Shown one piece after another: positions 1-31,495 of a DNA stretch of 31,495 nt. The translations under genes were made by a program, and so were the position numbers. The stretch is from IMG/VR virus record IMGVR_UViG_3300025913_000942, positions 1 through 31,495 of that record, one strand, 5' to 3'. The notes below the pieces were generated by a model. The model did no database searches, was not told the origin of the DNA, and was given only the letters and a program-made list of their open reading frames with translations. How positions within the stretch are numbered: position 1 is the first letter of the stretch; each line of letters begins with the position of its first letter. This stretch comes from a virus.

Positions 1-102
1 TTTTCCTACAACATAAGATGTTGCAGTAGCTAACCGCATTAATTGAGGGTAAGCAGTGCTGAAGTTAATTATCATCTGAGCAAGATTAGGAATACTACTC
101 AT
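1..102 (-). CDS. 5' end of a gene leaving the left edge; possible IcmC/DotE-like membrane protein
   Basis: An open frame starts at ATG 102-100 and runs off the left edge without a stop (34 codons visible). A purine-rich GAGGGG lies about 6 nt before the ATG, and a good sigma70-type promoter lies about 90-115 nt upstream, so the gene appears to have its own transcription separate from the tail operon. The visible N-terminus begins MSSIPNLAQMIINFSTAYPQ and continues into a hydrophobic stretch ending in SYVVGK. The pattern of a short amphipathic helix followed by L-x(5)-ATSYVVG recalls the start of IcmC/DotE/IcmD-type small membrane proteins of Dot/Icm (type IVB) secretion systems. That likeness is weak and rests on very few residues. 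It could equally be a phage moron or an unrelated membrane protein. It lies just beyond the last tail gene, where the prophage end would be expected. Confidence 0.45.
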   Translation of the reverse strand, partial: MSSIPNLAQMIINFSTAYPQLMRLATATSYVVGK

Positions 103-189
103 GGCCCGCCCCTCTTGTTGTTGTTTTTATTACCTATACCAATGAGTATAGTTCACAAAACGAACATTACCATTTTCTTAAGTATATTT

Positions 190-217
190 TTTATACAATT
201 AATCAAACGATTGGCAA
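190..217 (-). promoter_or_regulatory. Sigma70-type promoter for the left-edge gene
   Basis: On the - strand, TTGCCA (217-212) is separated by 16 bp from TATAAA (195-190), which is a good match to -35/-10 boxes. Transcription would start near 183, giving an untranslated leader of about 80 nt before the ATG at 102. Bases 103-259 carry no other gene. They are AT-rich and also contain GTTC-N7-GAAC (151-165), a possible small operator. No terminator hairpin is visible after the last tail gene, so readthrough from the late operon is also possible. Confidence 0.5.
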
Positions 218-259
218 GATATAGACTGATAAAAGAAGGGAAAAACAGGAAAAACGGGA

Positions 260-559
260 TTACAGCGCTACTGGACTCACCCGATCATACACCAAGGCAT
301 TATAACTAGTGCTTTGCATATTCTGGGCAACAATAGTGAATTTGCGAGTCAACGATATGCCTTTGAAGGCAAAACTAGCTCCTACGGCGACAGCAACTCG
401 CATATCTAAAATTTCATCAATCAAAAGAACAGTGCCAACGACATCAACACCGTTTTGTTTAACAACTCCGGTGATTTTACCTAAGCCAGAAATTGCAAAG
501 GGATAAGAAGAATTAAGCACTCTTTTTGTACTAAAACCAATGCTGCCTAAGTCAGCCAT
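260..559 (-). CDS. Small tail-associated protein, carboxypeptidase-regulatory-like fold (putative)
   Basis: This 99-aa product is the last gene of the late operon. The ATG at 559 follows AGGAGCTAATC, a clear ribosome binding site that overlaps the stop of the upstream fibre gene. Residues 25-99 have the rhythm of a small beta-sandwich of the carboxypeptidase-regulatory/transthyretin type: a G-x-V-x-x-x-G-V-x-V-x-G strand pair, then a phrase ending in YNALVYDRVSP. Similar endings (YNAVVxDxVxP) are common in short proteins encoded after tail fibre genes in many phages. A role as a fibre cap or surface decoration is inference from position. It has no signal peptide or membrane segment. I am confident that it is a gene and less confident about the fold. 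Confidence 0.75.
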   Translation of the reverse strand: MADLGSIGFSTKRVLNSSYPFAISGLGKITGVVKQNGVDVVGTVLLIDEILDMRVAVAVGASFAFKGISLTRKFTIVAQNMQSTSYNALVYDRVSPVAL

Positions 560-561
560 GA

Positions 562-1473
562 TTAGCTCCTCCAGGTATCTGAGGTTTCAAGGATGCTTTT
601 TCCTGCGCCCGAGGTATTCACATTCGCTACGATCAAATAGCTGCGTCCTGATAAATCGCCATTCCCTGAGAAAGTATCCGCGTCATTTGCAGGATCATAA
701 TGCAAGGGATTCCATAGTCCCGGCATATAGCCACGTAGATCAGCATTCGTCATGTCATCACATACCAAGCAGCGGTCCATGATAAAATTGCTATCAGCAG
801 GATTAGGATAAACAAAGCCACCCAAGCCTAAATATGTACTATTCAACCAGGTTAACTTGCTAAAGTTGACTGACTTAACAGTGCCATTATAATTGCGCGC
901 GATATAGTGCCCGCTGGAGGCTGTAATAGGTGAGGTTGATCCACGCGGAAAGTCCTCACTATTGCCACTGGTACCTGAAGCACTTCTTCCGATAATGGCA
1001 CAGCAATAAGCGTCAGAAGATACACGTGAGACAATATCGCCAAAAAAGAAGCCCCACCACTTTGTAGCACCGGCGTATTTATAGAAAAAGTAAAATGCAC
1101 GGCTATCCGCAATTACCATCCAGGTGGTAGTACTGGCACTTTTTTGTAAATAAAGCCCCCCTGAAATTTGAGAGGCTAAGGGAAAGAGATCTGGACCAGT
1201 ATCAACATCCGTCATTGTCTCATAACCAATAGCTCGGCTTTCTGTTGTACTGGTATCGTCGATTCGAAGATAAAAGCCAGTGCTCGGTGCAGTGGTGCTG
1301 TTACGATATGCTGCTTTATTGGTTCCTGAAAAAGCTTTTGTCCAGCCCGCTGCTGTTTTAGAACCGTAGCCATTGACTAAGCAGGCATCTAAAATGGTAA
1401 TTAAGCTGCCTGCGGTATTGGCATAGGCTCCAGGTGCACTGGTATCCGAAGATCGATAAATAGTAACTGCCAT
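562..1473 (-). CDS. Putative tail fibre/tail surface protein (unknown family)
   Basis: This is a 303-aa protein rich in Ser, Thr, Gly and aromatic residues, with no membrane segment. The ATG at 1473 follows GAGGAACGT. The N-terminus (MAVTIYRSSDTSAPG, then a run ending in LITILDACLVNGYG) is typical of proteins found in tail gene clusters of many proteobacterial phages, where a trial-type repeat precedes a ligand-binding or display domain. The body alternates beta-prone stretches such as GGLYLQKSAS and contains W-rich patches (TKWWGFFFGD). A Cys pair occurs in RCLVCDD near residue 245. It sits between a 67-aa ORF and the small terminal tail protein, in one operon with the hub. Host recognition or virion decoration is inferred from position only. 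Confidence 0.7.
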   Translation of the reverse strand: MAVTIYRSSDTSAPGAYANTAGSLITILDACLVNGYGSKTAAGWTKAFSGTNKAAYRNSTTAPSTGFYLRIDDTSTTESRAIGYETMTDVDTGPDLFPLASQISGGLYLQKSASTTTWMVIADSRAFYFFYKYAGATKWWGFFFGDIVSRVSSDAYCCAIIGRSASGTSGNSEDFPRGSTSPITASSGHYIARNYNGTVKSVNFSKLTWLNSTYLGLGGFVYPNPADSNFIMDRCLVCDDMTNADLRGYMPGLWNPLHYDPANDADTFSGNGDLSGRSYLIVANVNTSGAGKSILETSDTWRS

Positions 1474-1484
1474 ACGTTCCTCAC

Positions 1485-1688
1485 TTAGGTAAAGTTAAAA
1501 TTAAGAGAACCACCTGCTGGTGGTGAATAACCGGTTATTAAAAAATTGAAGTTAGGGCGACCATAAGGATCATAATCAAACAGAATGCTAGTGCTGGGTG
1601 GTGTATAGCTGTTGTTTGTAAAATTGAAGCGGAGCTTATGAGTATTACCGCCACTACTTGCACCCATCATGCAACGTAAGGCAATCAT
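1485..1688 (-). CDS. Small tail-cluster protein of unknown function
   Basis: This 67-aa product starts with ATG 1688-1686 and overlaps the stop of the upstream DUF2793-type gene by ATGA, so translation is probably coupled. It has several Asn/Phe-rich beta-prone stretches (KLRFNFTNNSY, RPNFNFLITGY, SLNFNFT), as though it were one blade or strand module of a fibre. No known motif was recognised. The tight coupling on both sides argues that it is real and not a shadow. It may be an accessory strand or chaperone of the neighbouring fibre proteins, which is inference. Confidence 0.6.
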   Translation of the reverse strand: MIALRCMMGASSGGNTHKLRFNFTNNSYTPPSTSILFDYDPYGRPNFNFLITGYSPPAGGSLNFNFT

Positions 1689-2512
1689 GAGAAGCTCAAT
1701 CCAAAAACACCCAATTTATACGTCGAGCCGCCATCACGGGTATAAAACACTAAAACGTCTAGCGAGTTAGCTCCTGTACTTAATACAGGTGCCGTACCAC
1801 CTGCAAATTTAACAGATGCAGGGAAAGTCACTAAGCGACTTCCTGTCCCATCTTGCGCTAACTCCAAGGTCATCGAACCGACTTTACCGCTCGCTGGAGC
1901 ATTGGTAATAGTGAAGGTGACATTACCGGTGAGAACACCGTATTGGAAGTTACCATTGGTAAAATCAATAGTTACAGCACCTGTCATATTACCCAGATTA
2001 AAAGGTGTTTCGGAATAAGATTTAAAGCTCTTACCGCCCATATTCAAATTACCACCGGCAGTGACATCTCCAGTATCAGCCTCTACCCAGCTACCGGGCT
2101 GTAATTGTTTGCCTGTCGTCCCACTATACCGTGCCCAGCTTTTATCAATGGTCGTGCCTGTTTCTGTAACATTGCCAATGGTATCTACCACCCAAATTGA
2201 ACCATTGAAACGGTATTGCAATAACTCATCAATTACATACGCCGGCCATTTATTTTTGGGTGTCAAAAAATACCAAGAAGCGCCATCCGTATAGGCCAGT
2301 TTATTATCTTGTCCTGTCCAAGCACCGGTTGCACTCGCTCCCACGATATACATATTCCCTGCCACCATGCCAGGCGGTGTCGTGAGCGTTCTTGTTTGCA
2401 CCAGTGCACAAGGCACGAGCACATCAATAATACGTAGCGCTAAATTATGAGTCACTTCTTTGGAGCTTTGATTTTGTGCTATTTCAGGTAAAGCAACATT
2501 AGGTGTTGTCAT
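1685..2512 (-). CDS. Tail fibre protein with DUF2793-like N-terminal domain
   Basis: This 275-aa protein starts at ATG 2512 inside the hub gene's stop (ATGA overlap). Residues 1-115 look like the DUF2793 family found next to hub genes in phages and gene transfer agents: an opening T-PN-ALPEIAQNQSSKEVTHN, then PPGxxAGxxYIVGxxATGAW and YTDGASWYFLTPKNKW. Residues 150-275 form a second, beta-rich region with regular Val/Thr/Gly strands (TGAVTIDFTNGNFQYGVL, GNVTFTITNAP) of the kind seen in fibre shafts or heads. No signal peptide is present. It is probably a tip-attached fibre that contacts the host surface. The exact receptor cannot be read from the sequence. Confidence 0.75.
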   Translation of the reverse strand: MTTPNVALPEIAQNQSSKEVTHNLALRIIDVLVPCALVQTRTLTTPPGMVAGNMYIVGASATGAWTGQDNKLAYTDGASWYFLTPKNKWPAYVIDELLQYRFNGSIWVVDTIGNVTETGTTIDKSWARYSGTTGKQLQPGSWVEADTGDVTAGGNLNMGGKSFKSYSETPFNLGNMTGAVTIDFTNGNFQYGVLTGNVTFTITNAPASGKVGSMTLELAQDGTGSRLVTFPASVKFAGGTAPVLSTGANSLDVLVFYTRDGGSTYKLGVFGLSFS

Positions 2513-5500
2513 ACGATTGCCTCAGCAGGATACCCTCTGCCAACAACGGTAGAGAGTTGATAAACTTTAATATGAATAGGTTGGCCTAGCGTCAATCCGT
2601 CACTGGTTTGCTGTGTTGTGGTGTAGTTTGCACTTTGACTTGATGAGGAAATCGTCCTTACAATTGATGTGCCAACAATCACATCTACCTCATAGGCTTC
2701 AGTAGTCTCGCCCAGTGATACATCTACGTTATCACGCCACTCACCACCCACACGCGTACGCCTAATCCAATTAAAGGTAACATTAAGGCTGCTATCGCGT
2801 TTAGCGGCCACTTGCACAGGCGAATAGGGCTTTAATCCTATTGATCGGTTAGTAAAGTGTTTGCCAAGGGTAGCGTCTTGAGACATGCCTAAGGTGACAG
2901 CTTTATAAATTTTGGTAGAGCCAATAGCACTAGAGTCTGTTACGACACGCTGTACGGTGCTTTCAGTTAAGAGAGTAAATTCTTCATATAAGACATGGGA
3001 TGCTGTTGCCCATTCTGTGCCGAACCGTCCGCGTAAAAAATAAGATAAATTGTAAGTACCATCCGATTGCAAAATCGCATCACGAAATTGAATAAGCTCA
3101 CTGCCTAATACCGCAAGGTTTCCACCGGCTAAAAGCTGCGAATCCGTAATACTGGATAACTGTTCATTATTCAGTAAACGAACATTCACAGTACTGGCTT
3201 GGTCAGGAATAGTGGTTAATCCATTCCCTAAAATGGTATTAGCAATACCGATAGTAGAAGCCGTAATAAATACTTTAATCTGATTCCATGCGGCGCCATC
3301 CGGTGACTGTATAAGCGATGCACCTTTCCAGCCATCGTAATATCCTGACGCTGCCGCATAAAATCCAGGATTATCATCAATGTTTCTGACAATAGGAATA
3401 TCCATAAGATGTAGCTCTGTTGGTCCGGAAGGCGCCAATGTTTGCTGTGGGACAATAATTGTACTGCCACTGACATTGGAGGTATAAACAGCAGAATCAT
3501 CAGCTGTCCCCTGCAACAATAAAATGCCAGGCGCTCCCATTTCAACACTGGTTAAGCGAGAGGAAAAGGTAGCACTATCCGTTTGAATAACGACCACATC
3601 ACCTGGCTCTAAGTAAAGGTATTCCATTCCTAATGAAAATTGATGCGTTTCTCTCGACATCCAAATGCCATACAACATGGTATCGGCAATTTGCGCTGCT
3701 TGATCATCTGACATCACAATCGGGAGTTCTAAGGTATTCTCATTAACCGAGTTTACCTGTATGCGCGCTGCATACTGAGCACCGGGTTGATAATCTGCGC
3801 CGGTATTCACATAGGTAATATTGACTCGTTTGGGCAATTCTAAATCTTGCTGACGCGTCACCGTGACAATATCGGGTAGTTCATTCCCTTCGGCATGAAC
3901 AGCAAGATCATCTTGTTCAATGGTGACAACCGGCGCTATTCCACGCGGAATGAATTTTATCTTTCCACCCGATTCTGCCGCATCAAAGAAGTAAGCGCTC
4001 ATTAATTGTTGCAGAGCGGAGCGAATCGTCGTTTGGCGGCTGATAGTGTAGCCCAGCAAGGTACCATTTAATAAACTGACATCAACATCATCAGCGGTCA
4101 GCTTGGATAACTGGCAAATCTCTGAAACCATTTCCGATAATGCTGGATTGCCTGCCGTCGCTATCTGCATTCGAGTGAAAACACAAATCTTATACCGGTT
4201 CGTCACCCAGCACATCCCACTGTCAGCCATGATAGAGGGATAAGCAAAGCCATCCAATTCAGTAGCGCTACTAAATACATGGGTTACACCCGTAGGTTCA
4301 ACACGATAACAGTCAACAGGCTTTGATCCTGAACCATAAGCCACCCAAACATGCTTATAGTCGTTTTCCATGACACCTGCATAGAAGGGATAGGCGACCA
4401 GCAAACCGGCGCGATTTCCCACACCAAACTGATTGACTAGCCCAGCAGGAAAACCCACGGCACTACCGCTAGCCTCTACCGTAACGCTGTTACCGTTCAA
4501 GTAAATTAAATACCAGGTTTCAGGTGTACAGTTTGAACCAAAAGGATAATTACCTCGCCCACAAATGATCATGGCACGCCGCTGATCGGCTGAGACGACA
4601 AAGCCCAGCAATACTTGCGTATTATCTGCAACGACACTCAGTACATTAACCGTGCGGGTATCCTGAAAGTCAGCAGAGAAATTAATATTATTAGGATAAA
4701 CCCATATTTGTGGTGGTGTTTCGGTGACACCGGTGTAAGGATTGATACCACTAAACGGGAGATGAAAATTTCCTGCTATAGCCAACGAATAACCATTCAG
4801 GCGACCACAGTTGTAAGACATTTGATCGCCATAAGCATCTACGCTCGGGTCACGGGCCGTATAGCCAATAAATTGTCCACTCGTATTCAGCAGCCTTACC
4901 GTCCCGTCTTGTTGATTTAATACGCGCAGCACGCCATTTTGCATGGCAGTAAACACATTACTGTAGCTTGAGGTGGGATCACCCCAGAAATAGCTAGATA
5001 CTACCGTATCAAATTTTTTGCCATTTTGTGGGTTGGCGCTTTTAAACACTTCCACGGTAACATTGGGAATGCGCCGGCCATAGTCATCTATTTGTATATC
5101 TTGCAAGACAACATACGCACTCCCGCGATAAGCAGGCACATTCCCGTAACCTTTATCGGATTGAATCGTAGGATCGGGTAATTGGTTTTCATCTCCGGTA
5201 TAGAAAGCAATAGAAGTCGCTTTAGAGCTACCCGCATAGACACCACCCGCAGTCCCACCACGGGCATCATAAAACAAAGTACCGTCTAACCAGATACGAC
5301 CAAAGCCAGATACGGGCCCACGGCAAAGAAGTACCGCTAAACTGGCAGTATAGGTGTAAGTCGTTTGTGTTTGCGTCGTTTGGCCACCACCTCCGCCACC
5401 GCCACCTTTACCACCTCCGCCGCCACCGCTACTAACCGTAGTTGTGGTCACATGCTCCACAATAGGTGGTGCCCAAATAACACTCCCTGCAAGGCGATTG

Positions 5501-5715
5501 GCACCAAAATGAATAGGAATCGCCTCACCATAGGCAGAACCCTGTACCCGCAAATCATTTAAACGTGGGCCCTGGGCATCCGGCAAACGAGTAGTATTTT
5601 TATTGCTACCAAAAGCAGAGCCTATCGCAGAGCCAATGCTATAACCTAATCCTGGCATGCCAAAAAATGAGCCAACGCCTGCGCCGGCAACGCCTAAGAG
5701 CAGACTAGTCGACAT
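2509..5715 (-). CDS. Tail tip hub / host specificity protein, gpJ-like (GTA type)
   Basis: At 1068 aa this is the largest protein of the window and it occupies the lambda gpJ position. The N-terminus has glycine-rich hydrophobic stretches (SLLLGVAGAGVGSFFGMPGL, then GSAIGSAFGS) followed by PxLNDLRVQGSAYGEAIPIHFG, the usual opening of hub proteins in GTA-like and lambda-like tails. A polyglycine hinge at about residues 94-110 (G-rich with one K) precedes a run ending in YTASLAVLLCRGPVSGFGRI, again family-typical. The region around residues 530-760 is the putative phage-tail domain (PF13550-like), and the C-terminal part has fibronectin-like features. It overlaps the upstream NlpC/P60 gene by 11 nt. 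It probably forms the central tip and mediates adsorption and DNA delivery. Confidence 0.88.
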   Translation of the reverse strand: MSTSLLLGVAGAGVGSFFGMPGLGYSIGSAIGSAFGSNKNTTRLPDAQGPRLNDLRVQGSAYGEAIPIHFGANRLAGSVIWAPPIVEHVTTTTVSSGGGGGGKGGGGGGGGQTTQTQTTYTYTASLAVLLCRGPVSGFGRIWLDGTLFYDARGGTAGGVYAGSSKATSIAFYTGDENQLPDPTIQSDKGYGNVPAYRGSAYVVLQDIQIDDYGRRIPNVTVEVFKSANPQNGKKFDTVVSSYFWGDPTSSYSNVFTAMQNGVLRVLNQQDGTVRLLNTSGQFIGYTARDPSVDAYGDQMSYNCGRLNGYSLAIAGNFHLPFSGINPYTGVTETPPQIWVYPNNINFSADFQDTRTVNVLSVVADNTQVLLGFVVSADQRRAMIICGRGNYPFGSNCTPETWYLIYLNGNSVTVEASGSAVGFPAGLVNQFGVGNRAGLLVAYPFYAGVMENDYKHVWVAYGSGSKPVDCYRVEPTGVTHVFSSATELDGFAYPSIMADSGMCWVTNRYKICVFTRMQIATAGNPALSEMVSEICQLSKLTADDVDVSLLNGTLLGYTISRQTTIRSALQQLMSAYFFDAAESGGKIKFIPRGIAPVVTIEQDDLAVHAEGNELPDIVTVTRQQDLELPKRVNITYVNTGADYQPGAQYAARIQVNSVNENTLELPIVMSDDQAAQIADTMLYGIWMSRETHQFSLGMEYLYLEPGDVVVIQTDSATFSSRLTSVEMGAPGILLLQGTADDSAVYTSNVSGSTIIVPQQTLAPSGPTELHLMDIPIVRNIDDNPGFYAAASGYYDGWKGASLIQSPDGAAWNQIKVFITASTIGIANTILGNGLTTIPDQASTVNVRLLNNEQLSSITDSQLLAGGNLAVLGSELIQFRDAILQSDGTYNLSYFLRGRFGTEWATASHVLYEEFTLLTESTVQRVVTDSSAIGSTKIYKAVTLGMSQDATLGKHFTNRSIGLKPYSPVQVAAKRDSSLNVTFNWIRRTRVGGEWRDNVDVSLGETTEAYEVDVIVGTSIVRTISSSSQSANYTTTQQTSDGLTLGQPIHIKVYQLSTVVGRGYPAEAIV

Positions 5716-6151
5716 CGAGCACTCCAGGGTAACAATAGGCTGCAGCTAGCTTACTTCGCCAGGCATCATCTAAATGATTCTCAACAACCTTTTTTGCTTG
5801 AATATAAGCATGAACGATAGAATGGTTATCCGTTAGAATGGCTAAATGCTGCGGTTCACTACTGATACGAAATGCCAGAATATCGCCTGGCAATAAATCG
5901 GTGAGTGATTTTTTAACGGAATAACGATCACATTCTTGTAACAACAAATTATCATGCGGCAGACGATTGTAATTGTGATAAATTAATTTCTTGGGAAATA
6001 AATTTAAATCATTGCCTATTCCTAAAATTAATCCTAGACAATCTACACCACCGTGGAATTGGGCATTCTTTTTAATACGTCCTTGGTGCTGCCATCGAGT
6101 GCCAATCCAGGTACGTGCTTCACGGATAATATCATCACGAATGCCCATCAT
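5705..6151 (-). CDS. NlpC/P60-family tail tip peptidase (gpK-like)
   Basis: This 148-aa protein belongs to the NlpC/P60 cysteine peptidases used in phage tail tips to open peptidoglycan. The catalytic triad is visible: Cys in GGVDCLGLI (about residue 38), His in EPQHLAIL (about 104), and a second polar His in SIVHAY (about 114). The N-terminal ARTWIGTRWQHQGR is the usual lead-in. The ATG at 6151 overlaps the stop of the DUF2163 gene (ATGA) and is preceded by CGGAGGCCA. A second in-frame ATG follows immediately and could also be used. The order DUF2460, DUF2163, NlpC/P60, hub is the conserved tail-tip block of gene transfer agents and related phages. Confidence 0.88.
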   Translation of the reverse strand: MMGIRDDIIREARTWIGTRWQHQGRIKKNAQFHGGVDCLGLILGIGNDLNLFPKKLIYHNYNRLPHDNLLLQECDRYSVKKSLTDLLPGDILAFRISSEPQHLAILTDNHSIVHAYIQAKKVVENHLDDAWRSKLAAAYCYPGVLDVD

Positions 6152-6996
6152 TGGCCTCCGAATTTTAATATCTGATCTGCTCCAGGGATATCTGGCTCAC
6201 CTCTAAAATTTAATGCGTTGCCAAAAACATTTTTACAGGTAGCGAAAGATTTATCGCAACCACGGTAGACCGTATAGGTATCACCAACCTGAACCACTCT
6301 GGGCATGGCCTGATAGAGTTCAAACTGTCTCGCACTGCCATTGTAATGTTTGACTTCCATTTTAAGCTGTACGTTATTGCCACTTGTCCAGGTCAAGAGG
6401 CCACCATTAAAGTAACCATCAGGGCTTGAAAGGCTCGTGTCGATAAAGACTTTATTGTTGGTGACGGAAGTAATACTACCTGTTGCCGTATAACTCGCTA
6501 AATTCACCTTGCAGCGTGCATCGCCTAAATCAGCGCGACAGGAAGGTGAAAGCAATTCCAACACATCTTGCTGTAATTCTTGTGCGAGACCTCGAATTTC
6601 TGTTTTTGCTTGATTGCGACCAATCGTAATTTGACCCAAGGTTCCTTTTGCCAATAAAATGGTACCCATTCCAATGCTGGCATAATTCACCAGAAACACC
6701 TCTATGGTTGCATAATCATAATAGCCTGCGATTAAATCCGCTTCATGGGTACCATCAAACTCTAATAAAAAAGTGACATCAAAATTATCTACGGATAAAT
6801 CCGAGGTATTTTTCAAAGCTGATGGTGAAAAGCCACTTCGTGCTGAATAGGTTAAACCACTAATCACTAAATCGTCCGTGTGCTCTGTAAAACCGACCAC
6901 GGTTCCGGGTGGGCGAGGTGTGACTTTCCAACACATCACATAGGTTGTACAACTTGAATCAAGATGCGCTTGAAATGAAGGTGTAATCGTTTTCAT
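6148..6996 (-). CDS. Tail tip protein, DUF2163 / phage BR0599-type
   Basis: This 282-aa protein replaces lambda gpL in GTA-like tails. Residues 1-155 match the DUF2163 pattern: an early CWKVTPRPPGTVVGFTEHTD segment, then DLVISGLTYSARSGFSPSA, and LSVDNFDV. The C-terminal part (about 155-282) resembles the BR0599 domain, with SCRADLGDARCKVNL, a YRGCDKSFATCKN cysteine motif and an ending F-G-N-x-x-NFRGEPDIPG. The cysteines at about residues 152, 160, 248 and 254 may bind an Fe-S cluster, as in lambda gpL; that is inference. The ATG at 6996 overlaps the DUF2460 stop by ATGA. Confidence 0.86.
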   Translation of the reverse strand: MKTITPSFQAHLDSSCTTYVMCWKVTPRPPGTVVGFTEHTDDLVISGLTYSARSGFSPSALKNTSDLSVDNFDVTFLLEFDGTHEADLIAGYYDYATIEVFLVNYASIGMGTILLAKGTLGQITIGRNQAKTEIRGLAQELQQDVLELLSPSCRADLGDARCKVNLASYTATGSITSVTNNKVFIDTSLSSPDGYFNGGLLTWTSGNNVQLKMEVKHYNGSARQFELYQAMPRVVQVGDTYTVYRGCDKSFATCKNVFGNALNFRGEPDIPGADQILKFGGQ

Positions 6997-7847
6997 ATTC
7001 GCACCTCCATTAACGCTAAATTTTGAATACTACGCGTTTTATTGCTATCAATACTCACTTGTAAGTTATCATTCTCAAAACGTACCGGCACATCAAACTG
7101 AAAGCCTGCAGTAATGACTTCACCAGCTTGCGGTAAGGTGTGGTAAACACCGCCACTGGAGTAAGCTCCCATTGCGCGAGTATCCACATTAATCGTGAAG
7201 GTAGTAGAGGTTGCCGATAAGACTGAATAACGATGACTATTTAATCCCGTCATGCCGCTAATACCGCTCAAATAAACGGTATAACCTGCCGCCAGGGTAT
7301 TTGCGGCTGTAATCACACAAGGATTTGCTTGTGTTGCATTGGTAATAGCGGCTGTGTGGTCAGCATCGAAAGTAATAATGCCGGTGGTGGTATCTACAAC
7401 AAAATGTATCTCTTGTAAGCCACTAATACCCACAATCACCGTACCTGATACCGGCTTTTTTATCACCCGAATAGTGGAAGTAACGCCTTGTGTATAGGTC
7501 TTGATCAGTTGATAATTGCGATTACTGATATCGAGTGCACCAGAGACTAACTGATCGGTAAACGACACCGTTGTATCTGCATTACAGGATTTAAAATCAG
7601 CAAAATCCTTAAAGCGAAACCCGCCCCAACGTCCTTTTGCCATGTGGAAAAAATTTAAAATACCTTCAATAGTGACCTGGTCTTTTGCCGCATAAACTAA
7701 CTGATATTCATGCCGACCTTGCGGCCAGACACTATTCGCATTTTCCCAGCCGCTATTTTTTTCAATAATATTTGTTTTATAGGTTGGGCCACCGACCACA
7801 CCGTAACTTAAATCGGTTGGAAAACGAGGAGACTCTAAAAAAGCCAT
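6993..7847 (-). CDS. Distal tail protein, DUF2460 family, with inserted FCCH-like domain
   Basis: This 284-aa protein starts at ATG 7847, overlapping the tape-measure stop (TAATG). The DUF2460 (TIGR02217) signature is clear: FLESPRFPTDLSYGVVGGP at the start, RWGGFRFKDFADF near residues 73-85, and a C-terminal FDVPVRFENDNL stretch. The family is usually about 200-210 aa. Here residues 165-240 hold an extra module (ITNATQANPCVITAANTL, YLSGISGMTGLNSHRYSV, GGVYHTL) that looks like the E1-FCCH-type beta module often pasted into phage virion proteins. It probably joins the tail tube to the tip, and the inserted module may be displayed on the particle surface. Confidence 0.85.
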   Translation of the reverse strand: MAFLESPRFPTDLSYGVVGGPTYKTNIIEKNSGWENANSVWPQGRHEYQLVYAAKDQVTIEGILNFFHMAKGRWGGFRFKDFADFKSCNADTTVSFTDQLVSGALDISNRNYQLIKTYTQGVTSTIRVIKKPVSGTVIVGISGLQEIHFVVDTTTGIITFDADHTAAITNATQANPCVITAANTLAAGYTVYLSGISGMTGLNSHRYSVLSATSTTFTINVDTRAMGAYSSGGVYHTLPQAGEVITAGFQFDVPVRFENDNLQVSIDSNKTRSIQNLALMEVRI

Positions 7848-10075
7848 TATAAGTTCCTCTTCGCAGCCATATCTAATTGCATTTTCATCTTGGCCGTTAA
7901 GTTACCCTCAGATCGCCTAAATGAATCGACGTCCTGCGATTGAATATAGTTGTTAATGGTAATTTGACCGCTACTGGTACTAGTTGAATTAGGCATAATA
8001 GCGCCGCTTTGTCGCGGCACAAAAAGCTCCGGACCTTGCTCGCCTACCACATAACCTTGACCCGCGAGCACTGGGCCTCCGCTTGCTTTAAAGCCACCAA
8101 AACTGCTAAAGCCAAACAGGGTGCCGAAGCCATTACCTAATATTTGATCTAAAATACCGCCACCTTTGCTGCCAGAAGAGCTGCCAAATAGCATTTGGCC
8201 AATCTCATTAGCGGCTGCATCAGCAGCCATGGCAGATAAGGCATTCTCAAAACTTTTAACCATGCCTTTAAAGCCATCTTGTAAAAAGGCAAATAAGCCA
8301 TTCCTGAAAATGTCACTAATCTTTTTGACGTTGTTATCGGCTGCTTTCTGCTGACTATCAAAGGCATCGGACATCCCACTGGCACTATCTAAATCATCTT
8401 GGTATTTTTTAAGCGCACGGTTGTAGGTATCTTGATTAATAGCGCCTGCTTGTAATAATTGATTAATCTCTTTGATGTGATCAGCATAAATTTCTTGCGG
8501 TGTACGCATTTCTTCTGTCAGTTTCTTCCCTTCACTCATTAAATCATTGCTGTCTTTCTGCGCTGTTTTATAACTCTTCAAGGCTTGTGCTGATGTTTCG
8601 GTTACATCGCTATAATCTGTTAAGGTCTTTTTATGATCTTCCGTCACTTTTTTGGCATTACCGATATTTAACTGATATGCCACTAATTCTGTAATATTCG
8701 TATCAATCGCTTTGATAGCATCTTGATGCGAGGCGGTGAGATCGTCTAAATGCTTTTTAAAATCATCTACTGCAGTCTGATCTGTTTTTAATGATTCACC
8801 ATACTGTGAGAGGGAGTCACCTTGACCGGATAAACCGGGCACCTTTGAAAGACCACTGGCAACAAATTGTAAAAAGCCACCAAAGGCATTTTTCATTTTC
8901 TGGACGGCAACGTCCCAACCAGAGGCAATAGCACTCCATGCTACTTGTGCGCCATACTTTAAATCTTCCCAGCCTTTGAGTATGGCTCCAACGAACGCAA
9001 GTCCTGCTACACGCGCTTCCGCAAAATTATTATAGAGCCAGGTACCAATTTCCCAACCGGCAAAAGCAGCAAAGAGTGTACCTGCCGCTACTTTCAATGT
9101 GCCCAGAGCACCGGATGCCGCTGTTGCTGCAGCACTGGTGCCAAAAAGGGCTGTATTAAAAGCAGCCAGCGGACTCACTTGAAAGGCAATTAAGAAAGTA
9201 GCCACTGCCTTTGTGGATAATTGAAAAGCAGCCGTCAGCGCATTAATAGCCAGTGGTAAGGTACTTAAACCGACTTGTAATACTTTTCCAACCGCGACTA
9301 TTTCTGTCAACGTTAATAAAGCATCGGAGTAGCGGGCAACCCATTCCACACATTTTTCGATAAATTCAGCTACCTTAACAATTGCAGGCGCTAATTGAAC
9401 AGCAAGGGTATTCCCTAGACCAAGAGCTGCTTCCTTAATTTCTTTCATAGCCTCAGAAGCCGCCAGCATTTTATCCGCTACAGCTTGATGCAGCGTTAAT
9501 CCCAGACGATCTGCTTCATCCCGAAGCTCACGAATTTTCTCCGATCCGCCTTGCATCGCTTGCAGCATTTGTACGCCGCTTCTACCCATAATCTCAAAAG
9601 CAAGGCGTACACGATCAGCAGGATTAGGCACTTTACTTAAAGCATCTGCTAAAATCTCAAATTGTTGATCCGGTTTTAACTGATTTAAATTTTGAGCCGA
9701 AAGATGTAGCTCATCTAAACCTTTTTTTGCAGGACCCGTCCCTTGAGCAGCCGCAGAGATATTTTTTTCCATCATCTGCCAGCTTTTGGTGAGTACTTCA
9801 AATGGAATGTGACTCATTTCAGCCACGTGACGATATTGTGATAGCGCTTCGGTCGATGCACCTAATCGATCAGACAATTTACTGATTTCTGCACCGGCAT
9901 CAATACTATTTTGGACCAGCGCACCAAAGCCGGTAATGCCTGCTACTTCCAAGAGCAGTGTTTTGATGCCACTAAACTTATTCGCTAAATCACCCAATCC
10001 ATTTTTAACGGAATTAAACGCTCTCTGCGTTTGATCTTCCGCTGTGATGGTAAATTTAGCTTCTGGTAAGCTCAT
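7847..10075 (-). CDS. Tail tape measure protein (gpH-like)
   Basis: This protein of about 742 aa sets tail length and is ejected with the DNA. I chose ATG 10075, which overlaps the TGA of the frameshifted gpGT product (ATGA), over an upstream GTG at 10084. The N-terminal third is helical with the tape-measure phrase SDRLGASTEALSQYRHVAEM and ends with a LGLTLHQ region. A hydrophobic middle (about residues 235-370, including LLTLTEIVAVGKVLQVGLS and an Ala/Gly-rich helix) would form membrane segments. A charged coiled-coil region follows (about 430-590). The C-terminus has the usual ASGGPVLAGQGYVVGEQGPE and LFVPRQSGAIMP motif of lambda-type tape measures. The length implies a tail of roughly 110 nm by the usual rule of about 1.5 angstroms per residue, which is an estimate. 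Confidence 0.92.
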   Translation of the reverse strand: MSLPEAKFTITAEDQTQRAFNSVKNGLGDLANKFSGIKTLLLEVAGITGFGALVQNSIDAGAEISKLSDRLGASTEALSQYRHVAEMSHIPFEVLTKSWQMMEKNISAAAQGTGPAKKGLDELHLSAQNLNQLKPDQQFEILADALSKVPNPADRVRLAFEIMGRSGVQMLQAMQGGSEKIRELRDEADRLGLTLHQAVADKMLAASEAMKEIKEAALGLGNTLAVQLAPAIVKVAEFIEKCVEWVARYSDALLTLTEIVAVGKVLQVGLSTLPLAINALTAAFQLSTKAVATFLIAFQVSPLAAFNTALFGTSAAATAASGALGTLKVAAGTLFAAFAGWEIGTWLYNNFAEARVAGLAFVGAILKGWEDLKYGAQVAWSAIASGWDVAVQKMKNAFGGFLQFVASGLSKVPGLSGQGDSLSQYGESLKTDQTAVDDFKKHLDDLTASHQDAIKAIDTNITELVAYQLNIGNAKKVTEDHKKTLTDYSDVTETSAQALKSYKTAQKDSNDLMSEGKKLTEEMRTPQEIYADHIKEINQLLQAGAINQDTYNRALKKYQDDLDSASGMSDAFDSQQKAADNNVKKISDIFRNGLFAFLQDGFKGMVKSFENALSAMAADAAANEIGQMLFGSSSGSKGGGILDQILGNGFGTLFGFSSFGGFKASGGPVLAGQGYVVGEQGPELFVPRQSGAIMPNSTSTSSGQITINNYIQSQDVDSFRRSEGNLTAKMKMQLDMAAKRNL

Positions 10076-10598
10076 AGTCCGCACTCATGTTTTTCTTTGA
10101 GAATATTGAAATAAGCCGCCCAGCCATAAATCTCCGATGCAGGCATATTTAAGATTTCACCGACAGTTTTATGCAAATGCTCTGCCAGTTGAAACATAAA
10201 AAATAGCTCTGCATCGGACGTTAGTTTTTTTCGGCTTCTTCCACGGTATTTTTAGTCATGCTATCTTGTTCACCCATTCGACCAATGATGTCGAGAATAA
10301 CCTCGGGATCAACTTTGCGTAGTAACTCACCGCGTTCTACAGCGCGAAACATGGGTGTCTTATCAGCATTGAGGGCTCGCACAATTAAAATATCGACACC
10401 TGCTTCAACGGTTTCTTGCGTGGCATAGTAGACGACTTTGGAGTAATCCTTAACCGGCAGGGTACTTAAAGGCCGAAAATAAATAAGGGTTGGGTTACCG
10501 TTTTCATCCGGCCACTGTTTAACCTCTAAAGATAAGATGCCCGCAGCCTCTACTTTTTCCCGGTATTGTTTCATTGCCCGATCTAAAATTGAGCTCAT
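10072..10598 (-). CDS. gpGT: frameshifted tail assembly chaperone
   Basis: A -1 frameshift at A AAA AAC (10230-10224) at the very end of the gpG frame bypasses its TAA and adds 50 residues, giving a 175-aa product that ends at TGA 10074-10072. The extension reads LTSDAELFFMFQLAEHLHKT, followed by VGEILNMPASEIYGWAAYFN and ILKEKHECGL. The section with S-E-x-x-x-W-x-AYF is the hallmark of lambda gpT-type extensions, and its stop overlaps the tape-measure ATG. In lambda and many long-tailed phages a few percent of ribosomes make this product, and gpG plus gpGT coat the tape measure during tube assembly. The slippery heptamer is in the correct zero frame (GAA AAA AAC TAA). Frame, position, family features and junction all agree. 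Confidence 0.87.
10221..10598 (-). CDS. Tail assembly chaperone gpG-like
   Basis: This 125-aa acidic protein is the unshifted product of the G/GT pair. It starts at ATG 10598, two bases after the tail tube stop. It contains no membrane segment and has an acidic C-terminus (SMTKNTVEEAEKN) typical of gpG proteins, which end exactly on the slippery sequence. Residues 28-60 (WPDENGNPTLIYFRPL, then KDYSKVVYYATQ) resemble the tail assembly chaperone families, and a run of alpha helix follows (EVILDIIGRMGEQD). It binds the tape measure protein and keeps it soluble while tube subunits load. The position between the tail tube and tape measure genes is diagnostic. Confidence 0.85.
   Translation of the reverse strand: MSSILDRAMKQYREKVEAAGILSLEVKQWPDENGNPTLIYFRPLSTLPVKDYSKVVYYATQETVEAGVDILIVRALNADKTPMFRAVERGELLRKVDPEVILDIIGRMGEQDSMTKNTVEEAEKN
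10224..10230 (-). other. Programmed -1 ribosomal frameshift site A AAA AAC
   Basis: The heptamer is in the X XXY YYZ register of the gpG frame (GAA AAA AAC TAA) and directly precedes the zero-frame stop, so pausing at termination may help slippage. Seven consecutive A residues are followed by C. The -1 frame stays open for 50 codons and encodes a recognisable gpT extension. I did not find an obvious strong stimulatory hairpin immediately downstream. Confidence 0.87.
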
Positions 10599-10600
10599 GA

Positions 10601-10993
10601 TTAGGCCACCGTATCAATGGTTAATGCGCCTGTTCCTTGGAAGGTAAAGGTACGCTCAAGCACATTCGTGTGATCTGCCTGAATTTGAACGTCCGTAATC
10701 AGTGCTGTACCCGTTAACTCATAACTGCCGGTAGTGGTGCCTTGTGGTAATAGCTTCAATGTGACTGAAGCACCTACAATTAAGGCTTCCTGTCCTGTTG
10801 TATCCGTCGGATCAGCATGACAAGCAAGCGATCCTGACCAACTCTTTTGGGTAATCTTATGTACGGTCCAATCATCACCCATTGCTGAAGCATCAACATT
10901 GGCTGCTTGCTGAGTGATGGTGAAGCTTTTAACTTCTGCGATGGTAACTGTGCCTATTTTAACAACACCGTTTTTACCGATAAATGTAGCCAC
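10601..10993 (-). CDS. Major tail tube protein (gpV-like)
   Basis: This 130-aa protein forms the tail tube. It starts with GTG at 10993, with AAGGAG 8 nt upstream. The sequence is a compact beta-rich domain of the tail tube/Hcp fold: FIGKNGVVKIGTVTIAEVKS, then SFTITQQAANVDASAMGDDW and KITQKSWSGSLACHADPTD, ending with LERTFTFQGTGAL. The signature of a charged TxxAxxVDxSxMGDxW segment followed by W-x-G-x-L is common to siphovirus tail tube proteins. It lacks the C-terminal Ig-like domain of lambda gpV, so it is a shorter variant. Its untranslated upstream region is the unusual 406-bp structured element; all other late genes here are tightly packed. Confidence 0.87.
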   Translation of the reverse strand: MATFIGKNGVVKIGTVTIAEVKSFTITQQAANVDASAMGDDWTVHKITQKSWSGSLACHADPTDTTGQEALIVGASVTLKLLPQGTTTGSYELTGTALITDVQIQADHTNVLERTFTFQGTGALTIDTVA

Positions 10994-11399
10994 GTTGTTT
11001 CTCCTTGATTAATTATTAAACATTTAGTGCCGCCAGAGGGTAATATCTTTGCTAAAATTTAAGGTGGAGACTTACCATCTCCGTGTCGCTTTGGTTAAGC
11101 GGCTAGGCAATAACGCTTGGGAGTAAGAAGAACTCCTAAAGACTCAAGCGGTTGCCGAAACTCGATAGCCAACTGATCAAGGGCTATTGACGACGTAGCA
11201 ACGCGTCGTTAAATAACGCGGCGAATTGGTCGTTCGCTCGCGAGTGAACGTAATCAGGATATTTGAAATGATTACACTCACGGTAAAAGTAGAGATAGAC
11301 GCAAAAGTAGCAATTAAGCTCATGAGTTTTATGATCGTGGTTGCTAAAATTGTTCTATTACTACTTTAAAAACCCGGTGAGGGCGTAAGCCCTTGCCGC
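10994..11399. other. 406-bp structured intergenic element between U and tail tube genes, function unknown
   Basis: This is the only long gap in an otherwise gapless late operon. On the + strand it folds by eye into consecutive hairpins: GGAGA/TCTCC (11066-11082), CGCTT/AAGCG (11087-11101), a nested three-part stem GGCAA/TTGCC enclosing CGCTTG/CAAGCG enclosing GGAGT/ACTCC (11106-11156), ATAGCC/GGCTAT (11165-11187), ACGACG/CGTCGT (11190-11209), a 9-bp stem at 11231-11250 and AGGGC-GTAA-GCCCT (11380-11393). The GNRA-type GTAA loop and a G.T pair in the 11231-11250 stem favour the + strand as the RNA. A 33-codon + strand ORF (11268-11369, preceded by AGGAT) and a 48-codon - strand ORF (11177-11323) with a hydrophobic start also occur. 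I found no recognised intron, IS or known RNA family. Only the tail tube ribosome binding site (10998-11008) is explained. Confidence 0.55.
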
Positions 11400-11855
11400 T
11401 TAATTTAAAGAAATATTGGGTGATTCGTCGGCTACCCGATAATCCACGGTAAATACCATCTCAGCACAACCAATAGGCTGCTCGCCACCATTCTCAAGAA
11501 GGATGGTGGTATGTAACCAATTAAGGTCTTTCGCAAGGCCGCCGAGTGTTTTGTTACTGGCAAGTGCAATACGCACTTCGAGTTCAACTTGGTCTAGCAC
11601 ATCATCTACATTAGCAGTGCCTTTAGCATAGGCTTTTACCATCAGCTGTAATTGGCACCATTGTTTAACAACGCCGCCACTGGCTGAAGCAAATTGCTCA
11701 TTAGCTTGGTCAGATTCTGTCTTGATAATCAAGCCGGGTAAGGCAGCGCTTTCTAGTGGATACACTCGCGAGACAAAAATACGAGTACCCGTCGTTGTCA
11801 GATTATTTAATTGCTGTGCAATGGCATGACGAATTTGCGTTCTGACATGCGACAT
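11400..11855 (-). CDS. Minor tail protein U-like (tail terminator)
   Basis: This 151-aa protein occupies the lambda gpU position after Z and before the tail tube gene. It starts at ATG 11855, directly at the Z stop (TAATATG). The N-terminus MSHVRTQIRHAIAQQLNNLT, followed by RIFVSRVYPLESAALPGLII, matches the tail-terminator pattern (an early helix, then a V-Y-P-L strand and LPGLxI). The remainder is an alternating alpha/beta domain ending with EMVFTVDYRVADESP. The gpU ring caps the finished tail tube and joins it to the head. Identification rests on the N-terminal pattern, length and gene order. Confidence 0.8.
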   Translation of the reverse strand: MSHVRTQIRHAIAQQLNNLTTTGTRIFVSRVYPLESAALPGLIIKTESDQANEQFASASGGVVKQWCQLQLMVKAYAKGTANVDDVLDQVELEVRIALASNKTLGGLAKDLNWLHTTILLENGGEQPIGCAEMVFTVDYRVADESPNISLN

Positions 11856-11856
11856 A

Positions 11857-12417
11857 TTATTTCCACTTCTGCAGTTCGTAATTTAATTCTTGCTGAAACA
11901 CTTTCTCCCAGCGAGTTTCTGCCGTTTTCTGCATAGCAGCTAGGACTACATTATTTAAAAAGACCTTCGGTATGCTTGGGCCATATTTTTCACTAATCGG
12001 TAAACGGGATTGCCCTCTCCGTGCAAATACGCCGCGATGCCCATTTTTAACCATCGTTAAAAATGCATGTGGAATTTCATGATTGGTACTGCCAGAACGA
12101 TAGACCACACCGGTTGCAGTTTGTACTGCATTGGGATCAATTTTAATAATGGGTATGCGCTTACCCTGCGCCCGCAGAGTAGCAGTGAGCGCTCTCGGTT
12201 TAGCCAGTAATTTTTGCAATTGCGCTTTGATATCACCAATTTTGATACCACCCGAACTTGGACCAATATCTGCTTTAATTTGCCGCGCAGCTTCCGCTGC
12301 AACCGTTGTGAGTGTTTTATTGAGCGAACGAGCCGCTGCACTTTGTACGCCATTACGCTGAATGTCATCTAAGCTCTTCAACACTTGGGCAACATCTGCT
12401 TTGACGCTAAATTCCAT
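11857..12417 (-). CDS. Minor tail protein Z-like (tail completion)
   Basis: This 186-aa basic protein starts at ATG 12417, overlapping the previous stop as TAATG. It has the gpZ opening, an N-terminal helix with SLDDIQRNGVQSAAARSLNK and TVAAEAARQIKADIG, then a basic middle (KLLAKPRALTATLRAQGKRI). A second conserved stretch is HAFLTMVKNGHRGVFARRGQ (residues about 115-135), typical of gpZ relatives, in which a F-x-A-x-x-x-x-GHxGVFxR motif is seen. gpZ helps position the DNA end in the completed tail. It sits between the FII-like joining gene and U, as in lambda. Confidence 0.85.
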   Translation of the reverse strand: MEFSVKADVAQVLKSLDDIQRNGVQSAAARSLNKTLTTVAAEAARQIKADIGPSSGGIKIGDIKAQLQKLLAKPRALTATLRAQGKRIPIIKIDPNAVQTATGVVYRSGSTNHEIPHAFLTMVKNGHRGVFARRGQSRLPISEKYGPSIPKVFLNNVVLAAMQKTAETRWEKVFQQELNYELQKWK

Positions 12418-12692
12418 TATTGCTGCTCCAAAATAAGCACTACAATGCCTGTACCATCAGGGTGAATACCAACCACATGATAGGTAATGCCTCGAACCAC
12501 TAAAACATCACCGTGTTTCACTGTTGAGGCATCGGTTGCAGTACAGGTAAAGGTAGGTGCACTGGTTTCAACATCATTGATGGTGACATAGTGCTTCCCT
12601 AAAATACCGTTGATGCTAACGGAATTAAGTAAAGCAGTATCTGCAAAATCAGCCGTATTAAAAAATGTCGATAAATCTTCTGAAAACGGCAT
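12417..12692 (-). CDS. Head-tail attachment protein FII-like
   Basis: This 91-aa protein has an N-terminal acidic helix (MPFSEDLSTFFNTADFADTA) and a C-terminal beta part ending in HGDVLVVRGITYHVVGIHPD and GTGIVVLILEQQ. The pattern F-F-x-x-x-x-F-A-x-x-A early and G-x-x-Y-x-V-x-x-x-x-PDGTG-x-x-x-L late is characteristic of the gpFII/Gifsy-2-type head-tail attachment proteins, which are of the same length. It begins at ATG 12692 with its first base shared with the previous stop (TAATG). It probably forms the interface onto which the gpU-capped tail docks. Confidence 0.82.
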   Translation of the reverse strand: MPFSEDLSTFFNTADFADTALLNSVSINGILGKHYVTINDVETSAPTFTCTATDASTVKHGDVLVVRGITYHVVGIHPDGTGIVVLILEQQ

Positions 12693-12973
12693 TAGCTGGC
12701 TTCTTCTACTGTCGTTGTTTTTTGCACCCGTCGAGGCTTAGTATTTGCCATTTGTTCTGGTGTAAAAAAGGCAGGTAATAATGATTTATCCGGTAACTCT
12801 CGGAAGGTTATTACCTCACCTGTTTTAAAATAGGTCACTTCCTGTACCTCATACCAGTTCTTGCTAAGTGATTTTAACAAATGCAAACGGGCCTCTGCTT
12901 GACGAGGAGAGAGTTGCAACACCATGCCAGGCATAATAGTTGCAGGCCCATTAATGACTTCTAATTTTTCCAT
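12692..12973 (-). CDS. Small head-completion-region protein (FI-like position), unknown
   Basis: This 93-aa protein starts at ATG 12973 after AAGGAG. It is rich in charged residues, with a possible beta segment (QEVTYFKTGEVITFRELPD) and a basic tail (NTKPRRVQKTTTVEEAS). No motif was recognised. The location between the capsid gene and the FII-like gene is that of lambda gpFI, which helps the head-packaging terminase link. That position alone is a weak guide, since sequence similarity could not be judged. It has no membrane segment. Confidence 0.7.
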   Translation of the reverse strand: MEKLEVINGPATIMPGMVLQLSPRQAEARLHLLKSLSKNWYEVQEVTYFKTGEVITFRELPDKSLLPAFFTPEQMANTKPRRVQKTTTVEEAS

Positions 12974-12983
12974 TGCACTCTCC

Positions 12984-13937
12984 TTAGGTCATGTGGACTA
13001 AGCAGGATTTTTGCCAGTAGCCATAACCAACATTTCTCCAGGTATCCACACCATAACGATGCTTATCTTCGTTGAATTCCAGCTCAGACCCTTCAGCAAT
13101 AGCCTTTAATTGCACGGGTGTTTCTTCTTGTCGAATAAAAGGTGCAACTGAGCCATCGGTTCTAAATACCGCAAACTTATCTGTCCAGGTAAGACGTGGG
13201 TTAACCGCATAACGAATACTGAAATTATTGGTTGCTGCTAAATCATTGGTTTCAGCACCGCTTAATACGGCACTATTAATGGCTGCATTGGTCACATCCA
13301 TCAGCGAGGTTGGCACCATCACCAAAAAGCTGCTGGCATTCTCATTCATAGGCTCACCTTGATCATCCTTAAAGCCCATAATGGCTTGTACGCCCTTAAG
13401 AATGAGCGCTTTCATTGAGCGTGCACTCGGTGCTGTTGCTGTGCCTTGTTCTGCTGAGATAATGGGCAAAGAACTAACAGCAATACTCAACAAATTACTT
13501 TGCGTTGAACTATCACCTTCTGCATGATCGGTATCAAAGAAGTATTGACCGTCGTAACAAGGAGTGCTTTCACCATTGAGAATTAATTTACTCAGCAATG
13601 CTGCCCAATGGGCATTCGTGCGTAAAGCTAATTCCCGAATTCTCACTAACACCTGGCCCGTTTTATCTAAGCGCATTTCACGCACCAACACTTCCAAAGT
13701 AGATTCAAAGTGCTTGTTCACAATAGTGAGACCGTTCGTTCTAAAACCCTTCGCATGGCGGCCACCAATCCACTCACGCATGGCAGGTGCTTGACCTAAC
13801 CACAGATAAGTTTCACTTTCTTGGTTAGAATTAAACAACATGGAAACATTACCAATCCAACTGTTACCAATATCCTGCTCCAGCGTGCGGTAAAACTCGC
13901 CGATAATCGCTCGACTTGATAATAAAATAGCTGACAT
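12984..13937 (-). CDS. Major capsid protein, Mu gpT-like family
   Basis: This 317-aa protein matches the Mu-like prophage major head subunit gpT family (PF10124), not lambda gpE. Visible agreements with Mu gpT: ESETYLWLGQAPAMREWIG (Mu: YGWLGKFPTLKEWVG), KHFESTLEVLVREMRLDKTG, LILNGESTPCYDGQYFFDTD (Mu: CYDGQNFFDKEH), and a C-terminal FLVMVPTSL. The ATG at 13937 follows GAGGATAAAAATT. It forms the HK97-fold icosahedral shell. Its neighbours are lambda-type protease, portal and terminase, so the capsid gene was exchanged into a lambda-type head module. The N-terminus starts at residue 1 of the mature fold; no long scaffold extension is present. Confidence 0.88.
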   Translation of the reverse strand: MSAILLSSRAIIGEFYRTLEQDIGNSWIGNVSMLFNSNQESETYLWLGQAPAMREWIGGRHAKGFRTNGLTIVNKHFESTLEVLVREMRLDKTGQVLVRIRELALRTNAHWAALLSKLILNGESTPCYDGQYFFDTDHAEGDSSTQSNLLSIAVSSLPIISAEQGTATAPSARSMKALILKGVQAIMGFKDDQGEPMNENASSFLVMVPTSLMDVTNAAINSAVLSGAETNDLAATNNFSIRYAVNPRLTWTDKFAVFRTDGSVAPFIRQEETPVQLKAIAEGSELEFNEDKHRYGVDTWRNVGYGYWQKSCLVHMT

Positions 13938-13959
13938 AATTTTTATCCTCTAAAAGTAG

Positions 13960-14643
13960 TTAAGCTGCTCGGAAAACTAAATAGTTGACCACATGATCCG
14001 TGCTGGGATCTCCGCTAAAGGTCAGATGAATGGAGTTAGTAGCGGCACTGACGGCATTTAAGGTGCGTGGTGTTCCGCCTGGTGTGGCGACTTCCGCTAC
14101 CACGATATCGGTTGAAAGAACACCTGTCACCGTAAAGTTTTCAGCAGCGGCACCACCCGTTGTAGTATGAGAGCCTCCAAAGACAACCACGTGAGAGGCT
14201 AAATGAGCATCACATACGCGATCACCAAAAGCGACAATGGCCACATCACTTGCAACCACACGATAGACTTTGCCAATTGGGCTGTTTCCCGCACCGATTA
14301 AGGTGAACGTATCCTCATCAGAGGCATAAACAGGCGCACCCACGGAAGTAGCAACAACGCCCGTCACTGGCAGCTGAATCAAACCACTATTAATAACTCG
14401 GACATTCTTATCACCCGCATTGCCAGAAGGTGGCCCTGGGATATTATTAACGGATGCTAAGTTAGAAACCGGGCGTTCACAAAACCCTAGGAACTTATCA
14501 CCAGCAACTAACGGGCGAGCATAGCCGGAACCATTATCTCCGACAGCCGCACCTTCATAGATGGTGGTAGTTGCAGCTACACCAAATTCATTGACGTGGC
14601 CTAATTCATATTCGCGTGGTTTATCTTTGGTTAATGCAGTCAT
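13960..14643 (-). CDS. Capsid decoration/cement protein with C-terminal extension
   Basis: This 227-aa protein has an N-terminal domain of about 140 residues (ATTTIYEGAAVGDNGSGYAR, then PLVAGDKFLGFCERPVSN, VINSGLIQLPVTGVVATSVG and APVYASDEDTFTLIGAGNSP) that matches the DUF2190/cement-protein pattern of small beta-barrel capsid decorators. The final 85 residues are a separate Gly/Thr/Val-rich segment (HVVVFGGSHTTTGGAAAENF, then DIVVAEVATPGGTPRTLNAV) that may be a displayed or self-associating extra domain. It begins at ATG 14643, overlapping the protease stop by ATGA, and precedes the capsid gene as gpD does in lambda. It probably binds the outside of the expanded head. Confidence 0.78.
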   Translation of the reverse strand: MTALTKDKPREYELGHVNEFGVAATTTIYEGAAVGDNGSGYARPLVAGDKFLGFCERPVSNLASVNNIPGPPSGNAGDKNVRVINSGLIQLPVTGVVATSVGAPVYASDEDTFTLIGAGNSPIGKVYRVVASDVAIVAFGDRVCDAHLASHVVVFGGSHTTTGGAAAENFTVTGVLSTDIVVAEVATPGGTPRTLNAVSAATNSIHLTFSGDPSTDHVVNYLVFRAA

Positions 14644-15995
14644 TGAGAGGCTCCTTGATTAATAGAGTTACGTAAGATTTTGACTTGACCGTTGGAATAA
14701 GCTTTTGTGTAGGCAACGTAGCCTTCTAAGGTGCCAAACTCAGCACGTAGTTGCGGCGAGCGTTGCCACTTGGCTTTGCATTGCTCTTCCATGGGTAAAT
14801 TTTCTTCTTCCTCTTCTTTGGGTTTATTTTCAAAAGGTGCAACCGAGGGCTGAGGAAGAGGTTGTGGTGCATCCGCGTGCAGATTTTGAAGCACATTCGA
14901 GCGTTGTTGCTTTTCAGCTGCCAGTACTTTCATGGCGGCTTCTGCTGCCGTGGTTTTACCATCAAATTTTAAGGCAGAGATCAGCGCCTCATGCCCTGGC
15001 ATCAGTTGTTCTTCTACCGCCTTAATGCGCTCCCGCTCTTGCGTGATACCTTCTTGCAAGCCTTTCTGGTAAGCGTCAGTACGGATACTTTCTGCAATCT
15101 GTGGGTAATTTTCTAAAATATACGCCTGAGTGATTTCCGGCGTTTCAGCTTTTATGGTTTGTGCCATAACAAATCCTCTTTGAGTTGTACCGGATAATCC
15201 GGCGATTGTTTCTTCAAGAGAGCCAATGCGATCTGCAAGACCGCTAGCAACTGCATCAACTCCCACCATCAAGCCGCCTTGTCCAAAATCAGACAAAACG
15301 CTTGTTTGTGTGACACCGCGATTACGAGCCACGGCATTTACAAAAACTTCAGCAATCGCATCCATCTGGGTTTGAACCTGCGCACGTCCTTCATCCGTTG
15401 AAATGTCAGGACGTTTACGCGGCGATTGACTGCTCACAATTTCAATATCGTTAATACCCGCTTTTTTACGCTGATCCTTGTTATCGGAATAAGTAGTCAC
15501 AACACCGATACTGCCAAGAGAGGCCGTTGCATCCAGCACAATTTGGTCAGCAGCAGATGCTATCCAATAGGCAGCACTTGCGCCCATGCCAGATACATAG
15601 GCTGTGATAGGTTTAGTACCGCGTGCGGCATAAACCATGTCAGCAAATTCATTAACGCCCGTCACCATGCCACCAGGACTATCAATTCCAAGAATAATGG
15701 CTTTGATATCCGGGTTATCAAGGGCTGTACGGAAATCGGTCGCCAAAATATCGATAGAGGTAGCGCCTGATATTTGGGAAAAGAGATTGGCATAGCGCAT
15801 AATTGGGCCACTGACGGGTACAATAGCGACTCCATCACGCACCTCTACCGTACGGGTATTATCTAGTGGTCGTCCTAATTTAGCAGCGACGGCTTCTACA
15901 CTCTCATTTTCCCGCCCAGCAATACGGATTATTGTTTGTAGGGATTCCGGTAATATCGCCCAGGGTTGATTCGTTATCCACTCTAACGCTCTCAT
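14640..15995 (-). CDS. Head maturation protease, S49 (lambda gpC-like), with scaffold region
   Basis: This 451-aa protein starts at ATG 15995 (ATGA overlap with the portal stop). Residues 45-260 form an SppA/S49 serine protease domain: GIDSPGGMVTGVNEFADM, then YVSGMGASAAYWIASAADQI with the nucleophile Ser140, and GVVTTYSDNKDQRKKAGIND with a candidate catalytic Lys at about 173. The last 190 residues are acidic and coiled-coil prone (EGITQERERIKAVEEQLMPG, a PKEEEEENLP patch), as in the gpC/Nu3 scaffold part. It therefore probably acts both as internal scaffold and as the protease that removes it during head maturation. An independent internal start for a free scaffold protein (Nu3-like) is possible but not demonstrated. 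Confidence 0.88.
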   Translation of the reverse strand: MRALEWITNQPWAILPESLQTIIRIAGRENESVEAVAAKLGRPLDNTRTVEVRDGVAIVPVSGPIMRYANLFSQISGATSIDILATDFRTALDNPDIKAIILGIDSPGGMVTGVNEFADMVYAARGTKPITAYVSGMGASAAYWIASAADQIVLDATASLGSIGVVTTYSDNKDQRKKAGINDIEIVSSQSPRKRPDISTDEGRAQVQTQMDAIAEVFVNAVARNRGVTQTSVLSDFGQGGLMVGVDAVASGLADRIGSLEETIAGLSGTTQRGFVMAQTIKAETPEITQAYILENYPQIAESIRTDAYQKGLQEGITQERERIKAVEEQLMPGHEALISALKFDGKTTAAEAAMKVLAAEKQQRSNVLQNLHADAPQPLPQPSVAPFENKPKEEEEENLPMEEQCKAKWQRSPQLRAEFGTLEGYVAYTKAYSNGQVKILRNSINQGASQ

Positions 15996-17623
15996 GACGC
16001 ACCTCCCGGACTATTAGCACCATTACTACCGCCACTACTAGCAGGGCTACCACCCACTTTATCAGTGCCGGACGGCTCTGTTTGGACAGGCACTTCTTGA
16101 ATAAGTCCTGCATCTTTTCGCATACGATACTCTTTAATTTGTTGATCAAGTTCATCCTCCCAGTCAATACCAGTCAATGCTGCAGCTTCCCTTGCAATAG
16201 AGCTCACTCCAATTTCAATACGCTTAGTAGCTGCTTCAATTTCTTTCAATGGATCAATCTGGCCTTGTGATGGGCCAATCCAAACCGTACCGACATAAGC
16301 CTTGCGAATAGCAGGATCTCCATTGAGAAATCCAGGTGCCTTCACACGGCCGAGTGCTACTGCTTCGGTTAACCATTCCTCGTAAACCAATTGACAGAAG
16401 TTGTTAGTCAGCCACTGACGACGCGCACTGAAAAATTTCCATGCCTCCAGCAAGGCTGCACGGGCAGCAGAATAACTGGCGGTAAAATGTTTAATTAAAA
16501 TTTCAAAAGGTAACTCTAAAGCCACACCGATTTGTCTTAAGACAGCTTGAACAAAAGGATCAAAGGCCGCATTGGGTCTACCAGGACTCACCGTTGAGAT
16601 ATCTTCACCTTGAGCCAAGCCAATAATGGCACCATTGCCCAATTTATAATCATTCTCACTGGTGCCAAACTCAGCAGGGCTAGCCGGTTGCGACGGCTCT
16701 AAATTGGCTTCGCCATCCGGTGTTTTGATAAAAACAGTCAGCATGCCACTCACTACCGCTGCCATGATTTCCGCATCCGTGTAGGTGCCCAGTTGTTTTA
16801 AGGATTCAATAACCGGCGCAAGATAAGGTACGCCGCGTGTTTGACCTGGGCGCAAGGCTCGGTAGAGATGCAGCACATTACGGCGCCCTGTTTTAGCTCC
16901 AAAAGCAGGCACTACCATCCATATCCACTTTTTTAGGCTGTAAATAGAGCCGGGATGTCCCTCTAAAATGTGATATTCAATGGGTGCACCAAAGGCATCC
17001 TTTTTAATGCCGCCTGCCAATGTATCGGAATCCGCCATGCGATCTTTATTGACCACCCGATCCGCTTCAATCACCTGCAAGCGCAGTGAATAAGGTGAAT
17101 TTAAGCGGCTAATAAAGGGCATCAGGATAAAACAATCACCATTTTCTAAGGTCGATCGAAAAACGAGCTCTTGTAAATCATAAAAACTTAAATTGCGACC
17201 GATGTCACAATCTTTAGACTCTGCCCATAAGGCAAACTCACGTTCAGTATTCGCCGCCCATTGATCCGCTTCATCGTCACTTAAATTTAGAAATTCTCGG
17301 TCAACTCTAACTTGTAAACGCAAGCCTGTGCCGATCACATTGGTACAGACGGTATTAATAGCACCGGCTGCCAGTGGGTTATTACGGACTAAATCGCGTG
17401 AACGCTCGCGTAAAATAGCTAAATTGGGTAATAAATCCGTATCAGCGTCATTGCGACCTGCATTCCATTCAGAGAGGGATCGCTTACTACGAGAAGCACC
17501 GGTATAACCACCGGCGAGAGCCATGGTCATGCGTGCCTTTAAACGCTCAGCTGCCCGTGTGGGTGCAACATACTTAATGGCTTTATCAATCCAGTTTTCC
17601 TGGATTTCAATTTTTTTCCTCAT
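15992..17623 (-). CDS. Portal protein, lambda gpB family
   Basis: This 543-aa protein starts at ATG 17623 (ATGA overlap). It matches the lambda portal family (PF05136): RSLSEWNAGRNDADTDLLPN, then RSRDLVRNNPLAAGAINTVC and TNVIGTGLRLQVRVDREFL near the N-terminus, DLQELVFRSTLENGDCFILM, HLYRALRPGQTRGVPYLAPV, and KHFTASYSAARAALLEAWKF. The last 25 residues are a Gly/Ser/Pro tail (SGGSNGANSPGG), a flexible end seen in other portals. The 12-subunit ring sits at a capsid vertex and feeds DNA in and out. The length is normal for the family and no gap is visible. Confidence 0.93.
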   Translation of the reverse strand: MRKKIEIQENWIDKAIKYVAPTRAAERLKARMTMALAGGYTGASRSKRSLSEWNAGRNDADTDLLPNLAILRERSRDLVRNNPLAAGAINTVCTNVIGTGLRLQVRVDREFLNLSDDEADQWAANTEREFALWAESKDCDIGRNLSFYDLQELVFRSTLENGDCFILMPFISRLNSPYSLRLQVIEADRVVNKDRMADSDTLAGGIKKDAFGAPIEYHILEGHPGSIYSLKKWIWMVVPAFGAKTGRRNVLHLYRALRPGQTRGVPYLAPVIESLKQLGTYTDAEIMAAVVSGMLTVFIKTPDGEANLEPSQPASPAEFGTSENDYKLGNGAIIGLAQGEDISTVSPGRPNAAFDPFVQAVLRQIGVALELPFEILIKHFTASYSAARAALLEAWKFFSARRQWLTNNFCQLVYEEWLTEAVALGRVKAPGFLNGDPAIRKAYVGTVWIGPSQGQIDPLKEIEAATKRIEIGVSSIAREAAALTGIDWEDELDQQIKEYRMRKDAGLIQEVPVQTEPSGTDKVGGSPASSGGSNGANSPGGAS

Positions 17624-17850
17624 GGAACAATTCTCGCATTACGCACCCGAATACCGCCGCGACTTAAACGCTTCACCATACGATCCCAAAATTCAATTTG
17701 CTGCATAATCTCATTAGCATTGGCACGAGTCAGCGAACGACTGCCACTCTCTGTTGAAATAGAATACGATTGTCCTTGAGCAACAGCAGCACTTGCATTC
17801 AGCCATGCGGTGAGTTGTGCTTCTGCTTGCTCTAGAGTAATGCCGTTCAT
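17620..17850 (-). CDS. gpW-like / DUF6148 head-tail joining protein
   Basis: This 76-aa protein starts at ATG 17850, sharing a base with the terminase stop (TAATG). Helical, with the family phrases ITLEQAEAQLTAWLNASAAV, AQGQSYSI, SRSLTRANANEIMQQIEFWD and a basic end. It is the usual small protein between terminase and portal in lambda-like and gpW-type phages. In lambda gpW plugs the portal and supports tail attachment. The assignment rests on these phrases, length and position. Confidence 0.82.
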   Translation of the reverse strand: MNGITLEQAEAQLTAWLNASAAVAQGQSYSISTESGSRSLTRANANEIMQQIEFWDRMVKRLSRGGIRVRNARIVP

Positions 17851-19835
17851 TAGAGATTGACTCCCTTACTAATAATTCGTCGCTTAGGTTTAGAAACATT
17901 GAAAGCTTGCCCTTCAATCGCATATTCACGACCAGCGGTAATAATGCGTGCAGCAAGATAAGCGAGCGCTTCAGCATCTAAATAATGATTATCTTTTTTA
18001 ATTTGCACCCAGATCACTTTGCCGCTGGGTTTAACAGAACGTTGCTCAGCAACAATTTGTTTGCAGTAGTCATCACTAATATCATCGGGCAGCCACCAAC
18101 CACCCGGTTGGTCAGGCGGCCATTCCACACGAGCATGTACCCAACTTTTCATCTGGTCGGTGTTGAAGTGCCAAAGTTGCAAGCCATTTGAAATCGTTTT
18201 GCCACGCACATTGACATCGATATCCGATTTTTTAAAGGGTTTATCAAGGATATCGTGACCCTTTGAAGCTAAAGCTACATTTTTATGTAAACGACAAAAT
18301 TGATAGACCTGTTGGGTTTGATACCCCGAGTCAACAGCAACACGACTTAAAACCTTTTCCTGCCAGTGACTCGATACCAATTCACTCAGTTGATGCCACA
18401 CGTCCGGCTTATCCGTCTCTCCCCAAAGCTCGCCATGTTCAATCAGCCAGCTTTCATAGCGCGAACCCCAGCCACGGATAACATAAACGAGACGATTCTT
18501 TTGTACGTCTACACCACCCGTTAACAGATTAACACCTTGCGGTACAGTGCCTTGCTTATATCCGCGCTTCCTTTCTGCAACCATTGTCCATTCGGGAGCA
18601 TCGCCACCAATTTTAAATAACTCACCAAAATCGGTATTAATCACGCCTTGGATACGTTCTTGCTCACCACTACGCACAGCTGCTAGGAATTTTTTAGCAA
18701 GGAAACCAAAAGTTTTTTTGCTAGAAAAGCTACAAATGCCACTCACCCAAAAACTAGCAGTATCGCTACGATCCGTATCAGCTTGCCCTGTTACTTTTCC
18801 TTCCTTAGTAATGGATTGCCCAGGCGAAACATACACGCCACGGCGATTCATCTCAGCTTTATATTCATCACTAATTAAAGCACCGCACTTGGGACAAGCA
18901 AGATGTGCTTTTTGTCGAGCTTCATCCAATGTAGCCTTCTCAGGCCACACTAAGTGTTTAAAACGTGGAATAAAATAATCACCACAATGCGGACAAGGCC
19001 ATGCCCATTCATGGCGTGTCCCTTCTTGCCATAAACGCCAAATAGGTGAGGCGACCGTATCAGAGACTGCCCAGTGCTCTAAGCCCGTTACAGGATGGAT
19101 AAACGTATCCACATTCCCAATAGTAGGCGTACTTGTCCCTACGATACGTCCGTCAGGATAGGTGCTGGTACGGGCTTCTGCTAACTCAAAAACATTACCT
19201 TCACCTTTGACGTTATCATCCATCCGGTCAATCTCATCCACCAGCACTAAAACAGCACTATCACTGGCGAGTTCTGTAGGAGAGCCTGCCCACGCTAGCC
19301 GAAGAGAAACACCGGCAATGCGCTTATGGGTTTTAGTAGCCTTTTTCCCTTTAGCCATTTTTGCCCACAGTGTCGGCACGCCTTTGATCAAATCCATGAC
19401 CTTCGGTTCGATCACGTTATCAATGTTATTGCGTGTGGGACCCACGTAAATAATAGGAGCAGGGTCATCGTCTAATCGATGCCCAATGACATTCAAAAGG
19501 CCCGCTGTCTTTCCCATCTGACTGCCCATAACAGCAATCACACGTTTATTCTTAGGCTGAATACACGCTTGGGCGATAGAAATCATGTAAGGACTGCGAG
19601 AGCTTCGCCAGGGACCAGGCTCTGCACTACCGGGTGGTAAAAATCGATTACTGTCCGCCCACTGGTCCGGCGTCCTCATTCTCGGTGCATCGACTATCGA
19701 GGCTGACAACTTCACCGCGTTCGCAATCTTCTGCAAATCGGCGGAGGAGATTCGCGGTGGTAATACGGATGCGTCGGCATTCGTCAAAGAGCCGGACTTT
19801 AACTTCGGCTGGGTCATGGATACCTGCGAGTTCAT
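17850..19835 (-). CDS. Terminase large subunit, lambda gpA family (PF05876)
   Basis: This 661-aa protein translocates DNA and cuts it at cos-type ends. Walker A-like GSQMGKT lies at residues 104-110, Walker B VLVLVDEID at 195-203, and a coupling motif IVGTSTPT at 231-238. Two zinc-like CxxC pairs lie at 281-284 and 314-317. The nuclease part begins near GGVDVQKNRLVYVIRGWG, with Asp in VAVDSGYQ further on. The start at 19835 has a weak GGAAGA 8-10 nt upstream and overlaps the small subunit gene by 188 bp. In-frame ATGs at 19817 (residue 7) and 19679 (residue 53) would reduce that overlap. The stretch SADLQKIANAVKL before residue 50 looks helical and gpA-like, so I keep the longer form. Confidence 0.9.
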   Translation of the reverse strand: MNSQVSMTQPKLKSGSLTNADASVLPPRISSADLQKIANAVKLSASIVDAPRMRTPDQWADSNRFLPPGSAEPGPWRSSRSPYMISIAQACIQPKNKRVIAVMGSQMGKTAGLLNVIGHRLDDDPAPIIYVGPTRNNIDNVIEPKVMDLIKGVPTLWAKMAKGKKATKTHKRIAGVSLRLAWAGSPTELASDSAVLVLVDEIDRMDDNVKGEGNVFELAEARTSTYPDGRIVGTSTPTIGNVDTFIHPVTGLEHWAVSDTVASPIWRLWQEGTRHEWAWPCPHCGDYFIPRFKHLVWPEKATLDEARQKAHLACPKCGALISDEYKAEMNRRGVYVSPGQSITKEGKVTGQADTDRSDTASFWVSGICSFSSKKTFGFLAKKFLAAVRSGEQERIQGVINTDFGELFKIGGDAPEWTMVAERKRGYKQGTVPQGVNLLTGGVDVQKNRLVYVIRGWGSRYESWLIEHGELWGETDKPDVWHQLSELVSSHWQEKVLSRVAVDSGYQTQQVYQFCRLHKNVALASKGHDILDKPFKKSDIDVNVRGKTISNGLQLWHFNTDQMKSWVHARVEWPPDQPGGWWLPDDISDDYCKQIVAEQRSVKPSGKVIWVQIKKDNHYLDAEALAYLAARIITAGREYAIEGQAFNVSKPKRRIISKGVNL

Positions 19836-20214
19836 TAGCTAATCTTCCAGGCAAGGCATCTATACCCGTGCCATACAGAACTGCGACTTCATTCAAGACA
19901 TCCTCCACCAGTTCAAAAGGTACTAGCTCACCGCGTAATTTTTGATTTTCACTTTCTGTTTTATCAGCCTGGGCTTTAATTAAACGTTTGCGTTCTAATT
20001 TGATATCGGATTCTTCTGCATAAGCACCATCATCGCGACCTAACGCACGATCTTGTAAGTACTTCACATAACCACGTACTGAGCCTACCAGATCGTATTT
20101 ATTACGTTCCGCTTTTGGGATGATGCCCTCTTTTGCTAACTGCTGTACTCGGCGTTCAGTTAAATTGAATAATTTTGCGATAGTGGATGCAGGATACAAA
20201 GGCATAGCGGACAT
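19648..20214 (-). CDS. Terminase small subunit, Nu1-like
   Basis: This 188-aa protein has an N-terminal winged helix (YPASTIAKLFNLTERRVQQL, then AKEGIIPKAERNKYDL) that recognises the packaging site, followed by a charged helical middle (LERKRLIKAQADKTESENQK) and an RLANELAGIHDPAEVKVRLF segment. This order is that of lambda gpNu1. It begins at ATG 20214 with AGGAT nearby, and its 3' end overlaps the large subunit's coding sequence by 188 bp. It recruits gpA to cos. The upstream methyltransferase ends 4 bases before it. Confidence 0.88.
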   Translation of the reverse strand: MSAMPLYPASTIAKLFNLTERRVQQLAKEGIIPKAERNKYDLVGSVRGYVKYLQDRALGRDDGAYAEESDIKLERKRLIKAQADKTESENQKLRGELVPFELVEDVLNEVAVLYGTGIDALPGRLANELAGIHDPAEVKVRLFDECRRIRITTANLLRRFAEDCERGEVVSLDSRCTENEDAGPVGGQ

Positions 20215-20217
20215 AGG

Positions 20218-21453
20218 TTATCCTATCTTCAAACGCTCTTTTGCCATGTCATCGAATATTTGTTCCTCACCTAAATGTAAGGCTTTCTGGCCGGTAAAAT
20301 CCTGCCAGCGCTTAATAATCACATCGCAGTATTTAGGGTCAAGCTCCATCAATCGAGCTGTCCGTGCAGTCTTTTCACAGGCAATTAAGGTACTGCCTGA
20401 CCCACCAAATAGATCAAGAACAATATCGCCCGCTTTGCTACTGTTTTTAAGCGCCATTTCCACTAAAGAAACCGGCTTCATGGTAGGGTGTAGACGATTA
20501 GCATTTGGCTTATCGATTTGCCAAATCGTTGATTGTGTCTTATCACCATACCAAGGGTCTGATTCTCCCTTCTGGTAGCAGTAAAAAATCGGTTCATGCT
20601 GAAACTTATAGCGGCCTCGTCCCCAAGCAAAGTGATTCTTGGCCCAAATAATCTGATTACGTACCAAGAAACCATTCGCTTCTAAAGCATTTTGAAACTC
20701 CCGCTGATACAGTGAGCCATGACAGACATACAGCGATGCGCCTTTCTTAACTGCAGTAAAGTAGGAGGCAAAAATAGCTAATAGAAACTGATAAAATTGA
20801 GAATCACTCATGTTGTCATGCGTAATTTTCAATTTATCGTTGGTATAGCCTTCATAATCCACATTATAAGGCGGATCTGTAAATACTAAGTCAGCTAAAC
20901 TGCCTGAGACCAATTGATCCACCTGATCAATGTGCGTGCTATCACCACACATCACCCGATGACGGCCCAATAACCATAAATCACCTAAGCGGCTCACCGG
21001 TTCTTCTGCTACCTCCGGGCAATCATCTTCATCTTTTAAGCCTTTCTCGACCGCTTCTGCGAGTGCTTTTAATCCTTTAATCTCTTCTGGATCAAAGCCT
21101 GTGTAACGAAGGTCGTAATCTAAGTCACCCAGTTCACCTAACTCAATGGCAAGGGAGGCTTTATCCCATTCAGACTCTTCATGCGTACGATTATCGGCTA
21201 AACGATAAGCCTTCACCTGCGCGGGTGTTAAGTCATCTGCAACCAGGATAGGTACTTCACTCATACCCAGTTGCTTTGCAGCCAATAACCGCGTGTGGCC
21301 CGCAATAATCACCATTTCGCTATCAACGACGATGGCTTGCTTCCAGCCAAACTCTTTTAAGCTAGCAGCTACCTTAGCAACAGCAGCTTCATTTTTACGC
21401 GGATTACGCGCATATGGAATAATTTTATCAATCGCTATTTTTTCTATTTTCAT
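20218..21453 (-). CDS. ParB-like/DNA methyltransferase fusion, beta-class adenine/cytosine-N MTase
   Basis: This 411-aa protein joins two domains. Residues 1-110 have the ParB/Srx N-terminal pattern: IIPYARNPRKNEAAVAKVAA and the box GHTRLLAAK (52-60). Residues 155-410 are a DNA amino-methyltransferase: TDPPY (192-196) comes before HPTMKPV (322-328) and DLFGGSGST (347-355), i.e. beta order. Such fusions are widespread in phages and probably protect phage DNA from host restriction or mark packaging sites. It lies between lysis genes and terminase, so it is expressed late. The specificity cannot be read from the sequence. A short spacer of about 100 nt separates it from the holin gene and contains only a weak 3-bp hairpin with T6. 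Confidence 0.9.
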   Translation of the reverse strand: MKIEKIAIDKIIPYARNPRKNEAAVAKVAASLKEFGWKQAIVVDSEMVIIAGHTRLLAAKQLGMSEVPILVADDLTPAQVKAYRLADNRTHEESEWDKASLAIELGELGDLDYDLRYTGFDPEEIKGLKALAEAVEKGLKDEDDCPEVAEEPVSRLGDLWLLGRHRVMCGDSTHIDQVDQLVSGSLADLVFTDPPYNVDYEGYTNDKLKITHDNMSDSQFYQFLLAIFASYFTAVKKGASLYVCHGSLYQREFQNALEANGFLVRNQIIWAKNHFAWGRGRYKFQHEPIFYCYQKGESDPWYGDKTQSTIWQIDKPNANRLHPTMKPVSLVEMALKNSSKAGDIVLDLFGGSGSTLIACEKTARTARLMELDPKYCDVIIKRWQDFTGQKALHLGEEQIFDDMAKERLKIG

Positions 21454-21552
21454 GGCAGCCTTGAGCGAAACGAATACATAAGTTAGGAAAGTGGAATATC
21501 TTTAAAAAACGCGCTTCGTTCGCCCGCATAGGGCAAAGGTCGCTGACAGTAC

Positions 21553-22146
21553 CTACAATTTATTAGGCACATGGGCCGTAGCAGCCTTTGGGTCTGTGTT
21601 CAAGAGCAAGGTATCTTTGCTACGAGAGCCTGCTGATGACCCGTGATAGTAGGCCATGGCTGCTACCCATACAGTTGTAAGAGCGCTCACAATACTGACG
21701 ATGATATCTTTGTTGTCGCTCGGTACGCTCTGGGTAAAGAGGTAATAGAGCGCTATGAATACACCGGTTGTCAGGAGGTAGGCTAGTATGGCAGGTGTAA
21801 TATCACGCTGGCCTGCTTGTGCTAATGCTGCCTCTCGTTGGCGGGCGCTATCACGATCTTTGTTTTCATTTTCTATCTCAAGATAAGCATACTTTAATTC
21901 ATTCTCTGCCATCATCATGTGTATGCGTTGTAGCTCTACCTCATTATTGGACTGTATCTCGAGTAATTTCATCTTAGCATCAGGATCACCTTCAATGCGG
22001 TTAATGAGATCAGTCGGGTCATCCACACTACCACCGAACTTAGCGGCAATGACTGAACCAATAGCAGCGCCCGCAGGGCCTCCTAATACACCGCCTAATA
22101 ACGGTGCGCTTTTTGCAATGATACTGCCTAAGGCTTCTAAGCTCAT
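21553..22146 (-). CDS. Holin, GTA-type 3TM superfamily
   Basis: This protein of about 197 aa starts at the ATG at 22146, which overlaps the endolysin stop (ATGA). An N-terminal glycine-rich helix (LLGGVLGGPAGAAIGSVIAA, then KFGG) opens it. A charged coiled coil (about 50-105, including NNEVELQRIHMMMAENELKY) is followed by two membrane helices: AILAYLLTTGVFIALYYLF and IIVSIVSALTTVWVAAMAYY. The layout matches the 'holin of 3TMs' family (PF11351) known from gene transfer agent release. It probably permeabilises the inner membrane at lysis. It sits directly after the endolysin. Confidence 0.83.
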   Translation of the reverse strand: MSLEALGSIIAKSAPLLGGVLGGPAGAAIGSVIAAKFGGSVDDPTDLINRIEGDPDAKMKLLEIQSNNEVELQRIHMMMAENELKYAYLEIENENKDRDSARQREAALAQAGQRDITPAILAYLLTTGVFIALYYLFTQSVPSDNKDIIVSIVSALTTVWVAAMAYYHGSSAGSRSKDTLLLNTDPKAATAHVPNKL

Positions 22147-22664
22147 GAGTATGCCCTGTTTAACCAACCTTCCAGATAATAGGGTTTATTTAGTGAACGA
22201 TAAAATCCAGCTGCTTCGCTGCGAAAGGCTGCCAATAAAATATCAGAATTAGCATTATTAACAGCTTCAAAAGATTTCTCGCCAAGAACACCATCTTCTA
22301 ACAAACATATTCCTGCTGTAGCACGCACAGCACGTTGCAAGCATTTATGTGCTTGCATGCTTCCCATGTTGACTGACAGATCAAATGCTTTTGTAGACAC
22401 AGATTGATTATGAATTTTCTCGTAGCAATATTTATCCCACCAGTATTCATGATAAAGCCTGATAGCATCTGTTTGTGTCATGTTTTTTATATCATCGACA
22501 TTGATCTCGCCATCGTGATTAATATCGCCATCCAGCACACCAATACTTTTCAACCACCGCAATGAAACGCCATAGTTGGTAGCCCCTCCTGGATCTTGCT
22601 GATCGTTGGTAAATAACCCTTCGTGCTTTAGGACAGTGATAATAGCAGTATCGAAGTTACTCAT
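22143..22664 (-). CDS. Endolysin, GH108 muramidase with an EF-hand-like loop
   Basis: This 173-aa protein matches glycosyl hydrolase family 108: Glu15 in VLKHEGLF, then DPGGATNYGVS (24-34) as the catalytic-site loop, and the C-terminal part with the PG-binding helix bundle (SVNMGSMQAHKCLQRAVRAT). No signal peptide or SAR helix is visible, so it needs the holin to reach the wall. Residues 47-58 form a textbook calcium loop, D-I-N-H-D-G-E-I-N-V-D-D (D1, N3, D5, G6, I8, D12), inserted between the GGATNYG motif and the ALT-type helix; similar loops occur in some relatives. It starts at ATG 22664 and overlaps the preceding gene by ATGA. Confidence 0.9.
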   Translation of the reverse strand: MSNFDTAIITVLKHEGLFTNDQQDPGGATNYGVSLRWLKSIGVLDGDINHDGEINVDDIKNMTQTDAIRLYHEYWWDKYCYEKIHNQSVSTKAFDLSVNMGSMQAHKCLQRAVRATAGICLLEDGVLGEKSFEAVNNANSDILLAAFRSEAAGFYRSLNKPYYLEGWLNRAYS

Positions 22665-22996
22665 GGTATTTTTACCTTTGCAGAAATTTCATCCGCTACT
22701 TTTTGGTTATCCACCATCACACCGACAGAGAAGCAAAATAACAATGTTGCCAAAATAACAGGCCAAAATTTTAAGATCGCTTTAATGAATGCTGTGCGCT
22801 CTACGTGAGATAACATAAACTCTTCCAATCGTTGTAATCGCTTATCCGCCTGTGACGTTTTTCCCATAAAGGAATCTAATTTTTCGATTAAGATGAGATG
22901 TTTTTCTGTCAGGATAGTGACTGTAATTTTTAGCTCATTTAACTCGTGCGATAGTTGATAAATTTTCTCATCCTGATGTTCTATTTGTGATTTCAT
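22661..22996 (-). CDS. Coiled-coil membrane protein, first late gene (possible lysis accessory)
   Basis: This 111-aa protein has a charged N-terminal coiled coil (about residues 1-70, including DEKIYQLSHELNELKITVTI) and one membrane helix near the C-terminus (ILKFWPVILATLLFCFSVGV, about 75-94). It ends with a short basic tail. It is the first gene after the Q-controlled terminator and is coupled by ATGA to the endolysin. Position and shape suggest a lysis accessory, antiholin or spanin-like protein, but there is no clear spanin (Rz/Rz1) pair. The ribosome binding site is poor (ATG at 22996, upstream TGATGATAATTT). Identity is not recognised. Confidence 0.68.
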   Translation of the reverse strand: MKSQIEHQDEKIYQLSHELNELKITVTILTEKHLILIEKLDSFMGKTSQADKRLQRLEEFMLSHVERTAFIKAILKFWPVILATLLFCFSVGVMVDNQKVADEISAKVKIP

Positions 22997-23027
22997 AAAT
23001 TATCATCAAGTAAAAAATGACAGGCAT

Positions 23028-23063
23028 AAAAAAAGCCAGGCTTTATGATTCAAAGCCTGGCTT
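23028..23063 (-). terminator. Rho-independent terminator upstream of the late genes (tR'-like)
   Basis: On the - strand a perfect 12-bp stem, AAGCCAGGCTTT / AAAGCCTGGCTT, with a 7-nt loop (GAATCAT), is followed by a run of seven T's. It lies about 63 nt after the predicted start of the strong late promoter and before the first late gene. A Q-type antiterminator gene sits directly upstream. This is the pR'/tR' arrangement, where Q lets RNA polymerase read through into the late genes. Confidence 0.88.
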
Positions 23064-23132
23064 AACAAAATGCTAAAAAGGAGAAATCTGTACTTGGCAG
23101 GTCGTATGCGCAATTATCACATCATAGATAAA

Positions 23133-23162
23133 TTTATACCAGAAAGTGCTAGACAGTTTCAA
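23133..23162 (-). promoter_or_regulatory. Late promoter (pR'-like)
   Basis: On the - strand TTGAAA (23162-23157) and TATAAA (23138-23133) are separated by 18 bp, and the -10 is preceded by TGG, giving an extended -10 (TGnTATAAA). Transcription would start near 23126. The only product without antitermination would be a leader RNA of about 60-100 nt ending at the terminator at 23063-23028. The Q-binding element is expected around here but cannot be identified by eye. Confidence 0.75.
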
Positions 23163-23176
23163 GTGCCTGTCAGCAC

Positions 23177-23569
23177 CTAAATTTTTCGATAGGGTACACT
23201 CAGCCTTCCCGCTAGCCAGTGCCGACCCATATCCACGTAGGTACGGAATCTAGCATAGGAGATTTTCAGTAACTTGGCATGTTCGCGAGATTTCCGGCGG
23301 CCAAGATAGCCAAAATACTGACAGCGGAGTGCTAAAGCAATCGTATTATTTTGCCTTGCTATTTCCTTCACCAAGACTTCAATTTCTTCTGCTTCTTCGC
23401 TATAGGGTAAAGGCTTAGGGCCACTACTTTTTACGACAATACCCTCTGTCATGAGCCTGTACTCTAACGAGTAAGGAGGATAACCAAGACCGTACAAATT
23501 ACCACGGCTATACCACTCTGCCCATTGCTGTAGGCGTTCTTCTACGTATTTCATGAGGGATTCATCCAT
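23177..23569 (-). CDS. Q-like antitermination protein
   Basis: This 130-aa protein (start ATG 23569, directly after the previous stop; a TTG at 23587 is an alternative) resembles the antiterminator Q family of P21/82-type phages (PF06530). It begins with VEERLQQWAEWYSRGN, the family's R-L-x-x-W-x-x-W opening. The C-terminal half has a sigma-region-4-like helix-turn-helix: ALRCQYFGYLGRRKSREHAK, then LLKISYARFRTYVDMGRHW. It would bind the pR' DNA and load onto the paused polymerase to read through the terminator 23063-23028. The gene ends less than 20 bp from the promoter it would control. Confidence 0.82.
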   Translation of the reverse strand: MDESLMKYVEERLQQWAEWYSRGNLYGLGYPPYSLEYRLMTEGIVVKSSGPKPLPYSEEAEEIEVLVKEIARQNNTIALALRCQYFGYLGRRKSREHAKLLKISYARFRTYVDMGRHWLAGRLSVPYRKI

Positions 23570-23570
23570 A

Positions 23571-23867
23571 TTAGGCACCGTATTCAAGTAAAATCATTAG
23601 CTCACGCTCTAATAACGCTATTTGCCTCTTGATGTTTTTCAACGTCCACTGCATTCGTTCATCATCTTCCTGAGTTCGCTGGTAGTTCAAAAATTTCTGT
23701 ACAGCCCGTTCTGTACATCCTTTACCAACTAAAGTTTCACGGCCTTCAGCAAAGGCGTGTAGCAATCTAACGCTCTCCTGGTAACCAGCAATATGCTTTT
23801 GGATTTCTTCAATGCGCTCGAGCGTCTTTTTCGATTTTTGGATAAAATTTTTATGATTAACATTCAT
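23571..23867 (-). CDS. Coiled-coil protein, unknown function
   Basis: This 98-aa protein (start ATG 23867, overlapping the HNH stop, preceded by GGGAG) is almost wholly helical, with heptad-like charge patterns: FIQKSKKTLERIEEIQKHIA and QWTLKNIKRQIALLERELMI. It is conserved in position between replication-type genes and Q. No motif was recognised. A longer frame upstream (start at 23957) would be out of step with the neighbouring HNH gene and lacks a good ribosome binding site. Confidence 0.72.
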   Translation of the reverse strand: MNVNHKNFIQKSKKTLERIEEIQKHIAGYQESVRLLHAFAEGRETLVGKGCTERAVQKFLNYQRTQEDDERMQWTLKNIKRQIALLERELMILLEYGA

Positions 23868-24534
23868 CGCCGTACTCCCTGGGTAGATAAGTGTGAACAC
23901 TTCTGGTGACAGCCCACATACGCAGAGTAACGGGTGGCACCTCTGCCCACGATGCATAGCCCAGCTGCTGTTTTAAGCTTTCCCATGCCCATTGGCTTAC
24001 AAATTCAATGCGTTTTTTATCAAACCACTCTTTACCGCCAAGGGCACTTTCACCCTGGGCATGTTGGAGGGCATGGTGGGTATGGCAGAGCGGAATAGCG
24101 CAATAATCGGGTTTTAGGGCAACGCCAGCACCTTCGGCCACACGGCGCACGTGGGCGGCTTCTACGGGCTTTTCTGGCGAGGATGGTACCTGACAGTAGG
24201 CACATTTCTGTAACCGCACCCAGGCTAAAAATTGGGCATCTGTGCCAATTAGCCGCCACACTTCAGGTGACCGGAAAAAAGCTGAAAGCTTTAGAGCCTT
24301 AGCTGCTTGTCGATAAGGCGCTATGGTTTCTTCACGTAATTGTTGCTGGGTAGCCTCAAGGCTTAAGCGAGCAACCGCAATGCCAGTGCCAGGTTCACCA
24401 AAGAGGTGCATAGCGACTTCGCGATAAGCAGGCTCTACATCAATATTCAACCTCACTGTCCCGTCATGTAACGTTTTAAGCGTTTTAGCAATAGCTGGAA
24501 TAATGGCAACTTCTTGGGTTTCATCATGGGTCAT
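23857..24534 (-). CDS. HNH-type nuclease (Ref/DUF968-like)
   Basis: This protein of about 225 aa starts at the ATG at 24534, overlapping the previous stop by ATGA; an upstream start at 24588 would lie inside the previous gene. The nuclease part lies in the C-terminal half: LQKCAYCQVPSSPEKPVEAA with the CxxC pair, AAHVRRVAEGAGVALKPDYC with the catalytic His, and IPLCHTHHALQHAQGE (C..HH..H). These are the treble-clef HNH features of Ref-like and DUF968-type phage nucleases. The N-terminal half (about 100 aa) is a separate helical region of unknown fold. Roles in recombination or in generating DNA ends at the late stage are inferred. Confidence 0.8.
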   Translation of the reverse strand: MTHDETQEVAIIPAIAKTLKTLHDGTVRLNIDVEPAYREVAMHLFGEPGTGIAVARLSLEATQQQLREETIAPYRQAAKALKLSAFFRSPEVWRLIGTDAQFLAWVRLQKCAYCQVPSSPEKPVEAAHVRRVAEGAGVALKPDYCAIPLCHTHHALQHAQGESALGGKEWFDKKRIEFVSQWAWESLKQQLGYASWAEVPPVTLRMWAVTRSVHTYLPREYGDEC

Positions 24535-24884
24535 TTTCGTGGCTCCTGTGCTTTGGTTGAGGGATGAGAAAAAAGTTTGTATCGCCAATCGCGGTGGTCT
24601 TCTAAAATTTGGTGGTAATTTTTTTCGGCGTCGATGAGCACCGCTTCACCCAGTTGAGGGTCGCTTAGCGTGCTCCAATGGCCGCCGCAGTACCAGGGAC
24701 CGTTACCGTATGGATAGGGACAAACGGTACCGGGTAAAGGGCAACGCCGTTGGTTAATCACGTACTCACAGCGATAATCACGTGGTCCGGTTATCGCTGG
24801 TTCTGCTTTTCGCCAGCCACAGCTACAGCGCTTGGTTTTAGCAGAAATGGTTTTACCGCATTCTGGGCATTCAAGCTGGTACAT
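24531..24884 (-). CDS. Zinc-ribbon protein of unknown function
   Basis: This protein of about 117 aa starts with ATG 24884, eight bases after a strong GGAGGA. The ATG at 24893 lies only one base from that element, so it is unlikely to be the start. It begins MYQLECPECGKTISAKTKRC, followed by SCGWRK: a classic CxxC...CxC zinc ribbon. A second cysteine/histidine set (YRCEYVINQRRCPLPGTVC, then PWYCGGHW) follows. It overlaps the replication gene by 14 nt and the HNH gene by 4 nt. It could be a cofactor for the HNH nuclease or a primase-type helper, but nothing identifies it further. Confidence 0.72.
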   Translation of the reverse strand: MYQLECPECGKTISAKTKRCSCGWRKAEPAITGPRDYRCEYVINQRRCPLPGTVCPYPYGNGPWYCGGHWSTLSDPQLGEAVLIDAEKNYHQILEDHRDWRYKLFSHPSTKAQEPRK

Positions 24885-25821
24885 TGGCTTCATCCTCCTC
24901 TTCAGGCACGACCACTAACTCGCCCATGTACTGCTCAAACTTGGTTGCATTGAACAAGGTGGCAGGCCGCAAGTATTCCGCCATCTTGGCATCTCCCTTC
25001 CATTCGCGTGTTTTCTTAGCGATGACCTGACGGCAGTCCACAACAGTGGCACCGGTTTTGAGGCGAGCCATGATGAGTTTTAAGTTGGTATCGACAGGAC
25101 GATAAACCCTGCCTGTTTTGAGATTGAGAAACTGCAAGACTTCCAAAGCTTGTGACCGAAGCTCTGACTGCTGCTGTGCTTTGGGTGAAGCTTCTGCTTT
25201 TTCAAAAACAAAATGATCATCAAAAAGCGGATCAACGTCGGGCTTGCCCGACATAGATATCTTTTCTTTATCTGTATCCTTATCATTATCCTTATCTGTA
25301 TCTGCAACACCTTTTCGTGAAAGGGCATCCTGAGTTTGATATAGGGTATCGATACCGTTTGGAAAGGGTTTCGATACCCTATCTTCAGTTGGAGATAGGG
25401 TATGCAAACGGTTTACAAACCCTTCATTGAGATACGTTCCATAGGTTAACAAACCTCTTATTAAGGGTTTCAATACTCTATTTTCATGTGGAACAAGGTC
25501 AAATAACCGTTGCACACCGACGCCTTGTTTTGAATTTTGTATCGGATTCCACTTTAAAAATTTATGGATAATTAACCAGCCAGAAGGGTCATCGCGGGTT
25601 AAAAACTGGCTACGAAATAATTCCTGAAAGGCTTTTTTAACGGTTTCAATATTCCATTTCAGATCTGCAGTAATATAACCATCGGGTAGTCGAAAACAGC
25701 CCAACATATTGCTGTGTGGGCCTGTTAAAAGATAAATGGCCAATAATTTTCCCTGATCCGATAATTGCTGGGTATCTAAGCTTGCCCAAAAACACAGCTG
25801 TATAGAGCCAAAAATTCTCAT
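24871..25821 (-). CDS. Replication protein with winged-helix N-terminus and phage_2220_C-type domain (O-like)
   Basis: This 316-aa protein starts at ATG 25821 after CGGAGA. Residues 1-105 are a winged-helix replication domain (LLAIYLLTGPHSNMLGCFRL, then ETVKKAFQELFRSQFLTRDD). Residues 230-305 match the conserved phage C-terminal domain PF09524: VLQFLNLKTGRVYRPVDTNL, then KLIMARLKTGATVVDCRQVI and AKKTREWKGDAKMAEYLRPA with TLFNATKFEQYMGEL. Such proteins initiate or load replication machinery, like lambda O. The middle (about 115-195) is low in complexity because iteron-like DNA repeats (25341-25485) and a D-T-D-K-D-N-D-K-D-T-D-K tract lie under it. The host's DnaB-type helicase loader was not seen. 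Confidence 0.84.
   Translation of the reverse strand: MRIFGSIQLCFWASLDTQQLSDQGKLLAIYLLTGPHSNMLGCFRLPDGYITADLKWNIETVKKAFQELFRSQFLTRDDPSGWLIIHKFLKWNPIQNSKQGVGVQRLFDLVPHENRVLKPLIRGLLTYGTYLNEGFVNRLHTLSPTEDRVSKPFPNGIDTLYQTQDALSRKGVADTDKDNDKDTDKEKISMSGKPDVDPLFDDHFVFEKAEASPKAQQQSELRSQALEVLQFLNLKTGRVYRPVDTNLKLIMARLKTGATVVDCRQVIAKKTREWKGDAKMAEYLRPATLFNATKFEQYMGELVVVPEEEDEANVPA
25341..25485. repeat. Iteron-like repeats inside the replication gene; probable origin
   Basis: The + strand contains ATAGGGTAT at 25341-25349 and 25395-25403 and its reverse complement ATACCCTAT at 25374-25382. Two longer near-copies also occur: AAGGGTTTCGATACCCTATC at 25364-25383 and AAGGGTTTCAATACTCTATT at 25463-25482, three differences over 20 bp. 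Palindromic GGTATCGATACC sits at 25345-25356. The protein coded across this stretch has no recognisable fold, as in lambda O, whose gene contains the iterons. The repeats are about 20-80 bp apart and are the natural binding sites for the encoded winged-helix protein. Confidence 0.68.
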
Positions 25822-26291
25822 GTGTTTTTCTCCGATGGTTTAATTGTATTTAGACGCTTTATCATTTCTGGTTAAGGGCGAATCGAAGGCATCATTAATA
25901 CCTTTAACGCGCTTATCATTTTTCTTTAACTGACAACCTGCTAGGTAACATGCTATTTCATGCAAACAAACATACTCTGAAGCCGGATTGTAAGTGCAGA
26001 ATGATACTTCTGAGAGGTTATGAAGGGCCTTTAAAACTCCTTTTAAGGGTATACCTGTTTCATATGCAATAAATGGGACAGGTAGATAATAAACTCCTAG
26101 CAAATTAGAGTGAGGACAGGTTAATAGATACAAGGCAATCAATTGTGTTTCCATACCAAAATGTTTAATTTTCTTGCCCGTTTCTCCAATCCAAAATTGT
26201 GATGATACTTTTGCAAATTTTCTCATGTGTTTTCCTCCGTTGGTTTAATCATGTTGAGACGCTTTGCCATTTCCTGACTAAGGGTGATACG
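25818..26291 (-). repeat. Tandem duplication boundaries in the replication region
   Basis: A 69-nt stretch (26291-26223) and a 68-nt stretch (25885-25818) are about 80% identical with a single 1-nt indel. The shared segment includes AAAGCGTCT, ATTAAACCA and ACACATGA and ends at the start codon of each winged-helix gene. Upstream it lies in the 3' end of the nuclease gene in one copy and in the 3' end of the short paralogue in the other. This marks a duplicated unit of [nuclease 3' end + winged-helix gene]. Confidence 0.72.
25840..26226 (-). CDS. Short winged-helix paralogue of the replication protein, C-terminally truncated
   Basis: This 128-aa protein starts at ATG 26226, with a CGGAGGAAAAC ribosome binding site and ATGA overlap with the previous stop. 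Its first 95 residues align with the N-terminus of the downstream replication protein (IALYLLTCPHSNLLGVYYLP against LAIYLLTGPHSNMLGCFRLP). The PF09524-type C-terminal domain is missing. Its last 20 residues (GINDAFDSPLTRNDKASKYN) come from DNA homologous to the 3' end of the upstream nuclease gene, read in another frame after a 1-nt deletion. So it is a duplicate that lost its C-terminal domain. It may still bind DNA, for example as a competitor or regulator of the full-length initiator, which is inference. Confidence 0.78.
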   Translation of the reverse strand: MRKFAKVSSQFWIGETGKKIKHFGMETQLIALYLLTCPHSNLLGVYYLPVPFIAYETGIPLKGVLKALHNLSEVSFCTYNPASEYVCLHEIACYLAGCQLKKNDKRVKGINDAFDSPLTRNDKASKYN

Positions 26292-26675
26292 ACGCATACG
26301 ATGTAGCCTTTCGACGTATTCGTATTCAGATAGGCTTTCTTTTTTACGAAAAAACTTCTTTGCTGATTCATTTAATGGATATACACGGAAAGCCCATACT
26401 TCAGGCCAATAAAAAGCAAGGATTAAAGGCAGTTTTGCTATTTCTGCTAGGCGTTTTAAAGCACGATAACCCGCTTGTTGTAAATTAGGAAAAGCAGCTT
26501 GGAAGTGTTTATATTCGACTAAAGCAACCGGTTCTGCGATGTGATATTCAATCAATAGAAAATCAATATCGGTACAAGGACAGTCAAAACCCCAGGTCCT
26601 ATGGCGTAAGCTAATGCCTTCATCGCGCCAGCTTGTGCGCTCTAAGCGTGTACCATCAGGAGACCAACGTTGCAT
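26223..26675 (-). CDS. Small PD-(D/E)XK-like nuclease (putative)
   Basis: This protein of about 150 aa starts at ATG 26675 after GAGGTGG; a longer frame from 26741 would overlap the upstream gene much more. The core RTWGFDCPCTDIDFLLIEYH, followed by VALVEYKHFQAAFPNLQQAG, matches the PD-(D/E)XK arrangement: D in CTDIDFL, then E-Y-K as the catalytic ExK, with a later W-x-F strand (FYWPEVWAFRVYPLN). Family members act as resolvases, exonucleases or restriction-type enzymes. It lies between the HTH/ParB regulator and the replication genes. The exact substrate is unknown. Confidence 0.7.
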   Translation of the reverse strand: MQRWSPDGTRLERTSWRDEGISLRHRTWGFDCPCTDIDFLLIEYHIAEPVALVEYKHFQAAFPNLQQAGYRALKRLAEIAKLPLILAFYWPEVWAFRVYPLNESAKKFFRKKESLSEYEYVERLHRMRRITLSQEMAKRLNMIKPTEENT

Positions 26676-27756
26676 AGTCCACCTCATGTACATATTGCTT
26701 TGACAAGGAAATAGAACCGTAAAATTGTCCGTCAGCTTCATTCTTTTTAATTAACCCTGACTGCTGCAATGCATCCAGCATTTGAGAAAAATCCAAATTG
26801 GTGTAGGGTAGAATGAGTTCTTTTAATTCCGCTGGTTGCCAGTTGAAGCCGCCGCTAGAGTCACAGCAGGCCATTAATCCAGTAAAAGCAAATCGCAAAG
26901 GCAATTGATACTTTTGTTCTGCTTTGAGTAAGGCTTGATTTTGGAAAATATCCAGATCCAGCACACGGATCTTTCGATTAGAGGACATTAATTGATTTTC
27001 TGCTTTCTTTACCTGTCTGAGATATTGCGTAATTTCTTTTTTGCTTTTCTGTAACAATTCCTCTTGAAGAGTCAGTGGTAGATCAACCAGCTGATAAGCC
27101 TGAAAAATAGATACCTGCTGATTATCCATTGCTCGAATTAGCGCAGCGCTACCCTTTACCACTACCTTTTTTGCAGATCGGTAAGTGCTTTTACTGTGAA
27201 ATCCTGTTAACTCCGCAATAGCCTCATCCGTGCGACCCGCCATTTTGTTTTTAAGAATCTTGCTCACTGGGATAGAAAAATTACCCTTCATAAGCTGTAC
27301 TTGCTGCAATAATTCACTTGAACAAGAAGATTCTTGATTAACTTCGTCCAAATTTGGACGAAGTTGGGTAGGAAAATGAGGATAATTGCCCGACATATGG
27401 ACACCATCTTGACTGGTGAGGTCAGTACGCTGCCCTTGACGCTTACTAAATATTTCCTCAAAAAACATACCTAGCTCCACTCGGTGAGAGATAGTGAATA
27501 CATGATCTGTTAACTGCTCTATATCGAGTGGAATATCCCTAGTTACAGCAGTAGCAGAAACACCTTGACGTTCTAGCTCCTTTTTCAGGAGCCTTTTCAT
27601 AGCAATCAACTGATCATGAGGAATTTTGCCTGCATGGTTCAGCCAATAATTAAACGTCTGCTTGCTCTGGCCTAATGCCTTAGCAACCGCTTTCTGCGTT
27701 TTCATGAGCTTGATTAAAGCCCACATCACTTTTATCGCATCTGCTTTGATATCCAT
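26656..27756 (-). CDS. Chimeric regulator: Cro/CI-type HTH + ParB-like HTH + winged-helix C-terminus
   Basis: This 366-aa protein starts at ATG 27756 (a TTG at 27783 is upstream of the predicted transcription start). Residues 20-42 are a Cro/YdaS-type HTH (TQKAVAKALGQSKQTFNYWL). Residues 178-240 look like a ParB-family HTH: EAIAELTGFHSKSTYRSAKK, then GSAALIRAMDNQQVSIFQAY and QLVDLPLTLQEELLQ. Residues 285-350 form a winged-helix-like end (FAFTGLMACCDSSGGFNWQP, then LILPYTNLDFSQMLDALQQ). It heads the leftward operon and its promoter is overlapped by a 32-bp palindrome, so it probably represses itself and the divergent operon. It may double as lysogeny regulator, since no CI is visible. Its linker contains a second, 26-bp palindrome (27340-27365). 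Confidence 0.82.
   Translation of the reverse strand: MDIKADAIKVMWALIKLMKTQKAVAKALGQSKQTFNYWLNHAGKIPHDQLIAMKRLLKKELERQGVSATAVTRDIPLDIEQLTDHVFTISHRVELGMFFEEIFSKRQGQRTDLTSQDGVHMSGNYPHFPTQLRPNLDEVNQESSCSSELLQQVQLMKGNFSIPVSKILKNKMAGRTDEAIAELTGFHSKSTYRSAKKVVVKGSAALIRAMDNQQVSIFQAYQLVDLPLTLQEELLQKSKKEITQYLRQVKKAENQLMSSNRKIRVLDLDIFQNQALLKAEQKYQLPLRFAFTGLMACCDSSGGFNWQPAELKELILPYTNLDFSQMLDALQQSGLIKKNEADGQFYGSISLSKQYVHEVDYATLVS
27340..27365. repeat. 26-bp perfect palindrome inside the HTH/ParB gene
   Basis: The two 13-bp halves, AACTTCGTCCAAA and TTTGGACGAAGTT, are exact reverse complements without spacer. It codes the linker between the two DNA-binding domains (QLRPNLDEVN). The centre GTCCAAATTTGGAC shares a GTC-A/T-GAC plan with the upstream palindrome 27793-27824. 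It could be an operator or parS-like site for the protein encoded by the same gene. A perfect 26-bp palindrome in coding DNA is unlikely by chance. Confidence 0.6.
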
Positions 27757-27774
27757 ATCCAATTCGCACTCTGT

Positions 27775-27805
27775 ATTACACAAATGCTACGCAATAAACG
27801 GTCAA
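27775..27805 (-). promoter_or_regulatory. Promoter of the HTH/ParB-led leftward operon
   Basis: On the - strand TTGACC (27805-27800) and TGTAAT (27780-27775) are separated by 19 bp, slightly long. Start near 27768 would leave about 12 nt before ATG 27756. The -35 lies wholly inside the left arm of the 32-bp palindrome, so a bound protein would block it. Confidence 0.5.
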
Positions 27806-27824
27806 AAAATTTTGACCGTTTATT
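27793..27824. promoter_or_regulatory. 32-bp palindromic operator candidate
   Basis: Two perfect 15-bp arms, AATAAACGGTCAAAA and TTTTGACCGTTTATT, are separated by two A's. Each arm contains TTGACC on one strand, a -35-like hexamer pointing outwards. The left-facing one has a matching -10; the right-facing one has none in the expected place. Symmetry and position between divergent operons suggest the main operator of the early region. Confidence 0.75.
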
Positions 27825-27910
27825 AGGTACAGTTTCCTTGTGCTTGGTGAATAAGTAGGAAGGCGAAATCAATTTCATCTTCCGTTACTAGCTGACACCT
27901 TCACTGAAGA

Positions 27911-27980
27911 TTGGAGACTTAAAGACACTGACACTGACAAAAATCGGCAGCTTGTTGCAGTTCTTGTTAAGAGTCTCCAA
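27911..27980 (+). other. Long-range stem-loop in the divergent early region
   Basis: TTGGAGACT (27911-27919) pairs with AGTCTCCAA (27972-27980), a 9-bp stem that encloses about 52 nt. The loop carries CTGACACTGACA and a small GCAGC/GCAGT-type element. Bases 27825-28074 hold no gene above 20 codons on either strand. It could be a small RNA, a leader structure or a protein-binding site. The + strand contains several GGA motifs here (27849, 27913, 28058, 28066), which is what a CsrA-binding leader would need. No convincing + strand promoter was found. Confidence 0.4.
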
Positions 27981-28074
27981 CACCGATGAAAAGTAGTGAG
28001 TTAGTTAATTCACAGTAGCGTAAGCGGTTGAATTTGTTAATGAATAATAGACTTCACGGAAAAAAGGAGGACAG

Positions 28075-28251
28075 ATGAAACAGCACTGTAAACAGATAGA
28101 ACAGGTCCAACAACCATTGTTTTTTATGGTAGATCAAATAAAACCTGCGGAGAAGATGGCTCAGTTTCAGATAAGGAAAGGTTTGCTATGGAGACTAGTT
28201 AAATTTCTACAAACCTGCCCATTCAACAACACCCACCAAACTATTCAATAG
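28075..28251 (+). CDS. 58-aa protein, first gene of the rightward early operon, unknown
   Basis: ATG 28075 is preceded by AAAAAGGAGGACAG, the best ribosome binding site of the early region, and the frame ends at TAG 28251. The start is MKQHCKQIEQVQQPLFFMVD and the rest is helical and basic (KPAEKMAQFQIRKGLLWRLV). It ends 9 nt before the SSB-like gene, whose GGAGAT ribosome binding site follows directly. No motif was recognised. The strong translation signal and tight spacing support it as real. Several GGA motifs next to its start make it a plausible CsrA-regulated leader gene. Confidence 0.65.
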   Translation: MKQHCKQIEQVQQPLFFMVDQIKPAEKMAQFQIRKGLLWRLVKFLQTCPFNNTHQTIQ

Positions 28252-28260
28252 GAGATTACG

Positions 28261-28926
28261 ATGAGCTTAACAATCAAAGACAACGGCGGTGATTTTTTAC
28301 CTCCACCAGAAGGTCTACACATTGCGCGGTGTTATGCAGTAATCGATATGGGTATCCAAATAAACCAAACCTACGGGAACAGTTCGCCTAAGGTACTTAT
28401 TGGTTGGGAGTTTATGGATGCGTTAATGGAAGATGGCAAGCCTTTTATTCAAATGCAACGCTACACCGCGTCTCTCAGCGAAAAGTCCAACTTAAGGCCC
28501 TTATTGGAGGCATGGCGTGGGAAGAGTTTTACCGCGGAAGAATTAAAGGGATTTAAGTTGGGAAATATTCTAGGTGCTACCTGCTATATCACGACTAAAC
28601 ATAAACTAAATCCTCAAAATAATAAGCGCTGGTCTGAAGTCATTAGTATTTGTCGTTTACCAGCTGGTGTAGCCTGCCCACCACCTTTTAATAAGCCTAT
28701 TTATTTTGATTTGGATGAATACACCGATGCTGCTTACCAGGCAGTCCCTGAAAGCATTCGCAAGAAAATTAACTTAAATAAGAATGTAATGACATCCGTT
28801 ACACAGCAGTCAATGCAAGGATATCAGAAACCAACATTTTCACCGCAACAACCATATGCATCTCCTCCTGTAGCCACTCAAGAAGAGCTGGATGACGAGG
28901 ATCTATCACAAGACATTCCTTTTTAA
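28261..28926 (+). CDS. Phage ssDNA-binding-protein-like with SSB-type acidic tip
   Basis: This 221-aa protein starts at ATG 28261 after GGAGATTACG. The body looks like a phage OB-fold/DUF669-like replication protein (EGLHIARCYAVIDMGIQINQ, then KVLIGWEFMDALMEDGKPFI and GATCYITTKHKLNPQNN). The C-terminus is a disordered Gln/Pro region followed by an acidic tip ending DEDLSQDIPF, which copies the DDDIPF end of bacterial SSB that docks replication and repair enzymes. It is next to a 3'-5' exonuclease. Coating phage single strands and recruiting host or phage enzymes are the likely roles. The SSB tip is seen directly; the domain family is a recollection. Confidence 0.78.
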   Translation: MSLTIKDNGGDFLPPPEGLHIARCYAVIDMGIQINQTYGNSSPKVLIGWEFMDALMEDGKPFIQMQRYTASLSEKSNLRPLLEAWRGKSFTAEELKGFKLGNILGATCYITTKHKLNPQNNKRWSEVISICRLPAGVACPPPFNKPIYFDLDEYTDAAYQAVPESIRKKINLNKNVMTSVTQQSMQGYQKPTFSPQQPYASPPVATQEELDDEDLSQDIPF

Positions 28927-28938
28927 TTGGAGAACAAG

Positions 28939-29727
28939 ATGAAAATATTTATTGATATCGAAACTATACCCGGACAAAATCCTGAGTTGCAAACTGAGAT
29001 TACTTCACAGTTCTCTGAAATTCCTCAACCTGAAGAACCGCGTTGTCCACGTAATATTAAGAAAGCAGAAACGATTAGAGACTGGGAAGAGAATACGCTG
29101 CCAGGATTACGTGAAGCGGCTCTTCAAAAATATCATGATGATGTCATTAAACGTGATCATGCTATCGAAGAAGCGTGGCGTAAAACAGCACTTTTTGGCG
29201 ATCAAGGTGAAATCGTTTGTATTGGTTGGGCAATTGAAGATGGTGAACCCAATATTTTATCCCGCGGCATCCATGGTAGCGAATATGAATTACTTGAGTC
29301 ATTCTTCACTATTGTTGCTTCTCAACTCAATAAGCGCCCACCCAGCTGGGTAGGGCACAATGTAACCTTTGACTTGCGCTTCTTATTTCATCGTGCAGTA
29401 ATTCTAGGTGTAAAACCCTGTCTCAATTTATACCTCGACAGCAAGCCTTTTGGTGAAAGAATTCAAGACACCATGATCATGTGGGCTGGCCTGCGTGACA
29501 AAATCAGCTTAGACCGCCTCTGCAGAGCATTAGGCATTCAAACTAAAGGCGATGATTTAGCTGATGGTGAATACATTGATGGCTCATTAGTATGGGATTT
29601 CATTAAGCGTGGTGAAGTAAGCAAGGTAGCTACTTACTGCAAAGCTGATGTGATTCGTTGCCGTGAAGTTTATAAGCGGATGACCTTTTCGGATAAGGTC
29701 TCTTATACCACCCTCTGTAACAACTAA
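28939..29727 (+). CDS. DnaQ-type 3'-5' exonuclease
   Basis: This 262-aa protein starts at ATG 28939, with GGAGAACAAG upstream; a TTG at 28927 is a weaker option. The DEDDy motifs are visible: ExoI IDIETI at residues 5-10, ExoII GHNVTFDLRFL at about 138-148, ExoIII TYCKADVIRCREVY at about 234-247 with the Tyr and Asp. It belongs to the PolB-exonuclease-like phage family. Functions are single-strand processing or proofreading with the SSB-like protein. It is followed by csrA after 31 nt. The + strand operon order is SSB-like, exonuclease, CsrA, Xis, Int. Confidence 0.87.
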   Translation: MKIFIDIETIPGQNPELQTEITSQFSEIPQPEEPRCPRNIKKAETIRDWEENTLPGLREAALQKYHDDVIKRDHAIEEAWRKTALFGDQGEIVCIGWAIEDGEPNILSRGIHGSEYELLESFFTIVASQLNKRPPSWVGHNVTFDLRFLFHRAVILGVKPCLNLYLDSKPFGERIQDTMIMWAGLRDKISLDRLCRALGIQTKGDDLADGEYIDGSLVWDFIKRGEVSKVATYCKADVIRCREVYKRMTFSDKVSYTTLCNN

Positions 29728-29741
29728 AGGATTTAACCACC

Positions 29742-29748
29742 ACAAGGA
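29742..29748 (+). promoter_or_regulatory. CsrA-type site on csrA's own ribosome binding site
   Basis: CACAAGGAGCTAGAAGCT precedes the csrA ATG at 29759. ACAAGGA at 29742-29748 matches the core of the CsrA consensus (RUACARGGAUGU) in 7 of 7 positions and covers the Shine-Dalgarno sequence. Binding there would repress csrA translation. Host or phage CsrA could do it. Confidence 0.55.
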
Positions 29749-29758
29749 GCTAGAAGCT

Positions 29759-29962
29759 ATGTTGATATTAGGACGTAATCCCGGACAAGCCATTCTCATC
29801 GGTGACAACATCGTTATTACTATCGTCAGTAGCAAAAATGGCCAAGTCAGAGTTGGCATAGAAGCACCAAGAGAAATTCCAGTTCTGCGTAAAGAATTAA
29901 AGCTCTTAACTAAAAAAAGAGCTAAAAATGGCGATTATTTGCCCAACAATGTATTGATTTAA
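29759..29962 (+). CDS. csrA: Phage-encoded CsrA (post-transcriptional regulator)
   Basis: This 67-aa protein has the full CsrA pattern: MLILGRNPGQAILIGDNIVI, then NGQVRVGIEAPREIPVLRKE. The RNA-binding residues match E. coli CsrA by position: Leu4 in the N-terminal strand and Arg44 in VLR, with Val42 before it. CsrA dimers bind GGA motifs in leaders and change translation or RNA stability. Placed just before excisionase and integrase, it may coordinate lysogeny with the host's Csr network, since CsrA governs growth-phase switching in Legionella and relatives. Its C-terminus after about residue 50 differs from the host-type protein (TKKRAKNGDYLPNNVLI). The ATG at 29759 follows AAGGAG at 11-13 nt. 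Confidence 0.93.
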   Translation: MLILGRNPGQAILIGDNIVITIVSSKNGQVRVGIEAPREIPVLRKELKLLTKKRAKNGDYLPNNVLI

Positions 29963-29987
29963 CTGGCAATTTTAGGTACTCCGAGCT

Positions 29988-30221
29988 ATGAATGAGACCA
30001 ACCAAAACTACACCCTGAAATGGGTAAAACTCAAAAAATATTGCCAAATTTCAGGCGATACGCCTGACGCAGTCCATGCCAAACGCCGAAAAGGCACCTG
30101 GCTTGATGACGTGCACTGCAAAATTGCACCAGATGGTAATTTATGGATTAACCTCGTAGAGATAGAAAAATGGGTGGAAAGCGGCACACTGGCGACACTA
30201 CAAATGCTCCGACAGGTATAG
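29988..30221 (+). CDS. xis: Excisionase (Xis-like)
   Basis: This 77-aa protein starts at ATG 29988. WVKLKKYCQISGDTPDAVHA, RRKGTWLDDVHCKIAPDGNL and WINLVEIEKWVES are typical of the phage excisionase family (winged-helix, P22/lambdoid type), with a W-x-L-x-KYC-xxSGDTPDAVHxRR core. It bends the attachment site and directs integrase to excision. It overlaps the integrase start by 52 nt, the usual xis-int coupling. The ribosome binding site upstream is weak (TAGGTACTCCGAGCT). Confidence 0.86.
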   Translation: MNETNQNYTLKWVKLKKYCQISGDTPDAVHAKRRKGTWLDDVHCKIAPDGNLWINLVEIEKWVESGTLATLQMLRQV

Positions 30222-31495
30222 AAGTTCGTCAATGGAAAAGCAACAATAGTACAATACGCCTCCATTTTCATTATCGTGGCGTATATTGTCGTGAGCCATT
30301 AAATATACCTGCAACATCCAATAATCTGAAATTTGCCGCTAATCTGCGTGGCGAAATTTTGTTAGCCATTGCAAAGGGCACGTTTAATTATTCTAAGTAC
30401 TTTCCTCATTCAAAAAATGCAACGCGCTTTGGTTACAAACCGCTTTCCAATATTACCGTAGGTGAGATGCTAAATAATTACCTTGAGGATATAAAACGAA
30501 CTTTAGAGTTTAGTACCTACGATGGTTATCATAAAAAAATTCATCGCTATTTAATGCCTAATTTTAAGGATATTCCTATCAGAGAATTAACACCTGCCAT
30601 GATTAGAGAGTGGGTAAAAAATTTTAAACTGACTTTGAAAACAATAAAAAATACTTTAATCCCGCTTCGCGCTATTATTGCCACAGCGCTAGTAGATGAA
30701 ATCATCGATAAAAATCCGCTTGATCATATTATCTTAACAAAGCTTGTTAGCAAGGAAACTAGTGAAAGTGATTATGAAGTAGATCCATTTGATAAAAAAG
30801 AAATTGAAGCAATATTATCTACAGCTGAAGGCCAGGTTAAAAATTTATTTCAGTTTGCATTTTTTACTGGATTAAGAACATCGGAATTAATTGCACTTGA
30901 ATGGAGTGACATTGATTGGGTCAATGCGCAAGTTTATATCAGTCGAGCATTTGTTTCAGGGCAAATTAAAACAACAAAAACAAAAGCAGGTAAACGTCAG
31001 GTTCTGCTATTACCGCCCGCGCTAGAAGCACTGAAAGCTCAAAAAATCCACACCTTTATGGAAGGCAAGCATGTATTTCATGCTCCGTTCTCAAAACAGC
31101 CCTGGTCATCACCTTTTCAAATTCGGCACGCTGCTTGGTTTCCTTTATTACGTCGCGCGGGAGTACGTTATCGTAATCCTTATCAGACACGCCATACTTA
31201 TGCCTCGATGATGTTGTCTAAGGGCGAAAATATTATGTGGGTAGCAAAACAAATGGGACATGTTAATACGGAAATGGTAATGCGGACTTATGGCAAGTGG
31301 ATTCCGGACACTTCAGTTGTGACAGGTTATAAGCCTCTAAATGATTGGAACCAGCACCTTGATTTAAGCAAAGAACACTCTCCCGTGTGTCTCCCGCGAG
31401 CCCAAAATGCAGACGATTTTAAGAACAAAGTGTTTATAAATCAAAACGTTAATCTGGCGTCCCCAAGGGGATTCGAACCCCTGTTACTGCCGTGA
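30170..31495 (+). CDS. int: Tyrosine integrase; C-terminus runs into tRNA-Glu
   Basis: This 441-aa protein has an N-terminal arm domain of the DUF3596 type (GIEVRQWKSNNSTIRLHFHY, then NLRGEILLAIAKGTFNYSKY with FP), a SAM-like core-binding domain and the catalytic domain. Catalytic residues: Arg in FFTGLRTSELIALEW, Lys in TKTKAGKRQV, His-x-x-Arg in RNPYQTRHTYASMML, His in AKQMGHVNTEMV, and the nucleophile Tyr in RTYGKW. The last 13 codons (LASPRGFEPLLLP and TGA 31493-31495) are the antisense of the tRNA-Glu T-arm and acceptor. The start at 30170 lies inside xis; the arm domain reads from residue 15, so a later start would lose little. Confidence 0.93.
   Translation: MGGKRHTGDTTNAPTGIEVRQWKSNNSTIRLHFHYRGVYCREPLNIPATSNNLKFAANLRGEILLAIAKGTFNYSKYFPHSKNATRFGYKPLSNITVGEMLNNYLEDIKRTLEFSTYDGYHKKIHRYLMPNFKDIPIRELTPAMIREWVKNFKLTLKTIKNTLIPLRAIIATALVDEIIDKNPLDHIILTKLVSKETSESDYEVDPFDKKEIEAILSTAEGQVKNLFQFAFFTGLRTSELIALEWSDIDWVNAQVYISRAFVSGQIKTTKTKAGKRQVLLLPPALEALKAQKIHTFMEGKHVFHAPFSKQPWSSPFQIRHAAWFPLLRRAGVRYRNPYQTRHTYASMMLSKGENIMWVAKQMGHVNTEMVMRTYGKWIPDTSVVTGYKPLNDWNQHLDLSKEHSPVCLPRAQNADDFKNKVFINQNVNLASPRGFEPLLLP
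31455..31495 (-). tRNA. 3' part of tRNA-Glu(UUC), the likely attachment site (partial)
   Basis: Read on the - strand, the 41 bases begin TCACGGCAGTAACAGGGGTT and end CCTTGGGGACGCCA. They match E. coli tRNA-Glu from the second base of the anticodon to the CCA end with only two changes that I can see. The T-arm (AGGGG-TTCGAAT-CCCCT) and acceptor strand are intact. The 5' half lies beyond the right edge. Phages with an integrase next to a tRNA commonly use its 3' end as attB. No copy of the sequence is visible at the left end of the window, so the other attachment half is outside it. Confidence 0.85.

What the first reader, a model, noticed from the sequence alone, without database searches (positions are those of the whole stretch)
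10994..11399. Unexplained 406-bp structured element inserted between the U and tail tube genes
All other late genes touch or overlap, but here about 400 bp hold no clear gene. The + strand contains at least seven separate stems, including a three-level nested stem at 11106-11156 and a hairpin with a GTAA (GNRA) loop at 11380-11393. A G.T pair in the 11231-11250 stem favours the + strand, i.e. RNA antisense to the late operon. It does not look like a group I or II intron core, an IS or a known RNA I recall. It may be a novel ncRNA, a mobile structured element, or a packaging or recombination site.
Basis: partly seen in the sequence, partly recalled or inferred. Interest (0 to 1): 0.72.

Follow-up and report, generated by a model that had tools for sequence, protein, structure and literature searches.

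The report
Orphan folded element between tail genes
Between two tail genes of a temperate bacterial virus sits a separate piece of about 309 bases that folds far more tightly than chance and may encode a tiny membrane peptide, but no relative of it was found in any collection searched, so its function can only be proposed.

Summary
The fold signal lies in 11095-11403 (z -7.7 on +, -7.3 on -). The remaining 101 bp up to the tail-tube start, 10994-11094, are unstructured (z about 0). A 13-nt inverted repeat (TTAAGCGGCtAGG / CCTtGCCGCTTAA) bounds the folded part and closes it into a multi-branched domain. Relatives lack it: their terminator and tube genes either nearly touch or flank a 47-62-codon gene. 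No homologue was found in IMG/VR, phage, plasmid or E. coli records or about 900 genomes, and Rfam has no match, so covariation cannot be tested. The strand is not settled; G.U pairs lean to + but not significantly. The + strand carries one further non-random feature: a Shine-Dalgarno-led 33-codon ORF (11268-11369), the most hydrophobic of 58 such ORFs in the window (0.13% of shuffles), with its start codon at the edge of a stem-loop. Best reading, at 0.35: a phage accessory unit encoding a translation-restrained hydrophobic peptide, working like a type I toxin mRNA; no antitoxin or toxicity is shown. Rivals are a new non-coding RNA, a TTAA-flanked mobile element, and a cis-element of the late mRNA.

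The parts
11095..11403 (.). the structured element proper, 309 bp
   Evidence: fold z -7.7 (+) and -7.3 (-), flank 10994-11094 z about 0; bounded by the inverted repeat
11095..11107 (+). left arm of the terminal inverted repeat TTAAGCGGCTAGG; closes the multi-branched fold
   Evidence: forcing the arms to pair costs 0.5 kcal/mol on +, part of the MFE on -
11391..11403 (-). right arm of the terminal inverted repeat (overlaps the stop codon of the tail terminator gene)
   Evidence: 12 of 13 complementary
11106..11156 (+). three-level nested stem
   Evidence: mean pair probability 0.86-0.93
11163..11209 (+). two adjacent hairpins (11163-11189, 11190-11209)
11217..11242 (+). hairpin with one bulge, 10 bp
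   Evidence: mean pair probability 0.98
11244..11281 (+). hairpin that holds the Shine-Dalgarno AGGA (11256-11259) at its loop and the start codon of the ORF at the loop/stem edge
   Evidence: mean pair probability 0.99
11268..11369 (+). 33-codon ORF, MITLTVKVEIDAKVAIKLMSFMIVVAKIVLLLL, candidate membrane peptide
   Evidence: most hydrophobic Shine-Dalgarno-led short ORF in the window, 0.13% of shuffles, single helix in AlphaFold2
11286..11367 (+). long imperfect hairpin (33 bp on +) covering most of the ORF
11375..11398 (+). 10-bp hairpin with GTAA loop, possible + strand terminator with a weak T tract
11050..11058 (+). possible extended -10 (TGCTAAAAT) for a + strand transcript; no -35, chance-level motif
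   Evidence: 9 matches in the window, 4.9 expected
10994..11094 (-). unstructured leader of the tail tube gene with its Shine-Dalgarno AAGGAG (about 11001-11006)

Best explanation
A self-contained accessory unit ('moron') of a temperate phage, set between the tail terminator and tail tube genes and read on the + strand, opposite to the late operon. Its RNA folds into a chain of hairpins that can be closed by pairing of its two ends, and near its 3' end it codes for a 33-residue hydrophobic, probably membrane-inserted helix. By analogy with type I toxin mRNAs, the fold (start codon at a stem edge, coding region inside a long hairpin, 5'-3' end pairing) would keep translation low. Antisense RNA, which the late transcript itself would supply during lytic growth, would anneal to it and shut it off. 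Shown: fold, boundaries, absence in relatives, and an ORF whose hydrophobicity exceeds chance. Inferred: transcription, translation, restraint by structure, membrane activity, antisense control.
For: The structured part has sharp ends and an end-pairing repeat. Among 58 Shine-Dalgarno-led ORFs of 20-60 codons on both strands of the window, this one has the highest hydrophobicity (19-residue mean 2.48; next 1.93). 0.13% of dinucleotide shuffles give such an ORF at a cutoff of 1.8, and 0.07% give it near the 3' end. 3' placement just before a hairpin. Single confident helix from sequence alone (mean pLDDT 86.6). Ends complementary at 12 of 13 positions, reached in 0.2% of shuffles. Known type I toxin mRNAs show the same anatomy: short hydrophobic helix, structured 5' region sequestering the ribosome site, 5'-3' long-distance pairing (PMC7708055, PMC8309996, PMC6733600).
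Against: No homologue of the ORF or the element anywhere, so no conservation of the reading frame. No good sigma-70 promoter on either strand; the extended -10 motif is at chance level. The + strand terminator has a weak T tract. The - strand folds almost as well. No antitoxin RNA identified. The hydrophobicity criteria were chosen after seeing the peptide.
Confidence: 0.35

Rival explanations
1. A new structured non-coding RNA. The 309-nt domain, closed by its terminal stem and carrying about seven helices, acts as RNA (strand unsettled) and the ORF is accidental.
For: z of -7.7/-7.3 with sharp ends; helices lie almost back to back in the 341-nt + fold, z -8.1; no Rfam family; the closed multi-branched fold is the MFE on -.
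Against: No homologues, hence no covariation; the hydrophobic Shine-Dalgarno ORF would be a coincidence of order 0.1-0.4%.
Confidence: 0.27
2. A non-autonomous mobile element. The 13-nt terminal inverted repeat with TTAA at both ends is read as terminal repeat plus a 4-bp target duplication; the element landed between two genes without breaking either, and a transposase elsewhere moves it.
For: Terminal repeat with TTAA on both sides; absent from the same site in all relatives; removal of one TTAA plus the insert would leave the terminator gene's stop codon intact (sequence).
Against: Single copy in the phage. No second copy by blastn in about 900 genomes. No viral contig with the same repeat pair at this spacing. 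The host genome is not available, so host copies cannot be excluded. Multiple internal hairpins are not typical of such elements.
Confidence: 0.2
3. A cis-acting element of the late mRNA (- strand). The folded intercistronic block uncouples tail tube translation from the upstream gene or shields the downstream mRNA, raising tube protein output.
For: Position directly upstream of the most heavily needed tail gene; - strand z -7.3; a stem that starts at the terminator gene's stop codon.
Against: Relatives do without it, with gaps of 1-68 bp or a small gene; the 101 bp next to the tube start are unstructured; wobble pairs lean towards +.
Confidence: 0.12

Closest known systems
Type I toxin mRNAs of the TisB, ZorO, ShoB and DinQ kind (Enterobacteria) and AapA (Helicobacter)
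   Same: short hydrophobic helical peptide near the 3' end of a highly structured RNA; ribosome site in a hairpin; complementary 5' and 3' ends as in hok and aapA
   Different: no sequence similarity (no Pfam or NCBIfam match), no identified antitoxin RNA, no strong promoter, and located antisense inside a phage tail operon
Phage morons
   Same: extra DNA between two late genes, absent from relatives, possibly with its own promoter and terminator
   Different: promoter and terminator are weak here and the product is not a recognisable gene
Large phage- or prophage-associated structured RNAs in Rfam (such as GOLLD, HEARO)
   Same: hundreds of nucleotides with many helices in a phage or mobile context
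   Different: no match to any such Rfam 15 family even at E up to 10, and no known homologue
Miniature inverted-repeat elements
   Same: terminal inverted repeat, short, non-coding, possible TTAA target duplication
   Different: no other copy found; internal multi-helix structure

Membership tests
type I toxin-antitoxin toxin gene | small (under 60 aa) hydrophobic peptide with a predicted helix | tested here: met
   33 aa, mean hydropathy 2.48 over 19 residues, single helix
type I toxin-antitoxin toxin gene | match to a described type I toxin family | tested here: not met
   no Pfam, NCBIfam or PHROG hit up to E 10
type I toxin-antitoxin toxin gene | antisense RNA antitoxin with its own promoter | tested here: inconclusive
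   no sigma-70-type promoter found on the - strand; host promoter rules unknown
type I toxin-antitoxin toxin gene | toxicity on expression | not testable with these tools
   needs an expression test in a laboratory strain
Rfam structured RNA families (group I and II introns, HEARO, GOLLD and others) | score above the family's gathering threshold | tested here: not met
   no family reached its threshold
structured non-coding RNA | covariation across homologues | not testable with these tools
   no homologue found
miniature inverted-repeat transposable element | terminal inverted repeats and target duplication | tested here: inconclusive
   13-nt repeat with TTAA ends, but TTAA is its own complement and may be part of the arm
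miniature inverted-repeat transposable element | multiple copies in host genomes | tested here: inconclusive
   none found in sampled genomes, host genome not held

The most novel reading that the evidence does not exclude
A previously undescribed class of large, closed, multi-branched RNA carried as an accessory unit in a phage tail operon, possibly a dual RNA that both folds as a regulatory domain and encodes a membrane peptide.
Probability: 0.2. Interest if true: 0.7.

Novelty: new variant of a known kind. Interest (0 to 1): 0.45.

Why it matters
If it is expressed, a translation-restrained membrane peptide or large RNA would sit antisense inside a phage tail operon, where the late transcript itself would be its natural antisense switch. 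That would link lysogeny and lytic growth to a small peptide or RNA in a way that can be tested directly. It is also a clean example of an orphan structured element that current RNA and protein libraries cannot name.

Tried and rejected
Known RNA families: none. Decayed coding gene: no ORF of the element tested matched Pfam, NCBIfam or PHROGs, and the relatives' 47-62-codon gene at this site is not visible in it (six frames). tRNA or tmRNA: none in the window. Homologue searches that found nothing: blastn in phages, plasmids and E. coli genomes; DNA patterns and translated frames in IMG/VR, where the six hits share only the 17-22 nt around the GTAA hairpin; a 21-mer in GTDB genomes; blastn and covariance-model searches in sampled Gammaproteobacteria, a Legionella-like family and the wider phylum, whose few E 1e-2 to 1e-4 hits are isolated stretches of 20-44 nt. 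The translated-stop trick is weak, since patterns that cross a read-through stop cannot match. The pattern had the wrong spacing and says nothing. REPIN-like reading of the GTAG...CTAC ends of the long hairpin: dropped, since the element occurs once. Csr-type sponge: too few GGA loops (by eye).

Full report
What is there. The window is a virus record of 31,495 bases whose late genes run on the - strand. The other late junctions near it are tight. The one other gap, 10085-10220, is filled by the classical -1 frameshift extension of the tail chaperone gene (slippery A AAA AAC near its stop). So this is the only unexplained gap in the tail genes.

The fold is real. The stated interval has z -6.7 on + and -4.7 on -. 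Against some 300 windows of 200 nt over the rest of the phage (mean z -0.4, sd 1.2), windows in this interval take most of the top places. Trimming shows where the signal is: 11095-11403 has z -7.7 (+) and -7.3 (-), whereas 10994-11094 has z -0.4 and -0.2. The first 101 bp are therefore just the leader of the tube gene, and the element is about 309 bp.

Boundaries. A 13-nt inverted repeat, TTAAGCGGCTAGG at 11095-11107 and CCTTGCCGCTTAA at 11391-11403, coincides with the ends of the structured part. Such a long-range repeat occurs in 6 of 300 shuffles and in 0 of 71 other 427-nt windows of this phage. On the - strand it closes the minimum-energy fold into a multi-branched domain. On the + strand, forcing it costs only 0.5 kcal/mol. 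It could be a terminal stem, or a terminal repeat with a TTAA duplication.

Strand. On +, helices lie almost back to back from 11085 to 11398 with high pair probability, and the main ones hold 12 wobble pairs against 2 on -. A strand-symmetric helix search, however, gave only 5 against 3, and the z values differ little. The + strand is favoured, not shown.

Is it in relatives? Thirteen loci in IMG/VR and seven in GTDB genomes encode a related tube protein (26-50% identical). In those where the upstream junction could be read, either the two genes nearly touch (gap 1-68 bp) or a gene of 47-62 codons lies between them, often with a GW motif and a lysine-rich end. None has the element. The terminator protein ends at its usual place, so nothing was truncated. 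The window lacks the small gene.

Homologues of the element. None by blastn in phages, plasmids and E. coli, by patterns and translated frames in IMG/VR, by a 21-mer in GTDB genomes, or by blastn or a covariance model in sampled genomes. The model does find the window itself. The scattered weak hits are isolated stretches of 20-44 nt. Covariation can therefore not be tested.

A hydrophobic ORF. On +, an AGGA at 11256-11259 precedes ATG 11268 and a 33-codon ORF, MITLTVKVEIDAKVAIKLMSFMIVVAKIVLLLL, which ends five bases before the last hairpin. It is the most hydrophobic of 58 Shine-Dalgarno-led ORFs of 20-60 codons on both strands of the window. 23% of shuffles contain some Shine-Dalgarno-led ORF of at least 20 codons, but only 0.13% a comparably hydrophobic one, and 0.07% one near the 3' end. 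In other loci of similar G+C fetched here the rate is 0.0036 per 400 nt of strand. These tests were designed after seeing the peptide, so the numbers flatter it. AlphaFold2 without an alignment gives one helix (pLDDT 86.6), as expected for such a sequence. Its start codon sits at the loop edge of the 11244-11281 hairpin, and most of the frame lies inside the long 11286-11367 hairpin.

How it may work. The anatomy resembles type I toxin mRNAs: a short hydrophobic helix, a structured 5' region that hides the ribosome site, and complementary ends. For tisB the ribosome site is sequestered and translation needs a standby site far upstream (PMC7708055). ZorO is restrained by its 5' region (PMC8309996). 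Toxin mRNAs such as aapA use 5'-3' long-distance pairing and transient hairpins (PMC6733600). Here the late transcript would be a perfect antisense RNA, so a + strand unit could act only while the late operon is silent. All of this beyond the anatomy is inference. The weak points are the lack of a convincing promoter, a weak T tract after the last hairpin, and no recognisable antitoxin.

Verdict. A genuine, discrete, orphan structured element. I put 0.35 on a translation-restrained small membrane peptide unit, 0.27 on a pure structured RNA, 0.2 on a mobile element with TTAA ends, and 0.12 on a cis-element of the late mRNA. Without homologues or RNA data it cannot be taken further here.

Noticed in passing
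window 10085-10598 (-): Tail chaperone gene with a -1 slippery A AAA AAC just before its stop and a -1-frame extension (KKLTSDAELFFMFQLAEHLHKTVGEILNMPASEIYGWAAYFNILKEKHECGL), a classical gpG/gpGT frameshift.
   Followed up: partly
window 31455-31495: The record ends in the 3' part of a tRNA-Glu gene (on -), the likely integration site; the adjacent integrase (30170-31495) is 68-70% identical to one beside an intact tRNA-Glu in another genome (L055).
   Followed up: partly
window 22996-23177: Intergenic stretch with z about -5/-4.5 built round a perfect 12-bp hairpin flanked by A and T tracts, a likely bidirectional terminator; a second set of arms TGACAGGCA/TGCCTGTCA surrounds it.
   Followed up: partly
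L002 3854-3997, L004 3868-4023, L005 3843-4031, L025 232-381, L028 about 4383-4519: A small unnamed gene (47-62 codons, GW motif, lysine-rich end) sits between the tail terminator and tail tube genes in several relatives and is missing in others and in the window.
   Followed up: partly
L057 5549-5954: tmRNA with tag ANDENFAGGEAIAA beside a related integrase; recalled from memory as Legionella-like, which suggests (without proof) a Legionella-related host group.
   Followed up: no
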